From NCBI RefSeq assembly GCF_001866075.3, contig NZ_CP063356.1:4640164-4704163 (forward strand): DNA of 64,000 bases, in the 5' to 3' direction. The position numbers were made by a program, and so were the translations under genes. Within the stretch, counting starts at the first letter, position 1. Every line of letters starts with the position of its first letter. The DNA is from Anaerobacillus isosaccharinicus (GTDB lineage Bacteria > Bacillota > Bacilli > Bacillales > Anaerobacillaceae). Under the pieces are notes generated by a model that was not told where the DNA came from, ran no database searches, and was given only the letters and a program-made list of their open reading frames with translations. Below are positions 1 to 64,000 of the stretch, one piece after another.

Positions 1-1056
1 TTTGTTAGCTATTTGTTTTGCTTCTTGGATTTCTGCACTCTCACCAATAATGTCATTCAACTTATATTTCGCTACATACCCTTGACTGACCATTTTTTGC
101 TTTAATTTTTTCTCGATCTCAATCGTTTTTTTCGTATCTTTAAACGTACAAACAATCGAATGATCAGTTATGATTTTAAAACGATTTACAACGACTTCAT
201 AGTGCTTTGTAGAAAAGAGCATGTTTTCTTCAACATCTCCGTTAATGACAAAGTAAAGCAAATCCGTATCAATAATAATGTCCTCTATTTTTCTACCAAT
301 AGCTGTCTCTCTAGATATTGCTAATATTGATTCTAAATTTTCATTAAAGGCAGTAATGATTCCTTGGGCATTTATCGCTAAAATTCCATCATGAACACCG
401 TCAATTACTTTTTTTAGATGGGAATTTAGAAACAAAGTTTCATTGTTTGTTTTCACTAATTCCCTAGATAGTTGGATAATTTTTTTCATATATTTCTCTG
501 ATAGATTAACCTCATCATGAAGCTCAAAAAATCTTAACACTTCTAAAATTGTTGATAAATCTAGTAATCTTGGCCCAATATCAATTACTTTCTCAACCCA
601 CTCTGGGACATATGCAATTTCACCTGGGGTAATCGCAATCGAAACCGGTCGAATTTGCATCTCTCCAGGAAGATGTGGAATATAGTTTAGGTGGTCAACT
701 CCTAATTTCTCTAGGGAGTTAATTGAATCATAGACAGTTGATTTAACATCATTAACCAACAATACATCAGTCCCCTCAGGGATCACCAATAACCGATCAA
801 TATAATTGTAGTTAATAATCCTTCTTGCTACAATAATTGGCACTTTTGGAGAGACAATCTGAAAACCTGGTTCATCTAGTAATACTTTCGAAGAAACGAC
901 AATGACATCTGCCGTAATCGTTCCCCCCGTCCACTCGTCAAGGGCATAACTATCAATTTGAACGATATCACCAATCGTTTCTTCAAGTTGCTGGCATAAT
1001 GCGACCCTTGTCATTTCTGTTCCTGTTACAACCCCTACTTGTTTTCGACTATCCAT
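1..1056 (-). CDS. PAS-containing sigma-54-dependent transcriptional activator (partial, C-terminal part missing)
   Basis: I translated this minus-strand frame by hand; it is open from the ATG at 1056 to the window edge, about 352 codons. Roughly residues 1-200 form an N-terminal sensor region resembling the PrpR-N type, about 210-310 look like a PAS domain (VIDGVHDGILAINAQG is typical), and the frame then enters the start of a sigma-54 AAA+ domain at NDIIGESAEIQEAKQIA. The ATPase and DNA-binding parts lie outside the window. Members of this family (RocR, BkdR, AcoR type) bind upstream enhancers and drive RNA polymerase-sigma-54 open complex formation. The start overlaps the end of oppF by 8 bp, so it is probably co-transcribed with the opp operon, whose promoter is of sigma-54 type. 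The sensed ligand is unknown. Confidence 0.85.
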   Translation of the reverse strand, partial: MDSRKQVGVVTGTEMTRVALCQQLEETIGDIVQIDSYALDEWTGGTITADVIVVSSKVLLDEPGFQIVSPKVPIIVARRIINYNYIDRLLVIPEGTDVLLVNDVKSTVYDSINSLEKLGVDHLNYIPHLPGEMQIRPVSIAITPGEIAYVPEWVEKVIDIGPRLLDLSTILEVLRFFELHDEVNLSEKYMKKIIQLSRELVKTNNETLFLNSHLKKVIDGVHDGILAINAQGIITAFNENLESILAISRETAIGRKIEDIIIDTDLLYFVINGDVEENMLFSTKHYEVVVNRFKIITDHSIVCTFKDTKKTIEIEKKLKQKMVSQGYVAKYKLNDIIGESAEIQEAKQIANK

Positions 1057-2038
1057 GCTTACTCACACTTTCATCTTGAAATAAATGGCAGGCAACTTGT
1101 AAACCCTGACAGCTCTGTAATGTTGGCCTAACCTGGTGACAAATGTCCATGACCTCTGGGCACCGCGGTGCAAAGGCACAGCCAGGTGGTGGTGCAGCTG
1201 GATTTGGAACATCGCCCTTTAAAATAATTCTTTCCCTCTTTTGAAAAGGATCTGGAATTGGAACTGCGGAAAGTAAACTTTTCGTATATGGATGAAGAGG
1301 GTTTTCATATAAGGTATCCACATCGCCCATCTCCACAATCTTTCCTAAATACATGACGCATATTTTATTACAAAGTTGGTAAACAACACTTAAGTCGTGG
1401 GATATAAAAATATAAGTTAACCCAAATTCTTCTTGTAAATCTTGTAACAAATTAATAATCTGAGATTGAATCGAGACATCAAGGGCAGACACAGGTTCAT
1501 CTAAGACAATTAATTTCGGGTGTAAAATTAATGCTCTAGCAATCCCAATTCGTTGTCGTTGTCCACCTGAAAATTCATGGGGATAACGAAACATTTGTCC
1601 TTCATTAAGCCCAACAACATTTAAAATCTTAGAAATCATCTCTTTTCGCTTTTGTTTATCACGAATACCGTGAGTCGTTAACGGTTCACTTAAAATCTCA
1701 AACACATTTAAGCGGGGGTTTAACGATGAATACGGGTCTTGGAAGACCATTTGCATATCTTTACGTACTTCACGAATTTCTTTTGTACTTAAGCCAACTA
1801 AATTTTTCCCTTGAAAAACAACCTCACCTTCAGTAGGTTCAATTAATTGTAGTAACGTGCGTCCCATTGTCGATTTTCCACAACCTGACTCACCAACAAT
1901 CCCAACGGTTTCACCTTCTCCAATCGAAAATGTGATCCCATCTACCGCTTTTACGAACCTCGTTTTTCGCTTTAACAATCCGGAGCGAATCGGAAAGTGT
2001 TTCTTTAAATCTTTCACATCAAGTAGTGGTGAGTTCAT
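1049..2038 (-). CDS. oppF: Oligopeptide/dipeptide ABC transporter ATP-binding protein OppF
   Basis: This 329-residue ATPase energises peptide import together with OppD. Visible motifs are Walker A GESGCGKST (about 49-57), the Q-loop in MVFQDPYSSLNPR, the signature SGGQRQRIGIARAL, Walker B LIVLDEP and the H-loop ISHDLS. The C-terminal oligopeptide-transporter extension carries the CAFAPRCP...C cysteine cluster, which in this family can hold an iron-sulfur centre. An AAGGAGG site lies 9 nt before the ATG. It overlaps oppD by 20 bp, indicating translational coupling, and is the last transporter gene before the regulator. Whether the system prefers di- or oligopeptides (Dpp or Opp) cannot be told from sequence alone. 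Confidence 0.93.
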   Translation of the reverse strand: MNSPLLDVKDLKKHFPIRSGLLKRKTRFVKAVDGITFSIGEGETVGIVGESGCGKSTMGRTLLQLIEPTEGEVVFQGKNLVGLSTKEIREVRKDMQMVFQDPYSSLNPRLNVFEILSEPLTTHGIRDKQKRKEMISKILNVVGLNEGQMFRYPHEFSGGQRQRIGIARALILHPKLIVLDEPVSALDVSIQSQIINLLQDLQEEFGLTYIFISHDLSVVYQLCNKICVMYLGKIVEMGDVDTLYENPLHPYTKSLLSAVPIPDPFQKRERIILKGDVPNPAAPPPGCAFAPRCPEVMDICHQVRPTLQSCQGLQVACHLFQDESVSKHG

Positions 2039-3020
2039 ATTCCTTCGCCTCCTTTTCGTGTAGCCAACAACGGCTCGTATGGCCCTCAGTTACATGTAAT
2101 AATGGTGGATCGCTTTGTCTGCAAATATCCATAACATAAGGACAGCGATCAGCAAACTTACAACCTACTTCAATTGATCCTGGGGCTGGCACTTGCCCAG
2201 GAATTGGCTTTAACCTTTTCTTGCGATCACCTAACTTTGGAATTGACTCTAACAACCCTTGCGTGTAAGGGTGCTTCGGGTCTTTAAAAAGACTGAAAAC
2301 ATCTGCTTCTTCGACAACTTCTCCTGAATACATAACCATCACGCGATCACACATCTCAGCTACTACACCTAGATCATGCGTGATAAACATAATCGCTGTA
2401 TTTGTTCGTTCTTTAAGATCCCTCATCAAATCAAGAATTTGCGCTTGAATGGTTACATCTAAGGCTGTTGTTGGTTCATCTGCAATAAGGAGTTTAGGTT
2501 GACAGGCTAAGCCCATTGCAATCATGACACGCTGTCTCATTCCACCAGAAAGTTCAAAAGCAAAACTTTTGTAGATTTCCTCAGGTCTAGGAATACCAAC
2601 TAGCTTCAACATATTTATTGAACCTTCTTGCGCTTGCGCCTTTGACATTTTATTATGCAGAAGCAATACTTCATCAATTTGATCCCCTACTGTAATAACA
2701 GGGTTTAATGATGTCATTGGTTCCTGAAAAATCATTGAAATTTCGTTTCCTCGAAGTTTACGCATCTCTTTTTCTTTTTTCTTAAGAATGTTCTCACCTA
2801 GATAATTAATTTCTCCCCCAGCATAAATACCAGGCGGCGTAGCTAAAAGCTTCATAATAGATAAGGCAGTTACACTTTTACCACAACCAGATTCACCGAC
2901 AACTCCTAATGTTTCACCTGCTTTTATAAAAAAGGAGATGTTATTTACAACGGTGAACTCTTTGCCGTCGGTCCGGAAATTTATTTTTAAGTCACTGACT
3001 TCTAAGATTTTATCTTCCAT
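2019..3020 (-). CDS. oppD: Oligopeptide/dipeptide ABC transporter ATP-binding protein OppD
   Basis: The 333-residue partner ATPase of OppF. It has Walker A GESGCGKS, signature LSGGMRQRVMIAMGLA, Walker B LLIADEPTTALD and the family C-terminal extension with CKFADRCPYVMDIC. A frame extends upstream to a GTG at 3029, but that codon overlaps the AGGAGG ribosome site; the ATG at 3020 sits 8 nt after that site and is the better start. It lies 12 bp downstream of oppC and overlaps oppF. Members act at the cytoplasmic face of the OppBC pore. Confidence 0.93.
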   Translation of the reverse strand: MEDKILEVSDLKINFRTDGKEFTVVNNISFFIKAGETLGVVGESGCGKSVTALSIMKLLATPPGIYAGGEINYLGENILKKKEKEMRKLRGNEISMIFQEPMTSLNPVITVGDQIDEVLLLHNKMSKAQAQEGSINMLKLVGIPRPEEIYKSFAFELSGGMRQRVMIAMGLACQPKLLIADEPTTALDVTIQAQILDLMRDLKERTNTAIMFITHDLGVVAEMCDRVMVMYSGEVVEEADVFSLFKDPKHPYTQGLLESIPKLGDRKKRLKPIPGQVPAPGSIEVGCKFADRCPYVMDICRQSDPPLLHVTEGHTSRCWLHEKEAKEYELTTT

Positions 3021-3032
3021 CCCAAACACCTC

Positions 3033-4589
3033 CTACTCTTTTAATTTCGGGTCTAACGCATCTCGTAGCCCATCACCTAACAAGTTAAAACTTAGCACCG
3101 TTATAACGATCGCTAAACCTGGGAAAAACGTTGGATGAAATAAGTTACGGCTATTATCTTTAGCAGAACTTAACATCGCACCCCACTCTGGTGCCGTAAT
3201 ATCACCACCAAGGCCTAAGAAACTAAGCGCAGCACCAATTAAAATTGCAGTACCAACCCGCATCGTTAGATAAACCATCATCACTGATAAAGTACCTGGG
3301 AAAATATGCCGCATAATAATGATATGGTCTTTTACACCGATTGACTTTGCTGCTTCAACATACGTTTTTTCCTTTAATGATAGTGTGCTAGCACGAACAA
3401 TTCGAATAAAAATTGGGATTGTAAACACTGCTACCGCTACAATAATATTAATTAAACCAGCACCAAGTAAAGCAATAACTGCAATCGCAAGTAAAATACC
3501 TGGGAAAGCTAGTAAAATATCAGTAAATCTCGTTAACAATGAATCTACCCAACGTCCATAGTAGCCTGCAAGCAAACCGAGGATCGTTCCTACAAAGGCA
3601 CCAATGGCTACTGATAAAAAGCCAATTAACAATGTTTGTTTCGTTCCAACGATAATTCTACTTAAAATATCACGATTTTGATGATCTGTTCCAAACCAAT
3701 GTAAGCTTGAAGGGGTTTGGTGTTTATAAATATCAGTCAAATGAATAATAGTATCATCTGGAATAATCGCTGTCAGTATCGGTTCCAAAACAGGTGCAGT
3801 AGAAATTGGATGGATGGTTGACACATTATCAATAGAAACTTTAATAAAAGCCTCACCCTCGCCTTTTACTTCTACGAGACCGTTTTCATTTACACTTACG
3901 ATCGTTTCATCAGACGATGCAAACTGAAGACCAGTTTCAACTTCTGCAGCAGATTTCCCGAAGCCATCATCCTTTTTATCTTCGTCTTTATATTGTTCAA
4001 TAAAACGATCAATGTCTTCACGAGTTTCTAAGATCGTTCCATCACTAATAAAGACTTTAGGTTCAAGCTGAAATTGATCTCTAACATTCACAGGTGCAGC
4101 TATAGGATCTATTAAAATATATGAAACAAATGGAGCCTCTTCTTCTGTTGATGAGACATCCGCCTTTACAACAGTACCAATTTCACCAGCCTTAATCGAG
4201 ATCGTTGTAGTCCCTTGCCGGTAGGCACTAACCATCATCCCTTCAGATGATATTCTAGCAGCGGCAACTCGTTGATTTTCACTTTCAAAAAATAGTCTTG
4301 GTAATTGTTCAACAGTCGTCCCATCACTTAAAAGTCCTGTTAATCCTACTCTGGAACTTGTCACATTTTCAATGTCAATCCCCTTTGCAGCGTATTGCTC
4401 AGTAACTGGGCGCCCTGGGTCGTAAGGCGCAAAATATGGCCCTAAAATCCCAAAGAGAATAATAAAGAAGACAACGCCCAACGAGATCACTGCCACTCGT
4501 TGCTTTAAAAACTTTTTTAAAAACGAACGAAAAGGAGAGTACTGATTTTGCGTATGATTAATCAAAATTTTTCTCCCCTTTCTAGTCAT
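3033..4589 (-). CDS. oppC: Oligopeptide ABC transporter permease OppC with a large Ig-like extracytoplasmic insert
   Basis: At 518 residues this is far longer than the usual ~300 for OppC. TM1 is about 32-54. The conserved HWFGTDHQNRDILSR segment (about 297-311) and the remaining membrane core, including the EAA-loop EAAKSIGVKDHIIIMRHIFPG, follow normally. Between them lie ~230 extra residues (about 62-290) that look like two BIG2-type immunoglobulin-like repeats; the second contains SSDETIVSVNENGLVEVKG, typical of BIG2. By topology the insert should face outside, next to the substrate-binding protein. The ATG at 4589 overlaps the oppB stop, but a TTG at 4565 with GGGGAG 7 nt upstream is an alternative start. 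Confidence 0.9.
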   Translation of the reverse strand: MTRKGRKILINHTQNQYSPFRSFLKKFLKQRVAVISLGVVFFIILFGILGPYFAPYDPGRPVTEQYAAKGIDIENVTSSRVGLTGLLSDGTTVEQLPRLFFESENQRVAAARISSEGMMVSAYRQGTTTISIKAGEIGTVVKADVSSTEEEAPFVSYILIDPIAAPVNVRDQFQLEPKVFISDGTILETREDIDRFIEQYKDEDKKDDGFGKSAAEVETGLQFASSDETIVSVNENGLVEVKGEGEAFIKVSIDNVSTIHPISTAPVLEPILTAIIPDDTIIHLTDIYKHQTPSSLHWFGTDHQNRDILSRIIVGTKQTLLIGFLSVAIGAFVGTILGLLAGYYGRWVDSLLTRFTDILLAFPGILLAIAVIALLGAGLINIIVAVAVFTIPIFIRIVRASTLSLKEKTYVEAAKSIGVKDHIIIMRHIFPGTLSVMMVYLTMRVGTAILIGAALSFLGLGGDITAPEWGAMLSSAKDNSRNLFHPTFFPGLAIVITVLSFNLLGDGLRDALDPKLKE

Positions 4590-5505
4590 ACCTAATTTGT
4601 GGATTTAAGTAACCATAGCTAATATCAACTAGTAAATTTACAATAAGAAATTGAACAGAAAACAATAGAATAAGTGCTTGAATGACTGGGTAATCACGGC
4701 TCAAGATTGAGTCTATTAAATAAGCACCAAGACCTGGCCAAGAAAATACTTGTTCTACGACTACAGCTCCACCGATTAAAAATCCAAATTGAAGGCCTGT
4801 CATCGTTACAACTGGGATTAAGGCATTTTTTAATACGTGGCGACGAAGGATTGTTATTTCCTTTTGCCCTTTTGCCCTTGCTGTTCTAACGTAGTCTTCT
4901 CTAAGTACTTCTAATACACTAGATCTAGTAAATCTAGCAATAATAGCCGCAACACCCAATCCAAGGGTAATTGATGGCAATATTAAGTGGGCAAGAGTGC
5001 CACTTCCACTTGTCGGTAACCACCCTAATTGCACCGCAAAAATTTGCATCAGCATTAAGCCAAACCAAAACTCTGGAACACTAAGGGCTGTAATCGCTGA
5101 CACCATTCCCATCCGGTCCCAAACTGAATTACGCTTTACTGCTGAAACGATACCAATAAACATCCCAATTACTATCGCCCAAAACATACTTAACAACGTC
5201 AAGGTCAATGTGTAACCGAATCGTCTAACAATCTCACTTGAAACATCTGATCTTGTTCTGTAAGATGTACCGAAATCTGCTTTGGTCAATATATTGGACA
5301 TGTAATTAAAATACTGAACTGGCAAGGGGTCATTAAAACCTTCCCGTTCTCTGAATTGCTCGTAGGTTTGTTGATCAATTTCAGCACCGTACATAATCCG
5401 AATTGGATCACCAGGCGTTAAATGGACGAATAAAAATGCAATTACCGATACAACAAAAAGGATTGGTATCATCGCTAGGACACGCTTCACAATATATGAA
5501 AACAA
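4582..5505 (-). CDS. oppB: Oligopeptide ABC transporter permease OppB
   Basis: An integral membrane permease of about 307 residues, the partner of OppC in the import channel. It shows the N-terminal TM (about 9-30), the HLTPGDPI segment typical of OppB/DppB, and the EAA motif around RTARAKGQKEITILRRHVLKNALIP. The frame opens at a GTG (5514), but that codon is part of the GAGGTG ribosome site; the TTG at 5505 has ideal spacing and is preferred. Its stop overlaps the first ATG of oppC by 8 bp. It follows oppA after about 60 bp. Confidence 0.9.
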   Translation of the reverse strand: MFSYIVKRVLAMIPILFVVSVIAFLFVHLTPGDPIRIMYGAEIDQQTYEQFREREGFNDPLPVQYFNYMSNILTKADFGTSYRTRSDVSSEIVRRFGYTLTLTLLSMFWAIVIGMFIGIVSAVKRNSVWDRMGMVSAITALSVPEFWFGLMLMQIFAVQLGWLPTSGSGTLAHLILPSITLGLGVAAIIARFTRSSVLEVLREDYVRTARAKGQKEITILRRHVLKNALIPVVTMTGLQFGFLIGGAVVVEQVFSWPGLGAYLIDSILSRDYPVIQALILLFSVQFLIVNLLVDISYGYLNPQIRYD

Positions 5506-5567
5506 GAAAATCACCTCACTCTGTTAGAGAGGGTGACTACAACAACTGTAGCCACCCAATTATGTTG

Positions 5568-7187
5568 TTATTCTTTCCAAGCACCTGTTAAAACAACTGC
5601 ACCAGTTGCTCTCACAGTAATTCCTTTTAACTCACTTCTTTTTGCAATAATTGTATCTGGCACATATAAGAAGATCCATGGAGCATCATCAAAAATAATT
5701 TTTTGTGCTTCTGCATAAATACGCAGTGTTTCATCTTGGTCAGGAGATCTAAGTGCATCATTAAATAATTGATCTAATTGTTCATTAATATAATATCCAG
5801 CATTATTGTAGTTTGGTGGAATACGGTCTGAAGCAAAGTTCGGACGTAATCCCCAATCAGCTTCACCAGTTCCCGGTGACCATCTTCCAATAAATAAGTC
5901 TGTTCCGTCACCAGCATCTAACATGTCGAATAGAGTACCAGTTTCGTAAGCTTGAACGTCAACATTAATTCCGATTGCGCTTAATTAGATGGCTACATTT
6001 TCTGCAACCGTTAAAAACTCTGTAGAGTTTCTCGTCCAAAGAACAGCATCAAATCCTTCTCCAACTCCAGCTTCATCTAACAAGGTTTTTGCTTGATCTT
6101 GATCATATTCATAGATTGCTTGCGGGTCATAACCATAAACTGCAGGCGCAATCGCTGAGTTTAACACTTGACCATATCCATCTAAAACTAAAGCAATTAA
6201 CGCGTCTTTATTCACAGCGTGGTTCATCGCTTTTCGAACACGAACATCTTGATACTTATCTAAACTAACATTAATCCCTACATAGAATGCATCTGTAGAA
6301 GATCCAGTAAAGACATCAATGTTAGCATCTGATTCAAACTCATCAGCGATTAAAGTTGGTAGTGGGAAAACAATATCTACTTCCCCTGTTTTAAGCATGT
6401 TGACACGTGTACTTGCTTCAACTACTGGCTTAAATGTAATGCTTTCAACTTTCGCCTTTCCTTCTTCATTCCAATAATTATCAAAAGGAACAACTTTTAC
6501 GTGGGCACTGTCTCTCCACTCTAAGAACTTGAAAGGACCCGTTCCAACCGGATTACGGTCAGCATTGTATTCAGGGTTTTCAATTTTTTTATTTACTTCA
6601 TCAATCGATTTAAAAGCAGCTGCACTATGAGCAAGGTAAGATGCCATTGCAGAGTTAGGCTCTTTAGAGCGAACTGTTACACTGTAATCATTATTTACAA
6701 TAACCTCATCAATAAAGGAGAAGAAACTTGCACGTGCCATACCATTGTCACGGTCTCTTACAAAATCCAAATTGACTTTAACTACTTCCGCATTAAAAGG
6801 TGTTCCATCGTGGAAAGTAACTCCTTCTCTAAGGTCAAACGTAATTTCTGTTGCAGAGTCATTGAAGCTGTAATCTGTTGCTAACATTTTTACTAAATTC
6901 ATGCTTTCATCAAATGCTAGTAACCCTTCTAACATAACACTTTGAACTGTCGCAGAATTTGTGTCCGTTGCATTGTGAGGATCTAGTGAAGTAGGTTCAG
7001 CCTCAATAGCTACAACGAGCGGTTTTAATGTAGGTTCTTCTTTCTCAGGTTCTTTCTTTTCTGTCACGGGGTCTTGCTTTTCCGTTGGTTCTTCAGTCGT
7101 TGCTGGCTTATCACTATTACATGCAGTAACAACGATCATCGAAAAAGCAACAATAAAGACTAGACTAAGTAAACGCATAATTTTCAA
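5568..7187 (-). pseudogene. oppA: Oligopeptide-binding lipoprotein OppA, interrupted by an in-frame TAA
   Basis: This is the solute-binding protein of the opp system (SBP family 5). A TTG start at 7187 with GGGGAG 6 nt upstream gives a lipoprotein signal ending VVTAC, followed by a Glu/Pro/Lys-rich linker and the family body (LKPLVVAIEAEPTSLDPH; GTGPFKF). After codon 400 (TEFLTVAENVAI) there is a TAA at 5987-5985, yet the same frame continues with LSAIGINVDVQAYETG to a normal end at 5568. Read through, it gives 539 codons, the usual size. The stop probably replaces a Gln codon (CAA to TAA, inferred). The gene is either recently inactivated, read through, or affected by a sequence error. The truncated product would lack part of the ligand-closing lobe. 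Confidence 0.85.
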
Positions 7188-7231
7188 TTTGATCTCCCCT
7201 TTTTTAAAAATGTAACCTTCATTTCTATATA

Positions 7232-7248
7232 AGCAAAATTCGTGCCAA
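7232..7248 (-). promoter_or_regulatory. Sigma-54 (-24/-12) promoter of the opp operon
   Basis: Minus-strand sequence TTGGCACGAATTTTGCT matches the sigma-54 consensus TGGCACG-N4-TTGCW at every fixed position, with the diagnostic GG and GC exactly 10 nt apart. The expected transcription start is near 7221, giving a leader of about 34 nt to the oppA TTG. The operon ends with a sigma-54-dependent activator gene, which supports the assignment. Confidence 0.88.
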
Positions 7249-7315
7249 TTTTTAATTTTCTGAAAAATGTAAAAGGGGTAGGCATTTGCTGATTAAAGAT
7301 TTCCCAAATAAACAA

Positions 7316-7363
7316 ATAATGGTTAATAATGGGTGCAATAAAACAACCATTATTAACCATTAT
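7316..7363. promoter_or_regulatory. Putative enhancer (UAS): 17-bp perfect inverted repeat
   Basis: ATAATGGTTAATAATGG at 7316-7332 is repeated as its exact inverse complement at 7347-7363, separated by 14 nt. Each arm itself holds two copies of ATAATGG, so there are four copies of one 7-bp half-site arranged symmetrically. The centre lies about 118 bp upstream of the start predicted from the sigma-54 promoter, the usual place for enhancer binding of sigma-54 activators. Binding by the regulator at 1-1056 is inferred. It is not followed by a T-tract that would make it a terminator. Confidence 0.7.
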
Positions 7364-7502
7364 ATACTTTATTGGTAGATATGGATTAGCCATTAAATAT
7401 ATAAACTAAATAATCTTACATTTTGGACACTCTTTTTCTGAAAAATGAATAATATACCAATAAATCCACATAATAAAATTAATAAATTTTGGAGTGGTGC
7501 AA

Positions 7503-7718
7503 ATGAAAATTCTTGACGCTTTTTTTGATTGGCAAAAAGCATCTTACGAAAAAAAGGTCGCTAAAATGAAGGAAGAAGGACTTTGCCCTGAATGTCGTGG
7601 AAAAGGTTATCACGCTACAGCAGCTAATGCCTACATTTATATGCCATCCTTTGATTACAAATGCTACAGTTGTAACGGAACCGGCTCATATACTGACTGG
7701 GAAAACCCTTATTTGTAA
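7503..7718 (+). CDS. Small CxxC zinc-ribbon-like protein, function unknown
   Basis: A 71-residue protein. The central part carries two CxxCxGxG-type knuckles, CPECRGKG (about 28-35) and CYSCNGTG (about 54-61), like the DnaJ zinc-finger repeat but as a single pair, so it probably binds one zinc ion. The N-terminal part is a short charged helix. The frame opens at two GTG codons from 7494, but the ATG at 7503 is placed correctly after the GGAGTGG ribosome site. No J-domain is present. I do not recognise a named family. Confidence 0.7.
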   Translation: MKILDAFFDWQKASYEKKVAKMKEEGLCPECRGKGYHATAANAYIYMPSFDYKCYSCNGTGSYTDWENPYL

Positions 7719-7804
7719 AAAAAGACATTTTCACCCACCAGATCTATTACTTTTTATACGATACTATGTTATACTAAAAAGATGAAGCGAAAGGGTGATG
7801 AAAC

Positions 7805-8014
7805 GTGGCTAAAAAAACGTACGCAATCCAGCTACTGAAGATGGTAAAAGATTCCAAGAAGGCAATCTCATACGAGCAAGCTGCTAAAAGCTTAAAGGCT
7901 TCAAATCCTCAACTACAAGACACAACTAAAAATACGCTGGGGATAAAAAACATTCTAGAACGTTTTGTAGAAATCGGCACAATGAGTAAAACAAAAGCTG
8001 GGAACTACAAGTAA
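7805..8014 (+). CDS. Small basic hypothetical protein
   Basis: A 69-residue Lys-rich protein, MAKKTYAIQLLKMVKDSKKA at its start, with predicted helices resembling a small winged-helix-like fold; no family is recognised. The GTG start is 6 nt after GGGTGA. An extended -10 (TGTTATACT, about 7767-7775) lies just upstream, so it has its own promoter, and a strong terminator follows the stop directly. Codon use and ribosome site make a real gene likely. Confidence 0.6.
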   Translation: MAKKTYAIQLLKMVKDSKKAISYEQAAKSLKASNPQLQDTTKNTLGIKNILERFVEIGTMSKTKAGNYK

Positions 8015-8020
8015 ATTTAT

Positions 8021-8046
8021 AAAAACGCTCTTCTGAGCGTTTTTTT
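8021..8046 (+). terminator. Bidirectional rho-independent terminator
   Basis: Stem AAAAACGCTC / GAGCGTTTTT with a TTCT loop and a T-tract. It ends the gene at 7805-8014 and, read on the other strand, abuts the end of the broken gene at 8045-8298. Confidence 0.9.
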
Positions 8047-8298
8047 ATTTACCTTTTTTATACTTTGTATCATGAAGCTCAGCAACAACAAGATTAAGGG
8101 CATTCCCTATATTTGTCTTGTCTGGTATCCATTCTGAGTTTAAATGGAACTCAACTGGAACACGTTCTTTTATTAATGTTACAGAATAACCTTTTGATTT
8201 ACTATCCTCTCAAAAGTTGTCTTTGCATTGTAATTAACAAAAATCCAAATACTTGTTATTATTAGTAGAAGAAAAATTAGTTGTGGTTTACCCTTCAC
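8045..8298 (-). pseudogene. Small membrane-anchored protein, frameshifted
   Basis: A GTG start at 8298 behind GAGGTG gives MKGKPQLIFLLLIITSIWIF, a single N-terminal membrane helix, and continues to NYNAKTTFE. Shortly after, near 8205-8220, the reading frame is lost: the first frame stops, while the next frame carries on as KGYSVTLIKERVPVEFHLNS and ends with KYKKGK and a TAA at 8045. The two halves are out of phase by position count, so a 1-base indel is needed to join them. Rejoined, it would be about 83 residues. No family is recognised. It may be a decayed gene or a sequencing indel. Confidence 0.5.
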
Positions 8299-8316
8299 AT
8301 CATCACCTCATTTTAA

Positions 8317-8622
8317 TTAGCTAGATCGAAATTTCTGAGCAGAAATAATCAGTTTAAAATTCCCTAATAACGAAATGAAAAATGAGAAGATGACTGTTGA
8401 AGTAATTTTGTTAAAAACAAATACCAAAGTAAATTCACTATAATTACCAAATAACAATAAAAAAATAAATGTAGCACCAAACCACTTGGAAGAAAATAAA
8501 TGAACCCAAAGTTTCACTTCTTTACCATTTTCAAATCTCATATTGTACCGAAAGATGTATGGCGAAAATATAACAATAGCTATTGCAGCAGTAGAAATAA
8601 CCGTCAATAAATCTAGTTGCAA
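8317..8622 (-). CDS. Small three-helix membrane protein, unknown function
   Basis: About 101 residues, starting at a TTG (8622) with GGGGAGGAG 5-6 nt upstream; a longer reading frame to 8691 has no comparable ribosome site. Hydrophobic segments lie at about 5-24, 50-68 and 73-92 of the short form, with a polar FRYNMRFENGKEVKLWVHLF stretch between the first two. It sits next to the broken small gene at 8045-8298 with the same orientation. No family is recognised. Confidence 0.5.
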   Translation of the reverse strand: MQLDLLTVISTAAIAIVIFSPYIFRYNMRFENGKEVKLWVHLFSSKWFGATFIFLLLFGNYSEFTLVFVFNKITSTVIFSFFISLLGNFKLIISAQKFRSS

Positions 8623-8774
8623 TCTATCTCCTCCCCACCATCTTATTCTTAGTAGAAAAAGATTAAACGTTTTCGAACCAATTAACTTCAAAGTAATTTT
8701 ACCTCTAAAAACAATGATTTACCATATATTTCTATCAATATTAATTTACAAAAGTTTTAAATGAGGTGATACGA

Positions 8775-9038
8775 ATGAAAGTTACAGCAAATGCGGCAAA
8801 ATTCTTACGGGGAATACTTAATAAAAGGCATAGCAGTGGATTTCGAATTGGTTATAATCCAAACAGCAACTGAGGTACATCAAAATTCAAACTCACTCTG
8901 GACGAGTGTAATAATGAGGATACTGTTGTAATAATTGAGGACATCCATTTCTTTTTTAATGAAGAGGTGATTACTAAATATCATCACCTCCACATTACAT
9001 TCGAAAATGGGCGGCTATCTTTAATAGATAAGACTTAA
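8775..9038 (+). pseudogene. HesB/IscA-like (Fe-S biosynthesis fold) gene with an in-frame TGA: selenoprotein candidate or pseudogene
   Basis: From an ATG at 8775 behind AGGTGA, the frame reads MKVTANAAKFLRGIL, then GFRIGYNPNSN, a TGA at 8871-8873, and then GTSKFKLTLDE and on to a TAA at 9036-9038, 87 residues in all if the TGA is decoded. The pattern (RI.Y...C-G...L.LDE) is that of HesB/IscA-like A-type proteins, and the TGA stands where the first conserved cysteine is expected. HesB-like proteins are one of the families in which selenocysteine is known in other bacteria. A short hairpin lies downstream (see 8894-8908). The competing view is a nonsense mutation, since other genes here also have single stops. 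No Sec machinery is visible in this window. Confidence 0.55.
8894..8908 (+). promoter_or_regulatory. SECIS-like hairpin downstream of the TGA codon
   Basis: CACTC / GAGTG form a 5-bp stem around the loop TGGAC, with G as second loop base. The loop begins 25 nt after the TGA of the HesB-like gene, within the usual distance for bacterial SECIS elements. The stem is short and the same bases encode the conserved L-x-LDE region, so chance is a serious alternative. Confidence 0.35.
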
Positions 9039-9079
9039 ACAGTACATCTTTTTTTAATAGAACTAATTTACAGAACGCT

Positions 9080-10213
9080 TTACGGTTTCAAAATTACTTT
9101 AATACAATCGTCAGTTTTATTGTTGAACTTTTCATAGCCTTCACTTGCTTTATCTAATGGTAATGTATGAGTAATAATCGACGTTGGATCGATCTCCCCT
9201 TTTACAATAAGATCATATAAGTGAGGCATAAAATGCCTTGCAGGGGCTTGCCCCATTTTTATATTGATATTTCTTGTAAAAAACGGACCCAATGGGAACA
9301 TATTATATTGACCACCGTACACACCCGTGATTTGTAATGTCCCACACTTTTTAATTGCCTTTGTAGCAATTTGTATAGGACCTAACGTCCCACCTTGTAG
9401 TTTTAGCTTTTGTTCAATGAACTCTAACGGTGATTTTTTCCCATCCATCCCAACGCAATCAATGACAACTTCCGCTCCGCCTTTTGTTACTTCCTTAAGT
9501 ACTTCTCCCATATCCTCGTGCTCAGTAAAGTCAAATACCTCTACATTGTTGGTCCTTTTTGCATGTTCAAGGCGAAACGGAACGTAGTCAACAGCAATTA
9601 CTCTACTTGCTCCTTTGAGCCATGCAAATTTTTGAGCGTAAAGACCTACTGGCCCACAGCCTAAAACGATTACTGTATCCCCTTTTTTCACACCGGCGTT
9701 TACGACACTCCAATAAGCCGTTGGTAATACATCTGATAAAAATAACAGCTTTTCATCTTCAAGCTCACAGTTTTTAGGAACAACAAATGGTGTAAAGTTC
9801 CCAAAGGGGACCCTTAAATACTCTGCTTGCCCACCTGGATAGTTTCCAAATTTTTCAGTGTAACCGAAATATCCACCTGAATCATAATGGGGGTTTGAGT
9901 TGTCACATTGACTTTCTAGCTCATGTTCACAGAAAAAGCATTTTCCACAGCCGACGGTAAACGGAATAACGACTCGGTCACCTTTTTTAACCGCCGTAAC
10001 GCCAGAACTTACCTCTTCAACAATCCCCATCGGTTCATGTCCAATGACATAACCAATCGGTAACGGCATATTTCCTTGATATAAATGTAAATCCGAACCA
10101 CAAATAGCAGTGGATGTAACTTTCACAATCACATCTTCACTGTCTTGAATTTTCGCGTCTTCTACTTCTTTAACAGCAACTTCATACTTTCCCTGGTAAG
10201 TAACTGCTTTCAT
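9080..10213 (-). CDS. adhB: Zinc-type alcohol dehydrogenase family protein (AdhB-like)
   Basis: A 377-residue medium-chain dehydrogenase/reductase. It has the catalytic zinc region ICGSDLHLYQG and GHE (IGHEPMGIVEEV), the structural-zinc cysteines in CGKCFFCEHELESQC, and the Rossmann motif VLGCGPVGLYAQ. It closely resembles the B. subtilis AdhB type related to glutathione-independent formaldehyde dehydrogenases, so it probably oxidises an alcohol or aldehyde adduct with NAD. The substrate cannot be read from sequence. It stands alone, with a GGGGGAAAG ribosome site before the ATG. Confidence 0.88.
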   Translation of the reverse strand: MKAVTYQGKYEVAVKEVEDAKIQDSEDVIVKVTSTAICGSDLHLYQGNMPLPIGYVIGHEPMGIVEEVSSGVTAVKKGDRVVIPFTVGCGKCFFCEHELESQCDNSNPHYDSGGYFGYTEKFGNYPGGQAEYLRVPFGNFTPFVVPKNCELEDEKLLFLSDVLPTAYWSVVNAGVKKGDTVIVLGCGPVGLYAQKFAWLKGASRVIAVDYVPFRLEHAKRTNNVEVFDFTEHEDMGEVLKEVTKGGAEVVIDCVGMDGKKSPLEFIEQKLKLQGGTLGPIQIATKAIKKCGTLQITGVYGGQYNMFPLGPFFTRNINIKMGQAPARHFMPHLYDLIVKGEIDPTSIITHTLPLDKASEGYEKFNNKTDDCIKVILKP

Positions 10214-10309
10214 TTTCTTTCCCCCTATCTAAATAAATTTATCATTTTATTATTTGGCTCAAATGGACAAATCATGCTGGGGGAAATTTGTAGTTTTTTC
10301 ACTTTTACC

Positions 10310-10340
10310 CAAAACAAAAACCTCCATTTAAAATAGAGGT
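10310..10340 (-). terminator. Rho-independent terminator after the acyl-CoA dehydrogenase gene
   Basis: ACCTC/GAGGT stem with an inner ATT/AAT extension, followed on the minus strand by TTTTTGTTTT. It separates the acyl-CoA dehydrogenase transcript from adhB. Confidence 0.75.
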
Positions 10341-10350
10341 AAAAGCTAAT

Positions 10351-11511
10351 TTATACGTTTGCTTTTTTTATCGCATCTTCTGCTAATAAAAGAATAGTCG
10401 CATCATCCATTGGCGGGTTATGAAGTCCCGCCCGAACATCTCGGTAATAGCGTTGTAATGGATTTTTTTCAGAAAGACTGCGAGCACCGGTAACACGCAT
10501 TGCTAGGTCAACAATTTTTATAGCGTGATTAACAACAGCGTGTTTCACTGCCCCAAGTACTCCCCTTAGTTCTTGCCTCTCATTATCATTACCTTCGTCC
10601 CAGTTTCTTGCAACGGAATATAAAAAATGCTGACTTTGTTGGATAGATAACTCCATCTCACCAATTTTTTGTCTTACATAAGGAAGGTCAGCGATCGTTC
10701 CTTCAATACTATTTGGTGAATAGTTACTAGCAAACTGAATGGCATACTTTTGAGCAGCCTTTGCAATCCCTAAGTAGCAGGCTGGAATATGAAGCAACCA
10801 CCCCGCTGCCTGTTTTTTTCCTGGTGTAATGTATTCAACTAAGTTTTCATTTGGAACTTTTACATCTGTTAAGACTAAATCATGGCTTCCTGTCCCTCTC
10901 ATCGCGACCGAATCCCACGTTTCCTCAATCGTTACTCCTTTACGATCTTTATGAATTAAAAAATTACCAATTTCATTCGTACCTTGAATCGAAGCACTTA
11001 CAGCAAAATAATCTAAGACTGGTGACATCGTCGTAAATGTTTTTCGTCCGGTAATAAGCCAATGATTCTCTACTTTAAAAGCAGTCGTTTCCGGTCTACC
11101 ACCCCTAGTAGGGCTTCCGGTACCACTTTCAGAAGCAGCATTATTTAATAATGCACCGTTTTGAAGAACATCTTCACAAAACTTTTGAAACATCCCCGCT
11201 TCCCAAGTTCGCTTCTCACCAAGATGTTTCACAATCCCCATATGCCAGCCGATTGATAAAGCGGTAGACCCATCAGCTTGAGCAATTATCTCTTGCATCT
11301 GAACTAGCTCAAGTAGGGAAATATCTAACCCGCCATTCTCCAATGGCACAGTAAGGGTATGGTAACCGATCTTTTTAAGGTCCTCAATATTCTCAACTGG
11401 AAACGATGCTTCTTTATCATGCTTCCAAGCTCGTTCAGCAAAAATCTGAACCTTACCATTTAACAATTTTAACCGTTCTTCTTTCGTTCCTAGATCACTT
11501 AAAATCATCAT
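10351..11511 (-). CDS. Acyl-CoA dehydrogenase family protein (YdbM-like)
   Basis: A 386-residue flavoprotein of the acyl-CoA dehydrogenase fold. The N-terminal helical part contains GYHTLTVPLENGG, the middle beta domain has HWLITGRKTFTTMSPV and the C-terminal helices end with RYYRDVRAGLHNPPMDDATI. In the family FAD abstracts hydrides from acyl-CoA; some close relatives act as FMNH2-dependent monooxygenases, and the substrate here is unknown. No electron-transfer flavoprotein genes are adjacent. It starts at an ATG-ATG pair behind AAAGGGGA, about 20 bp after the HAD gene, so both may share one transcript. Confidence 0.82.
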   Translation of the reverse strand: MMILSDLGTKEERLKLLNGKVQIFAERAWKHDKEASFPVENIEDLKKIGYHTLTVPLENGGLDISLLELVQMQEIIAQADGSTALSIGWHMGIVKHLGEKRTWEAGMFQKFCEDVLQNGALLNNAASESGTGSPTRGGRPETTAFKVENHWLITGRKTFTTMSPVLDYFAVSASIQGTNEIGNFLIHKDRKGVTIEETWDSVAMRGTGSHDLVLTDVKVPNENLVEYITPGKKQAAGWLLHIPACYLGIAKAAQKYAIQFASNYSPNSIEGTIADLPYVRQKIGEMELSIQQSQHFLYSVARNWDEGNDNERQELRGVLGAVKHAVVNHAIKIVDLAMRVTGARSLSEKNPLQRYYRDVRAGLHNPPMDDATILLLAEDAIKKANV

Positions 11512-11531
11512 TCAATATCCCCTTTACTTCA

Positions 11532-12185
11532 TTATGTATTGTTACTTAGGATTTTTTTATCTATGAATAAATCTAAAAGTTCAGAAAAACGATTAATTAC
11601 ATAATCATAATCATATTCATCAACCTGGCCAAATCCATACTTCGCATATACAAATGGAACACCAGCAAATCTTGCACCTTTTAAGTCACCTTCAGTATCA
11701 CCTACATAAACAGAGTTTTCTAACTTATTTCTCTCGATAATTAACTTGATGTTTTCACCCTTTGTAAGACCTGTTCTACCTGGATGTTCATAGTCAGTAA
11801 AATACTTATCTAATCGATGTGATTGATAAAAGGCTTCAATGTATCCACTTTGACAGTTACTGACGATAAACAGCTTATATTTTTCAGATAAAGCTTTTAG
11901 TACTTTTTCCACGTCTTGATACAGTTGAGCTCCGTGTTCAGCTAAATATAAACACTCAACTTCATTACATTCCTTTAAAATCATTTCTTGTGCTTTTTCA
12001 TCTAAGTGAGGTAACAACTTTTGACCAATCTCTTTATTTTGAAGTCCCATACAACCTTCTAACTGCTCTTTTGTAATCGCATCTGAGACATGGTGTTTTT
12101 TCACAACTTCGTTCCATAATTTTAAAACTTCATCACTTGAATCCCATAACGTTCCATCTAAATCAAAAATAATGCTATCCAACAT
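11532..12185 (-). CDS. HAD-superfamily hydrolase, phosphoglycolate phosphatase-like
   Basis: 217 residues. Motif I IIFDLDGTLWDSS carries the nucleophilic Asp; motif II is FIVSNC and motifs III-IV appear as KGEN with VYVGDTEGDLKGA. The cap is an alpha-helical subdomain after motif I. Such enzymes remove phosphate from small sugar or nucleotide phosphates; the exact substrate is not readable. An AGAGGTGATTA site precedes the ATG. It lies directly upstream of the acyl-CoA dehydrogenase gene. Confidence 0.8.
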   Translation of the reverse strand: MLDSIIFDLDGTLWDSSDEVLKLWNEVVKKHHVSDAITKEQLEGCMGLQNKEIGQKLLPHLDEKAQEMILKECNEVECLYLAEHGAQLYQDVEKVLKALSEKYKLFIVSNCQSGYIEAFYQSHRLDKYFTDYEHPGRTGLTKGENIKLIIERNKLENSVYVGDTEGDLKGARFAGVPFVYAKYGFGQVDEYDYDYVINRFSELLDLFIDKKILSNNT

Positions 12186-12330
12186 TAATCACCTCTTTCA
12201 TTTGTTGCATTCCATTTGGGAATACTTCACAGCCACTTAAAGTTAATCCTACTCATTGTTGTCGCCGCTCGTCGTATTATTTAGTTCTCATTATACTTAT
12301 TTCTTAGTCAAAGTTACACTTAGAATACAA

Positions 12331-12361
12331 AAAATCTCACCTGACTTTTAGGTGAGATTTT
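12331..12361 (-). terminator. Rho-independent terminator after the DJ-1/PfpI gene
   Basis: A perfect 12-bp stem, AAAATCTCACCT / AGGTGAGATTTT, with a 7-nt loop. Its position just beyond the stop of the minus-strand gene at 12375 fits termination in that direction. Confidence 0.88.
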
Positions 12362-12374
12362 CAAATCACTATTT

Positions 12375-12893
12375 TTATGCTAAAACTTTAATAAATTCTC
12401 TCATATAATCAGGCAAGTCAGGTGGACGTCTACTTGAGACAAGGTGACCATCGACGACAACGGCTTCATTTAACCATGTTGCACCAGCATTCATCATATC
12501 ATCTTTAATTCCGGGTGTACTCGTTACTGTTTTTCCTTTTAAGATCCCTGCCGAAATTAATACCCAACCAGCGTGACAAATCTGACCGATTGGCTTTTTG
12601 TTACGATCCATGGCTCTAGTCAATTCTAGTACTTCTTCGTATCTTCTTAGTTTGTCTGGAGACCATCCCCCAGGAACTAACAACGCGTCATAGTCATCTG
12701 GATTAATATCGCGAAACGCTATGTCACTTTCAATCGGTACACCGTACTTACCAATATACTTTACATTCGCTTCTTCGCCGACAATTAGAACCTCTGCACC
12801 TTCTTCTCTTAGTCGCAACACTGGATACCACAATTCTAAGTCTTCAAAGTCATCGCTGACAATTTGTATTACCTTTTTCCCTTGTAATCGCAC
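12375..12893 (-). CDS. DJ-1/PfpI family protein (YfkM/YraA-type general stress protein)
   Basis: 172 residues with the class I glutamine amidotransferase-like fold of PfpI. The nucleophile elbow QICHAGW holds the reactive Cys, and the acid residue is expected in the DDFEDLE region. Proteins of this group act in repair of glycated or carbonyl-damaged macromolecules or as stress proteases; which applies here is open. A GTG start follows AGAGGTGAGAACGA. It is divergently arranged from the gene at 12992. Confidence 0.85.
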   Translation of the reverse strand: MRLQGKKVIQIVSDDFEDLELWYPVLRLREEGAEVLIVGEEANVKYIGKYGVPIESDIAFRDINPDDYDALLVPGGWSPDKLRRYEEVLELTRAMDRNKKPIGQICHAGWVLISAGILKGKTVTSTPGIKDDMMNAGATWLNEAVVVDGHLVSSRRPPDLPDYMREFIKVLA

Positions 12894-12991
12894 TCGTTCT
12901 CACCTCTTCTTTTTATCTCTATTTATTAATACCCAAAATAATTTGGAATTAAGCCCAATAATTTGGAACACTAACTAAATGGAGGTGTCCA

Positions 12992-13711
12992 ATGAAACCA
13001 TTCATTTTTAATCCGGGTGAACATATCGAAAGAAATCTATTTCTATCGGTTGAGCATTTAATGGCACTTTACTTATTTGGTGCACTAATCTTTTGGCTAT
13101 ATCTCTATCGTCATCATTCTTTCATGAGACAGACACGTTGGATCCTTTTTGGCACTCTCATTATTTCTGAGATCGGTTTAATCATTTGGAGTATTGTCAA
13201 TGGATTATGGGATATACGATATAATTTGCCACTGCATCTTTGCACCATTAGTTTACTATCAAGCTCATTTATGCTTGCGACTAACTCTCATCGTGTTTTT
13301 GAAATCATTTATATTTTTGGAATTGGTGGTGCCTTTCAAGCAATCATTACACCAGAATTATTTTACACATTTCCGCACTTTCGATTTCTCCATTACTTTA
13401 TCGCTCATTTTGCCATTATTCTAGCCATTTTATATATGATATGGGTTTGTAATTTTACCATTACAATCTACTCAGCAATTAAAGCGTTCTTTGTATTAAA
13501 TGGGATAGCGGTGGTGGCATTTATCGTAAATCATTTAACAGGTGCAAATTATATGTTCTTAGCTAGAAAACCTGCTACACCAAGCCTTCTTGATTGGCTG
13601 GGCCCCTACCCATGGTATATCATTCAGCTGGAACTCATCGTAATTATTGTATTTGGGTTGCTTTGTGTTCCGTTTTATTTTAAAAATTGGTTTTACATGC
13701 GTTTCAAATAA
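12992..13711 (+). CDS. TIGR02206-family membrane protein (YwaF-like)
   Basis: A 239-residue polytopic membrane protein with about six hydrophobic segments, including YLFGALIFWLYLYRHHSF, LFGTLIISEIGLIIWSIVNG, IFGIGGAFQAI and a C-terminal IIQLELIVIIVFGLLCVPF. The histidine-containing LPLHLCTISLLSS and TFPHFRFLHYFIAH segments are characteristic of the TIGR02206 (TP0381/YwaF) family, whose function is unknown. GGAGGTG stands 6 nt before the ATG. Two imperfect copies of CCCAA(AA)TAATTTGGAA lie in the intergenic region at about 12932-12970 and could be a shared operator for the divergent pair. Confidence 0.8.
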   Translation: MKPFIFNPGEHIERNLFLSVEHLMALYLFGALIFWLYLYRHHSFMRQTRWILFGTLIISEIGLIIWSIVNGLWDIRYNLPLHLCTISLLSSSFMLATNSHRVFEIIYIFGIGGAFQAIITPELFYTFPHFRFLHYFIAHFAIILAILYMIWVCNFTITIYSAIKAFFVLNGIAVVAFIVNHLTGANYMFLARKPATPSLLDWLGPYPWYIIQLELIVIIVFGLLCVPFYFKNWFYMRFK

Positions 13712-13753
13712 AATATTGGACTAGCAAAGATGAAGTTCCTTCTCACCACAAAA

Positions 13754-13796
13754 ACAAAAGTAGAATTGCCCCATAAGGAGTTCCTCTACCTTTTGT
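13754..13796. terminator. Hairpin between convergent genes
   Basis: ACAAAAGTAGA pairs with TCTACCTTTTGT across about 20 nt. It overlaps the last codons of the TnrA-like gene and probably terminates both converging transcripts. Confidence 0.6.
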
Positions 13797-14124
13797 AATT
13801 ATTTTTTAACAAAGCAAGCCTCATTTTCAACTCACTTTCAGAATAAATGAAATCATGATTAATTATTACATTCTTTTCTTCTATTTTTGATAAGAATATT
13901 TCTTTAATTCCAGCAATATTAATTTTTCGATCAATATACGATTTTATTTCTAGCAAACGTTCAATATCATTCAATGAAAATATCCGCTGATTCCCTTTGT
14001 TCCTTAGAGGTTTTATTAAATCTTGATCTTCATAATAGCGAATTTGTCGAGCTGTTAATTCGGTCATGTCCACCACACTACTTATTGGAAAGATAGAGAA
14101 ATGCGGAGGAATTTTATTTTCCAA
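13786..14124 (-). CDS. MerR-family nitrogen regulator, TnrA/GlnR-like
   Basis: 112 residues, the length of TnrA (about 110) rather than GlnR (about 135). The winged-helix head LTARQIRYYEDQDLIKPLR followed by NQRIFSLNDIERLLEIKSYI is the GlnR/TnrA signature. In Bacillus these proteins bind TGTNA-N7-TNACA sites and respond to feedback-inhibited glutamine synthetase through their C-terminal tail; the tail here, ESELKMRLALLKNNYKR, is short and TnrA-like. The TTG start follows AGAGGTGG. It is the last gene of the amt operon, 22 bp after the exonuclease, and a matching box precedes amt, so an autoregulatory loop is plausible. Confidence 0.82.
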   Translation of the reverse strand: MENKIPPHFSIFPISSVVDMTELTARQIRYYEDQDLIKPLRNKGNQRIFSLNDIERLLEIKSYIDRKINIAGIKEIFLSKIEEKNVIINHDFIYSESELKMRLALLKNNYKR

Positions 14125-14146
14125 ACCACCTCTCCCCCTTTATTGT

Positions 14147-14884
14147 TCAATATTTTTTTGAGGCAAGATGTGAGTAAACATCCTTTAAGCAGTGAAAGCC
14201 CTTTTCTTCTACTAGTCGTATACTTTCTAGCCAGAGTTTAGCTGTAGCAAGTGCATCATGTAATGCATGGTGTCTTTTTTCAAAGAGGATACCAAATTGA
14301 CTGCACCATTCATCTAATGTAACAAACGTTGCTAGTGGATCTGCAATTTTTGTGATAAAAGAAGTATCTATAACTCGATGTTCAAAACTTGTCTTTAATA
14401 TAGTCCATGTGACATGTTGCATGAAATTTCTTTCATGATTAGCATGATGGGCAACAAGAGGATCACTTTGCACAAATTGAAAAAAGTCATTTAAAACCAT
14501 ATTCATTGGAGGCGCATCTAATAAGTCCTGTTTAAAAATTCCTGTTAAGGCTTCAATTTCTGCTGTTGGGCCTTTTTCATTGTAGACTAGAGAATAAAAG
14601 GTTTCATTCTCCAAAACATTGCCGCCATGAATTTTCACGGCTCCTATAGATAAAATCTGATCGCCTTTATAAGGATGAAATCCCGTCGTTTCAATATCAA
14701 ACACAACTAACTTTAATTCATCAAAAGGGACTTCCAGAACATCTTGTTTTTTCATTTCACGTTGAATTTGTCTCAAATACGCAATATTGCTAGGTTCATT
14801 TTGATTTGCGATAGATGAATAGGAATTTGCACCTAACTTACCTGGAATTTGCCGCAAGAATTGCATCATTTGATTCATATTCAT
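14147..14884 (-). CDS. DEDDh 3'-5' exonuclease (DnaQ/PolC-epsilon-like)
   Basis: About 245 residues. ExoI is VVFDIETTGFHPYKGDQILS, ExoII is AHHANHERNFM and ExoIII is HHALHDALATAKLW. In ExoII the usual Asp of HNxxFD appears as Glu (HERNF), a conservative but notable change. The family removes nucleotides from 3' ends of DNA or RNA. The ATG at 14884 (AAAGGTG six nt before it) overlaps the TGA of the upstream nucleotidyltransferase in an ATGA junction, so the two are translationally coupled. An in-frame GTG at 14893 is less likely. Confidence 0.85.
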   Translation of the reverse strand: MNMNQMMQFLRQIPGKLGANSYSSIANQNEPSNIAYLRQIQREMKKQDVLEVPFDELKLVVFDIETTGFHPYKGDQILSIGAVKIHGGNVLENETFYSLVYNEKGPTAEIEALTGIFKQDLLDAPPMNMVLNDFFQFVQSDPLVAHHANHERNFMQHVTWTILKTSFEHRVIDTSFITKIADPLATFVTLDEWCSQFGILFEKRHHALHDALATAKLWLESIRLVEEKGFHCLKDVYSHLASKKY

Positions 14885-15846
14885 GATGAACACCTTTTAT
14901 CAATGATGTCTTTTGTTTCCTTAAAAAGTTTTCGACCATTTTTCATTAACTCTTTTAGACATTCTTTCTCCCTTGATGACATGAGCTTAACATGTAGTAA
15001 ATGAACTTTTTTATAACTAACAGCATTCCTTTGAAAATATAAACGGTAAGTTAGCAACTTCGAGAAATTTGCTTCATAGCTTTTAATTATTTCATATTCT
15101 TTAGGTAAGTGCAAAAACCGATCAATGGTCGATGGATAAGGAATCTTCTCAAGTATAGCTAGCATTCTTAGTGAGTTTACGTAGGGAAAGAACATCGTTT
15201 GCTTTAAATTAATCGTTCCTGTATCTTCCCCCTTTTCTTCTGGCAGCAGCTGACCAAATATGCCAACTCCTTTTTTTATAAACCCAACATTTTCATATAA
15301 GCGCTTATATAATCGCGGCTCTTCATCCAACTTTGAAAAGGCAACGTTCTTTAACTTTAATAACAGTTCCTCTTCCCCTAGTAAGACACGAGAATCAAAA
15401 AACGTTGAAAAATAGCGGAGAGATTCCCAATCATTTTCATCTAGCCAATCTAAAATTTGTAATTCCCACGCTAGAGAAGATTTGCACCAAAGTGGATTAG
15501 ATGCCATGACATCTCCATCACATTGTTCGTAACCAACAATTGCTAACCCTTTTGTTATTTCTTTGCCTAATGTTAAAAAGTAATCCTGAAAGCCAGCAGT
15601 AGCTTCATAGACAATGCCATGATCTTGATCACTCCAAACCGATTGTTCCCTCCGACCGGCACTACCCATGACAAAGAAAGCGAAGTGAGTAGGAGGCTTT
15701 CCCCACTCACTTTCTACTTTTTCTAGTGCAATTTGAACAACTTCCTTCATTAACTGTTCATGAAATACATTTAACTTCTGGTGATCCGTGGAAACGGCAT
15801 TCATTTTTTGATCTCGCAAGATTTTTACTTGCTCATAACACCTCAA
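14881..15846 (-). CDS. DUF294-type nucleotidyltransferase-like protein (GlnD-related)
   Basis: About 321 residues. The nucleotidyltransferase core shows GSAGRREQSVWSDQDHGIVY with the metal-binding Asp-x-Asp, and the C-terminal part matches the substrate-binding helical domain of the DUF294 group, which is related to the uridylyl-transferase domain of GlnD. No CBS or cyclic-nucleotide domains are present. It lies between amt and the exonuclease, 31 bp after amt. The protein or nucleotide it modifies is unknown. An ATG at 15855 abuts the AGGAG site; the TTG at 15846 has better spacing. Confidence 0.75.
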   Translation of the reverse strand: MRCYEQVKILRDQKMNAVSTDHQKLNVFHEQLMKEVVQIALEKVESEWGKPPTHFAFFVMGSAGRREQSVWSDQDHGIVYEATAGFQDYFLTLGKEITKGLAIVGYEQCDGDVMASNPLWCKSSLAWELQILDWLDENDWESLRYFSTFFDSRVLLGEEELLLKLKNVAFSKLDEEPRLYKRLYENVGFIKKGVGIFGQLLPEEKGEDTGTINLKQTMFFPYVNSLRMLAILEKIPYPSTIDRFLHLPKEYEIIKSYEANFSKLLTYRLYFQRNAVSYKKVHLLHVKLMSSREKECLKELMKNGRKLFKETKDIIDKRCSS

Positions 15847-15876
15847 GGAAATCATCTCCTAACAGCTACTGGGCGT

Positions 15877-17142
15877 TTAAGCTCCCTGTTTCTTTTTTTC
15901 TGGCATGCTCTCGGGATAACCGTAACTACCATGCTCACTTAAGTCAAGACCAATGATCTCTTCTTCCTCTGTAACTCTTATGCCACCCATAGCGCGATTC
16001 ATTACTTTTAAAATAATGTACGAGACGATGAAAGCATACAATCCACAAGCAACGACACCCATTGTTTGAACTCCTAGCTGAGTAATTCCACCACCGTAGA
16101 ACAACCCAGGTAATCCACCATTCATAGCTGCTAGTTCAGGTGTAGCGAAAAATCCTGTAGAAAGTGTTCCCCAAACCCCTGCAATACCATGAACAGAAAG
16201 AGCAAATATTGGATCATCAATACGAGCCTTATCAAACAATTTCATACTGAAAAATACAATTAATCCTGCTATTAGACCGATGACTACTGATGCCCATGGT
16301 GCAACAAAGGCACAAGAGGCAGTAATCGCTACTAAACCGGCTAACGCTCCATTTAACGTTGTTGGTATATCTGCTTTTCCTGAAACTGCCCAAACTATAA
16401 ACATTGCGGCCATTGCTCCTGCTGCTGCTGCTAATTGTGTATTAAGAGCAACAAAACCAAAGAACGCGTCATCTACTCCTAAAGTACTTCCTGCGTTAAA
16501 GCCAAACCAACCTACCCAAAGAACAAGAACACCTAGTGCAGTATAAACTTGGTTATGACCAGCTAAGTCATTTGCTGAGCCATCTTTGTTATATTTACCA
16601 ATTCTTGGCTTTAATACGATTGTCGCAGCTAAAGCTGCCATCGCCCCTGTTAAATGAACGACTGTTGAACCTGCAAAGTCTTGTTTGCCATGATCTGCTA
16701 ACCAACCACCACCCCAAATCCAATGAGCTACCACAGGGTATACAAGAGCAGAGAAAAGAAGTGCAAATACGACATAAGCTGATAATTTCCCTCTTTCAGC
16801 AAATCCACCGAAAGCGATCGTTAAGGCAATTGCCGCGAAAGCTAACTGAAACATGAAATCTACTGAACCAGCTAACCCATCTACAACACTTGTAAAGTCC
16901 CCGTAGAAAAAGTCAGATAAACCAATAAAGCTATTTCCTTCTCCATATATAAACCCATAGCCTACTGCCCAAAAAACAATCGAAGCGACACCGACGGTAA
17001 AAATTGTCTTACCTGCAATGTGTCCAGCATTTTTCATTCTAGTTGATCCTGCTTCAAGTAAGATAAATCCACCTTGCATTAATAAAACTAACGTAAAACA
17101 AATCATAATCCACACATTATTCATTAAATAAATCGGATCCAT
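15877..17142 (-). CDS. amt: Ammonium transporter (Amt family)
   Basis: About 421 residues with eleven membrane helices expected for Amt. Conserved pore features are visible: FQLAFAAIALTIAFGGFAER, the pore histidines in VAHWIWGGGWL and SVHGIAGVWGTLSTGFF, and the C-terminal tail EEEEIIGLDLSEHGSYGYPE used for PII contact in the family. The ATG at 17142 is 8 nt after AAAGGAG; a longer frame begins upstream but lacks support. It heads the operon with nucleotidyltransferase, exonuclease and TnrA-like regulator. No glnK/PII gene is adjacent, unlike nrgAB of B. subtilis. Confidence 0.93.
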   Translation of the reverse strand: MDPIYLMNNVWIMICFTLVLLMQGGFILLEAGSTRMKNAGHIAGKTIFTVGVASIVFWAVGYGFIYGEGNSFIGLSDFFYGDFTSVVDGLAGSVDFMFQLAFAAIALTIAFGGFAERGKLSAYVVFALLFSALVYPVVAHWIWGGGWLADHGKQDFAGSTVVHLTGAMAALAATIVLKPRIGKYNKDGSANDLAGHNQVYTALGVLVLWVGWFGFNAGSTLGVDDAFFGFVALNTQLAAAAGAMAAMFIVWAVSGKADIPTTLNGALAGLVAITASCAFVAPWASVVIGLIAGLIVFFSMKLFDKARIDDPIFALSVHGIAGVWGTLSTGFFATPELAAMNGGLPGLFYGGGITQLGVQTMGVVACGLYAFIVSYIILKVMNRAMGGIRVTEEEEIIGLDLSEHGSYGYPESMPEKKKQGA

Positions 17143-17207
17143 TCTTAACACTCCTTTGTTTTTTTATTCTTTCGTTAACATTTCGTTAACATCGGTTGTT
17201 AAGTATG

Positions 17208-17258
17208 ATTATATATTTCTGAATTTTCACTACAACAAACTTGGTAACTTATCTTACA
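17208..17258 (-). promoter_or_regulatory. amt promoter with a TnrA/GlnR box
   Basis: On the minus strand a TATAAT -10 lies at 17213-17208. At 17258-17242 the sequence TGTAAGATAAGTTACCA fits TGTNA-N7-TNACA with one mismatch. Its centre is about 49 bp upstream of the expected start (~17201), the distance known for TnrA-activated promoters such as nrgAB. Two GTTAAC copies (17174-17191) lie in the leader; their role is unclear. Confidence 0.65.
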
Positions 17259-17450
17259 AAGTACTTTTTCAAAATAATATTGTAAGCGTTTCATTTATTG
17301 CTATACCGCAACTTCAAAAAAAACTAAAAATTCTCAACTTATATTTCACTGGAAACGACACCATCGTTTACCTAATGAATCCCTTCTATTAATCTGTTAG
17401 TCTAGTAAACGAGCTAGAAAAAACTAATAGATTTTAAGCGGAGGTATTCA

Positions 17451-18023
17451 ATGCGTAAACTAATTATGACTTTTACACTAGCGACATCGTTATTTTTTAT
17501 TGGGGGACAAAGTGCAGATGCTTCAACAATGCATTCAGTGAAAAGTGGAGATACTTTATGGCTCCTTGCTACTCACTACGGTGTATCAGTAAATGCAATT
17601 AAAACAGCAAATAATAAAACGGGAGATACTATTTTCGTTGGTGAGCGTTTAACTATTCCTTCTTCTGTTACAGCCGCTGAAAAAAGATTGATGGCTCAAT
17701 TAGTGACAGCAGAAGCAAAAGGTGAACCATATGCTGGGCAGGTAGCCGTAGCAACCGTTATATTAAACCGCGTGGATAGTTCACAATTTCCAAATACGAT
17801 CAATGGGGTTATCTATCAACCACGTCAATTTACTCCTGTTAGTACAGGTTCAATTAATCAAGTACCAACAGCTTCTGCAATTCGGGCTGTAGACGAAGCG
17901 ATTGCGTTTCGCGGCCAAGGACGAGGCTCACTATTCTTCTATAATCCTGCCATAGCAACAAATAATTGGAATGCAACAAGACAACATACGATTACAATCG
18001 GAAATCACGTTTTCGCAAAATAA
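17451..18023 (+). CDS. LysM plus SleB/CwlJ-type cell wall hydrolase
   Basis: 190 residues with a signal peptide cleaved after about ADA (residue 24). A LysM module (about 27-70, HSVKSGDTLWLLATHYGVSV) is followed by a Hydrolase_2 domain with LVTAEAKGEPYAGQVAVATV, whose Glu is the expected catalytic acid, and QFTPV near the middle. The family hydrolyses peptidoglycan, often spore cortex (SleB, CwlJ) or, for YkvT-like proteins, at the cell surface. There is no SleB-type peptidoglycan-binding repeat. An AGCGGAGG site precedes the ATG, and the gene stands alone between amt and a terminator. Confidence 0.88.
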   Translation: MRKLIMTFTLATSLFFIGGQSADASTMHSVKSGDTLWLLATHYGVSVNAIKTANNKTGDTIFVGERLTIPSSVTAAEKRLMAQLVTAEAKGEPYAGQVAVATVILNRVDSSQFPNTINGVIYQPRQFTPVSTGSINQVPTASAIRAVDEAIAFRGQGRGSLFFYNPAIATNNWNATRQHTITIGNHVFAK

Positions 18024-18025
18024 AC

Positions 18026-18074
18026 AAAAAAAGACTGATTAGTGTTTAACACAACACTAATTCAGTCTTTTTTT
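18026..18074. terminator. Bidirectional terminator
   Basis: AAAAAAAGACTGA-TTAGTGTT pairs with AACACTAA-TTCAGTCTTTTTTT, giving a long stem with T-tracts on both strands. It lies between the convergent wall hydrolase and propeller lipoprotein genes. Confidence 0.88.
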
Positions 18075-18118
18075 CACTTAAATCGGAAAGGTGCCCCTCC
18101 TCTTTTGATCCTAAAAGT

Positions 18119-19756
18119 TTACTTTATTTCAATCCCAAAAAACTTTCCACCACGACTCCCAACAACAATCATATTGTTATACACTGCTGGGGAAGATTCA
18201 ATGTTTGCTCCTAAATTAATTGTATCAATAACTTTACCGGAAGACGCTTCTATAAAATAAACATTCCCTATAGAGTCACTTTGGACAAGATAAGCTTTCC
18301 CGCTCTCGTCATATACATCTACTGGAGAGGACCAGCCATAGTGTGGCATTTCCCAGCGCCAGACTTCATCTCCCGTTTCTTTCTCTAATGCAACCATGAG
18401 ACCAGAGTATCGTTGCTTGTATCTGGCTATTGTATAGATGACTAAATCATCAATGTCCCCCTTCCCTATGACAGGGCTAGCTAAAACACCACCATTCACC
18501 CCTTCATAAAAAAACGCTGGATATTTCAAATGCCACACAACTTCTCCTGTTAACGCATTTATTTTCCGAATATGAGCATCTCCGTCTTTCCCAACAATGT
18601 CTACTTCTGTTCCTGAATAAAGGTAGACATTGTCACCCTTTACCTCAATACCTATTGTCGAATCTGTATCATCCAAAGGAGATAACGCAAAAAATGGACT
18701 CATAGTTGTTATATCTACACCTTGCACACTGCCGCCGTTATCAGCAAAAAAAGCAAGATTTCCATAAACCGCAACTGAGTTTTCGATGCCCTGATAATTA
18801 TTCCCTTTAATTTCATATCTATATTTTATCGGGTCAGGATTTACCGAAATTTCCCCTTTCTCTAAATCAAAATGTGTGTTTAGCTTAATTTTATAAAAAA
18901 TTCCGTTTTCTCCAGCACCAACTAAAGTATCTGTTAAACGATTTATAAGAGGTGAGCTATCAAAAGCTCCCCATTCACGGTACGCAAATGGATCATCCCC
19001 TTTTAAGAAGTAAAGCTCCCTATTATCAATCAAACTGAAAATCCGTTGTCCAAAAGGTGCTTTTTGAGGAATACCATCACCAACAAAAAGGAGCGGATAT
19101 CCTCTAGGATCTATGGAAACACTTCCTTTTATCGGATTACCAATATAGATCGGCTCTCTCGTTTTTTCACCAGTATGTAAATCTAGAAAATAAACGTGAC
19201 CATCAAGTGAACCATAAACAACTTCGACAAAGTCTACGTTTTCCTTAAAAGCACTTCCTATCTTCATGATCGCTTTCACTTCAGGTGACCATTTCACAAT
19301 GCTTGGTTGTCCTGTCCAGCCAGAACCTCCACCCCATCTAGGACTTGCGCCAGTTTGAAAACTCCAGCTTTTTTCTAATTTAAAATGATCATTTCGACTA
19401 ATCACTCCGAATGAGGGAGCTGTCCGTAAATGATTACCACGAAACGTTAATACCCCTTCTATCTCTGTGTATACTCTTGGAAATGATTGAATTTCTTCAG
19501 TACTGTAATTTTCTAACTTGCCCCCTTGATGTTCGAGCTCAACTTGAATTAAGGATATATCGCCTTTTTCAACTTCCAATACCTTTTGAAAGTCTAAATT
19601 CAAGTCACTTACCCAGTTTACTATTTCAATGGAGCGCCAAGTTCTATCAATCGTTTTTACCCTCGTCATTTCATCATTTTTAGAAATGGTTGTGGAACAT
19701 CCAGAGGCCAATAGACCAATACATAAACTATATTTTAACAAAATTGTTTTTTTCAT
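18119..19756 (-). CDS. PQQ-like beta-propeller lipoprotein
   Basis: About 545 residues. A lipoprotein signal ends LLASGC, so the protein should be anchored outside the membrane. The body contains WD/PQQ-like propeller blades, recognisable as repeated V-x-A-L-x-x-x-TG-x-x-x-W patterns: DLHTGEKTREPIYIGNPIKG, NALTGEVVWHLKYP, EKETGDEVWRWEMPHYGWSS and EASSGKVIDTINLGANIESS. There are no dehydrogenase active-site residues of the quinoprotein type visible, so it may be a scaffold or binding protein. Function is unknown. The start could be TTG at 19762 or ATG at 19756; both sit behind a weak site. Confidence 0.72.
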   Translation of the reverse strand: MKKTILLKYSLCIGLLASGCSTTISKNDEMTRVKTIDRTWRSIEIVNWVSDLNLDFQKVLEVEKGDISLIQVELEHQGGKLENYSTEEIQSFPRVYTEIEGVLTFRGNHLRTAPSFGVISRNDHFKLEKSWSFQTGASPRWGGGSGWTGQPSIVKWSPEVKAIMKIGSAFKENVDFVEVVYGSLDGHVYFLDLHTGEKTREPIYIGNPIKGSVSIDPRGYPLLFVGDGIPQKAPFGQRIFSLIDNRELYFLKGDDPFAYREWGAFDSSPLINRLTDTLVGAGENGIFYKIKLNTHFDLEKGEISVNPDPIKYRYEIKGNNYQGIENSVAVYGNLAFFADNGGSVQGVDITTMSPFFALSPLDDTDSTIGIEVKGDNVYLYSGTEVDIVGKDGDAHIRKINALTGEVVWHLKYPAFFYEGVNGGVLASPVIGKGDIDDLVIYTIARYKQRYSGLMVALEKETGDEVWRWEMPHYGWSSPVDVYDESGKAYLVQSDSIGNVYFIEASSGKVIDTINLGANIESSPAVYNNMIVVGSRGGKFFGIEIK

Positions 19757-19869
19757 AATCAAACACCGTCCAATCTTCTTTCTAAAACCACATCAATCTA
19801 TATGTATGGTGGAATTGATGAAAAAATAATTGGTCGATAAAATATTTGCTTATAAATGTTCTAGAAAAT

Positions 19870-19896
19870 AAAAAAAGGCTAGATCACTCTAGCCCT
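19870..19896 (-). terminator. Rho-independent terminator of the pirin gene
   Basis: GGCTAGA / TCTAGCC stem with a short loop, followed on the minus strand by TTTTTTT. Confidence 0.88.
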
Positions 19897-19900
19897 AAAT

Positions 19901-20653
19901 TTATTTACGATATAAAGGATAGTCAACTTTGGTGGGAACGAGAATAGCGATAAGGCGGACATTGTCCCCTTTGTTAGCTCCAATTGAAGCTTGACCATCT
20001 TCGTCTGCAGATATAACAATAAACTCTTTATGATTAAATTCTGTTTCATTTACAGTGCCATTACCACGAATAGCTAGCAATGCTAAACTGTACGTAGCAG
20101 GGATAGGAAAGTCTAAGCTTCCACCTGTTTTAATTTCTAGGTCAAATAGTTTTACGTCTGCTACTAGCTCTACCGGTGAACCATCACCTATGACTGTTTT
20201 TATTCGATGTCCTTCAATTTCCTTCATAGGCAACTGCTCATGAGAAAATTGGTTGTACGTTGGTTTTTGCTTTATTGCCTCGTTTACAAACGGCTCAAAC
20301 CAGATCTGAAAACCTTCCATATCTGGCCCTACAAAACCTTCTTCATGTGACACTCCTGAACCCGTTTGCATAATTTGTATTCCACCAGCTCCTACCGTAC
20401 TCTTCGTTCCTAGCGTGTCACCATGCTCTGCTTTACCATGAATAACATACGTAATAATTTCAAAAGCCTGATGTGGATGTAATGGAATATACCCTGCTTT
20501 TTCAGCCTTTGCCCATGACCAATAAAATAATGGCCCTACCCGCTTTACATGAGCGCCTTCACCTGGGAAACCAATCGGCTTTTGTTCTGTAATTTTTCCT
20601 CCATCAAATTGTCCAATTGCTTGTTGTTCTGGTGTATAAACGTTTATGTTCAT
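19901..20653 (-). CDS. Pirin family protein
   Basis: 250 residues of the bicupin pirin fold. The metal ligands expected for pirin are present: His59 and His61 in PLHPHQAF, His103 and Glu105 in GSGVSHEEG. Bacterial pirins act on quercetin or serve as redox-linked regulators; the metal and the substrate cannot be assigned here. The ATG stands behind an AGAAGGGAA site. A 16-bp palindrome of the MarR/MhqR type sits on the promoter, suggesting induction by quinone-like or electrophilic compounds. Confidence 0.85.
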   Translation of the reverse strand: MNINVYTPEQQAIGQFDGGKITEQKPIGFPGEGAHVKRVGPLFYWSWAKAEKAGYIPLHPHQAFEIITYVIHGKAEHGDTLGTKSTVGAGGIQIMQTGSGVSHEEGFVGPDMEGFQIWFEPFVNEAIKQKPTYNQFSHEQLPMKEIEGHRIKTVIGDGSPVELVADVKLFDLEIKTGGSLDFPIPATYSLALLAIRGNGTVNETEFNHKEFIVISADEDGQASIGANKGDNVRLIAILVPTKVDYPLYRK

Positions 20654-20693
20654 TTATCATATTCCCTTCTATCATATTATCTTTAAATTAAAT

Positions 20694-20739
20694 ATCTTGA
20701 ATTCAAGATTATTTTATAGTATTGTCACTAATTTGTCAA
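20694..20739 (-). promoter_or_regulatory. Pirin promoter with MarR-type palindromic operator
   Basis: On the minus strand TTGACA (20739-20734), a 17-bp spacer and TAAAAT (20716-20711) form a good sigma-A promoter. Directly after it is the perfect palindrome ATCTTGAATTCAAGAT (20694-20709), covering the expected start. The layout is that of a repressor operator, and the sequence resembles the MhqR box of B. subtilis (ATCTCGAATTCGAGAT). Confidence 0.72.
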
Positions 20740-20962
20740 ACAAATGAATGGCTACCTCATTATATTTTAATAGCAAAAAGAGATAACATGACCACGCTTT
20801 CACACTCATCGACATTGAATAAAACGTTGTTATATTATCCTTTACCACCTTAACTTTTTTATGGATATTGACATCATTATTCTATTCATGATAATATAAT
20901 ATATTTTACATTCTTATCACTCCATGTTATACTAAGAAGATAACTGTTCAGGAGGTGGCTTT

Positions 20963-21445
20963 ATGTATTCAATAGGGGACAAGATTTTTTATCCAATGCA
21001 TGGTGCCGGCGTAATTGAAGCCATTGAGGAAAAGGAAGTCTTGGGAGAAAAGCAGCTTTATTATATAATGAATCTATCTCTTGGAAAACTGCACGTGATG
21101 ATACCGACAAAAAAAACCACAACGTTAGGAGTTAGAGAAATTGTCAACTCTAGCGTTATGGAAAATGTTCTAAATTTATTCTCGAGTGATGCAGAAACTG
21201 AAACATCTGTTCATCCAAACCAAAGGTATCGCAACAACATGGATAAGATGAAAACTGGCGATATCTACGAGGGTGCTCGGGTGATCCGGGATTTAAGTAG
21301 AATTAGCAAAAAGAAGTCGCTAGGAACAAGCGATAAATTAATGTTAAATAATGCGAGGCAAATTCTTATTAGTGAACTAATTCTCGTTAACAACATGGAA
21401 GAAGAACACGCAGCCGATTATTTAAATGAAGTTATAAACAAATAA
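20963..21445 (+). CDS. CarD-like transcriptional regulator
   Basis: 160 residues. The N-terminal Tudor-like RNA-polymerase-interaction domain (KIFYPMHGAGVIEAIEEKEV, about 7-60) is followed by a helical C-terminal domain, as in CarD/CdnL and B. subtilis YdeB. CarD proteins bind the RNA polymerase beta subunit and stabilise promoter open complexes. AGGAGG stands 7 nt before the ATG. A TTGACA at 20868-20873 with TAATAT 18 bp later is a likely distal promoter, and a TATACT near 20930 offers a second one. A terminator follows. Confidence 0.85.
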   Translation: MYSIGDKIFYPMHGAGVIEAIEEKEVLGEKQLYYIMNLSLGKLHVMIPTKKTTTLGVREIVNSSVMENVLNLFSSDAETETSVHPNQRYRNNMDKMKTGDIYEGARVIRDLSRISKKKSLGTSDKLMLNNARQILISELILVNNMEEEHAADYLNEVINK

Positions 21446-21454
21446 GATAGAAAT

Positions 21455-21497
21455 AAGAGTATGGTGAGCTCATGTTAGCTACCATACTCTTTTTTTG
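21455..21497. terminator. Rho-independent terminator
   Basis: AAGAGTATGGT pairs with ACCATACTCTT and is followed by a T7 run. It ends the CarD-like gene and lies at the 3' side of the converging LysR gene. Confidence 0.88.
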
Positions 21498-21516
21498 TGC
21501 ACGCGTATACCAATTA

Positions 21517-22422
21517 TTACTTATTAAATCCACCTAACATAGAAAAGAAATCTCTTAAAAACTCATAAAATAACTTCTCCGTCGGCAATAATTCACGTTC
21601 CTTTGGAATAACAACGCCTACAGAACGAGTAACTTCTGGTTCAATAACTGGAATTTTTTTTGTTAGTCTAGGATGGTTATCTATGAGCGTAATTTCTGGA
21701 ATAAGAGTTACCCCTAACCCTGCTGAAACCAAGCCTTTGATTGCATCAATATCTTGGCCTTCAAAAGAAACATCAGGAAGAAAACCATTTTGCTTACAAG
21801 CATTTACCACAATATCTCGTAAAATAAATCCATTAGGGAATAATACAAATTGATCTTCACGAAGTTGACTTAACGTGATCGATCGATTTTGGGCAAGTTC
21901 ATGGTTCGATGGCAATAACGCCACAAGTCTCTCTTGAAACAAGACTTCACTTATCAATTTTTTCTCATTCTTCGGCACTGGACCTAAAACAGCTAAATCG
22001 ATTTCACCATTAATAACAGCATCTGTTAAATAATGGTATGTACCTTGAATTAATTTAAATTTTACTAATGGATACTTGTCTCGAAATGCTGAAATAACGG
22101 TAGGTAACGTATAATTGGCCATACTACTTGGAAAACCGATCCGGATTGTCCCCCGCTCTGGGTCTAAAAATTCTTCTACTTCACGCTTTGCATTGTCAAT
22201 GACTTGGATCGCTTCTTTCATATGCTCTAAGAAAACTCGACCGATAGGGGTTAATTTTACATTTCTTCCTTCGCGTATAAATAGCTCGACACCAAGCTCT
22301 TTTTCTAAATTAAACACTTGTCGACTTACTGCTGATTGTGCAACGTGCATCACGTTTGCAGCATCCGTGACATGCTCTCTTTTCGCTACTTCAATAAAAT
22401 ATTGAATTTGCCTTAATTCCAT
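21517..22422 (-). CDS. gltC: LysR-family regulator of glutamate metabolism, GltC-like
   Basis: 301 residues with an N-terminal winged helix (MELRQIQYFIEVAKREHVTD; recognition helix around QSAVSRQVFNLEKELG) and a periplasmic-binding-like effector domain. It resembles B. subtilis GltC closely, including EFLDPERGTIRIGFPSS and DAIKGLVSAGLGVTLIPE. GltC activates glutamate synthase genes there, but here the divergent neighbour is glutamate dehydrogenase, so it may control gdhA instead. The 210-bp intergenic region holds ATCTA-N15-TAGAT (about 22469-22493), a possible LysR site. A second LysR protein at 60068 belongs to another group. Confidence 0.82.
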   Translation of the reverse strand: MELRQIQYFIEVAKREHVTDAANVMHVAQSAVSRQVFNLEKELGVELFIREGRNVKLTPIGRVFLEHMKEAIQVIDNAKREVEEFLDPERGTIRIGFPSSMANYTLPTVISAFRDKYPLVKFKLIQGTYHYLTDAVINGEIDLAVLGPVPKNEKKLISEVLFQERLVALLPSNHELAQNRSITLSQLREDQFVLFPNGFILRDIVVNACKQNGFLPDVSFEGQDIDAIKGLVSAGLGVTLIPEITLIDNHPRLTKKIPVIEPEVTRSVGVVIPKERELLPTEKLFYEFLRDFFSMLGGFNK

Positions 22423-22568
22423 AAAAATAACCTCTTCTCCGTTTCATCTAATTTCGGCATTGATTTCATCTATATTACATATTGTTTTAGATTATTTCAT
22501 AATTGTATGATAGTACACAAGGAGAATGTTAGAAAATCTATCAATATTCATAAAGAATTGTCCGAATT

Positions 22569-22597
22569 TTGAGTAAAAATAAAACTATCTCTATCAT
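22569..22597 (+). promoter_or_regulatory. gdhA promoter
   Basis: TTGAGT (22569-22574), a 17-bp spacer and TATCAT (22592-22597) form a plausible sigma-A promoter about 30 nt before the gdhA ribosome site. Confidence 0.55.
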
Positions 22598-22614
22598 ACC
22601 AAATTCAAATATAA

Positions 22615-24015
<1,401 letters not shown>

Positions 24016-24048
24016 TCTTGATTGTGCAATTTACAACATTACAGCGTT

Positions 24049-24083
24049 AAAAGAAGACAGTCATTGCGACAGTCTTCTTTTTT
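24049..24083 (+). terminator. gdhA terminator
   Basis: AAAAGAAGAC pairs with GTCTTCTTTT around a 13-nt loop, followed by further T residues. Confidence 0.88.
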
Positions 24084-24110
24084 GACTTATAAGAAAGTAT
24101 AACTTTTTAA

Positions 24111-24239
24111 GTTGTCTAGCTCCGAGCGCCAGCGGCTCGAGGTCAAATAACCTGCCAGATAAAAAAGTGAAAAAGCGCACTTTTTTCCTGTCAGAACATT
24201 TGCTTTTCGCCACTAGTCGGGCGCTCTGCGCTTTTCTAT
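24111..24239. repeat. Intergenic palindromic repeat element (Bacillaceae dispersed-repeat type)
   Basis: About 130 bp of distinctly higher GC, beginning AGTTGTCTAGCTCCGAGCGC and ending GGGCGCTCTGCGCTTTTC. The ends pair (GAGCGCC at 24124-24130, GGCGCTC at 24220-24226) and a nested hairpin AAAAAAGTG / CACTTTTTT lies in the middle. The wording (TCTAGCTCC-AGCGCC ... GGGCGC-TTTTC) is that of repeats found many times in Bacillaceae genomes. It carries no reading frame and fills the gap between gdhA and the converging CAP gene. Confidence 0.7.
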
Positions 24240-24866
24240 TTAACGAGCTTTAATAAACATTTGAACCCACGCACCGTGGTAAAAACCAACACCAATCGTA
24301 TCGTATTGACCATTTAGGATATTAGCTCGATGTCCTGCGGAGTTCATCCAAGAGTTCATAACAGCCTCAGGTGTTTTTTGTCCTTTGGCAATGTTCTCTC
24401 CAGCTGTTTGATAGCTAATACCAAAAGTTCTTAACATATCAAACGGTGAGCCATAGTTAGGGCTATTATGTGAGAAATAGTTTGACTTAATCATGTCCTC
24501 AGCTTTCTTATGTGCAACATTTTTCACATCTGCTCTATGTGTAAGTGGACTCAATCCGGCTTTACGTCTTTCTTGATTTACTAATGAAACAACTTGATCT
24601 TCAAATGTACTTGAATGTTCAGCCGATGCTTTTAAACGGATAACTTCTCCTACATGCATATTTGTAGGAACAATCTCAGGATTTAATCTCATTAACTCTT
24701 TGTAATCAAGACCATATCGCTTGGCAATAAACCAAAAAGTGTCTCCACGTGAAACTTTATAATGCTCAAACGGTGGTTCTTTAAAAAATTGAATATTTTG
24801 AGCATGAGAGGCAACAGGAAGACAGAATGTGAATAGTAACACTGCTAATAAAATTCTTTTTATCAT
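24240..24866 (-). CDS. LysM plus CAP-domain secreted protein (YkwD/SafA-type)
   Basis: 208 residues. A signal peptide (about 1-22) is followed by a LysM module (about 34-78, YKVSRGDTFWFIAKRYGLDY) and a CAP/SCP domain with LVNQERRKAGLSPL, the His of SHNSPNYGSPFDML, the AGENIA motif and SWMNSAGHRANIL. CAP proteins of this type are wall-associated in Bacillus, often spore- or surface-related; enzymatic activity is uncertain. The stop touches the repeat element just downstream. GGAGG stands a few bases before the ATG. Confidence 0.87.
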   Translation of the reverse strand: MIKRILLAVLLFTFCLPVASHAQNIQFFKEPPFEHYKVSRGDTFWFIAKRYGLDYKELMRLNPEIVPTNMHVGEVIRLKASAEHSSTFEDQVVSLVNQERRKAGLSPLTHRADVKNVAHKKAEDMIKSNYFSHNSPNYGSPFDMLRTFGISYQTAGENIAKGQKTPEAVMNSWMNSAGHRANILNGQYDTIGVGFYHGAWVQMFIKAR

Positions 24867-24968
24867 CGGAATCCTCCATATTTTTTTATTGAAAGAAACT
24901 GTTTTTCTTCCAATAGTAGTGTTTGACTCCTTCCCACTATTCTATGTGTAGAAATATTTGATAATTAA

Positions 24969-25775
24969 TTAGTTCCCAAACGTAAATACTCCAACAACAG
25001 GGAAATGATCGGACACATCATTCTTTTGAACAGTTACACGTTCAACATTTAAATGAGGACTATGAAAAATATAATCAATTTGCCAATCTTTTTTATAAAA
25101 AGTTTGTAGTGGTATTCCTTCGTTACTTTTAGTTAAAAATCTTCCCCACATTTCGTATTCATTCATTTTCGGTGTAGAATTTAGGTCACCGGTTAAAATA
25201 ATCGGATTATTTAATTCTCCTAGATATCTTTTTATTACATGCATCGCTTGAATACGTTCTTCTTTATTTAAACCTAGATGAGTATTAATGACATACACTT
25301 CTTTCATATCACAAAGAAGAATTTTTGCGATAACCGCAGCTCGATTCTCCCCCTTGTTCATAAAAGGAATAACATCAGTTTCAACAATAGGAAATTTTGA
25401 TAAAATAACATTTCCATAATATAAACCTGGGTATGATAATGAAGGGAAATAAAGTACATTCATCTCTAATTCAGTGGCTAACCGTTGAACTTGATCAAAA
25501 AAATGAGAACGAACACTATAACGCTCTACCTCTTGTAATGAGATAATATCCGCATTTAAATCTTTCAAAGAAGCAATTGTGCGATCTAGATTAACTTTCC
25601 CATCTAATCCTTTTCCAAAGCGAATATTATAAGTAACGACAGTTAGCTCACCCGAAAAATTGTAGTTCATGTTACTTTCCCATGTATAAACTGACTTCAT
25701 TTGTTCATGGAAATACACTCCACTACCTAGTAGAATAATTGTCGCAACAACTGCGAGCCAACAGCGAATTCTCAT
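24969..25775 (-). CDS. Endonuclease/exonuclease/phosphatase-family protein, membrane-anchored
   Basis: 268 residues with an N-terminal membrane anchor (about 5-22). The DNase I-like fold is shown by VVTYNIRFGKG (Asn), DIISLQEVERY (metal-binding Glu), VINTHLG (His), ILTGDLNSTP (Asp-x-Asn) and the final DHFPVVGVF (Asp-His). The active site is therefore complete. Substrates in this superfamily range from DNA to phosphoinositides and phospholipids, so an external phosphodiesterase role is inferred only. It is a single gene behind AAAAGGGGCG. Confidence 0.82.
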   Translation of the reverse strand: MRIRCWLAVVATIILLGSGVYFHEQMKSVYTWESNMNYNFSGELTVVTYNIRFGKGLDGKVNLDRTIASLKDLNADIISLQEVERYSVRSHFFDQVQRLATELEMNVLYFPSLSYPGLYYGNVILSKFPIVETDVIPFMNKGENRAAVIAKILLCDMKEVYVINTHLGLNKEERIQAMHVIKRYLGELNNPIILTGDLNSTPKMNEYEMWGRFLTKSNEGIPLQTFYKKDWQIDYIFHSPHLNVERVTVQKNDVSDHFPVVGVFTFGN

Positions 25776-25963
25776 AAAAACGCCCCTTTTCTAAGTATTC
25801 ATTACTTTCATTATAATAGAATAGTTAGAAAATTCAGTGTGTAAAATATTCCAATTAGTTCTGACTAAGATCTCATGCAACCGAAATCTATCTCTAGGCT
25901 AATATAGATTGGATTAGGGAGCTAAAACTTTAAATAAATGAAGCATCTACGAGGAGGTCTTTA

Positions 25964-26142
25964 CGGACATACGTTCCGTTATTTTAGTAAAAATGGTCTT
26001 TTTCTAAATTTATCGGACATACGTTCCGCTATTTTAGCAAAAAGTCGTTATTTTTTTACTAAATGATATAAATAACGGAACCTATGTCCTATAAAATCAA
26101 AAAGTGACAATATTTCTTGAAATAACGGAACTCATGTCCGAT
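25964..26142. repeat. Four-unit inverted/direct repeat array
   Basis: Two direct copies of CGGACATACGTTCCG(T/C)TATTTTAG begin at 25964 and 26014, and two inverted relatives, AATAACGGAAC(C/T)(T/C)ATGTCC, begin at 26071 and 26121. The spacing is 50, 57 and 50 bp. Each unit contains the palindromic core GGA-ACAT/ACGTTCC. It occupies the gap between 25775 and 26228, where I find no gene. It resembles dispersed Bacillus intergenic repeats; its function is unknown. Confidence 0.75.
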
Positions 26143-26227
26143 AAAAATTACCTTATTACACTTTGTTTTCCCCACTAAGTTACCTAGTCTTCTTCGCTCT
26201 TCCCACTTTGCACTATTATAAATATCC

Positions 26228-26851
26228 CTAAAGAAGCTGACGAAAAAGCACTTCTCTCTCTTTGAGAGAACCCTCTTTAGTTAGTCTTAAAAAAGCTGGG
26301 TCAAGCAGCTTTTGAAAAACTTCCTTACGAACGGTTAAATCAGTAATTTCTTCTTGAATTTTTGTACGACAGTCAGTTAAAAACTCTAAATAAGCATCAT
26401 AAGAATCGTCATACTCCCTAGAAAGCTCTGCAACGATCTTTTTTGCTAAACCTGGACTTGCCCCTCCGGTAGAAACAGAAATGACTAACTTGCCCCTTCT
26501 TAGTGTCGATGGAACTATGAAATTGCTTCTAGCCGGGTCATCAACGATGTTTATTAATTGTTGCTCATTACAAGCTTCGGAAACTTGTCTGTTCACATGT
26601 TGTACATTCGTAGCCGCAACAATAAGAAATGCTTTTGAAAGATCTTCTTCGGAAAAACACTTCTTTTTCCATTTCACTTGCCCTTCAGTAACAAAGCGTT
26701 GAATTCCAGCGTTAATTTCCGGACTAATAACTGTTATATCTGCCTCTGCCTCAAGAAGTTTCCTAAGTTTTCGTTCAGCGATAAAGCCACCACCAACGAT
26801 TACCACTTGTTTATTTTTTAAATTAAGACTGATAGGATAGTGCCTCACCAT
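26228..26851 (-). CDS. Precorrin-2 dehydrogenase / sirohydrochlorin ferrochelatase-like protein (Met8/SirC type)
   Basis: 207 residues. The NAD-binding N-terminus VVIVGGGFIAERKLRKLLEA and the NIVDDPARSNFIVPS segment are typical of the CysG-N/Met8/YlnF group, which oxidises precorrin-2 to sirohydrochlorin and, in bifunctional members, inserts iron to give siroheme. The SxG region VSVSTGGASPGLAKKI is present. It lies 8 bp after the end of cbiA on the same strand, so it most likely feeds the cobalamin or siroheme branch. Whether it chelates metal cannot be decided. Confidence 0.87.
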   Translation of the reverse strand: MVRHYPISLNLKNKQVVIVGGGFIAERKLRKLLEAEADITVISPEINAGIQRFVTEGQVKWKKKCFSEEDLSKAFLIVAATNVQHVNRQVSEACNEQQLINIVDDPARSNFIVPSTLRRGKLVISVSTGGASPGLAKKIVAELSREYDDSYDAYLEFLTDCRTKIQEEITDLTVRKEVFQKLLDPAFLRLTKEGSLKEREVLFRQLL

Positions 26852-26859
26852 AACACCTC

Positions 26860-28230
26860 TTATATATTTTCTCGATAATCACGACATTTTTTTATCCAAT
26901 TATCAACTAAATCAAGACAAGATGCAAAATGGATGTGAGTGTAACCAGCAATTAAATTGTTTGACATATATCCTTCTTTCAACGTTCCAGCAAAGCCACT
27001 AGTATAGTAAGCAAATGGGAAATCTCCTTTAGGATGGTATGTGGAGTAATGAAACTCATGACCTCGTGCTTTAGTATTTTCGGAAAATAAGAAGTTACCT
27101 TTCTGTCCAGTTATTTCCCGATAACCTAAAGCAACTAATCTTTTTTGCATTTTTACAAACCCTGGAATCACTGCCACCATTTCAAAATTTTGTTCCTATG
27201 TTGTTTCTATTCCTTCTGTTAAATACATAAAACCACCACATTCAGCAAACGTTGGTAATCCATTTTCAATCGCATGCCTAATGGACTGTTTCACATCTCT
27301 ATTTTCAGCTAACCCATGAACAAATTCTTCAGGAAATCCGCCACCTATATATAAGCCGTCGACATCTGCTGGAAGTAATTCTCCTTCTAATGGAGAGAAA
27401 TAAACTAGCTCGGCACCTTTATGGTTGAGGATTTCTAAATTTTCGGGATAGTAAAAATTAAAGGCTTGATCTTTAGCAACAGCTATTTTGACAGTTGACT
27501 CTTGTTTATTAACATAAATCGATGGAATAGCCTCCAACCGCTCTGCTTCTGAAAGTTTAGTTAGTAAATCTAAATTTACCGTTTCAGCAACTAACATACC
27601 TAACTTATCAAAAAAATCAGCTAGTTCTCCCCGCTCTATTGAAGGAATTAACCCTAAATGTCGTTCTGGGATCACTATGTCGAGTTCCTTTTTTAAATAA
27701 CCGACAACTGGAATATGACACTCTTGTTCGATAGCTGTTTTTACGAGCATGAAATGCCCTTCGCTTCCTACTTGATTAGCGATGACACCTACTATGTTTG
27801 CTTCACCGCTAAGACATTGAAAGCCTTTGACAATGGCAGCGGCACTGCGGGCCATACTGTAGCAGTCAACAACCAAAATGACAGGGCTTTTCGTCATTAC
27901 ACTAATTTCTGCAGTACTACCAACATTTGACTCGGGGTCTTTTCCATCGAGAAAACCCATAACCCCTTCAATAATACTTATATCAGCATCTTGGCTGCCG
28001 TGAAGAAAAATTTCCTTAAGCTTTTCTTCATCAAGCATCCAACTATCTAGGTTTCTAGAAGGCCTACCCGTAACAGCAGTATGATAAGATGGATCAATAT
28101 AATCAGGTCCACACTTAAAACCTTGAACACAAAGTCCTCTTTTTTTCAATGCTGCCATTAAACCAATCGTTAACGTTGTTTTTCCAACTCCACTACCTGT
28201 ACCTGCAATGACTAGTCTATTTTGACTCAC
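26860..28230 (-). pseudogene. cbiA: Cobyrinate a,c-diamide synthase CbiA, interrupted by an in-frame TAG
   Basis: CbiA amidates the a and c side chains of cobyrinate with glutamine and ATP. The N-terminal P-loop part (IAGTGSGVGKTTLTIGLM) and the GATase part with FAECGGFMYLTEG, which holds the catalytic Cys, are followed at 27198-27196 by a TAG. The same frame then runs EQNFEMVAVIPGFVKMQKRL and ends with RGHEFHYS and TSGFAGTLKEG, the normal C-terminus including the final His motif. Read through, the length is about 456 codons, as in the family. The stop lies within the amidotransferase domain, so the truncated form should lack glutamine hydrolysis. The GTG at 28230 has the best ribosome-site spacing. 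Confidence 0.88.
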
Positions 28231-29293
28231 TGCTTTCACCCCTCATTGCTCTAGTAAAATTGTATGGAAGTTCTTCGACAATTCGCCCCTGTCTACCTGT
28301 AGTCGTTTTTGACATTGTTAGAGAATTCAATATTGCTTCTTCTGTTACTTCAGCTACAGCTTGAAACAATTGATTGTAAACCAAAGTATCTTCTCTTAAC
28401 TCTTGTTTCGTCAAAATTACGTGTTCTGTAGTGTGGTCAATTGTAATCGCTGTAGAAAAAGCGATAACAATATCTCCACTCCCATGACTGACGTGACTAC
28501 CCGTTCTTCCTAAACCAATCGTCGCTCGTTTTGCAATCCGTTTTAGCCCGCGATCACTTAACGGTGCGTCCGTAGCTAGAACGATCATGATTGAACCATC
28601 TGTCATATACTCCGGTTCTGGTTTTGAGTTTTCATACTGCCAGTGCCGAAACTCTTCGCGCTTGCCAAAGTTGGAAAGAACAAGACATCCAACCGTAAAG
28701 CTTCCAGATCCAATTTTAACAGTTCTCGAAGAACTACCAATCCCACCTTTGTAGCCAAAACAAACCATCCCCGTACCAGCACCTACTGCACCTTCTTCAA
28801 CTTGATTTTTATTTGCTTTTACTATCGCTTCGATTGCATGTCTAGGTTTGATCGGTAATAATCGAATTGAATTAAGATAGCTATCGTTACACTCACCAAC
28901 AACAATATTAATTGTTCCTGTCGTATCACCGATTTCTGGATTTTGTTTAAGCATATATTCAAGCGTTCCTTGTGTAGTAGCCGGAACACCGAACGTATTG
29001 GTTAGCATGATGGGCGATTCAATTTGCCCTAGTTCATCAAGCTGAATTAACCCCGTTGTCTTACCAAACCCATTAATCACGTAGGAAGCTGCTATTACTT
29101 TTTCACGAAAGAGATTGCGTCCATGCGGTAAAATAGCAGTTACCCCAGTTCGAACCGTTTCACAACCTTCTAGATCTTCAATCAACGTGACATGTCCAAC
29201 TAATACTCCCTCTACATCTGTAATACAATTTTTCTTGCCTGTTGGCAATTTGCCAACCTCTATCCCTAACTCTCTTAATTTACGTCGCTTCAC
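28217..29293 (-). CDS. P1-family aminopeptidase/esterase (DmpA type)
   Basis: 358 residues of the P1 (DmpA, L-aminopeptidase D-Ala-esterase) family, N-terminal nucleophile hydrolases that self-cleave before a Ser. The cleavage region is GYKGGIGSSSRTV (Gly-Ser), and conserved parts such as NAxxVGHVTL-like GVLVGHVTLIED, MLTNTFGVP and TNIVVGECNDSYLN are present. It probably acts on short peptides or amides. It overlaps cbiA by about 14 bp, an odd neighbour for a cobalamin gene, so it may share its transcript. The GTG/ATG start is the ATG at 29293. Confidence 0.87.
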   Translation of the reverse strand: MKRRKLRELGIEVGKLPTGKKNCITDVEGVLVGHVTLIEDLEGCETVRTGVTAILPHGRNLFREKVIAASYVINGFGKTTGLIQLDELGQIESPIMLTNTFGVPATTQGTLEYMLKQNPEIGDTTGTINIVVGECNDSYLNSIRLLPIKPRHAIEAIVKANKNQVEEGAVGAGTGMVCFGYKGGIGSSSRTVKIGSGSFTVGCLVLSNFGKREEFRHWQYENSKPEPEYMTDGSIMIVLATDAPLSDRGLKRIAKRATIGLGRTGSHVSHGSGDIVIAFSTAITIDHTTEHVILTKQELREDTLVYNQLFQAVAEVTEEAILNSLTMSKTTTGRQGRIVEELPYNFTRAMRGESSESK

Positions 29294-29321
29294 ATTACAT
29301 CGACACCTTCCTGATTGTGCT

Positions 29322-29762
29322 CTAGCATTTCACCATATCAACATGGGGAATTCCATCTTCTAAATAAACTTCTGAAATAGATGTAAATCCAAACGATTGA
29401 TAGAAGTGTCGTAAATGGTCTTGTGCTTGAATTTTTATCTTTGTTTCTTTTAACTCTTCTTCTACAAAGGCTATTGCATTCTTCATTAAAAGAGATGCAA
29501 TTCCACTGCGGCGATACTTTTCCTTTACGATTACTCGTCCAATTGATACTTCTTCATACTTTAAGCCTTTAGGTAAAATTCTACAATATGCTCTTATTTC
29601 TCCTTCTTCTTGTAGAAACAAATGAAATGAGTTCTGGTCTAAATCATCAAGTTCTGGATACGGACAGTTTTGTTCCACGACGAAGATATTAATTCGTTCT
29701 TTAATGATCGTATATAATTGATTTTTAGTTAATTCATCAAAAGTTTTTAATTGCCAAGACAA
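29322..29762 (-). CDS. ElaA-type GNAT acetyltransferase
   Basis: 146 residues with the GNAT acetyl-CoA pocket IGRVIVKEKYRRSGIASLLM (R/Q-x-x-G-x-A form). The ElaA hallmarks ERINIFVVEQNCPYPELDDLD and AYCRILPKG are clear. ElaA proteins acetylate amines of unknown identity. A longer frame begins at a TTG (29780) lying in the GGAGGAGG ribosome site; the TTG at 29762, 8 nt after it, is preferred. The gene follows the ABC exporter genes on the same strand by about 50 bp downstream of their end. Confidence 0.85.
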   Translation of the reverse strand: MSWQLKTFDELTKNQLYTIIKERINIFVVEQNCPYPELDDLDQNSFHLFLQEEGEIRAYCRILPKGLKYEEVSIGRVIVKEKYRRSGIASLLMKNAIAFVEEELKETKIKIQAQDHLRHFYQSFGFTSISEVYLEDGIPHVDMVKC

Positions 29763-29813
29763 TGGTTTGTCCTCCTCCAAATTTGTTAAAAACAGCCTCC
29801 AAACGGAGACTGT

Positions 29814-31598
29814 TTAGATTGCGTCATTTTTTAACTGACCATGATAAAGTTCGTAATAAAAGCCTTTGCTTTTTAATAACGCATTGTGACTTCCCTTTTC
29901 AATAATACAGCCTTCATCTAAAACAATGATTTGATTCGCTTGTTGGATCGTATTTAAACGGTGAGCAATTACAAAGCTCGTTCGGCCTTCCATCAATCTT
30001 GCAAGAGCTTCTTGAATTTTAATTTCAGTAACTGTATCAATACTACTCGTTGCCTCATCTAAAACTAATAGCTTTGGACGTGCCAATATCGCCCTGGCAA
30101 TTGAAAGAAGTTGCTTTTGCCCTTGACTAATTCCACCACCATCCTGTATAAGGACAGTGTCATAGCCTTTTGGAAGCTTCATAATGAATGAATGGGCGTT
30201 AGCCAGTTTCGCTGACTCTATCACCTCTTCATCAGTAGCTTCTAGCTTCCCATAACGAATATTCTCCCGAATTGTTCCTTCAAATAAAAAAGGATCTTGG
30301 AGAACAAAGCCCATATGTTGCCTCAGACTTTCCCGACTAACATTAGCCATGTCTATCCCATCTATCATAATTGTACCTTGATCAGGATCATAAAAACGGC
30401 TAAGCAGATTAATTATTGTAGTCTTCCCAGCACCTGTAGGCCCAACAAATGCTACAGTTTCTCCACTACTTGCTTTAAAAGATACATCGTAAATAGTTTG
30501 GCCATCTTTTTCATAAGAAAAGGAAACATCTCTAAACTCAACTTCGCCACTGACTTCCTCAAGCTCTATGAAATCCTGCTTCTCTTCTTCTTTGTCTTCG
30601 TCCATTACTTCGAAAACACGTTCAGCTCCGGAAACTGCAGAGAGAAGGGTATTATATTGATTTGATAAATCATTTAGTGGCCGAGTAAATTGTCTTGAAT
30701 ATTGAGTAAAGGTCACGATAATACCAATTGAAACTAGATCGTTTAAAGCAAGAACGCCACCTGCTAAGGCAATAATCGCAAAGCTTAAATTGTTCAAGAC
30801 ATTCATTAACTTCGGAATAAAGCCAGAATAGGTTTGAGCCCAGTATCCAGATTTTTTTAATTGTTCATTTTTCTCCATAAATTGCCTAGTAACTTTTTCT
30901 TCTTGAGAAAATGTTTTTACAACACTTTGACCTGATATCGTTTCTTCAATAAACCCATTCAGCGATCCAAGATTTTTTTGTTGCTCACGAAAATATTTTT
31001 GCGTTCTTGTTGTGATCCACTTCATACCTAAATATAGTAGCGGAATAATCGTTAACGTAATAAGAGTTAACAACGGACTCAGATAAATCATAAACGCTAT
31101 TGTACCTACAAGCGTAAGGACACCAGAAAAAATTTGTATTACAGAGCTATTTAATGTACGACTAACATTTTCCATATCATTTGTTAATCTACTCATTAAT
31201 TCACCGTGCTGTTTATTGTCAAAATAACGAATTGACAGGCTATGAAGATGACGAAATAAATGCCTACGCATTTTGTACACTGTATTTTGAGCGATGCTAA
31301 TCATTAACGAATTATGAAGCCAAATCGCAATCGAGTTAAGGACATAAATACTACCCAGAAAAACTAGCAACAGTAAAAGCCCATCAATATTTCGAGTAAC
31401 TATATATTTGTCAACAGCCACACCAATTAAATAAGGCCCTAATAAGGATAATACTACGCTTATTGCAACTAAGAATAACACAAAGCTCATTACTGCTTTT
31501 TTTTCAGATAAATAAATCCATATTCGCTTGATTGTGCGCCAAATATCTTTTGTTTTTGGTGGCGGTCCATTTTTATTAAAATGGGGGTGCTTAGCCAT
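29814..31598 (-). CDS. Heterodimeric ABC exporter, subunit with canonical catalytic Glu (YfiC/BmrD-like)
   Basis: 594 residues: six membrane helices (about 30-310) and one nucleotide-binding domain. Walker A is VGPTGAGKTT, Walker B LLVLDEATSSID with the catalytic Glu, and the H-loop IAHRLNT is intact. However, its signature reads ISQGQKQLLS instead of LSGGQ, so this subunit contributes the degenerate signature to one site. It overlaps its partner by 8 bp; the ATG at 31598 has GGAGG 9 nt upstream. Such pairs export drugs or lipids; the substrate is not predictable. Confidence 0.9.
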   Translation of the reverse strand: MAKHPHFNKNGPPPKTKDIWRTIKRIWIYLSEKKAVMSFVLFLVAISVVLSLLGPYLIGVAVDKYIVTRNIDGLLLLLVFLGSIYVLNSIAIWLHNSLMISIAQNTVYKMRRHLFRHLHSLSIRYFDNKQHGELMSRLTNDMENVSRTLNSSVIQIFSGVLTLVGTIAFMIYLSPLLTLITLTIIPLLYLGMKWITTRTQKYFREQQKNLGSLNGFIEETISGQSVVKTFSQEEKVTRQFMEKNEQLKKSGYWAQTYSGFIPKLMNVLNNLSFAIIALAGGVLALNDLVSIGIIVTFTQYSRQFTRPLNDLSNQYNTLLSAVSGAERVFEVMDEDKEEEKQDFIELEEVSGEVEFRDVSFSYEKDGQTIYDVSFKASSGETVAFVGPTGAGKTTIINLLSRFYDPDQGTIMIDGIDMANVSRESLRQHMGFVLQDPFLFEGTIRENIRYGKLEATDEEVIESAKLANAHSFIMKLPKGYDTVLIQDGGGISQGQKQLLSIARAILARPKLLVLDEATSSIDTVTEIKIQEALARLMEGRTSFVIAHRLNTIQQANQIIVLDEGCIIEKGSHNALLKSKGFYYELYHGQLKNDAI

Positions 31599-33321
31599 TA
31601 CTTGCCACCTCCTGATGATGTTGAGAATCATATATTTTTTGATATAATTCGCTTCGATGTAGAAGGGTGTGATGATCACCTAGATCAACGATACATCCAT
31701 CCTCAAGCAGTATTATTTTATCAGCTACCATAACTGTACTAATTTTTTGAGTAATAATGAAAGTCGTACACGAGAGTTCTTTAATTGCCTCTAAAATTTT
31801 CCCTTCAGTTTGTAAATCTAAGGCTGAGGTACTATCATCTAACAGTAAAATTTTCGGTTTGCGTATTAGAGCTCTAGCTATTGATAAGCGCTGTTTTTGC
31901 CCCCCTGAAAGATTAACACCCTTTTGGCCAATAACTGTATCGTATTTGTTCGGTAGGTTTTCGATCGTGCCATGAATTTGCGCTGCTTTTGCAGCTTCAA
32001 TGACTTCATCTATTGTTGCATCCTCTTTTCCCCAGCAAATATTCTCATGGATTGTACCAGAAAAAAGTCGAGATTCTTGAGGAACATAACCAATTTGTTT
32101 CCGTAAAGATGTCAGTTTCAACCTTTTAATATCGTGATTATCGATCGTAACAGCGCCACTTGTTGGATCGTAAAGTCTAGGGATTAGCTGAAACAGCGAT
32201 GTTTTTCCTGAACCGGTTGCTCCAAGGATCGCCACTGTTTCTCCTTGCTTTACTTTGAACGTCAAATCTTTTAATACTTCTACTTGTGTATCTGGATAAT
32301 GAAATGAGACTTTATGGAATTCCACACTTCCTTGGAATTGGTCTTTATGTAATGGTAACCCTTCACCATCGAGCAGATCCACATCCGCTTCCAATACCTC
32401 AACGATCCGACTAGAGGATGCTTTCGCCCTTGCAAGGTTCATTAAAATAAATGAAAAAACGGAAAAGGCAAACATAATTCTCGTTGCATAGTTAACTAAG
32501 GCAACAATTTCACCTATATTCGCTTCACCTGAAGTTACTTGAAAACTTCCAAACCATAAGATAAATAAAATACTTATGTTCATGACTAATAACAAAACTG
32601 GCATCGTCAATTCAATTAGCCTAAGAGCACCAATCGTATTATCCTTTAATTCTTGACTAGCCTTTGCAAAACGATTTTGCTCATGGGTTTTTCGTAAAAA
32701 AGCTTTTATTAAGCGCATACCCGCTAGATTTTCTCGCATGACACTATTAACAGCATCTAACTTTTCCTGAACCTTGCGAAACAACGTTACTCCACGTCCC
32801 ATTAACCAAACCATGAACAAAAATAACAACGGCATTGTCACAACTAATATAAGTGCAAGCTTCCAATTAACGATTAATGCCATAATTACTCCACCAATAA
32901 CTAGTAACGGAGCTCTCGCCATAATGCGTAAACCCATAAAGACTAAACCTTGAATTTGACTTACATCATTAGTTAACCTTGTAATTAGCGATGATGTTGG
33001 AAATCTGTTTAAATTAGCAAAGGAAAAGGATTGAACTTTATCGAACAAACTCTTTCTTACATCATATCCAAAGCCTTGACTAACATGGGCAGCATAAAAT
33101 GAATTAATGATCCCCGCTCCAAAACCGACAAACGATAAACCCATCATAATACCACCCCAAATAAGCACAACGGAGAGGTCATTTTTCAAAATTCCATCAT
33201 CAATAATTTTCGCCATTAATAGCGGGTGCCAAAGCTCAACAAATAATTCCACCAGCATTAGGAATAAAGCAATATAGACCGGCTTTTTATAAGCTCTTAA
33301 AAAAGATAATACTTTTAACAT
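31591..33321 (-). CDS. Heterodimeric ABC exporter, degenerate-site subunit (YfiB/BmrC-like)
   Basis: 576 residues: six membrane helices and a nucleotide-binding domain. The signature LSGGQKQRLSIARAL is canonical, but the Walker B end is LLLDDSTSALD (Asp in place of catalytic Glu) and the H-loop position reads IITQKIST, with Gln for His. One ATP site of the dimer is therefore hydrolytically silent, as in heterodimeric exporters of this group. The ATG at 33321 lies just after GGGGGG. It is the first gene of the pair. Confidence 0.9.
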   Translation of the reverse strand: MLKVLSFLRAYKKPVYIALFLMLVELFVELWHPLLMAKIIDDGILKNDLSVVLIWGGIMMGLSFVGFGAGIINSFYAAHVSQGFGYDVRKSLFDKVQSFSFANLNRFPTSSLITRLTNDVSQIQGLVFMGLRIMARAPLLVIGGVIMALIVNWKLALILVVTMPLLFLFMVWLMGRGVTLFRKVQEKLDAVNSVMRENLAGMRLIKAFLRKTHEQNRFAKASQELKDNTIGALRLIELTMPVLLLVMNISILFILWFGSFQVTSGEANIGEIVALVNYATRIMFAFSVFSFILMNLARAKASSSRIVEVLEADVDLLDGEGLPLHKDQFQGSVEFHKVSFHYPDTQVEVLKDLTFKVKQGETVAILGATGSGKTSLFQLIPRLYDPTSGAVTIDNHDIKRLKLTSLRKQIGYVPQESRLFSGTIHENICWGKEDATIDEVIEAAKAAQIHGTIENLPNKYDTVIGQKGVNLSGGQKQRLSIARALIRKPKILLLDDSTSALDLQTEGKILEAIKELSCTTFIITQKISTVMVADKIILLEDGCIVDLGDHHTLLHRSELYQKIYDSQHHQEVASNG

Positions 33322-33690
33322 ACAGCCCCCCAAAGACGTTCTTCGATGTAAAACTCTTCTTATTTATGTATACTGTTTAGTTAAGTTTAATTCTAATGGA
33401 AGAAATATTCAATTAATATCATTGATTAGTTTAGAGAGTATGAAATGGAAAGTGTAGAATTTAGAATGTTGAGTTCTAGAGGAAATGCTATAATTCAAAC
33501 ATCTTAATTTTATTAATTTTCTAAAAAAAGAATTACTTTCAATATCTATGTTAACTAGCGACAGACCTTGTCCTTGATCTAATACACTTACTTCATCAAA
33601 ATCAAAACAATATCAACACGTACGAAAAGGCCCCAATTAAGGGACCTTAGACATCATTGAAACTCTTTCACAATTCTACATTCTACATTC
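33322..33690. other. Intergenic stretch without a gene
   Basis: About 370 bp, AT-rich, no supportable reading frame. It holds a weak hairpin at 33624-33650 (AAGG-CCCC / GGG-CCTT) that may terminate the gene at 33691, and a repeated ATTCTACATTCTACATTC motif near 33673-33690. A related TAGAATTTAGAATG lies at about 33456, and similar words recur at about 62318-62335. Confidence 0.6.
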
Positions 33691-34353
33691 CTATGACGGA
33701 TCAAAACCCTCCATCGAATCCATGTTATTTTCAATTAACTCAATAATTGCACCCGCTTCTTCTTTACTAAAAATGAAGTTTGTTTCATCTTCAATCGTTT
33801 CATCATCTTCGGTATAAATTCGATTTATGCGGTGAAGGATACCATCGCCAGTTTCTTTAATAACCCCAAATTTATAAGTGACTTCAACCTCATCTAAGTA
33901 TGAATAGGCTAAGACTTCTGGTGTTGTCCATTCTACATCTACGACTACATCGTATTCGCCACCATCTGTATAAACTTGGTTTTCATCCTCATCATCAAAC
34001 AGATCCTCATTTTCTTCGTCCTCTTCGATTTCCTCAACTTCAGTATCCATAAATTCATGAAATACCTCATGAATTGCATCAAGAATTTCTTCAATATCAG
34101 GGAGGATTTGCCTGTATGTTTCTCCCATTGTTAGATCAAATTCTTCTATATAAAATTCCTCATTATGGGGATCAAAAAACAAAGTACAGAAAACTTCTCG
34201 ATCATCTTCCTCAAACTCCACATAAAATTCAATCTTTGGATGTTTAGCAGCTCTGTCAATTCGCATATGTCCTATTTCATCATAATCTTCACAAATAGAC
34301 TCTAAGTAATCCTGCATCTCGCTACTAACTCGATCAAACCATTCTAAAGACAT
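33691..34353 (-). CDS. Very acidic hypothetical protein
   Basis: 220 residues, strikingly rich in Glu and Asp, with a run around EVEEIEEDEENEDLFDDEDE (about 108-127) that separates two beta-rich halves: an N-terminal part (KIEFYVEFEEDDREVFCTLF) and a C-terminal part (YDVVVDVEWTTPEVLAYSYL). No membrane segment, signal or enzyme motif is visible. Acidic proteins like this are common in salt- or alkali-adapted Bacillaceae, but that does not identify a function. The family is not recognised. Confidence 0.65.
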   Translation of the reverse strand: MSLEWFDRVSSEMQDYLESICEDYDEIGHMRIDRAAKHPKIEFYVEFEEDDREVFCTLFFDPHNEEFYIEEFDLTMGETYRQILPDIEEILDAIHEVFHEFMDTEVEEIEEDEENEDLFDDEDENQVYTDGGEYDVVVDVEWTTPEVLAYSYLDEVEVTYKFGVIKETGDGILHRINRIYTEDDETIEDETNFIFSKEEAGAIIELIENNMDSMEGFDPS

Positions 34354-34520
34354 TTACACATCCCATCCTTTCAGTATATTACATGTTTATTATGCCTATC
34401 TTTGTAATTATTGAACATACCACATTTATCCATTTTCCAAGGATTAAACTATTGACTTCCAAAAATAATTCGTTTACCCCCATTTCCTCATCTCCCAACC
34501 AGGGACGGATTCCTCAACCA

Positions 34521-34558
34521 AATAAAAGCCCGTTCCTAATAATCGGACGGGCCATTTT
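34521..34558 (-). terminator. Rho-independent terminator
   Basis: GCCCGT-CC pairs with GG-ACGGGC around a TAATAAT-type loop, and an A-rich tract follows on the plus-strand side, giving TTTTATT on the minus strand. It ends the membrane-protein gene at 34558. Confidence 0.7.
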
Positions 34559-35037
34559 TATCTATCCATTATTTCATCCCGATCTACCCTTCTAAGCAAC
34601 CCCATAAATCCTCTAATGAAAATACAGATAACCATTTCACTAATAACCGTCATTAAGATATTCCACTTCTTAAATCTCAGTAACTTTGTTTTTTTCAAAA
34701 TAAATAGTTCTGTGATAGAAAGTGGAATGATAAATAGGATAACTTTGTTAATCCAGCCCTTAAAACTACAATTTTTAGTGACTTGATAATAGAAGACACA
34801 AGCCCATGGAAATAGTAAATAGTCAAAAAGGATGGACGTCTTGAACGTTTTTGGGAAGTATCTGATTGGGTAACTTAAATACCTTCTATTAACAACCATT
34901 TGATCTGTAAAGCTAGAGATTGTTGCCTTTAACAAAAAAACGATTACCAACTCTTTGTAAGGGGGTTTTCTAAACGAATAAGCAGTTGCACAAATACCGA
35001 ACAGTGTGAAAAAGATTAAAATTACCCTCTCTTTCAA
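34558..35037 (-). CDS. CBO0543-like membrane protein
   Basis: About 159 residues with roughly five hydrophobic segments, including VILIFFTLFGICATAYSF and FDYLLFPWACVFYYQV. The FDYLLFPWACVFY segment is the recognisable core of the CBO0543 family of unknown function found in spore formers. The TTG at 35037 stands 7-8 nt after GAGGTGA; an earlier TTG lies too close to it. It is a lone gene. Confidence 0.6.
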   Translation of the reverse strand: MKERVILIFFTLFGICATAYSFRKPPYKELVIVFLLKATISSFTDQMVVNRRYLSYPIRYFPKTFKTSILFDYLLFPWACVFYYQVTKNCSFKGWINKVILFIIPLSITELFILKKTKLLRFKKWNILMTVISEMVICIFIRGFMGLLRRVDRDEIMDR

Positions 35038-35309
35038 AGTCAATCACCTCAACTAAAGTTTCCCCCAAAAGGTAACTTTACATGTATCAAACTCTCACTT
35101 TCACCAACCTTGAGGTAAATACGGTTCTACACGTTTTTGATGGAAGAATGTGAATTTCCCTCTCGTTACTATTTACATGGTAGCCTCCTTAAAGAAAAGT
35201 GGACTAACTAATCCTTTCGACGCCATGTAACTTAATCCCAATACTCATTAACGCATTCACACTCCGATGAATAAGATATCAAAAAATCATTTTCAAGGAG
35301 TTGGCAAGA

Positions 35310-36041
35310 GTGAATCAACATCCTTATTTTAATAAAGGATTAGCTTTGAATTTACTGGATATGTGTAAGTTAACTTACGAACAGTATTTGAATAATGGTC
35401 ACTTTAAAGTACCTTATGGCGTGAAACTCGTAAAATCTTTCAAAGGTATTGCTTTTGAAAAAAAAGAGTGGTTTGGCTTTATTTTAGAAACGTGGGATTG
35501 TGTTGTAATCGCTTTCCGCGGGACTGATTCCGAGCCAGACTGGATAGCTGACGCAGAGGCATTTCAGGAAATTTTTCCTTATTCAGAAGAATGTGGTTTC
35601 GTTCATCATGGTTTCTTATCTATATATAAATCATGCCGTGATGAAATATTTAAAACTTACGAAAGAATACCTTCATACAAAAGACTTTACATCACCGGAC
35701 ACAGTTTAGGAGCAGCTTTAGCAACCTTACACGCTTTCGATGTTGCTGTAAACGGTCACTTTCACAAAATTACGATGTACAACTACGGGAGTCCACGCGT
35801 TGGAAATCCTGAATTTGCAAGCCGATACAGCAGGACAGTTCGTGACAGTATCAGATTTGTTAACAGCAGTGACATCATTCCAATGCTTCCACCACAAAAA
35901 ATACACTGTCCTTTCACTAAAAAGTATTGGAATTATCAACATGTTCCTAAACAAGTAAAATTCTCAATTCAAGCTGGGTCAATTCAAAAAAACCATGCAC
36001 TCTCCACATATAAAAAAGGAATCGAAAAAAGTGAAATGTAG
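35310..36041 (+). CDS. Class 3 lipase-like hydrolase
   Basis: 243 residues of the alpha/beta-hydrolase Lipase_3 family. The nucleophile elbow ITGHSLGAALATLHA carries the Ser, the Asp is in SSDIIPMLPP and the His probably in the QHVPKQ segment; FRGTDSEPDWIADA is the conserved oxyanion-side strand. No signal peptide is visible, so it should act in the cytoplasm or be released otherwise. The GTG at 35310 is placed 9 nt after AAGGAG; a TTG at 35301 is too close to it. Confidence 0.83.
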   Translation: MNQHPYFNKGLALNLLDMCKLTYEQYLNNGHFKVPYGVKLVKSFKGIAFEKKEWFGFILETWDCVVIAFRGTDSEPDWIADAEAFQEIFPYSEECGFVHHGFLSIYKSCRDEIFKTYERIPSYKRLYITGHSLGAALATLHAFDVAVNGHFHKITMYNYGSPRVGNPEFASRYSRTVRDSIRFVNSSDIIPMLPPQKIHCPFTKKYWNYQHVPKQVKFSIQAGSIQKNHALSTYKKGIEKSEM

Positions 36042-36127
36042 AAGACTGCCCTCGAAATCTAGCAAGCTACAAATTTTTCTTAAAGTTGAACAGTTGCTCT
36101 TTAGAACATTCCTCCAATATAAAGACG

Positions 36128-36162
36128 AAACCGAGCTAGATTGTTACTCTGGCTCGGTTTTC
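36128..36162. terminator. Bidirectional terminator
   Basis: AAACCGAGC / GCTCGGTTT stem with a 15-nt loop and T-tract. It lies between the convergent lipase and CheX-like genes. Confidence 0.88.
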
Positions 36163-36165
36163 CCA

Positions 36166-37026
36166 TTATTTTTTTTGTAACCCAACAACTAATTCAATAT
36201 CTGCAAATGTAAATTTAAAGTAAGACGTCCCATCACTAAAAGAAACTGCCTCAACTAAACGTTGTACTTCTAAATCAATATCAAAACCTTTATCAACTTC
36301 GTTAACGATAAAGATACCATTGTGTAGATTTAAATACTCTAAAACTGCGGATATACATAGTTCATCGATTTCTGTTAGTACTTCTTCGGCAAAAATAGAT
36401 GCAAGCTTGATAAAAGCTTGTTCATTTAACATGAAATATGTATCAAGACTGTATTCACCAACAATTTTTTGATTTGCTGTTAATGGATAGCCAGTTGGCA
36501 ACTCCTTTAACTCTTCAACAAATGTTTTTTCATGTAAGTGTCTTTCTATGTTTTTTACTAACAATACGATATATTCTTCGATCGTTGAATTCTTCAACTG
36601 TAAGCTGTTGGAAATGATTTTTTCTATGTTATCACTTGTTAATTCTTGAAGGTCTTCATTTGTTAAACCATTTTCATTTTTATAATTAAACAAATGCTTA
36701 CTAATTTGTTCCATCGTTAATATGTTTTTATCTAATAAAATTTGACTTATTAATAGATAGCTCGTTTTTTGTCCTGTTAATAATTCTTCAAGTTTATCGA
36801 TATTTAAGTAACCTTTTTCTATGGCAATTTCACCAAACCTTTTATCGGTTGCCATTTGCGCTTCATTAACTTCTTCAATTTGCTCGAGTGTCATAAATCC
36901 TTTATTTAAAGCTAATATCCCTAATTTAACATGACTACTTTTTTCCTCTTGGAAAACCTCATTTAACTGTTGACTAGTGATAATCCCTTTGTTTAGTAGG
37001 AAATTACCAAAAAATTTACTGAACAT
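36166..37026 (-). CDS. CheX/CheC-like phosphatase-type protein with N-terminal repeats
   Basis: 286 residues. The C-terminal half (about 190-286: NEQAFIKLASIFAEEVLTEI ... GFDIDLEVQRLVEAVSFSDG) resembles CheX, a phosphatase acting on CheY-P. The N-terminal half has two or three tandem LLNKGIIT/ALNKGFMT/AIEKGYLN-type helical motifs (about 10-20, 42-52, 68-78), similar to GspE/MshE N-terminal repeats. It is 7 bp downstream of a stand-alone CheY-like gene, its probable target. Role in motility or another output is unknown. Confidence 0.72.
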   Translation of the reverse strand: MFSKFFGNFLLNKGIITSQQLNEVFQEEKSSHVKLGILALNKGFMTLEQIEEVNEAQMATDKRFGEIAIEKGYLNIDKLEELLTGQKTSYLLISQILLDKNILTMEQISKHLFNYKNENGLTNEDLQELTSDNIEKIISNSLQLKNSTIEEYIVLLVKNIERHLHEKTFVEELKELPTGYPLTANQKIVGEYSLDTYFMLNEQAFIKLASIFAEEVLTEIDELCISAVLEYLNLHNGIFIVNEVDKGFDIDLEVQRLVEAVSFSDGTSYFKFTFADIELVVGLQKK

Positions 37027-37033
37027 ATGTAGA

Positions 37034-37411
37034 TTATTCCCCTTTCACTCTCTGTAAGATCGTTTTTAACACGTTAACGTCTACAGGCTTTTGCATGAAA
37101 TCAAAGACACCTAGTTTAACAGCTTCTTTTACATGTTTCGAAGTCCCTACAGATGTTACCATAACAACATTAATATCTTTCATTCGATCATCTTTTTTAA
37201 TTTCTTCTAATGCTTCGATACCAGTTTTATTTGGCATTACAATATCTAAGAAAAGTACATCAATTTCACTCGTACCTTTTAATTTTTCTACTATTTCAGC
37301 ACCATCACTAGCTTCAAGAACAACGGTTACCCCAAGGTCCTCTAAGCTCCCTCTTAATTTCTTTCTCACTAACATAGAATCGTCACATACTGCTACTCTT
37401 AAACTATTCAT
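37034..37411 (-). CDS. Stand-alone CheY-like response regulator
   Basis: 125 residues, receiver domain only. Asp residues of the acidic pocket are in VAVCDDSMLVRK, the phosphoacceptor in DVLFLDIVMPNKTG, the Thr/Ser in MVTSVG and the Lys in MQKPVD. As in CheY, output must be by protein contact. Its partner is the CheX-like gene directly downstream, with no kinase alongside, so phosphate must come from a kinase elsewhere. AGGGGAA precedes the ATG. Confidence 0.85.
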   Translation of the reverse strand: MNSLRVAVCDDSMLVRKKLRGSLEDLGVTVVLEASDGAEIVEKLKGTSEIDVLFLDIVMPNKTGIEALEEIKKDDRMKDINVVMVTSVGTSKHVKEAVKLGVFDFMQKPVDVNVLKTILQRVKGE

Positions 37412-37657
37412 AATTCCCCTCCAGAAAAAATATCATGATTGTGAGCTATTTTCACATAAGTTTACTATATTCTAACTACCCAACTAAAGCCATGCATTTT
37501 AGTTGGTAAATGCAACTTTATATCTATATTTCTATAAAAATATTTATTTTCCTTTACCAACTATTATGATTATACAAAATTTTCATCTATAATTATATTA
37601 TATTTATTAAAAATGAAGAAAACTTCTAAAAAAAGAGAGAGTTACAAACATAACCTC
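37412..37657. other. Intergenic stretch without a gene
   Basis: About 245 bp, very AT-rich, ahead of the CheY-like gene. It should contain that gene's promoter, but no clear consensus stands out; no reading frame can be supported. Confidence 0.5.
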
Positions 37658-37932
37658 CTAAAAATTTATTCCTAATTTTCTGAGACTTTTTTTTACTTTT
37701 TCTAATACATCGGGTAACTTACTTCTAGGGATCACTCCATCCTCGACTAAATACCCAGGGGAAATAGCACCCAAAGCACCAAAACCAGTTTTTCGACTAG
37801 CCCACCATTTACTGCGTTCTTCCTCAGATTCAGCCACTCTAACATCCCTTACGTTTCTTGCAAAACAAACATCTAATACTTGGTTAATTTGATCAGGGCT
37901 TCCTGCTCCTACTAAACTGAAAGGTTTATCTT
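37658..37932 (-). pseudogene. Remnant of a glycolate-oxidase-type FAD protein (GlcD fragment)
   Basis: A minus-strand frame of about 90 codons without a start of its own. It reads PDQINQVLDVCFARNVRDVR, then EEERSKWWASRKTGFGALGA, then PGYLVEDGVIPRSKLPDVL and KKSLRKLGINF before a TAG. This matches the C-terminal FAD-linked oxidase domain of GlcD (typically ARK.AFGALG...DYLVQDGVVPR.KLPEVL). Both the FAD-binding N-terminus and the last ~150 residues are missing. The frame is closed by stops at both sides, so it is a decayed remnant. Confidence 0.75.
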
Positions 37933-37978
37933 AAACGGATGTTTTTCTATTTTCCGTTTTATTTGTAATCTACAAGTA

Positions 37979-38029
37979 AAGAAGTCAATCATCCTCTGCT
38001 TTAACACTGGATGACTGACTTCTTTTTTG
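37979..38029 (+). terminator. Terminator-like hairpin ahead of the MutM-like gene
   Basis: GAAGTCAATCATCC pairs with GGATGACTGACTTC, followed by TTTTTT on the plus strand. No plus-strand gene lies directly upstream, so it may be left from a lost gene next to the glcD remnant. Confidence 0.65.
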
Positions 38030-38068
38030 TAAATACTTTACTTATCATGAAAGTAAGGAGCTTTTATC

Positions 38069-38872
38069 ATGCCTGAACTACCCGAAATGGAAACTTACAA
38101 ACGATTATTAGCTGACAAAATAAAAGGTCAAGCGATTACAAACGTTGAAATTAATCGAGAAAAGTCAATTAATGTCCCGTCCTCTTTATTTATACAAGAA
38201 GTAAAAAACACATCAATTGTTGCAGTAGAAAGACGGGCGAAGCATCTCATTTTGAAGCTTAGCTCTGGTAAAAGTTTAGTTCTTCATTTAATGCTTGGTG
38301 GTTGGCTCTATTTTGGAAATGATGTTGATAGCCCTGGTCGAACAAAACAAATTATCCTCACTGTACCAAACGGAAATTTATATTTTATTGGACTACGACT
38401 TGGCTATTTACACTTATTAAATGATAAAGAACTAAACGAGGCTTTTACCAAGCTTGGACCAGAACCGCTAGAAGCAAGTTTTACTTTACAATCGTTCCAA
38501 CAGCTAACAAATTCACGTAGAGGCTTATTAAAAACAACGTTAGTAAATCAATCATTCATTGCAGGTATTGGGAACTGTTATTCTGACGAAATTTGCTTCG
38601 ACGCAGGTTTACTACCAACAAGAAAAATGAACGAATTAGCTGAAGTAGAAAAAACGAAGTTATACTATGGAATCATTTCAGCACTAAACCGTGGAATTAA
38701 TCAGGGCGGGTACATGGATGATCCATTTTTTCAAGGTGATACATTGACAGGAAACTACCAAACACTTGTTTATGACCGTGAAGGTGAACCGTGCTTACGA
38801 TGTAAATCGAAAATTTTTCTTGAAATGATTTCTTCTAAAAAGACATTTTACTGTCCTAATTGTCAGCAATAG
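38069..38872 (+). CDS. MutM/Fpg-family DNA glycosylase (divergent)
   Basis: 267 residues. The catalytic N-terminus MPELPEMETYKRLL (Pro after Met1, Glu3), a Lys in RRAKHLILKL, the helix-two-turn-helix around GIGNCYSDEICFDAGLLP with the conserved Asn, and the C-terminal zinc finger CLRC...CPNC identify the Fpg/Nei superfamily. It differs from housekeeping MutM in the finger tip (KKTFYCP), so the lesion spectrum may differ. These enzymes remove oxidised bases and nick the abasic site. An AAGGAG site precedes the ATG, and nfo follows 14 bp later. Confidence 0.87.
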   Translation: MPELPEMETYKRLLADKIKGQAITNVEINREKSINVPSSLFIQEVKNTSIVAVERRAKHLILKLSSGKSLVLHLMLGGWLYFGNDVDSPGRTKQIILTVPNGNLYFIGLRLGYLHLLNDKELNEAFTKLGPEPLEASFTLQSFQQLTNSRRGLLKTTLVNQSFIAGIGNCYSDEICFDAGLLPTRKMNELAEVEKTKLYYGIISALNRGINQGGYMDDPFFQGDTLTGNYQTLVYDREGEPCLRCKSKIFLEMISSKKTFYCPNCQQ

Positions 38873-38886
38873 AAATTTGAGGTGAG

Positions 38887-39726
38887 ATGATGTACGTAGG
38901 AAGTCATGTTAGTATTCGAAATGGGTATGAACAAGCTGCCAAAACAGCTAAAGAAATCGGTGCAAATGCCTTTCAATACTTTCCAAAAAATCCACGGAGT
39001 ATCACGGTAAAAAAATTTGATACACACTCTGCTAAAAATTGCGCAGAATTCTGCCATGAACATGATATCGTGTCAATTGCACACACACCTTACCCAACTA
39101 AACTTATTCCAGAAAACGAAATGCTCAAAGTGAAAATCTCCCAATCAATTTTAAATGACTTAGAGATTGCTGATATGTGTGGTTCTATTGGAATTGTCGT
39201 TCATTTTGGAACGATGAAAGGTGAAGCAAATCTCGAGGGTTATAAAATCATGATCGATATTTTAAATACAGTCCTAGAAGAATGGGAGGGTAAAGCATTA
39301 CTCCTGATTGAAAACAATGCCGGCGCAGGTACAAATATGGGCATTACCCTAGAGGAAATGGTGCAAGTGCGCAAGCTGACACGCTATCCTGAGAAAATAG
39401 GCTTTTGCTTTGATACCTGTCATGCTTACGCTAGTGGGTTGTGGAACGGTGAGAATTGGCAGAAAGTTGCTGAAAGAGGTGTCGAGCTCGAATACTTTCA
39501 ACATTTAAAAGCCATTCACTTAAACAATTCAAAATACCCAACCGGAAAACGAAAAGATCGTCATGCAAATATAAGAGACGGCTACGTTACCGAGTTACAA
39601 TGGCGAAGTTTCCTTGGCTCAACAGTTATTCAAGGTATCCCACTCATCTTAGAAACCCCTAATGATGAAAATTATACTCACCAACAGGAAATACAAATTC
39701 TTAAACAGTGGCTTAGCCAATTATAA
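38887..39726 (+). CDS. nfo: Endonuclease IV (AP endonuclease)
   Basis: 279 residues with a TIM-barrel and the three-metal site residues: VGSHVSIRNGYEQA, VVHFGTMKGEA (His), LIENNAGAGTNMG (Glu), GFCFDTCHAYASG and HLNNSKYPTGKRKDRHANI. It cleaves abasic sites left by glycosylases such as the MutM-like enzyme encoded 14 bp upstream, so the two form a base-excision-repair operon. The start is ATG 38887 or the adjacent ATG 38890; GAGGTGAG lies just before both. Confidence 0.93.
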   Translation: MMYVGSHVSIRNGYEQAAKTAKEIGANAFQYFPKNPRSITVKKFDTHSAKNCAEFCHEHDIVSIAHTPYPTKLIPENEMLKVKISQSILNDLEIADMCGSIGIVVHFGTMKGEANLEGYKIMIDILNTVLEEWEGKALLLIENNAGAGTNMGITLEEMVQVRKLTRYPEKIGFCFDTCHAYASGLWNGENWQKVAERGVELEYFQHLKAIHLNNSKYPTGKRKDRHANIRDGYVTELQWRSFLGSTVIQGIPLILETPNDENYTHQQEIQILKQWLSQL

Positions 39727-39909
39727 GGACTAGTCAGTTGAAATTAACAACGCCCACATTGGTCGTTATCTTACTATTGCAAGTAAGTGTTACCTAACAA
39801 CAAGTACCTTTTTTAGGAACGCTTGTGCACTAATCCTCAATACATAATTTTACATAAAAAAGACAAGGAAAAATTTAATATTAAAGTATTTCCTTATCAA
39901 TAGATCTGC

Positions 39910-39939
39910 TATAATCAAAGCAAGTGATAATCATTTTCA
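39910..39939 (+). promoter_or_regulatory. Promoter -10 and Fur box of the DUF1450 gene
   Basis: A TATAAT at 39910-39915 is followed at 39925-39939 by TGATAATCATTTTCA, which fits the 7-1-7 Fur box (TGATAATNATTATCA) with one mismatch. The box covers the expected transcription start, as in iron-repressed genes. Confidence 0.72.
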
Positions 39940-39969
39940 ATTAAAACGAAACGTCGAGGTGATCCATAC

Positions 39970-40188
39970 ATGAAAAAAGTGTATTTCTGTGAAGAGAATG
40001 CCTTTCAAACAAAAAAAGTGTATAAAAAATTAAAATCCCTTGATTTAAATATAAAAATTAAACGTAAAGGCTGTATCGGTGAATGCAAGACTTGTAAGCA
40101 TGGCCCTTTTTCAGTCGTGAATGATAAAGTAATTAAATGTGATACCGCTGAAGAACTTTATAAAAAACTTTACAAAAAAGTGAATTAA
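39970..40188 (+). CDS. DUF1450 (YuzB-like) small cysteine protein
   Basis: 72 residues, MKKVYFCEENAFQTKKVYKK at its start, with the CIGECKTCK cysteine cluster (about 39-47) and the GPFSVVNDKVI strand characteristic of DUF1450. The cysteine set could bind a metal or an Fe-S cluster. The function is unknown; the Fur box ahead of it suggests iron-responsive expression. GAGGTGA stands upstream of the ATG. Confidence 0.78.
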   Translation: MKKVYFCEENAFQTKKVYKKLKSLDLNIKIKRKGCIGECKTCKHGPFSVVNDKVIKCDTAEELYKKLYKKVN

Positions 40189-40287
40189 CCGTTATAAGTA
40201 TAAAAGTTTCTCGCATATTAGCTTGTCCATTTAATCTTCACATGGTAACATTTAAAAAAATCATCACGAAAGGAGCTAAAATGAGAA

Positions 40288-40497
40288 ATGGAACCAACTA
40301 TTTTAGCCCATATTATTCTTGGTAGTATATTAACTGGAAGTATCATCATTACTGTTTTCTTTCTATTAAGAATGTTATTTGCCCCTAGTACACAAAAAGC
40401 AATTTTCAGTGCACGTTTACGTAAATCTGCCATCATTACCGTAATCCTATTCATTAGCTACATGGGCTGGATTTTCATAAAGAAAATGCTCTTCTAA
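40288..40497 (+). CDS. Small two-helix membrane protein
   Basis: 69 residues with two hydrophobic segments (about 7-29, ILAHIILGSILTGSIIITVF; about 46-64, AIITVILFISYMGWIFI) and a basic linker LRKSA between them. AAAGGAG lies about 12 nt before the ATG, slightly long spacing. It ends directly at a terminator. Family unknown. Confidence 0.6.
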   Translation: MEPTILAHIILGSILTGSIIITVFFLLRMLFAPSTQKAIFSARLRKSAIITVILFISYMGWIFIKKMLF

Positions 40498-40500
40498 ACA

Positions 40501-40547
40501 AAAAAATCAGTCTCTTTGTCAATTCGACATAGAGACTGATTTTTTTA
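40501..40547. terminator. Bidirectional terminator
   Basis: AAAAAATCAGTCTCT pairs with AGAGACTGATTTTTTT around a 15-nt loop, between the convergent genes at 40288 and 40545. Confidence 0.9.
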
Positions 40548-41372
40548 TCCTTGTATTAGGTAGTAAGATATTAGCGACAAGAACATTAACACCCATATAT
40601 AAAGCCATGTTTTTGAAATATCGTATTTTTCCACATTTTCCTGTTTTAATGGTACGCTATTTTGTTTATGAAACTTCATATAAATAGTTGTAATAATGAT
40701 CCCAATGAAACTCACTAATTGAACTAGTGTAATTGGACCAAAAACTAAGGGCACATCAAGTGAAATTTGCACAATACCTTTTATTAAAAACAAGCCGACG
40801 ATAGACTGTAAAATCACTTGCCCATGGTATGCCTTACTCTTTAGCCTTAACCATAGGTAGCCAAACAATATATAACATAATAAAAACTCATAGGCTTGTG
40901 TTGGGTGATATGTATTCCCTTCTATTTTTAGTGTCCATAGTGCGTCTCTAGCGATTGGCAGCCCGTACACTTCGCTTCCGATTCGACTTATTCCAAGAGC
41001 TAATATAAGAAAAGGAGCTAAACGATCTAAAGTTTGCCATGGTGCTATGCCCTTCTTTTTCAGATAAAGATACCCAACTACTAAGCCAGTCGCAAGCCCG
41101 CCATAAAGGGAAAACCCTCCATCCTTGAAGTAAAAACCTTCTGATGAATGATAAAAATACTGAAGGAGTTTGTTAGCAATTACATAAATAATCCTTGAGC
41201 CTATTAATCCAGCTAGTATTGAAATAAAAATGCCTATTACGACTGTCTTTAACTCATCCCCGGAAACTTTCATAACATTTAAAAAGAAATAACACCCAAT
41301 TAAAGCTCCAATAACGCCCATTATTATTATCGAAAAACCCAAATCCGGTACGAAACTAAACATTACTTTCAT
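40545..41372 (-). CDS. Lgt-like (prolipoprotein diacylglyceryl transferase family) membrane protein
   Basis: About 275 residues, seven hydrophobic segments. The family pattern is visible: GGFSLYGGLATG, ALGISRIGSEVYGLP and NTYHPTQAYEFLL. Canonical Lgt has GGxxxHGG and GRIGNFxNGE; here the His is Tyr and the Asn is Ser, so it is a paralogue and may not transfer lipid to prolipoproteins. The ATG at 41372 (GGAG 7 nt before) is better supported than the TTG of the longer frame at 41414. It stands alone between terminators. Confidence 0.7.
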   Translation of the reverse strand: MKVMFSFVPDLGFSIIIMGVIGALIGCYFFLNVMKVSGDELKTVVIGIFISILAGLIGSRIIYVIANKLLQYFYHSSEGFYFKDGGFSLYGGLATGLVVGYLYLKKKGIAPWQTLDRLAPFLILALGISRIGSEVYGLPIARDALWTLKIEGNTYHPTQAYEFLLCYILFGYLWLRLKSKAYHGQVILQSIVGLFLIKGIVQISLDVPLVFGPITLVQLVSFIGIIITTIYMKFHKQNSVPLKQENVEKYDISKTWLYIWVLMFLSLISYYLIQG

Positions 41373-41515
41373 CTTTTTGCTCCAATCCATATGTTTAATA
41401 AATTCATCAAACAATAAAATTATGAAAAATTAATGAAGAAAGTGTGAATTCTCTCGAATAATATCACTTTTATTTTAAAGTGGATAGTTAAAAAATAAAT
41501 ATGGTTAGAACATAA

Positions 41516-41543
41516 GAAAAACCCTTAATCAATAAGGGTTTCT
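41516..41543 (-). terminator. Terminator of the Spx-like gene
   Basis: AAACCCTTA / TAAGGGTTT stem followed on the minus strand by TTTCTT. Confidence 0.85.
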
Positions 41544-41551
41544 CAAACACT

Positions 41552-41947
41552 TTAGTTAACTGATAGCTGAGCTTGTTGCAAGTAAAATTTTCTAGCCTGC
41601 CTTGGAATAAAGCGCCGTATTTCAATTTCACTAAATCCAGCTAAAAGTCGTTTTTCATCGATGATGATTGGACTTCGTAAAAAACAAGGGTTTTCACTAA
41701 TAAATGTAAATAATTTTTGAATTGACAGTGTTTCTAAATCTAACCCTAGCTTCTTAAATATTTGTGATCTTGTCGAAATGATTTCGTCAACGCCATCCTC
41801 TGTCTTTCCTACCATCGCTTTTATTTCAGAAATGGTCGGTCTATGCGTTAACATATTTCTTTCTACAAACTCAATATTATGCTCTCTTAACCATGCCTTT
41901 GCCTTTCTAGATGAAGTACAACTTGGAGTAGTATAAATTGTAATCAT
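41552..41947 (-). CDS. Spx-like regulator with CxxS in place of CxxC
   Basis: 131 residues of the ArsC/Spx family. The N-terminus is [20 protein letters not shown], so the redox motif of Spx (CTSCRKA) appears as Cys-Thr-Ser-Ser. The rest ([48 protein letters not shown]) follows Spx closely, including RNA-polymerase-contact residues. A disulfide switch cannot form in the usual way. The ATG at 41947 has AGGAG 9 nt upstream; it lies 16 bp after the histidine kinase gene, so it is probably in the same operon. Confidence 0.82.
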
Positions 41948-41963
41948 ATTCCATTTCTCCTCT

Positions 41964-43373
41964 CTAGGTTTCTTCATGTTTTAATGGTAGGGTCACAGTA
42001 AATACCGTCCCCTTACCTACTTCACTTTCGACATCAATTTTTGCTCCATGTAAGTCAATGATATGTTTTACAATGGACAGTCCAATCCCCGTCCCAACCT
42101 TTTGACTACGAGCTTTGTCCACTTTAAAGAAGCGATTCCAGATAAACTTTAATTGTTGGTTTGGAATTCCTAGTCCATGATCTTCAATACAAATAAACAC
42201 TTCTTTTTCTTTCGTTAATAAATTCACCGTTACCAACCCATTTTCTGGTGAAAAATTAATTGCATTTTGTATTAAATTGCTAAGAACTTGATCAATTCGG
42301 TCTTTATCTGCAAAGACATAAACATCCTTTTCATCAGTACACTGTAGTTCAATTTCAAGCTTCTGTTTTGATAACTGGGGCTCAAGTTTGGCTATTAATG
42401 TACGAATTTGTTCCGTTACATTGTAGTTACTAGGGTGAATAGAAACTTGACCTGCTTCCATTCTAGCGATATCTAATAATTCATTAACTAACTTTATTAA
42501 TCGCTCTGTTTCATCCTTCATTAAATGCAGGTAGCGCTTTTGATCACGTTCTGGGATTGTCCCATCAATCATTGCTCCTACAAATCCATTTATCGAAGTT
42601 AACGGTGAGCGCATATCATGAGATACATTGGCAACAAACTCTTTTCTCATTGAATCTAAGCTAGCTAATTCTTTCCCCATATGATTGAGCGTTTCTCCTA
42701 ATTGACCTATCTCGTCTTTACTTTTCACTTCCAGTTTTTTATCAAATTTTCCTTTTGCATACTCCATTGCTACAGAATTCATATTGCGGAGCGGAGCGGA
42801 AAATTTCTTAGAAAGTAAAAATAAAAAACAAGTTGTTACAACTGTTGTAATAAGTCCAGCTAATAGAAACATTCCTTTAATACTTTTGGCTACTCGGTCA
42901 AAGCCATGTAAAGCAATAACTAACACTTTCTCTTCAAAACTCTGAATTCCTGCATCAATTGGTGAAACCATCAAAAATATTCTCTGCCCTTTTTCATTAA
43001 CGAATTCATTCACTTGGTTCCCTTTAAGAGCTTGCACTATAAACTCTTTTTCAATTAATAGTGGCTCTGCCATACCCGAAAAAACATGTAACAGGTCGCC
43101 TGCTTCATCAAATAAATAAATACTTTTATGATCTTTATCATTCATAAAACCTAGGGTAGAAATAATCGACTCTTTGTTTTGGCCTTCGCCGTAGGCGAGT
43201 TTAAGGGTTTGCTCCACTTGTTCATGGTGGTCATGTAATGTACTTAAAAAATCCTGCTTTAAATCATTTTGAAAAAGCACATAGAATACAGCACTAAAAA
43301 TGAGAAAAGCTGCAATAGAGCTGATTACATACGTGAAAAATAACTTCGTAAAAATGCTCGACTTAAATCTCAT
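41964..43373 (-). CDS. Sensor histidine kinase
   Basis: About 469 residues: TM1 (about 11-33), an extracytoplasmic sensor region, TM2 (about 166-188), a HAMP linker ([20 protein letters not shown]), HisKA with [15 protein letters not shown] (phospho-His about 254) and HATPase_c with N-box [10 protein letters not shown]1 IEDHGLGIP and G2 [12 protein letters not shown]. The ATG at 43373 shares one base with the TGA of the response regulator and follows GAGGTGG. The signal is unknown. It lies between a RND pump and an Spx paralogue, suggesting an envelope or antimicrobial-stress role. Confidence 0.92.
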
Positions 43374-44059
43374 CAAGTATCCACCTCAAATTTATAGCCA
43401 ATTCCTCTTAAGGTCTTTAGCTCCCATGCTGTATTTACCTTTCCTAACTTTTCACGAATCCTCTTAATATGAACATCAACCGTTCGTGGGTCACCGTCAA
43501 AATCATAACCCCAAACCTGGTCTAACAGCTGTTGTCTCGTAAATACACGGTTTGTGTGCGAAGCTAGGTAGTAAAGCAGTTCCTGTTCTTTCGGTGGTAG
43601 CGTCATTGTGTCTTCGTTACAATGTATTTGATATTGCTTCATATCAATAATTAAATTTGGAAATGAAAGTGTTTCTTGTTCCCCATTTAAAATATTAAAC
43701 CTTCTTAAAACCGCTTTTACTCTTGCTATTAGCTCCTTTGGGTCAAATGGTTTAACAACATAATCATCAGCGCCTAGATCTAAACCTTTAATTTTATCGT
43801 AACTTTCCCCTTTACCCGTTAGCATAATGATAGGAACAGGAAAATCTCTTCTGATTTCCTTGCAAATTTCCCAACCACTTAAGCCTGGTAGCATGATATC
43901 TAAGACGACAAGGTCGGGGAGAAGTTCATAAAAAACATCCACCCCTGTTATGCCATCGTTTGCATGTTTAACCACATACCCAGCCTTCTCACCATACAAT
44001 CGAATTAGTTCACAAATATTAGGATCATCATCAATTACTAGTAAGGTTACCTTTTTCAT
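43373..44059 (-). CDS. OmpR-family response regulator
   Basis: About 228 residues. Receiver residues are VIDDD, the phosphoacceptor in VVLDIMLPGLSG and KPFDPKEL; the winged-helix output domain ends with TVDVHIKRIREKLG and LRGIGYKFEV. The ATG at 44059 is 9 nt after AAAGGAG. Coupled to the kinase by a one-base overlap; the RND pump gene ends 150 bp upstream on the same strand. Confidence 0.92.
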   Translation of the reverse strand: MKKVTLLVIDDDPNICELIRLYGEKAGYVVKHANDGITGVDVFYELLPDLVVLDIMLPGLSGWEICKEIRRDFPVPIIMLTGKGESYDKIKGLDLGADDYVVKPFDPKELIARVKAVLRRFNILNGEQETLSFPNLIIDMKQYQIHCNEDTMTLPPKEQELLYYLASHTNRVFTRQQLLDQVWGYDFDGDPRTVDVHIKRIREKLGKVNTAWELKTLRGIGYKFEVDT

Positions 44060-44211
44060 AATATACAACTCCTTTTACTTAAAGAAGGTTGTGACTGAAT
44101 TCCATCCTACCGCGAAGCGCCACCAACGTACTAATGCTAGGAGTAAAGAACGGATCTCAACTTCATATAGCTTAATGTAGATCATTCTTAGAGTATTTTC
44201 AGTCCTTATAA

Positions 44212-47200
44212 CTATACAAAACGTTGTTTCATTCTCTCCACCATACTTGTTAACAAGCTATAAATGACAGGGATAACAACCAACGTTAACACAGTCGAAC
44301 TTACCAATCCACCAATAACAACAATTGCCATAGGCGCTTGTAAAGCAGTACCTTCTCCTGTTCCAATCGCTAATGGAAGTAAACCAAGAGCAGTCGTTAG
44401 TGCAGTCATAACAATCGGTCGAAGTCTCGTAACACCAGCTTCAATTAGTGCTTCATGGACAGTATGTCCTTTTATGCGAAGTTGGTTCGTATAATCAATA
44501 AAAACAATCGCATTATTTAGGACAATCCCCACTAATATAATTATCCCTAAAAATGCTGTAACACCAAAAGAATATCCTGTTACAAGTAATCCTAAAACAA
44601 CCCCAATAATCGATAACGGCAACGTAAACATGATGATTAACGGCTGCAATAAAGACTCAAATTGACTAGCCATAACCATATAAACGAAAACCATAGCTAA
44701 GACCACTGCAAGCAGAAGACTTGCGAATGCTTCATTCATCATTTCTGTTCCGCCAGCTGTTTTTATTTGATATTGGTTTGTATCAATATTAAGATCAGTG
44801 ACCATTTGGTCAATAGTTCGTTGTACGTTCATGGATACAGTTCCCATATCTGTACCTTCAAATTTAGCGGTCACTACGATAGAGTCTTGCTGGTTTTCAC
44901 GAACAATTGTAATTGGACCTTCGCCTCTCACAACTTCACCAATTTCTTTCAAACTGACTTCCTGGTTCATTGGTGTTATCATGACTAGATCCTCAAGCGC
45001 CTTTTTTGAATTTGAGATATCCTCCATTTGAACTCTTACTTGCGTATCAAAAATTGTTGCTGCTACCGTTCCTTGTAAGGATTGATTAATAAACGTAGCC
45101 ACTTGATAAGCAGTAAGTCCGTGCTTAAATGCCTCATCTTTATTTAAGAAAAATTGATATTCTGGTTTTCCTGTTTGCACACTATCAGTTACTGATTTTA
45201 TTTCTTCTAAGTCATTTAAACGACTAGATAATTCCTTCGTATAACTTTCTAGACGCTCACCACTTTGGCCTAACAACATGACCTCGACTTGATTCGTTTC
45301 ACCGCCCATGGCTGCCATTGAGTTGCTTATATTAAAGCTTACATTTACATCTTCGTTATCTAAATCAAGTGTTTTTTCTAATTGAGCAATAACTTCCTCT
45401 GTTGAAATTTTCCGATCAGAGATAAGTTTGACTGAAAGACTTCCACTATTCTCACCACTACCTGTTATGCTTGCCATCAACGCATCAGCATTGCCAACAG
45501 ATGAAGTAACAACATCTACTTCAGAGACTCTCAATACTTCTGATTCAATTAATTGAACAACTTCAAGAGTGCGCTCAAATGTAGCCCCTTCAGGTAATTC
45601 TACATTAATAGAAAACATCCCTTCATCCTGAGCTGGCATAAACTCAGTACCAATTTTCGGAGCTAAGGATAAAGAACCAATTAATGCAACCCCTACAATC
45701 AATAATGTCATTAATCGATGATTTAAAGCCCATGTAATTACAGGTTTATAGAAACGATTTTCCTTTCTTGTCTTCAATTTTTCAGGCTTTAATAACAAAC
45801 CTGCTAAAGTAGGTACAACCGTTAAAGCAACTGCCCATGATGCAAATAAAGAAAATGTTACTGTTAACGCAAGTTCCTTAAATAAATCTCCAATCAACCC
45901 ACCGATAAATACCATTGGTAAAAAAACAGAAAGGGTCGTTAGCATAGATGCCGTTACGGCACCACCTACTTCTGAAGCTCCTTGAATAACCGCATCTTTG
46001 CGTGATTGTTGTTTTGTTAAATGGCGGTAAATGTTCTCAATAACAACGATCGAGTTATCTACTAGCATACCAACCCCTAATGCTAATCCACCTAATGACA
46101 TGATGTTTAATGACATCCCCGTAAAATACATCAGGACAAAAGTCGTTATGACAGAGAACGGAAGGGCAATACCAACAATAATTGTAGATTTAATTGAACG
46201 TAAAAAGACAAAAATAACGGCAACCGCAAATATACCTCCAAAAATTAGCGCTAACATTACATTGGAAACCGCTTGCTGAATAACTTCTCCTTGATCACTA
46301 GAAACGATGAATGAGAGCTCATCATTGGTCTCTTTAATTTTTTCTAACCGTTCTTGAACATTCGTAGAAACCTCTACTGTATTCGCTGTGCCCTCTTTTT
46401 GGATACTAATTAATAAACTTTCCTTCCCGTTTGTACGAGCAATTGAAGTAATATCCTTTTTTGCTAACTGAACGTCGGCAATTTCTCCAACTGTGACAAT
46501 TTTTAAACCGTCTTCACTTGGTAGAATACTAACTGGTAATTGTTTTAGTTGGTCGACTGTTTCTACCTTTGCTAATATACGAAGGTTTAATTTTTCACCA
46601 TTCTCTTCTATTACCCCACCTGGAAATGTTAAATTATTTCCTTGAATCATTTGCACAATTTGTTGTTGGGTTAAATTATGACTTTCTAATTCTTCTTTGT
46701 TTAGTTTTACTAGTATTTCCTCTTCAAAACCCCCAGTAACATTTACACTTGCCACCCCATCAATATTTTGCAACTGCGGGACAATCATTTCAGCTACTAG
46801 CTGTTGTAGATGTGCTAAGTCTTCTCCGTTAGAAACTGACAGTTGGATAATTGGCATCATCGTTGGATCAAATTTCACCATCATTGGTCGTCCTGCATCT
46901 TGCGGCAATTGTACCAATCCCATGGAGGATGAAAGATCCTCTCTCACTTCGGAAATATCTGTTCCCCATTTATATTGAGCAATAACTAGTGACGAGTTTG
47001 AACTGCTTCGTGACTGTAACGATTCAATTCCTTGACTTGTGCCAACGACACTTTCGACCGGTTTTGTCACTAATTCCGCGACTTCTTCAGGTCCAGCACC
47101 TGGATACGTAGTCATGACCGCAAGAATAGGCGGGTTTATATTTGGTAATAAATCTAACCTTAAACCTGTTAAAGACACGAAGCCTAACAACAAAACAAGA

Positions 47201-47256
47201 CACATCATCATGATTGTTGTAACAGGATTTTTAACAGCTAGTTTTGGCAATTTCAT
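44212..47256 (-). CDS. swrC: RND efflux transporter (AcrB/SwrC family)
   Basis: 1014 residues, standard for HAE/SwrC-type proteins. Twelve membrane helices and two large external loops are expected. Diagnostic segments include GLRLDLLPNINPPILAV, GGLALGVGMLVDNSIVVIEN in TM4 with the family Asp pair, and GIVLNNAIVFIDYTNQLR. RND pumps export amphipathic compounds by proton exchange; SwrC in B. subtilis exports surfactin. No membrane-fusion protein gene is alongside. A GGAGGAAC site precedes the ATG. It lies upstream of the two-component genes. Confidence 0.9.
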   Translation of the reverse strand: MKLPKLAVKNPVTTIMMMCLVLLLGFVSLTGLRLDLLPNINPPILAVMTTYPGAGPEEVAELVTKPVESVVGTSQGIESLQSRSSSNSSLVIAQYKWGTDISEVREDLSSSMGLVQLPQDAGRPMMVKFDPTMMPIIQLSVSNGEDLAHLQQLVAEMIVPQLQNIDGVASVNVTGGFEEEILVKLNKEELESHNLTQQQIVQMIQGNNLTFPGGVIEENGEKLNLRILAKVETVDQLKQLPVSILPSEDGLKIVTVGEIADVQLAKKDITSIARTNGKESLLISIQKEGTANTVEVSTNVQERLEKIKETNDELSFIVSSDQGEVIQQAVSNVMLALIFGGIFAVAVIFVFLRSIKSTIIVGIALPFSVITTFVLMYFTGMSLNIMSLGGLALGVGMLVDNSIVVIENIYRHLTKQQSRKDAVIQGASEVGGAVTASMLTTLSVFLPMVFIGGLIGDLFKELALTVTFSLFASWAVALTVVPTLAGLLLKPEKLKTRKENRFYKPVITWALNHRLMTLLIVGVALIGSLSLAPKIGTEFMPAQDEGMFSINVELPEGATFERTLEVVQLIESEVLRVSEVDVVTSSVGNADALMASITGSGENSGSLSVKLISDRKISTEEVIAQLEKTLDLDNEDVNVSFNISNSMAAMGGETNQVEVMLLGQSGERLESYTKELSSRLNDLEEIKSVTDSVQTGKPEYQFFLNKDEAFKHGLTAYQVATFINQSLQGTVAATIFDTQVRVQMEDISNSKKALEDLVMITPMNQEVSLKEIGEVVRGEGPITIVRENQQDSIVVTAKFEGTDMGTVSMNVQRTIDQMVTDLNIDTNQYQIKTAGGTEMMNEAFASLLLAVVLAMVFVYMVMASQFESLLQPLIIMFTLPLSIIGVVLGLLVTGYSFGVTAFLGIIILVGIVLNNAIVFIDYTNQLRIKGHTVHEALIEAGVTRLRPIVMTALTTALGLLPLAIGTGEGTALQAPMAIVVIGGLVSSTVLTLVVIPVIYSLLTSMVERMKQRFV

Positions 47257-47370
47257 TTTTGTGTTCCTCCATAAATTTAGAATAGGACTTTAACTATGAT
47301 GTAGCTTACCATGTGAATATGAACACAACATGAACATGGTAACTAATATTAAAAAGCAACTATTAAATTA

Positions 47371-48021
47371 CTAATTGCTTTTCTTAAAAGCCACCCGCTG
47401 TTTTCGCCTTAGATAAATGTAAATAACAACAATGAAAATAAAAATAGATAGAATGATTAGCTCAAAATTCAGGGATAAAATGCCCATTGGTACTAACGCT
47501 AATATAAAAAAATAAATAAAATTGCCAATACTAGTTGCTAGTAGAAAATCTTTAAATCTAATTGAACTAATACCACTGACAATGTTCACTATATTTGTTG
47601 GAACGAAAGGGAAAACCCTGGCCATAAAAACGTACATAAACCCATTTTCTTCGGCTTTTCGTTTCATCTTCTCACTAATTTTCTTTTGCAAAATCTCTTT
47701 AAAGGAATACCTGGCACAAACAAAAACTAGTGTTGCAGCAGCTACACTTGCAAACCAGCTCCACATTAGCCCATAAACAAATCCATAAAATGCAATATTA
47801 ACAGTAAGGATTAAAATAAGTGGTATAAATGTAATAAAGTTTTGGATCATCATTATAATGAGCGTAATAGCAAACAACGGCAAAAATTGTTCTTCTACAT
47901 TAACCCCAATCTCTTCGAAATCCTTCAGCATAAATAGTTGAATAATTTCTTTATTCGAAACTAAGACAATTATCACTAGTAGAACACTTATTGCAGATGC
48001 AATTTTCACCCAGATTTTCAA
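47371..48021 (-). CDS. TVP38/TMEM64 (SNARE-associated, DedA-like) membrane protein
   Basis: About 216 residues with five or six hydrophobic segments. The VTT/DedA core is seen in FYGFVYGLMWSWFASVAAATLVF, ARVFPFVPTNIVNIVSGIS and FLLATSIGN. The family is linked to lipid scrambling and membrane homeostasis. The TTG at 48021 has GGGGG 9 nt before it; the frame extends upstream to 48054 without a better signal. It follows the RND gene by about 115 bp on the same strand, but upstream of it in transcription. Confidence 0.8.
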   Translation of the reverse strand: MKIWVKIASAISVLLVIIVLVSNKEIIQLFMLKDFEEIGVNVEEQFLPLFAITLIIMMIQNFITFIPLILILTVNIAFYGFVYGLMWSWFASVAAATLVFVCARYSFKEILQKKISEKMKRKAEENGFMYVFMARVFPFVPTNIVNIVSGISSIRFKDFLLATSIGNFIYFFILALVPMGILSLNFELIILSIFIFIVVIYIYLRRKQRVAFKKSN

Positions 48022-48146
48022 TGTCACCAACCCCCAATCCCCACATTGTAACAATGTATTGTGAACTGAATATGAACAATATTTTTTTGGTTAATTTTCA
48101 CAGCTAAGGAAACCCTAAACAACGTGATTATCGAATTGAAGGGGGA

Positions 48147-49439
48147 ATGTTTTTGCAAAGTCTAAATGGTCGCTATACCACCTTCGTTTCTACCCTTGTG
48201 ATATGGATTTTATTTGGAAGTATTATTGGCGTTGTCGTTGGCTCAACAACATCAATCCTTTTGAATACAAATGATTTTCTTGGTGATACACGAATGGCCC
48301 ATCCAGGTTTAATCTACCTACTTCCTCTTGGTGGACTCTTTATTGGTTACATTTATCAAAAGTATGGAAAAGCTTCCGCAAAAGGAAACAATCTCGTTTT
48401 AGACCAAATTCATAGCAATGGAAAGGTTCATAGAAGAATGGGACCGATTGTGTATCTCGGTACTTTTATTACGGTTTTATTTGGAGGCTCTACTGGTAGA
48501 GAAGGTGCAGCCATTCAAATGGGAGGAAGCATCGCTGAGTCAGTTAATCGTTTATTTAAAGTAAACCCAATTGATACAAACATTTTATTAATGGCTGGAA
48601 TAAGTAGTGGTTTTGGTGCTGCTTTTGGCGCACCAATTACTGGCGCTGTTTTTGGTATGGAAATGGCATCTTTAGGGTAGCTTAGATATGAAGCAATTGT
48701 TCCTTGTTTTACAGGTAGCTTCACAGGTCATTTAGTCGCAACACAATTTTGGAGATATCGACATGAACATTTCATTATCGAAAAAGTTCCTGAGTTGACA
48801 CTAACTACTTTTGTAAAATTCTTTCTAGTTTGTATAATATTTAGTTTCGTAAGCATTGTCTACTGTCAATTAAGACACTTCCTTCAAAAATTTTCTGAAA
48901 AACATTTGAAAAGTCATATGCTACGGGGATTTGTCGGTGGAATACTAATTATTGCTTTAGTCTATATCGTAGGATCTTATGATTATAATGGTCGCGGTTT
49001 AGATATGATTGAACAATCTTTTCATGGAGAAGTGCCACCTTTTGCATTTCTAGCCAAAATCGTTTTCACTGCAGTAACAATGGGATTTGGTTTCGTTGGT
49101 GGAGAAGCGATCCCCTTGTTTTTCATCGGTTCTACTTTAGGAAATACGTTATCTACCTTTGTAGATTTACCAATGTCATTCTTAGCTGCCATAGGGTTAA
49201 TTGCTGTTTTTTGCGGGGGAGCCAATACGCCTATTGCATGCTTTATTCTAGCCATTGAGATGTTTGATGGGAAAGGTTTAGAGTACTTTTTCTTCGCCTG
49301 TGTCATAAGTTACATCTTTTCTGGTCACCACGGCCTTTGGCCTTCTCAAAAAGTGTATGATCCAAAGAGTCGGATGGAAAACCTCCCAAGCGGCAAAACG
49401 ATTGAACAAATCAATAAACAAATCCACCAAGAAAAATAG
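48147..49439 (+). pseudogene. ClC-type chloride channel/antiporter, interrupted by an in-frame TAG
   Basis: 430 codons if read through. The first part carries GSTGREGAAIQMGGSIAES (ClC GREGP variant) and ISSGFGAAFGAPITGAVFGM. At 48678-48680, after MASLG, a TAG interrupts; the same frame goes on with LRYEAIVPCFTGSFTGHLV and later FGFVGGEAIPLFFIGSTLG and CGGANTPIACFILAIEMF, the normal C-terminal half. The stop lies between helices that together build the chloride path, so a truncated product could not work. Lys or Gln is expected at the site. A TTG at 48153 may be the true start. Confidence 0.87.
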
Positions 49440-49440
49440 C

Positions 49441-49497
49441 AAAAAGAGGGTGGGTCAAAAGTGCCTGACACTTTGTTTTATCCCAGCCTCTTCTTTA
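49441..49497. terminator. Terminator/dispersed hairpin with GTGCCTGACAC core
   Basis: AAGAGG-TGGG pairs with CCCAGCCTCTT, and inside lies AAAGTG-CCTGA-CACTTT. Nested hairpins with this GTGCCTGACAC wording are common between Bacillus genes. It lies between the convergent ClC and coiled-coil genes. Confidence 0.75.
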
Positions 49498-49501
49498 AAT
49501 T

Positions 49502-50200
49502 CTATACTTTTTTCCATTTCACTGGAGCTTTGGAAAGTAAATTTAACCAATAAGATAACTTTCGTTTTTCATTTTTTTCCTCAATAGCTGCTGCCGCTTG
49601 GCGGTAGCTTTGCACAAAGTCTTGGAACAATTCTTCTCTTTCTTCTACTTTTTTCTGTAAAAATAGTTTTTCTTCTTGTTCTCTTTCAATTTCCTCTTTA
49701 AGCTCGTTAATGTGTTCTGACGTAGCTTTAAATGTATCTAGAACTTCATGGGAATACGTTTGAACAATTCCTTGTGTAATCGAATTCCCCTTAGTTATTT
49801 CTTTTTTCACTTCACTTGTTAAATCATCTTTTACTTCTTTAATAAAATTACCTTTAAACTGATCTAGCGAATCCGATATATTTTGAACTGCTTGTACAGT
49901 TTCAGTTTGCAAGGCTACAATATCTGCATATTTCAAATCGTATTCAGACTGAATTTGCTCAGGCACTTCACAACCATCTTCAATCTTTTCATCTAAAATA
50001 AACATGACCATCTCATCACTCAAGTTTTTTTCTTTCATTACCTTGATTTTCTTCAACACGACCAATTCACTATCATTATAAATTCGCGACCCATTTTTCG
50101 TCCGGTGGATCTGTACAAATTTATCAAAAACCTTCTCCCAGTTTTTCAAACTCCCAGTAGATACTTTTAATTGTTTTGATACATCTTTTATTGTATACAT
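49502..50200 (-). CDS. MerR-like HTH plus coiled-coil protein (RacA/DUF3967-like)
   Basis: 232 residues. An N-terminal MerR-like winged helix (about 3-60, TIKDVSKQLKVSTGSLKNW) is followed by a long coiled coil (about 105-215, e.g. EHINELKEEIEREQEEKLFL). The final part is short and basic (LLSKAPVKWKKV). RacA of B. subtilis has the same layout and anchors chromosomes at the poles in sporulation; several plasmid and chromosomal DUF3967 proteins do too. No second domain is visible. The assignment to RacA itself is not secure. Confidence 0.72.
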   Translation of the reverse strand: MYTIKDVSKQLKVSTGSLKNWEKVFDKFVQIHRTKNGSRIYNDSELVVLKKIKVMKEKNLSDEMVMFILDEKIEDGCEVPEQIQSEYDLKYADIVALQTETVQAVQNISDSLDQFKGNFIKEVKDDLTSEVKKEITKGNSITQGIVQTYSHEVLDTFKATSEHINELKEEIEREQEEKLFLQKKVEEREELFQDFVQSYRQAAAAIEEKNEKRKLSYWLNLLSKAPVKWKKV

Positions 50201-50364
50201 ATTACCTACACCTCTTCTCTTAGATTGTTAAGTATATTCTCGTATTTATACTATTTATTAAGAGACTCTCCTTTTTCCTTCAAGGTGACAAAACTTCTAA
50301 AAAGAAGTGGTCGTTCGGCAAATTTTGTATGCTATTTCGTAAATAATCCCATTAGTAACATTAA

Positions 50365-51087
50365 TTATTTTTCAAATAAACCTTGACGCTTCATTAGACT
50401 TACATAAAACTGTTCTAATGTCCCTTGTTCATTTATTGGATAACTTGGTTCACCACGATCAATAATATACCCTTCAACTAAAAAGGTTTTCATGCCTATT
50501 TGTGACGCCGCCATGTCTTCTTGTTTATCGTTGCCTACCATTAGACACTCACTCGGTTCGACCTCAAGTCGATCACATATCTCCTGATAATATTGAGCAT
50601 GTGGTTTAGTGAAGGAACTATTTTCATAAAAAGTAACAACCTCAAATGGCATATCTTCAATCCCTGCCCATCTTAAGCGCTCATAAATAGCTGCTTTTGG
50701 AAAAACAGGATTTGTTGCAACAGCAATACGATATCCTTGTTTAACAGCTTCCTCTACTACTTGCCTAGCTAGCGGAGTTGGAGAACATAAATGGGAAAGC
50801 GTAGGAAATACATTTGTGTAGAAGTCATCCAATGTGGGCCAAATATCTTCTTTCTTTAATTTTGTTAATTCTAAAAAAGTCTCTTCAAATACGTGTTCAT
50901 TTGTTTTTTCAGCTTCAATATTTCGCATCATCGCTTCAGTTCCTGCCCACAGACATTTTAGAAAATGCTCAGGTGCAATAATAGAAGCAACTTTAGGTGC
51001 TAAGTGCTTTAAGTAGCCCTTCACAAAAGCATCCGTGTCCATTGGAAGTAATGTTCCATCTAAATCAAATAAAATAACCTTTGTCAT
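50365..51087 (-). CDS. HAD-family hydrolase
   Basis: 240 residues. Motif I ILFDLDGTLLPMD, motif II VATNPV, motif III Lys in FTKPHAQYYQ and motif IV MVGNDKQEDMAA are all present. An alpha-helical cap separates motifs I and II. Substrate unknown. The start ATG at 51087 lies behind AAGGGGTATATAG. A second HAD protein (11532-12185) is only distantly similar. Confidence 0.82.
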   Translation of the reverse strand: MTKVILFDLDGTLLPMDTDAFVKGYLKHLAPKVASIIAPEHFLKCLWAGTEAMMRNIEAEKTNEHVFEETFLELTKLKKEDIWPTLDDFYTNVFPTLSHLCSPTPLARQVVEEAVKQGYRIAVATNPVFPKAAIYERLRWAGIEDMPFEVVTFYENSSFTKPHAQYYQEICDRLEVEPSECLMVGNDKQEDMAASQIGMKTFLVEGYIIDRGEPSYPINEQGTLEQFYVSLMKRQGLFEK

Positions 51088-51149
51088 CTATATACCCCTT
51101 ACTTCATTTCAAATTTAAAAACATAAACCAAATTATACCATACGTACTG

Positions 51150-51575
51150 TTAATTGTTTTTCAAGTTATAGTTGAATTTCTTCCATTGAAAATAAAAGAA
51201 GCATCCGACACAATACCCCATTAACGCAACTGTTACAGCAACGAAAACCATACCAACAAATAGCCAAGTAATCCAACTTGCTGTGAAAAAGTATACTAGC
51301 ACAGCAATTGTTAATAACGTAGCTGCAATTGTCTGGTTAAATCGCTGTAATTCTGCTGCCTCGGTTTTCCCTCCGTTTATTTTTGGAAACATCCGTTTTG
51401 CAATGTGAAAGGCAATATTTCCTTTTGAGCCTATAATCAATGGCGTAATGACAAAAAGGAAAGTCACCAATAACAGCCAACTATTTTGGAGCACAATTGA
51501 ACTAAGTGTTAGTACAGCTAAAATTACCTGGTTTGTACGTATATAGTTAATCGGAATATCTTTCAACACTTCCAA
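51150..51575 (-). CDS. DUF4395 membrane protein
   Basis: 141 residues with four hydrophobic segments in two hairpins (about 15-35, 38-55, 85-102, 107-128) and the MGYCVGCFFYFQWKKF end typical of DUF4395. IRTNQ and RFNQT motifs at the start of each half suggest an internal duplication. The two cysteines near the end might be redox-active. Function unknown. AAAAGGGAGTTGG precedes the ATG. Confidence 0.78.
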   Translation of the reverse strand: MEVLKDIPINYIRTNQVILAVLTLSSIVLQNSWLLLVTFLFVITPLIIGSKGNIAFHIAKRMFPKINGGKTEAAELQRFNQTIAATLLTIAVLVYFFTASWITWLFVGMVFVAVTVALMGYCVGCFFYFQWKKFNYNLKNN

Positions 51576-51655
51576 CTCCCTTTTCTCATAATTTATATTG
51601 ATTTTATCGGAATTAAAGTGAAATTTCTATTATTGTGCATTATCAATAAAACCCC

Positions 51656-51684
51656 TTGACAAATAACTCCTATTAAAGTATAAT
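51656..51684 (+). promoter_or_regulatory. Consensus sigma-A promoter
   Basis: TTGACA (51656-51661), exactly 17 bp, TATAAT (51679-51684): a full consensus. It reads towards the gene at 51801 with a leader of about 110 nt. Confidence 0.75.
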
Positions 51685-51800
51685 TGATAACTGTTGTTTA
51701 CATTAGTCCATATGTAAGAACATTCCAGATATTTTTGCATATGTATACTATAACCCCCTCCCCTTAGTGGATTAAATACAATAAGGATGGTGCATAAAAA

Positions 51801-52322
51801 ATGTCATACAAGTCGGCGTTTCTTGACCAGCAAGAAACGAAAACTGAAGATGAACTAAAAGAAGAAATTGAAGATCTTGAGTTTCAAATGTTTCGAATCC
51901 AAGATAACTTGAAAGAAATTGCAAAAAAGTGGCAAGTAATTGGTGTTGAGCAAACAAAAGAAAATAATTGGGTCATCGTCTATGCAGCTGATGATGGTGA
52001 CACATGTAAAATCATGCTCAATGATTGTGAAAGTGCCTTTTTAGGAAAATGGGATTTTTCCATCCAGGCATCATATGCTGATGAGAACACCATTCACATC
52101 GGTGATATTAAAGGTCCAGAAAATAAAGGCTATGGTTCTATCCTAATCAATTACCTTAAGGAACTCGCCAAAGAGCAAAATATTCATATGATTACTGGTG
52201 ACATCGCAAAGCGAGACTGGGATCATAAAGACCGCCTCGTTCACTTTTATAAAAAACACAATTTTAAAGTAAACATAGATAAAGAAACTAAATCCGGTGA
52301 GATTGAATGGCGTCTAACTTAA
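51801..52322 (+). CDS. GNAT-like protein with N-terminal coiled coil
   Basis: 173 residues. An acidic coiled coil (about 10-45, EDELKEEIEDLEFQMFRIQ) precedes a GNAT-type domain with IKGPENKGYGSILINYLKEL (acetyl-CoA loop GYGS) and a C-terminal VHFYKKHNFKV motif. An acetyltransferase is likely but the substrate is unknown. It has a consensus promoter at 51656 and AAGGATGG upstream of the ATG. Confidence 0.7.
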   Translation: MSYKSAFLDQQETKTEDELKEEIEDLEFQMFRIQDNLKEIAKKWQVIGVEQTKENNWVIVYAADDGDTCKIMLNDCESAFLGKWDFSIQASYADENTIHIGDIKGPENKGYGSILINYLKELAKEQNIHMITGDIAKRDWDHKDRLVHFYKKHNFKVNIDKETKSGEIEWRLT

Positions 52323-52730
52323 ATAACTACTTGATTTAGTTGCTTAATTTAACAGAACATGTTATAGTTATGTCTTATTGCTTATGAGCACTTAAAGTTC
52401 TTGGATTTTCATTCCTACGTAAATTAAACACATTTATATATAAAACTATATTTAGCATTTACGAGTAAAATCATCTGGCATCTTAAAACACTTTGTTAGT
52501 TAGCCTTATTATTAGTGGCACGGCCAAGGAGCCGTAATGATAAAAGAGAGGTAGGGCTTTTGTTTTTTAGGGTTTAAGAGTACAGAAAGACATTATCGCG
52601 GCAAAATTTTAAGTTATAAATTTCATAAGATTAGAAAACTTTGGCACCTTGCCATTACTTTTCTTACACTTAGGGAACATAGGTTATGGCACCGATCGGA
52701 TATCCACCGCCAAAATCTTTCCCAGCACAT
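52323..52730. other. 400-bp non-coding interval, possible structured RNA
   Basis: No reading frame worth calling on either strand. It contains ACGGC-CAAGGA-GCCGT (52520-52535) with TTATTA/TAATGA-type flanks that could extend the stem, a G-rich AGAGGTAGGGC followed by T8, and several GGCACC/GGTGCC words (52643, 52690). It ends at the terminator 52732-52770. A leader or small RNA is possible, but I could not match it to a known riboswitch class. Confidence 0.35.
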
Positions 52731-52731
52731 T

Positions 52732-52770
52732 AAAAAAACGAGCCTGGATTAGGAACCCTTGCTCGTTTTT
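52732..52770. terminator. Bidirectional terminator
   Basis: AAAAAACGAGC / GCTCGTTTTT stem with a 17-nt loop; it lies at the 3' end of the cupredoxin gene. Confidence 0.88.
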
Positions 52771-52776
52771 CCAATT

Positions 52777-53145
52777 TTATTTCACTACAATATAAGCAAT
52801 CATTGGTCCATTTTGCTCAATCGTCTCATGAGCAGTACAAACAATCCTGTAAATTCCCTTTTTATCAAAGCGAACCTTCACCCTTGTTTCTTCGCCCTTT
52901 TTCACTTTCCCAGATATATCCGTACCCTCAATATAAAAAGGATGTTCTTTTCCTTTTGGAACAAAAACAGTACCAGGATCCCAACGATAAACTTCTATTT
53001 CTTTCCCGTCTTCAGTCTCGGATTCGAATTCTGTCGTAATGATGTTGATTACTAACTCTTCACTATTTGCAGAGACCACATCTGCCTGAACTAATTGAAC
53101 ACTCATCATAAAGCATAAAAATCCGATGATTAGTAATTTTTTCAT
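52777..53145 (-). CDS. Exported cupredoxin-like protein
   Basis: 122 residues with a signal peptide (about 1-20, cleavage near VQA). A single cupredoxin domain follows; a type-1 copper site is suggested by His in GKEHPFYI, Cys-x-x-His in VCTAHE and Met in NGPMIAYI. It may carry electrons or copper on the outer face. The ATG at 53145 has GGAGGTG 6 nt before it; a frame to 53160 starts inside that site. No oxidase genes are adjacent. Confidence 0.75.
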   Translation of the reverse strand: MKKLLIIGFLCFMMSVQLVQADVVSANSEELVINIITTEFESETEDGKEIEVYRWDPGTVFVPKGKEHPFYIEGTDISGKVKKGEETRVKVRFDKKGIYRIVCTAHETIEQNGPMIAYIVVK

Positions 53146-53230
53146 ATTATTCACCTCCAAAGGAAGTATGCACTATTTTTCCTTTTTTATGCATAAAAAG
53201 GAGCCTCGATAGGAGCACTATAATAAAATA

Positions 53231-54439
53231 TTAGAGTAGATTTATATCATAGCCTCTTTCTTTTAACTGGGACAAAATTTTTTCTCGGTGGATTTTATTC
53301 TTCGTTTCTAACGAGAGAATTAACTTAGCGTACCCTGGTAAAATGTACTCTCCAACATGTTCTAGTGAAATTGATAAGACATTTCCTTCAAGCTCTGAAA
53401 TAAATTGTAATACCTCTTGTAGATGACCTGGTTTATCTTTTAGGATCGTTGAAAAATGAACAAATCTCCCCGCTTCAACCATCCCATGTTCGATAATTCT
53501 CGAAATAAAATTAACATCGACATTGCCACCACTTAAGATTGAAACTACTTTTTTTCCTTGAATAGGAACTTTTTTATAAAGTAAAGCAGCTAAAGCACTT
53601 GCTCCTGAACCTTCAACAAGTAACTTGTTCCTCTCAAGAACCATGAGCATCGTCCTTGAAATCTCCATTTCATCAACACAAAAGATATCATCTACATAGT
53701 TACGAATAATTTCAAAGTTTTGTAACCCCGGTTTTCTAACAGCAATCCCGTCTGCCATGGTAGGTTCTGCCTCTACTTCAATAGGTGTCATCGCTTGTAA
53801 CGATTGTTTCATACTTGGACATGATAACGCTTGAACCCCATATACTTTAATGGCTGGATTGAGTGTTTTTACAACTAAAGCTATACCTGCAATTAATCCA
53901 CCACCTCCTACGGGGCAAATAACAGCATCCATAGTAGGTAATTGCTCCATTAATTCTAAGCCGATTGTTCCTTGTCCAGCAATGACTGCATGATCATCAA
54001 AAGGATGAACAAAGGTTGCACCTGTTTTCTGTTGCATTTCAATTGCAAAATGTAATGCTTCATCAAAGCTATTCCCTTTTAAGACCACTTCTGCTCCATA
54101 ACGTTTTGTAGCTTCAACCTTACTTAGTGGAGCTCCTTTTGGCATAACGATTGTACAGGCGATTTTTAACATTTTAGATGAATAAGCAACTCCTTGGGCA
54201 TGATTTCCTGCCGAGGCAGCAATTACCCCTCGTTGAAGTTCTTCACCCGTAAGTGAAAATAATTTATTACAAGAACCTCTAACTTTAAATGAACCTGTCT
54301 TTTGTAGATTTTCTAGTTTCAGGAAAACATCATTATTAGATAGCTCACTAAACGTACTTGAATAATCAAGTGGCGTTACATGAACAATTCCCTTCATTTT
54401 CTCTTTGGCTTTTTCTACATCTATTAAATTTATTGTCAT
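53231..54439 (-). CDS. ilvA: Threonine ammonia-lyase with ACT domain
   Basis: 402 residues. PLP-binding Lys lies in TGSFKVRGSCNK and the glycine loop is VGGGGLIAG. The C-terminal ACT-like domain (about 325-402, RFVHFSTILKDKPGHLQEVL) marks the shorter, TdcB/YgkP-like type rather than the long biosynthetic IlvA with two ACT modules. It converts threonine to 2-oxobutyrate and ammonium. No ilv genes are nearby, so a catabolic role is likely. AAGGTGAG is 6 nt before the ATG at 54439; TTTTTATGCATAAAAA, a 16-bp palindrome, follows downstream (53172-53192). Confidence 0.88.
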   Translation of the reverse strand: MTINLIDVEKAKEKMKGIVHVTPLDYSSTFSELSNNDVFLKLENLQKTGSFKVRGSCNKLFSLTGEELQRGVIAASAGNHAQGVAYSSKMLKIACTIVMPKGAPLSKVEATKRYGAEVVLKGNSFDEALHFAIEMQQKTGATFVHPFDDHAVIAGQGTIGLELMEQLPTMDAVICPVGGGGLIAGIALVVKTLNPAIKVYGVQALSCPSMKQSLQAMTPIEVEAEPTMADGIAVRKPGLQNFEIIRNYVDDIFCVDEMEISRTMLMVLERNKLLVEGSGASALAALLYKKVPIQGKKVVSILSGGNVDVNFISRIIEHGMVEAGRFVHFSTILKDKPGHLQEVLQFISELEGNVLSISLEHVGEYILPGYAKLILSLETKNKIHREKILSQLKERGYDINLL

Positions 54440-54499
54440 AACGATCTCACCTTCTCCCAAATCAGATACCTCTATTTTTCACAAGCCTTATCACAATAT

Positions 54500-54535
54500 A
54501 CAAAATGAAAAGCTTAGATCATTTGATCCAAGCTC
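54500..54535 (-). terminator. Terminator of the DUF2680 gene
   Basis: AGCTT-GATCA / TGATC-AAGCT stem (54511-54534) followed on the minus strand by TTTTCATTTT. Confidence 0.75.
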
Positions 54536-54545
54536 TTAAATATCT

Positions 54546-54887
54546 TTAACGCCACTCGCGATACTTAGCTTTATCCTTATCTTTACAATATTTCTCCCAC
54601 TTCGGGACATAGCCATTTTCTTTTAATTTCAGATGATGTTTCTCCATTTTCTTTAACATTTTTTCGCCTTTTTCTTCAGTAAGAACACCAAAATCTACAT
54701 ACAATTTAATCATTTCCGTTTTATTTGCTAAAATCACTTCTGTAATCGCTTGTAACTCTTGCTTTTGGGCATCAGATAATTCAACATCACTGTTTATTCC
54801 GTCACAATCCATATGTGCATGTGTAACACTTCCTAAACTTAGACACAAACAGAACGCTACAATACAACTAAAATATAGTTTTTTCAT
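54546..54887 (-). CDS. DUF2680 (YckD-like) exported small protein
   Basis: 113 residues with a signal peptide (about 1-24). The mature part is a helical, Lys/Glu-rich domain, AQKQELQAITEVILANKTEM, then GVLTEEKGEKMLKKMEKHHL, matching DUF2680. Function unknown. The ATG at 54887 is 5 nt after AGGAGTGA. Only about 70 bp separate it from the insertion sequence at 54959-56488, which may have removed or replaced its promoter. Confidence 0.78.
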   Translation of the reverse strand: MKKLYFSCIVAFCLCLSLGSVTHAHMDCDGINSDVELSDAQKQELQAITEVILANKTEMIKLYVDFGVLTEEKGEKMLKKMEKHHLKLKENGYVPKWEKYCKDKDKAKYREWR

Positions 54888-54958
54888 GCTTATCACTCCT
54901 AATTTTGGTTTCAAAGGTAGCTTTTGTAAAAAAAATATTTTATCCGTTTTAATAATAA

Positions 54959-56488
54959 CTCAACTTTCGCAGAGTGAAATCGGCAAATAAGCCTTGATAT
55001 AATTAGGTAGGCCTGAGATCCACTGCTCCAGTTGACTTTGTATTAACTTTTTGATTTTCTTATTTGTTTGTTCAAGCGCATCTTGAAGAAGCTCGATTAG
55101 CTGCTGTAAAGCAACAGCCCAATCAAGTTCATTGACTTCGTCACATAGCTCGTAAAAAAGACCTCCAATCGTACGTTGGTCGGTGTTACAGCGGTTTTGC
55201 CAAGATAGCACGATAAAACGAGCAAAGACAATAGTTGTATGGCTTATAAGCGCATCATATGAACGGCTTTGAAACTCTTTTTCAAGTTTTAAGAGTGATT
55301 TGGCCGTCTTAAAGAAAACCTCAATATCCCAACGCATTCCATAGATTCGAACGATTTCTTGTTCGGAAAGAGTGCGATCGGTGCTGAGGATGGCTAGCCA
55401 TTCGCTTTTCTTGTTTCTATTTCGAATAAATACAACTTTAATTGGTGTTCCATTAGCCATAGTTGTATGAATGGAACGAAGTATTCCTTTCCTTGATTGA
55501 ACGGGTCCAGCTAGGCGGTAAAGCTGTTTTAATGAAACCATTTCTCCGCTTACGTTGTAACGCTGTTTTGTTTCTTTGACCATGCCAATCACGTCTAATC
55601 CTTGATCAACAATGTTTTTGACAAGTGGTGGCAAAGTAAACCAAGAATCCATGAGGACATAACTGGCTTCTATTCCACTATCTAACGCACGTCTGATCAT
55701 GTCTGGGATTTGTTCAGGCAAAGTTTGTAGGGCATTTTCCCGACGTTTATAACCGCATGTGCGTTTGTCTATATGTTCGGAGATTCCATTGATTTGTGAC
55801 GTTTTGGAACTGACCAAGGAAAAGTCAATCGGCATAAATGTATGCCCGTCAGACCACCCCATAGTCAACATACGGAACCCCTTATAGAAACGCATTTTAA
55901 GAGAGGCATGGTCAAAACAACGTGCAAGTAATTCAACCTTTTTACTACGATTTCGATCATAAGCAGAATCATCAAAAACGAACACTTTTGGACGACTTTT
56001 GTCAGTAAGGCGACTCACTTTCTTAATTGTAAAGGTGCTTAATAGCAGTAAGAAACGGCGCCAATTAAATGTTGATTGATTTAAAAAACGATAGACAGAA
56101 TCCTTGGCAGGAAACTTATCTGCCTTCTTTGAATCAAGAAGGGTGTACCAATTTTTATGTTGAAATATCAAACAAAAAATGAGTTGAAATAAGTAAGAAC
56201 AGCTGAAACCAAAGGACTTTTTAATTCCAGCCTTGCGTAGATGTTTAGACATTTCCAGCTCAGAAAAAACAGAATCAAGTTCATTTGGCAGTTGATTGTA
56301 TTGGCTATTTTGGTCTATCATATAGGGAGCACCTCTTCTGTATGGTAGTGTTTTCTAGTCAATTACACTATACCAAAAGAACGAGGTGTTTTTCATTTTT
56401 CATTAACATTGTCAAGTAACATAATGAAAAGGCCGCAGGCCTTTAACAATCAACGTGGATCACCTACTTTATTGGTGCGAAAGTTGAG
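54959..56488. mobile_element. IS4-family insertion sequence
   Basis: About 1530 bp bounded by 13-bp perfect inverted repeats CTCAACTTTCGCA (54959-54971) and TGCGAAAGTTGAG (56476-56488). TAATAA flanks both ends (54953-54958 and 56489-56494), a possible short or partial target duplication. A single transposase fills the element, and its stop lies inside one repeat. It inserted between the terminator of the DCC gene and the promoter region of the DUF2680 gene. It looks intact, hence recent. Confidence 0.88.
54960..56321 (-). CDS. IS4-family DDE transposase
   Basis: 453 residues. The first catalytic Asp is in VFVFDDSAYDR, the second in VLMDSWFTLPP, and the Glu in RWDIEVFFKTAKSLLKLE, the YREK-like region of IS4. 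No frameshift is present, so the enzyme is likely functional. A short hairpin AAAGGCC-GC-AGGCCTTT at about 56428-56443, upstream of the gene within the element, may shield it from outside transcription. Confidence 0.92.
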   Translation of the reverse strand: MIDQNSQYNQLPNELDSVFSELEMSKHLRKAGIKKSFGFSCSYLFQLIFCLIFQHKNWYTLLDSKKADKFPAKDSVYRFLNQSTFNWRRFLLLLSTFTIKKVSRLTDKSRPKVFVFDDSAYDRNRSKKVELLARCFDHASLKMRFYKGFRMLTMGWSDGHTFMPIDFSLVSSKTSQINGISEHIDKRTCGYKRRENALQTLPEQIPDMIRRALDSGIEASYVLMDSWFTLPPLVKNIVDQGLDVIGMVKETKQRYNVSGEMVSLKQLYRLAGPVQSRKGILRSIHTTMANGTPIKVVFIRNRNKKSEWLAILSTDRTLSEQEIVRIYGMRWDIEVFFKTAKSLLKLEKEFQSRSYDALISHTTIVFARFIVLSWQNRCNTDQRTIGGLFYELCDEVNELDWAVALQQLIELLQDALEQTNKKIKKLIQSQLEQWISGLPNYIKAYLPISLCES

Positions 56489-56492
56489 TAAT

Positions 56493-56522
56493 AAAAAAAG
56501 GCCTAATCAAATGATTAGACCC
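56493..56522 (-). terminator. Terminator of the DCC gene
   Basis: GG-CTAATCA / TGATTAG-CC stem followed on the minus strand by TTTTTTTATT. The insertion sequence ends a few bases beyond it. Confidence 0.75.
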
Positions 56523-56530
56523 CAGCTTTT

Positions 56531-56944
56531 TTACTCTAAAAATCGTTTTCTCATCTCTGGAGACGGGAGCTTACAAGCATCAGACTTTCCAAACCACTTA
56601 TAGCGATTTTTAGCAATGATATCATAGAAAAAATCGCGCAAAGAAATCGGCACTAACGTAAAAAGTTTAAAAAGTGACCAAAATCCATCTAAATGGCTAC
56701 AAATTCTTAAAGCAGCTGAAGATTTTGTAAAATAGCGTTCGTTTTCAAGTAAGACAAGGCTATTGATATTTTTGGGAATCCCAAACTCGGCAACTAATTT
56801 TTGTCCGACTTCACTTTGAAGAGAAGCGAAATGAAAGTAAGCTTTCTCATCTCTTTCAATTATAAATTGAACACTTCGGTTGCAAAAATTGCATACTCCA
56901 TCAAACAAGATAATCGCTTTATAATCGACTGTCATCAACCCCAT
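56531..56944 (-). CDS. DCC-family thiol-disulfide oxidoreductase-like protein (DUF393, YuxK)
   Basis: About 137 residues. The family motif DGVCNFC sits near the start (IILFDGVCNFCNRSVQFII) and FHFASLQS and SSAALRI follow. The fold is related to thioredoxins, but redox function is not established. The start is uncertain: ATG 56944 or 56935; either overlaps the end of pepF, so the two are co-transcribed. Confidence 0.82.
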   Translation of the reverse strand: MGLMTVDYKAIILFDGVCNFCNRSVQFIIERDEKAYFHFASLQSEVGQKLVAEFGIPKNINSLVLLENERYFTKSSAALRICSHLDGFWSLFKLFTLVPISLRDFFYDIIAKNRYKWFGKSDACKLPSPEMRKRFLE

Positions 56945-58613
56945 TAAGCCACCCTTTAATCTCACCAATAACAGACTCTACACATCCATCTTTAAATGGT
57001 GAAATTAAATTTGCAACCGCGACTAGTTCAGTAAATGATTGGCTTCCACCTTGTTTACAAAGATGAACATAATCAGCCCAAGCCCCTTCTTGATCTTCAT
57101 TTGCACGCTTCCAAAATTGGAATGCACAAATTTGTGCTAATGTGTAGTCAATATAATAAAATGGGCTATTAAAAATATGACCTTGTTGATGCCAGAAACC
57201 ACCACGCTCTAAATACTCATTCTCATCGTAATTGCGGTGCGGTAAATAACTTCTTTCAATCTCTCGCCAACCTCTCTTGCGCTCTTCTGGCGTAATATTT
57301 GGATTTTCGTATACAAAATGCTGGAATTCATCAACAGCAACTCCATAAGGAATAAATAAAAGCCCGTCACTTAAATGGTCAAACTTATATTTAGCCGTGT
57401 CCTCTTTAAAAAATAGCTCCATCCAAGGCCAGCAGAAAAATTCCATGCTCATAGAGTGAATTTCACACGCCTCATAGGTTGGAAATTGATATTCAGGAAC
57501 TGCAAACCCTCGGCTCAAAAACACCTGAAACGCATGCCCAACTTCATGTGTCAGAACATCTATATCTCCACTTGTACCATTAAAGTTAGCGAAGATGAAC
57601 GGTGAACCATACTTTTCAACATACGTGCAATAGCCTCCCCCAGCTTTTCCTTTTTTACTTAGGAGATCTAAAAGTTGCTTTTCTCTCATAAACGTAAAAA
57701 ATTCATCGGTTTCTTGAGACAATTCACTGTACATTTTCTCACCATTAGCGACAATCCATTCAGGGTCCCCTTTTGGAGCAGCGTTACCTGTTTTAAAAGA
57801 AAAACGGTCATCATAATATTTTAGTTCATCGACACCAATTCTAGCTCGTTGCCTTTCTTTTAACTCATTTGCAACAGGGACAATGAAATCCTTTACTTGC
57901 TTACGGAAATTTGCTACCATTTCACCGTTATAATCAATTCGATTCATTCTTGCATATCCAAGCTCAACAAAATTAGAAAATCCTAGTTTTTGAGCAATTT
58001 TCGTTCTCACTTTTACTAACTTGTCATAAATATTATCAATTTTCTCCTCATTTTCTGAAAAGAATTTGTATTTTGCTTCCATCGCTTTTTTTCTCATTTG
58101 GCGATCAGTTGCTAACTGAAACGGAACTAATTGAGAAAGGTTTCGCTCTTCACCTTCAAAATCAATTTTTGCTGAAGCGATAAGTTTTGTGTACTCACTT
58201 GAAAGCTTGTTTTCTAGCTGCAATTCTTCGACAACTTCTGGAGAAAACGTTTTTTGCGATAGTTCAGCCATCGCAAATAATTGCTTACCCCACTTTTCTT
58301 CTAATTCACTACGATAACTAGATTTAGTTAACGCTTCATAATAGCGGTTAACAAAGCCTTGATAAAGAGGGTCAACCTCATCAAAAAAATCTTGCTCCTC
58401 TTTGTAAAATTCATTAATCGTATCAATTGTGTATCTAATGTACACAATTTGCATCATTGACTCAAACTCATTACGAAGCTTATTAATTTCTGCCATCATT
58501 AAGTCTTGAGTTTCAAAAGTTTCTGCAGTTGAAAATTGTACAAGTAATTCATTAAACGTAACTTCCATTTCTTTCATGTCTGGTCTTACATACTCAAAAT
58601 GTTGAAAATCCAT
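56919..58613 (-). CDS. pepF: M3-family oligoendopeptidase F-like metallopeptidase
   Basis: 564 residues. The zinc site HEVGHAFQVF (HExxH) and the distal Glu in YEACEIHSMSMEFF identify the M3B peptidases. They cut short peptides in the cytoplasm, consistent with uptake through the opp system, although pepF and opp are 50 kb apart here. AGAGGAAGAGG precedes the ATG. Confidence 0.92.
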   Translation of the reverse strand: MDFQHFEYVRPDMKEMEVTFNELLVQFSTAETFETQDLMMAEINKLRNEFESMMQIVYIRYTIDTINEFYKEEQDFFDEVDPLYQGFVNRYYEALTKSSYRSELEEKWGKQLFAMAELSQKTFSPEVVEELQLENKLSSEYTKLIASAKIDFEGEERNLSQLVPFQLATDRQMRKKAMEAKYKFFSENEEKIDNIYDKLVKVRTKIAQKLGFSNFVELGYARMNRIDYNGEMVANFRKQVKDFIVPVANELKERQRARIGVDELKYYDDRFSFKTGNAAPKGDPEWIVANGEKMYSELSQETDEFFTFMREKQLLDLLSKKGKAGGGYCTYVEKYGSPFIFANFNGTSGDIDVLTHEVGHAFQVFLSRGFAVPEYQFPTYEACEIHSMSMEFFCWPWMELFFKEDTAKYKFDHLSDGLLFIPYGVAVDEFQHFVYENPNITPEERKRGWREIERSYLPHRNYDENEYLERGGFWHQQGHIFNSPFYYIDYTLAQICAFQFWKRANEDQEGAWADYVHLCKQGGSQSFTELVAVANLISPFKDGCVESVIGEIKGWLNGVDDSRL

Positions 58614-58874
58614 TAACCTCTTCCTCTCTATGTAACATACTTTATTATTATTCGCCTAGATGTAGTAAATCACCTTTCCTATAGTTAAATAATAGTACTT
58701 TTGATCATTAATTCTCAAGTAAAGTAACTGCGTAATTAGCAAGTTTAAATTGTCCCTGTATTTTTGAACTTTTTATGAACTAAAATTTTCTAGTAAGCTA
58801 AAATCACCTAACCTAGCAAAGTCATGGTATAATAGTTAGGTCTAATTTTAATATAAAAGTGAGGTTCTGTTTAC

Positions 58875-59687
58875 GTGCTATATTATCGTGAATATCTAAA
58901 CAGCGATGTAAAACCTTGGGTTACGTTTATTCATGGTGCTGGCGGAAACTCCAACACTTTTTTTAAACAAATAAAAGACTTTCGCAAGCACTTCAATGTT
59001 CTCCTTATTGATCTAAGAGGACACGGTAAGTCAAAGAAATCCCATTGGCAAAAAGGTGATTCCTTTGTTCAAATTTCCGATGATGTCATTGAAGTACTAG
59101 ATCATTTAAATATTAAAGAAACACATTTTGTTGGCATATCGCTCGGAACGATTGTCGTTCAAACAATGGCTCAAAAGCATCCAGAGCGAATCAGCTCCAT
59201 GATTCTCGGGGGAGCTATTATTAAGCTTGATATACGAACAAATTTCTTGATTACTATGGGGAATTTAGGAAAGCACATTATTCCCTACATGTGGCTTTAC
59301 CGATTATTTGCATGGATTATTATGCCAAGAGCCTCTCATTCCGAATCTCGAAACGCCTTTGTTGATCAAGCGAAAAAAATGTGCCAAAAAGAATTCATTA
59401 AGTGGTTCTCTGTTACAAGAGCGCTCAATCCATTTCTAAGTAAACTTCAGCGCGATTTCTTTAATATCCCAACGCTTTTCGTCATGGGGAAAGAAGATTA
59501 CTTGTTTCTTCCACCAGTCGAAGAATTAGTTGGTCAAAACGATCAACTAGCATTAGAGTGTATTGAAAATTCAGGTCATGTCTGTAACATAGATCAGCCA
59601 GAAAAGTTTAATACAACATCAATTAACTTTATTTATCAGATTGATTATCATAAAACCAATAATTTAGCTACTTCAAACTACATTTAA
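58875..59687 (+). CDS. Alpha/beta-hydrolase
   Basis: 270 residues. FIHGAGGNSNTFF is the HG oxyanion region, GISLGTIVVQTM the nucleophile elbow (Ser), and NSGHVCNIDQPE the His. Probable acid in the MGKEDYLF turn. Esterase, lipase or ring-cleavage hydrolase are all possible. GTG start; GTGAGGTT lies about 10 nt before it. The preceding 260 bp contain no gene. Confidence 0.82.
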   Translation: MLYYREYLNSDVKPWVTFIHGAGGNSNTFFKQIKDFRKHFNVLLIDLRGHGKSKKSHWQKGDSFVQISDDVIEVLDHLNIKETHFVGISLGTIVVQTMAQKHPERISSMILGGAIIKLDIRTNFLITMGNLGKHIIPYMWLYRLFAWIIMPRASHSESRNAFVDQAKKMCQKEFIKWFSVTRALNPFLSKLQRDFFNIPTLFVMGKEDYLFLPPVEELVGQNDQLALECIENSGHVCNIDQPEKFNTTSINFIYQIDYHKTNNLATSNYI

Positions 59688-59730
59688 TTAAGAGGACGCT
59701 TGTAAGAAAATATTGACTTAACAAACTTAC

Positions 59731-59758
59731 AAAAAAACCGCTAACAAGCGGTTTTTTT
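59731..59758 (+). terminator. Terminator of the hydrolase gene
   Basis: AAAAAACCGCT / AGCGGTTTTTT with an AACA loop. Confidence 0.92.
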
Positions 59759-59809
59759 GTTATTCATAAACTAAGTTAGTTGCAATATGTAGCCTAAATA
59801 TGTGATTAC

Positions 59810-59938
59810 TTAATTATTTTTACTTTCTCTTGCAGCCTTTTTCCTCGCTTTTTTACTTAGCGTTTGTTCTGCTCCAAATTCTGTATCATTTTCTTTACCA
59901 ACACCGCTTTGGTTTTGATTTTTATTTTTTTTACCCAT
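59810..59938 (-). CDS. Very small basic protein, possibly spore-related
   Basis: Found by reading the minus strand between larger genes: 42 residues from ATG 59938, GGAGGAAAAAG upstream, to a TAA at 59810. The sequence begins MGKKNKNQNQSGVGKENDTE, contains EFGAEQTLSKK and ends ARESKNN. The EFGAE-type segment recalls gamma-type small acid-soluble spore proteins (TEFASET), but one copy alone is weak evidence. The strong ribosome site supports a real gene. Confidence 0.55.
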   Translation of the reverse strand: MGKKNKNQNQSGVGKENDTEFGAEQTLSKKARKKAARESKNN

Positions 59939-60067
59939 GCTTTTTCCTCCTTTTAAAACATACAAAGAATCAAATGGAAAATGCTACATCTTTTGCAACT
60001 ATATTAATTTTTCCTATTTATTCAGTGAATTATTCCTAGATTTAAATTTTAACTAATATTCTATTAA

Positions 60068-60943
60068 CTAGATCCATTTTTTATGAAGGACAAAGTCGAC
60101 GAAAGCTTCATTGGCTTTAGATAAATATGTTTTCTTTTTCCAGGCAAGACCTAATGAAAGAGTAATTGGTGGAGTTAACGATAGAGGTACGAAATCAGCA
60201 TCATCTTGAATGACCATTTTTAAGAATAGAGTGACACCTAGCCCCTTTCTAGTTAATGATTTTGTTAAGGAGATTTGGTTCGTTTCAAAAGCGATGTTTG
60301 GGATAAGACCTAACTCTTGAATATGGTTGATTACAAGATCTCTTTGAAAGTACCCTTCCTTAAAGAGAACGAGCGGTTCTTTAGCCAATTGTTCGTATGT
60401 AATGCTACCCTTACTGGCTAGAGGATGATTAAATGGAACACAAACAACCATCTCTTCGTTAATAATCGGAATTGCCTCAAGCTCAGTCGTACTGTCATCA
60501 AGGATAACAACACCTAAATCAATTTGATCCTTTTCAATACTGGCTTGGATTTGCTTCGTACCATCTTCAACAATTGATATACGGAGATTTGGATACGTTT
60601 TTTTAAAAGCAACAATGATATTTGGAAAATAATATGAGCCCATCATTGACGGTAATCCTAGCTTTACCTCACCTCTTTCTAAGCCACATAATTCGGCCAT
60701 CTCTAGCCTCGCTTCCTCTAATTGGTCAAAAATCTTTTGAACATGAACAAAAAAACGTTCCCCTTCTACCGTTAAGCGCACTGCTCTGTCATGACGATGA
60801 AATAAGATTACCCCTAACTCTGTTTCTAACTTTTTAATAGCAATACTTACCGCCGGTTGAGCAATATACAGAATTTCAGCCGCTTTCGTAAAGCTATTCC
60901 ACTTTGCTGTTTCATAAAAACATTGTAGTTGCCGAATTTCCAT
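60068..60943 (-). CDS. LysR-family transcriptional regulator (CidR/YwbI-like group)
   Basis: 291 residues. The DNA-binding head is MEIRQLQCFYETAKWNSFTK with recognition helix QPAVSIAIKKLE, followed by a binding-protein-like effector domain. It is divergent from the MFS transporter at 61060, which it probably controls. The ligand is unknown. It is distinct from the GltC-like protein. Confidence 0.85.
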   Translation of the reverse strand: MEIRQLQCFYETAKWNSFTKAAEILYIAQPAVSIAIKKLETELGVILFHRHDRAVRLTVEGERFFVHVQKIFDQLEEARLEMAELCGLERGEVKLGLPSMMGSYYFPNIIVAFKKTYPNLRISIVEDGTKQIQASIEKDQIDLGVVILDDSTTELEAIPIINEEMVVCVPFNHPLASKGSITYEQLAKEPLVLFKEGYFQRDLVINHIQELGLIPNIAFETNQISLTKSLTRKGLGVTLFLKMVIQDDADFVPLSLTPPITLSLGLAWKKKTYLSKANEAFVDFVLHKKWI

Positions 60944-61059
60944 CCATCAACACACTCCCATAAATATTATTTATGTTATTTATAAGTATTATATATTTTA
61001 TTTATCTTTGTGGCGATAGTACGATTAGTCCATAAAATCCAATGCAAAGGATGATTTTC

Positions 61060-62280
61060 GTGATCGAACTAAAATCAAAATCATTTTGGCAAGCATCCCT
61101 TGCCCTCGGCTTAGCAGCTTTCATTGCCTTTGCTAACCTGTATTTCACCCAGCCGATTTTACCATTGCTAAGTGCAGAATTTTCTGTTTCACCTTTAGCA
61201 TCTAGCTTAACTGTATCGTTAGCCTTGCTAAGCGTAGCCGTGTTTTTCTTTATATTTAGTTCGATATCAGATTCCATTGGTCGAAAAAAAGTGATGGTAA
61301 TTGCTATGATCTGTTTACTAATGACTACCCTTGCTATCGCTTTAGTCCAAAGCTTTCATACTCTCTTACTTTTAAGAATGGTCCAAGGAGCTTTTATTGC
61401 AGGCATACCAACAATCGCGATTGCCTATATTGGAGAAGAGTTTTCAGCACGAGCATTAAGTGTTGCGATTGGCATTTATATTAGTATGAATTCAATTGGG
61501 GGAATGGGTGGAAGGGTTATTAGTGGCGTACTTACTGAATTATTTAACTGGAGAATTGCATTTGTTTTCATCGGCTGCTTGAGTTTTATTTTTATCATTC
61601 TCTTTATGAAACTGCTTCCACCATCCAATCATTTTAAAACAAGAAAATTTGAACGGCATAAAGCAGTAACGGATTATTTAGCTCATTTAAAAAATCGAAC
61701 ACTTCGACTCGCTGTACTTGTTGGAGGCTTACATTTTTTCATTTTTGTTGGACTCTACAACTATGTTACCTATTTATTAACCGCTCCACCATTTTCTTTA
61801 CCAACCGTTTTCATCGGTCTATTATTTTTAACTTATCTGCCAGGTACGATTAGTTCAACACTAGCTGGGAAAACCGCTTTCCTATGGTCACAAAGCATGA
61901 CAATTGCGGTAGGCATTTTCTTGATGATAATCGGAATTCTTGTTATGCTTTTTACTAATCTATTGGCGATTATCATGGGCTTATTAATTTTAAGCTTCGG
62001 CTTTTTCTTTTCCCATTCTGCCTTAAATGCATGGGTAAGTACACGGGCCCTCTTTGCCAAAGCATCGGCATCAGGCTTATATTTAACATCCTATTATGTA
62101 GGTGGGAGTCTAGGGAGCTTTTATTTAGGATTTTTTTGGCACTATTGGCATTGGTACGGTGTTCTTGTAGGAACATTACTAGTCCTTATTGTTACTAGCC
62201 TGCTAGCCATGCAAATGATGGTCATTGAACATCAAGCGAGCGAAACAAACCCAAACTATCAATTATTGAACGTAAAATAA
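61060..62280 (+). CDS. MFS transporter
   Basis: About 406 residues with twelve hydrophobic helices. The loop 2-3 motif appears as DSIGRKKVMVIAM and motif C-like glycines as SMNSIGGMGGRVISG. It resembles the YgaY/YwfA drug-proton antiporters. A GTG at 61060 has AAAGGATG suitably placed; an ATG at 61042 has no such site. Divergent from the LysR gene. Confidence 0.85.
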   Translation: MIELKSKSFWQASLALGLAAFIAFANLYFTQPILPLLSAEFSVSPLASSLTVSLALLSVAVFFFIFSSISDSIGRKKVMVIAMICLLMTTLAIALVQSFHTLLLLRMVQGAFIAGIPTIAIAYIGEEFSARALSVAIGIYISMNSIGGMGGRVISGVLTELFNWRIAFVFIGCLSFIFIILFMKLLPPSNHFKTRKFERHKAVTDYLAHLKNRTLRLAVLVGGLHFFIFVGLYNYVTYLLTAPPFSLPTVFIGLLFLTYLPGTISSTLAGKTAFLWSQSMTIAVGIFLMIIGILVMLFTNLLAIIMGLLILSFGFFFSHSALNAWVSTRALFAKASASGLYLTSYYVGGSLGSFYLGFFWHYWHWYGVLVGTLLVLIVTSLLAMQMMVIEHQASETNPNYQLLNVK

Positions 62281-62337
62281 AGAATGTAGCTGTTATACCT
62301 AGAGCATTCTAGATATAACATTCTACATTCTACATAC

Positions 62338-62817
62338 TTACATAACCAAATCAGCTACCTCTCCCTTTGTTACTTTCACTAAATCAGTAACCAGTAGTTC
62401 AATCTGCATCCCGATTTTCCCACCACTAACAATGATGGTCGGAATCTTTTCAGCATTAAGATCAATCACTGTCCTAAAAAGCTTTTTCATGCCAATAGGT
62501 GAGCAGCCTCCGCGAACATAACCCGTCAAATTAGTAATTTCTTTCACTGGGATTAACTCTACCTTCTTCTCCCCTACAGCCTTCGCTCCTTTTTTTAAGT
62601 CTAACTCTTTTTCTACCGGAATGATAAACACAAAATATTGTTTACTCGCTCCCTTTGCTACCAATGTTTTATATACAAAATCAACGTCTTTATTTATTTT
62701 ATGAGCTACAGAAACACCATCAATTTTTCCATCTTCACTTTCATATGTGTATGTTTCATACTTTATTCTTTCTTTATCTAAAATGCGCATCGCATTTGTT
62801 TTTTTCTCTTTTGCCAT
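62338..62817 (-). CDS. ybaK: Cys-tRNA(Pro)/(Cys) deacylase YbaK/EbsC-like
   Basis: 159 residues of the aminoacyl-tRNA editing fold. The catalytic Lys region is FVYKTLVAKG, with FVFIIPVEKELDLKKGAKAV and GYVRGGCSPIGMKKLF conserved. It hydrolyses mischarged Cys-tRNA(Pro). GAGGTG lies 6 nt before the ATG at 62817. Confidence 0.9.
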   Translation of the reverse strand: MAKEKKTNAMRILDKERIKYETYTYESEDGKIDGVSVAHKINKDVDFVYKTLVAKGASKQYFVFIIPVEKELDLKKGAKAVGEKKVELIPVKEITNLTGYVRGGCSPIGMKKLFRTVIDLNAEKIPTIIVSGGKIGMQIELLVTDLVKVTKGEVADLVM

Positions 62818-62852
62818 TATTTTCACCTCAAACCGATTATAAACGATAGATT

Positions 62853-62890
62853 TACAAAAAAGGAAGGACGACTAATAAAAGTCATCCTTC
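62853..62890 (-). terminator. Terminator of yhaM
   Basis: GAAGGA-GACT pairs with AGTC-TCCTTC around an A/T loop, and TTTTTTG follows on the minus strand. It overlaps the last codons of yhaM. Confidence 0.75.
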
Positions 62891-63847
62891 TACTGTTACT
62901 TTTTTAATTCGTTTTTCAAGTACCTTTGACCAGTCAGACCATTCACCTAGGGGCGTTTTTTCCCATAAATTATGGACAACACCTAATTTCGTATCAAGGG
63001 CATCAACTAAGTGAAGAGCAAACGCTTCAGGTATAGAAGGTTCGACAGGACTTCCAAACTCACCTTTACCGTGATGACTTAGTATCATATGTTCAAGCAA
63101 CTCAACTTCTTGAGCGTGAACGTCAATATTCAAGACACGGGCAGTTTCTCTAATATCATAAGCCATCGTCACAATATGACCGACAAACTTGGATTTATCT
63201 GTTACTTTCGTGACAATTCCTTTTTCTAGCTTATAGTCCTTTATTTTTGCTAAGTCATGTAAAATAGCCCCGCTAATCAGTAAATCTCGATTTAGCATTT
63301 TCGGATAAAGACCGATAACTGTTTCACATAGCCTCACCGTATTAGTCGTATGCCATAGTAATCCACCATAACCTTGATGTCCATGAATAGAAGCTGGATA
63401 TTGCGGTAAAAACGGTTTATAGAGTTGGAAAACTTCACGTACGATTCTTCGCAACGTCTCATTTTGTAAACTAGCAATCGTCTCTTCTAGTTCCCGAAAT
63501 GAGTCGTCAATATTAATGGGTGCTGAAGGTAAAAATTCCGATATCGAGATGGAAGTCTCTACATCAGGGTAGACGATATAAAAAACCTTCAAATCAATTG
63601 ATTGCTGAAACTGCCTTGTTAATCCTTTTACTAGGACAACTTGCGGAAGTTCTTTATGGATGACATCATAAAGTTGGTAATCTTTTTCTACTAAATCCCA
63701 TTTCCGCGCTTTTATTTCACCTGAAGCATCGGCCAAAGTCATTTCAAAGTATGTTCCATTTTTGCCAAGCTTCGTTTGTAAGCTAGTGAGCAAAAAGTGT
63801 TCTTTAATTGTTTCATTCACTTTTAAACTTTGAATTACTTTTCGCAA
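62882..63847 (-). CDS. yhaM: 3'-5' exoribonuclease YhaM
   Basis: 321 residues. An OB-fold (about 10-95, FLLTSLQTKLGKNGTYFEMT) precedes an HD domain with GAILHDLAKIKDY and MILSHHGKGEFGSP. YhaM degrades RNA and can trim DNA 3' ends, acting in mRNA turnover. It is next to an unknown gene upstream; the yhaO-yhaN genes found beside it in B. subtilis are not visible here. Confidence 0.92.
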   Translation of the reverse strand: MRKVIQSLKVNETIKEHFLLTSLQTKLGKNGTYFEMTLADASGEIKARKWDLVEKDYQLYDVIHKELPQVVLVKGLTRQFQQSIDLKVFYIVYPDVETSISISEFLPSAPINIDDSFRELEETIASLQNETLRRIVREVFQLYKPFLPQYPASIHGHQGYGGLLWHTTNTVRLCETVIGLYPKMLNRDLLISGAILHDLAKIKDYKLEKGIVTKVTDKSKFVGHIVTMAYDIRETARVLNIDVHAQEVELLEHMILSHHGKGEFGSPVEPSIPEAFALHLVDALDTKLGVVHNLWEKTPLGEWSDWSKVLEKRIKKVTVEG

Positions 63848-63911
63848 CTTCCTTCCTCCTCACATATCCATTACTACAATGTATGAAAAGGAATACAGGC
63901 CTATGAATTTT

Positions 63912-64000
63912 TTATGGAGAAATCAAAACGATATCTACATCTCCTCCAGATAATTTAGCTACTTCTTCTATGATCATCATCGCTGTTTTTAAATTGATTG
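63912..64000 (-). CDS. C-terminal end of an unidentified protein (partial)
   Basis: The last 29 codons of a minus-strand gene enter from the window edge and end at a TAA at 63914-63912. The tail includes TAMMIIEEVAKLSGGDVDIV and finishes LISP. It is too short to assign. Confidence 0.5.
   Translation of the reverse strand, partial: INLKTAMMIIEEVAKLSGGDVDIVLISP

Follow-up and report, generated by a model that had tools for sequence, protein, structure and literature searches.

The window, by which we mean the whole 64,000-nt stretch of DNA analysed, comes from a genome of Anaerobacillus isosaccharinicus assembled as a single contig (5.23 Mb, completeness 100). On its forward strand, a reading frame of 87 codons extends from an ATG at position 8775 to a TAA at 9036–9038 and contains a single in-frame TGA (8871–8873), corresponding to residue 33. 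It is preceded by GAGGTGAT (8763–8770), judged by eye to be a good ribosome binding site; purine-rich stretches, also noted by eye, precede the orthologous genes as well. An initial annotation of this DNA had described at 8775–9038 a TGA-split gene of 87 codons with a good ribosome site, and both points are borne out. The TGA opens a UGxS motif (U33 G34 T35 S36; 8871–8882) and is followed by a hairpin at 8894–8908, the halves of which, CACTC (8894–8898) and GAGTG (8904–8908), enclose the loop TGGAC (8899–8903). This loop starts 25 nt past the TGA. An IscA/HesB fold is predicted for the product in an AF2 model, and 24 orthologues were found besides the window gene.

Three promoter-like sites were detected at the locus, versus 2.7 in shuffled sequences, and the single terminator-like site was discarded, as it is the SECIS hairpin read on the opposite strand. 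No operon partner emerged as a clue to function: when ORFs of at least 50 aa within 8 kb were compared at 13 loci, the flanks being of unequal length, no neighbour family was common to more than three of them, barring a chromosome position shared with genome G002. About 1.6 kb from the gene, on the minus strand, positions 5568–7187 hold a gene named by eye as encoding a peptide-type solute-binding protein, which is split by an in-frame TAA; in G002 the syntenic copy (L066) reads as one frame of 538 aa. This gene was rejected as a Sec candidate, its stop being TAA. The caution in the initial annotation that other genes here carry single stops thus applies to the one nearby split gene that was checked, but as that gene is broken by TAA and not by TGA, it offers no parallel to the gene under study.

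According to the bSECIS model (PMC13188914), a bacterial SECIS has a loop of 3–9 nt, a stem of 4–16 bp and a G within the first two loop bases, and lies 16–37 nt from the UGA. The hairpin of the window has this geometry, with a loop of 5 nt, a stem of 5 bp, TG as the first two loop bases and a distance of 25 nt. Its energy is −6.3 kcal/mol when 48 nt are folded and −9.1 when 63 nt are folded, versus a limit of −7.5 (PMC13188914). The stem, the loop TGGAC, the 25-nt spacing and the G proposed beforehand are thus confirmed, but taken alone the hairpin is weak. Upon applying a hairpin rule (stem of at least five pairs, G-U allowed, plus loop and spacing) to every comparable TGA of the window, that is, those preceded by at least 25 and followed by at least 40 open codons, 10 of the 37 other TGAs also passed, this site being the 11th of 38. 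The 48-nt fold is no better than that of shuffled sequences (z −0.36), and the isolated 23-nt hairpin does somewhat better (z −1.86, with 9 of 200 shuffles as good). Rfam SECIS_1 had no match in the genome, but none either in 14 control genomes, so that this search is uninformative. By itself, the hairpin is no more than chance would provide; the evidence lies in its conservation in relatives.

The complete selenocysteine machinery (selA, selB, selC and selD), the absence of which would have spoken against Sec, was found in the genome. The genes selA (553.9 bits, cut-off 267.9), selB (357.5 bits, cut-off 242.25) and selD (408.2 bits, cut-off 125) lie together in one stretch (L007), and selD carries an in-frame TGA of its own near its start. 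Two tRNA-Sec genes (G000:C1:3587722-3587814 and 3725088-3725180), one of them about 0.8 kb outside L007, score equally at 58.6 bits versus a cut-off of 47, and ARAGORN assigns the anticodon TCA to both. Taking into account that the tRNA-Sec cut-off is not strict, being exceeded in 5 of 14 control genomes, whereas that of selA is exceeded in 1 of 14, selA and selB are given more weight. An Rfam scan of L007 returned only a sub-threshold threonine leader. Directly after selB, L007:3050-4090 (+) encodes a glycosyltransferase, possibly a selenium-linked sugar enzyme, which scores below the cut-offs of both NF038229 (GPMC system; 257.5 of 400) and SenB (79.7 of 300).

Relatives of the gene were searched at increasing taxonomic distance. 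Within the genus, a close orthologue is present in 2 of the 6 other genomes searched; both carry the TGA, and these nearest kin are only 47–48% identical to the window gene. A single-sequence search of a contig collection yielded 54 pattern matches, none confirmed as a relative; with a three-row alignment as query, ten relatives were found there, all with TGA and labelled Bacillaceae. A profile search of 397 genomes of the order gave 16 carriers at E ≤ 1e-12, all with TGA. In 388 genomes of the class, nine sequences matched at E ≤ 1e-8. Two belong to carriers already in the set and four to new carriers, these with TGA; the other three (L122, L123 and L124), low-scoring, lacking Sec at this place and considered as candidate Cys-form orthologues, proved to be of the ordinary, canonical GCCGP type. 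Across 398 genomes of the phylum, nothing was retrieved beyond the source genome and a UGxP-type sequence, L116. Counting the five repeated loci once (L070–L074 repeat L056, L058, L063, L059 and L062), the set comprises 25 distinct orthologues: 13 from the genus and the named contigs, window included, 8 further ones from the order and 4 further ones from the class.

When these orthologues were aligned at residue 33, all 25 had TGA; Cys and Trp were each found in 0 of 25, and the codon does not vary among other residues. In the order, selA exceeds its cut-off in 181 of 397 genomes, and all 16 carriers belong to these. Random placement would give this with a chance of 2.4e-6, a value calculated as though species were independent, which they are not; the count covers those 16 carriers only, the class carriers (G802, G815, G936 and G946) and the named-contig genomes being left out. 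In 210 of 210 pairs pN is lower than pS, also for the part after the TGA alone. As most pairs are saturated, these values show constraint and not its strength. Conservation downstream of the TGA roughly equals that upstream of it in the 15 closest pairs.

These data bear on whether the TGA is a nonsense mutation in a pseudogene or a sequencing error. Broken genes do occur nearby, as the solute-binding protein gene shows, but the same TGA stands in 24 other orthologues from separately sequenced genomes, and purifying selection continues past it in all 210 pairs. The gene does not appear decayed, and we regard this explanation as practically refuted.

The hairpin is conserved along with the TGA. 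Twenty-one subfamily members retain the core ACTCTGGA(C/T/A)-G(A/G)G-T, and the loop TGGA is present both in these (21/21) and in the distinct segments from the canonical HesB group (27/27). The outermost of the five pairs is AU in 14 of the 21 members, GC in two, GU in two, CG in one and UA in one, with one failure; the fourth pair changes among AU, GC and UG between the subfamily and the canonical group. The residue following DE is Cys in the window, Tyr in G002 and Leu in G006, and the second base of its codon still pairs with the third base of codon 40. The stem is therefore kept with compensating changes. Synonymous choice points the same way. In 20 sequences (L084 being left out as a near-copy of L083), same-residue pairs always share codon 41 (190/190), codon 42 (190/190) and codon 44 (154/154, made up of 153 GAG pairs and one GGG pair), and they share codon 43 in 123/171. 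Elsewhere in residues 23–49 the background identity is 1280/2554, single sites ranging from 0.24 to 0.87. CTG accounts for only 3% of the Leu codons in the long ORFs of the window.

Covariation was evaluated with both HesB groups together and with the subfamily alone. For both groups the score is 0.386, versus 0.170 on average in shuffles and at best 0.154 when the structure is slid, part of this signal being a single difference between two paralogous groups; for the subfamily alone it is 0.166, versus 0.090 and 0.115. Other counts are not above the controls. With both groups, three pairs show two-sided changes, a count reached in 420 of 500 shuffles, and nine pair types occur (368 of 500); with the subfamily alone, one pair shows such changes (240 of 500), and sliding the structure by one column gives five doubly changed cells versus four in place. 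The four class members (L118–L121) were left out of the subfamily covariation test and of the codon count, as well as of the tree described below. Since neither the counts of two-sided changes nor the one-column slide beat the controls, we rely more on the codon evidence.

The covariance model R1 represents the HesB-type SECIS and its flanking codons, not bacterial SECIS elements in general. It was built from 38 segments (alignment A4), half of them from the subfamily (19 of 20 members from outside the window, L084 being omitted) and half from the canonical group (19 of 35 loci); copies from the source genome were excluded on purpose and the remainder was thinned. R1 ranks the window second genome-wide (43.1 bits, E 7.8e-10; 150 of 3543 candidates scored), after a canonical HesB-type gene and before a third match at E 0.015 that covers the stem only. 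This rank supports the element. The −7.5 energy limit, on the other side, is reached with the 63-nt segment but not with 48 nt, and R1 misses the Sec-bearing selD, finding no match in L007 at E ≤ 10. Altogether, the degree to which relatives conserve the TGA, the hairpin and the protein goes far beyond chance.

Two further explanations of the TGA have to be weighed at this point. Translation might normally end there, the hairpin having another RNA-level role and the downstream frame being read only at times. The hairpin is indeed conserved as RNA, and selenium supply would be expected to set how often the codon is read. However, in the closest pairs the downstream part shows about the same conservation as the upstream part, it completes the predicted IscA fold, and every one of the 16 order carriers has selA; we consider this explanation very improbable. 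Insertion of Cys or Trp at the UGA, through a near-cognate or suppressor tRNA, is harder still to credit, given that no Cys or Trp codon occupies residue 33 in the 25 orthologues and that the codon is followed by a conserved hairpin of the bacterial SECIS type in a genome with the full Sec machinery.

We conclude, with a probability of roughly 0.95, that the gene at 8775–9038 is a real selenoprotein gene, and from the sequence comparisons we infer that Sec is incorporated in the cell. The proposal of the initial annotation that the TGA is selenocysteine is thus supported by the machinery, by the TGA in 25 of 25 orthologues and by the stem with its compensating changes. The ordinary bacterial route would apply: a ribosome reaching the UGA at 8871–8873 would receive Sec-tRNA(Sec) in its A site from SelB bound to the hairpin at 8894–8908, and decoding would yield an 87-residue protein with Sec33 instead of a 32-residue fragment.

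An AF2 model calculated from 11 sequences (alignment A3, which contains 11 of the 13 rows of A2, two being left out) has a pLDDT of 92.4. Its best match in the PDB is E. coli IscA (1s98; E 8e-5, TM 0.80 of the query), followed by IscA kin. A profile alignment with IscA 1x0g places residue 33 on the first conserved Cys, as had been anticipated for A-type carriers, although the match is weak (E 0.99). The family profile PF01521 is matched by 5 of 13 members at E up to 1 (best 1e-8); for the window protein there was no match at E up to 1 and the gathering score was not reached. NF038090 is matched by all 13 members scanned at E up to 1 (best 4.9e-8), and the window protein remains below the curated cut-offs of both NF038090 (28.8 of 85) and TIGR01911 (26.2 of 66.35). 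A-type carriers hold their cluster by C-terminal cysteines, a pair of the form C-x-C. This pair is absent in 21 of 21 members and in L118–L121, whereas UGxS is present in all 25 sequences. Twelve of the 25 orthologues contain no Cys whatever (9 of 21 chains, and 3 of the 4 later ones by eye). Compared with IscA, SufA and ErpA (PF01521), the protein therefore shares the predicted fold and lacks the C-terminal Cys pair, Sec being its sole conserved chalcogen residue.

HesB-like selenoproteins form an established family. They were identified in Methanococcus by mutagenesis and 75Se labelling, their function not being clear (PMC11097638); 11 members were counted in 2006 (PMC1794560) and 86 organisms in 2016 (PMC5029168), and the family was listed as TIGR01911 in 2022 (PMC9312934). 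This agrees with the statement in the initial annotation that HesB-like proteins include natural selenoproteins elsewhere. A 2026 review distinguishes 119 selenoprotein families or subfamilies, split by Sec position or motif, with one entry named HesB-like, of motif UxGP (PMC13188914). The window protein resembles the HesB-like selenoproteins (TIGR01911, NF038090) in having Sec at the first-Cys place, a small single-domain gene and the SECIS loop TGGA. It differs in its motif, UGxS versus UxGP (UGxP in 35 of 35 canonical Bacillales loci), in lacking the C-terminal Cys pair and in forming a separate clade. In a tree of 71 rows, the subfamily stands on one side of a branch supported at 100/100 and 2.4 changes per column long; the tree rests on few columns, good support is limited to 17 of its 68 inner branches, and one row (L085) is long. 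The canonical group in this tree mixes Sec and Cys forms, in contrast to the subfamily, which has Sec in 25 of 25. A Ser three residues past Sec also occurs in the UxxS selenoproteins (arsenate reductase, rhodanese-like form 1 and Prx-like) of Table 1 of PMC13188914, which are other families by name. Comparing by name, and leaving aside the folds of hypothetical proteins, no entry of that table called HesB or IscA has UxxS or UGxS. Likewise, no description of a UGxS subfamily with an IscA fold was found among titles and abstract openings of the literature outside subscription journals and preprints. Because that review splits families by Sec position or motif, the UGxS clade would, by the same rule, be a distinct Sec-only subfamily, set apart from the review's HesB-like entry by its motif. 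The HesB/IscA-like assignment made initially is right as to the predicted IscA fold, but the gene belongs to this separate UGxS clade and not to the known HesB-like family (TIGR01911, UxGP).

The main rival to the functional reading proposed below is a function shared with the canonical HesB protein: the gene would simply encode one more HesB-like selenoprotein, divergent but doing the same job as the rest of that known family, probably Fe-S or metal handling as in its IscA relatives. The common fold, Sec position and SECIS loop argue for it, as does the match of all 13 scanned members to NF038090, and we hold it to be a realistic possibility, though one clearly below even. That the window protein falls under both curated cut-offs tells against it, a weak point, since four canonical relatives scanned do so too. 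Further against it are the UGxS motif in 25 of 25 sequences versus UGxP in 35 of 35 canonical loci, the missing C-terminal Cys pair, the long, fully supported branch and the fact that the genome also keeps a canonical UGGP HesB gene (L015), so that both kinds coexist.

Those four canonical UGGP selenoproteins (L015, L012, L016 and L045) score 50–62 of 85 and 49–57 of 66.35 with the NCBIfam models; L015 itself reaches 49.2 with TIGR01911 and 55 with NF038090. L016 (G004:C348), from the same genus, is a HesB-type Sec protein with a shortened C-terminus carrying a single Cys instead of the usual CC.

Since no second chalcogen residue is conserved, we favour a lone selenol: the protein may work, redox or ligand, through this single site together with an outside thiol, a predicted function that we advance tentatively, its chances being a little short of even. 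Bacillithiol is the thiol of these bacteria. Sec33, followed by the conserved Gly34 and Ser36 and usually with a basic residue nearby, could act as a redox nucleophile that an outside thiol, for example bacillithiol, resolves. Alternatively, Sec33 could be the one ligand that each subunit contributes to a metal or cluster also bound by an outside thiol. In a broader reading, which we rate at about even odds, the subfamily would be a Sec-obligate branch of the IscA fold, a single Sec standing in for the whole three-cysteine cluster site. Its members would be catalysts or metal ligands with one selenol, dependent on an outside thiol such as bacillithiol, and would exist in Bacillales alongside the canonical HesB selenoprotein without being recognised by current family models. 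That it would not work with Cys is suggested because no Cys form occurs among the 25 sequences.

A frequent way of discovering selenoprotein families, independent of SECIS, is to match Sec-containing proteins with homologues that have Cys (PMC9312934). A family with Sec in 25 of 25 sequences, no Cys form found and a chain often devoid of Cys would escape it, and a Sec-only family points to a job for which selenium looks indispensable. Many TGA-bearing HesB-type genes are present in the order. Irrespective of TGA, 384 of 397 genomes gave a TIGR01911-type match at E ≤ 0.001, and because none of the 397 passes the TIGR01911 cut-off, automatic annotation may call such TGA-bearing genes broken or miss them. 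The 25 homologues, with their near-invariant loop and varying outer stem, also constitute a natural SECIS series for the SelB of Bacillales. Among the subfamily members, L121 has a SECIS stem that loses the fourth pair, and hence provides a natural test of the minimum stem length.
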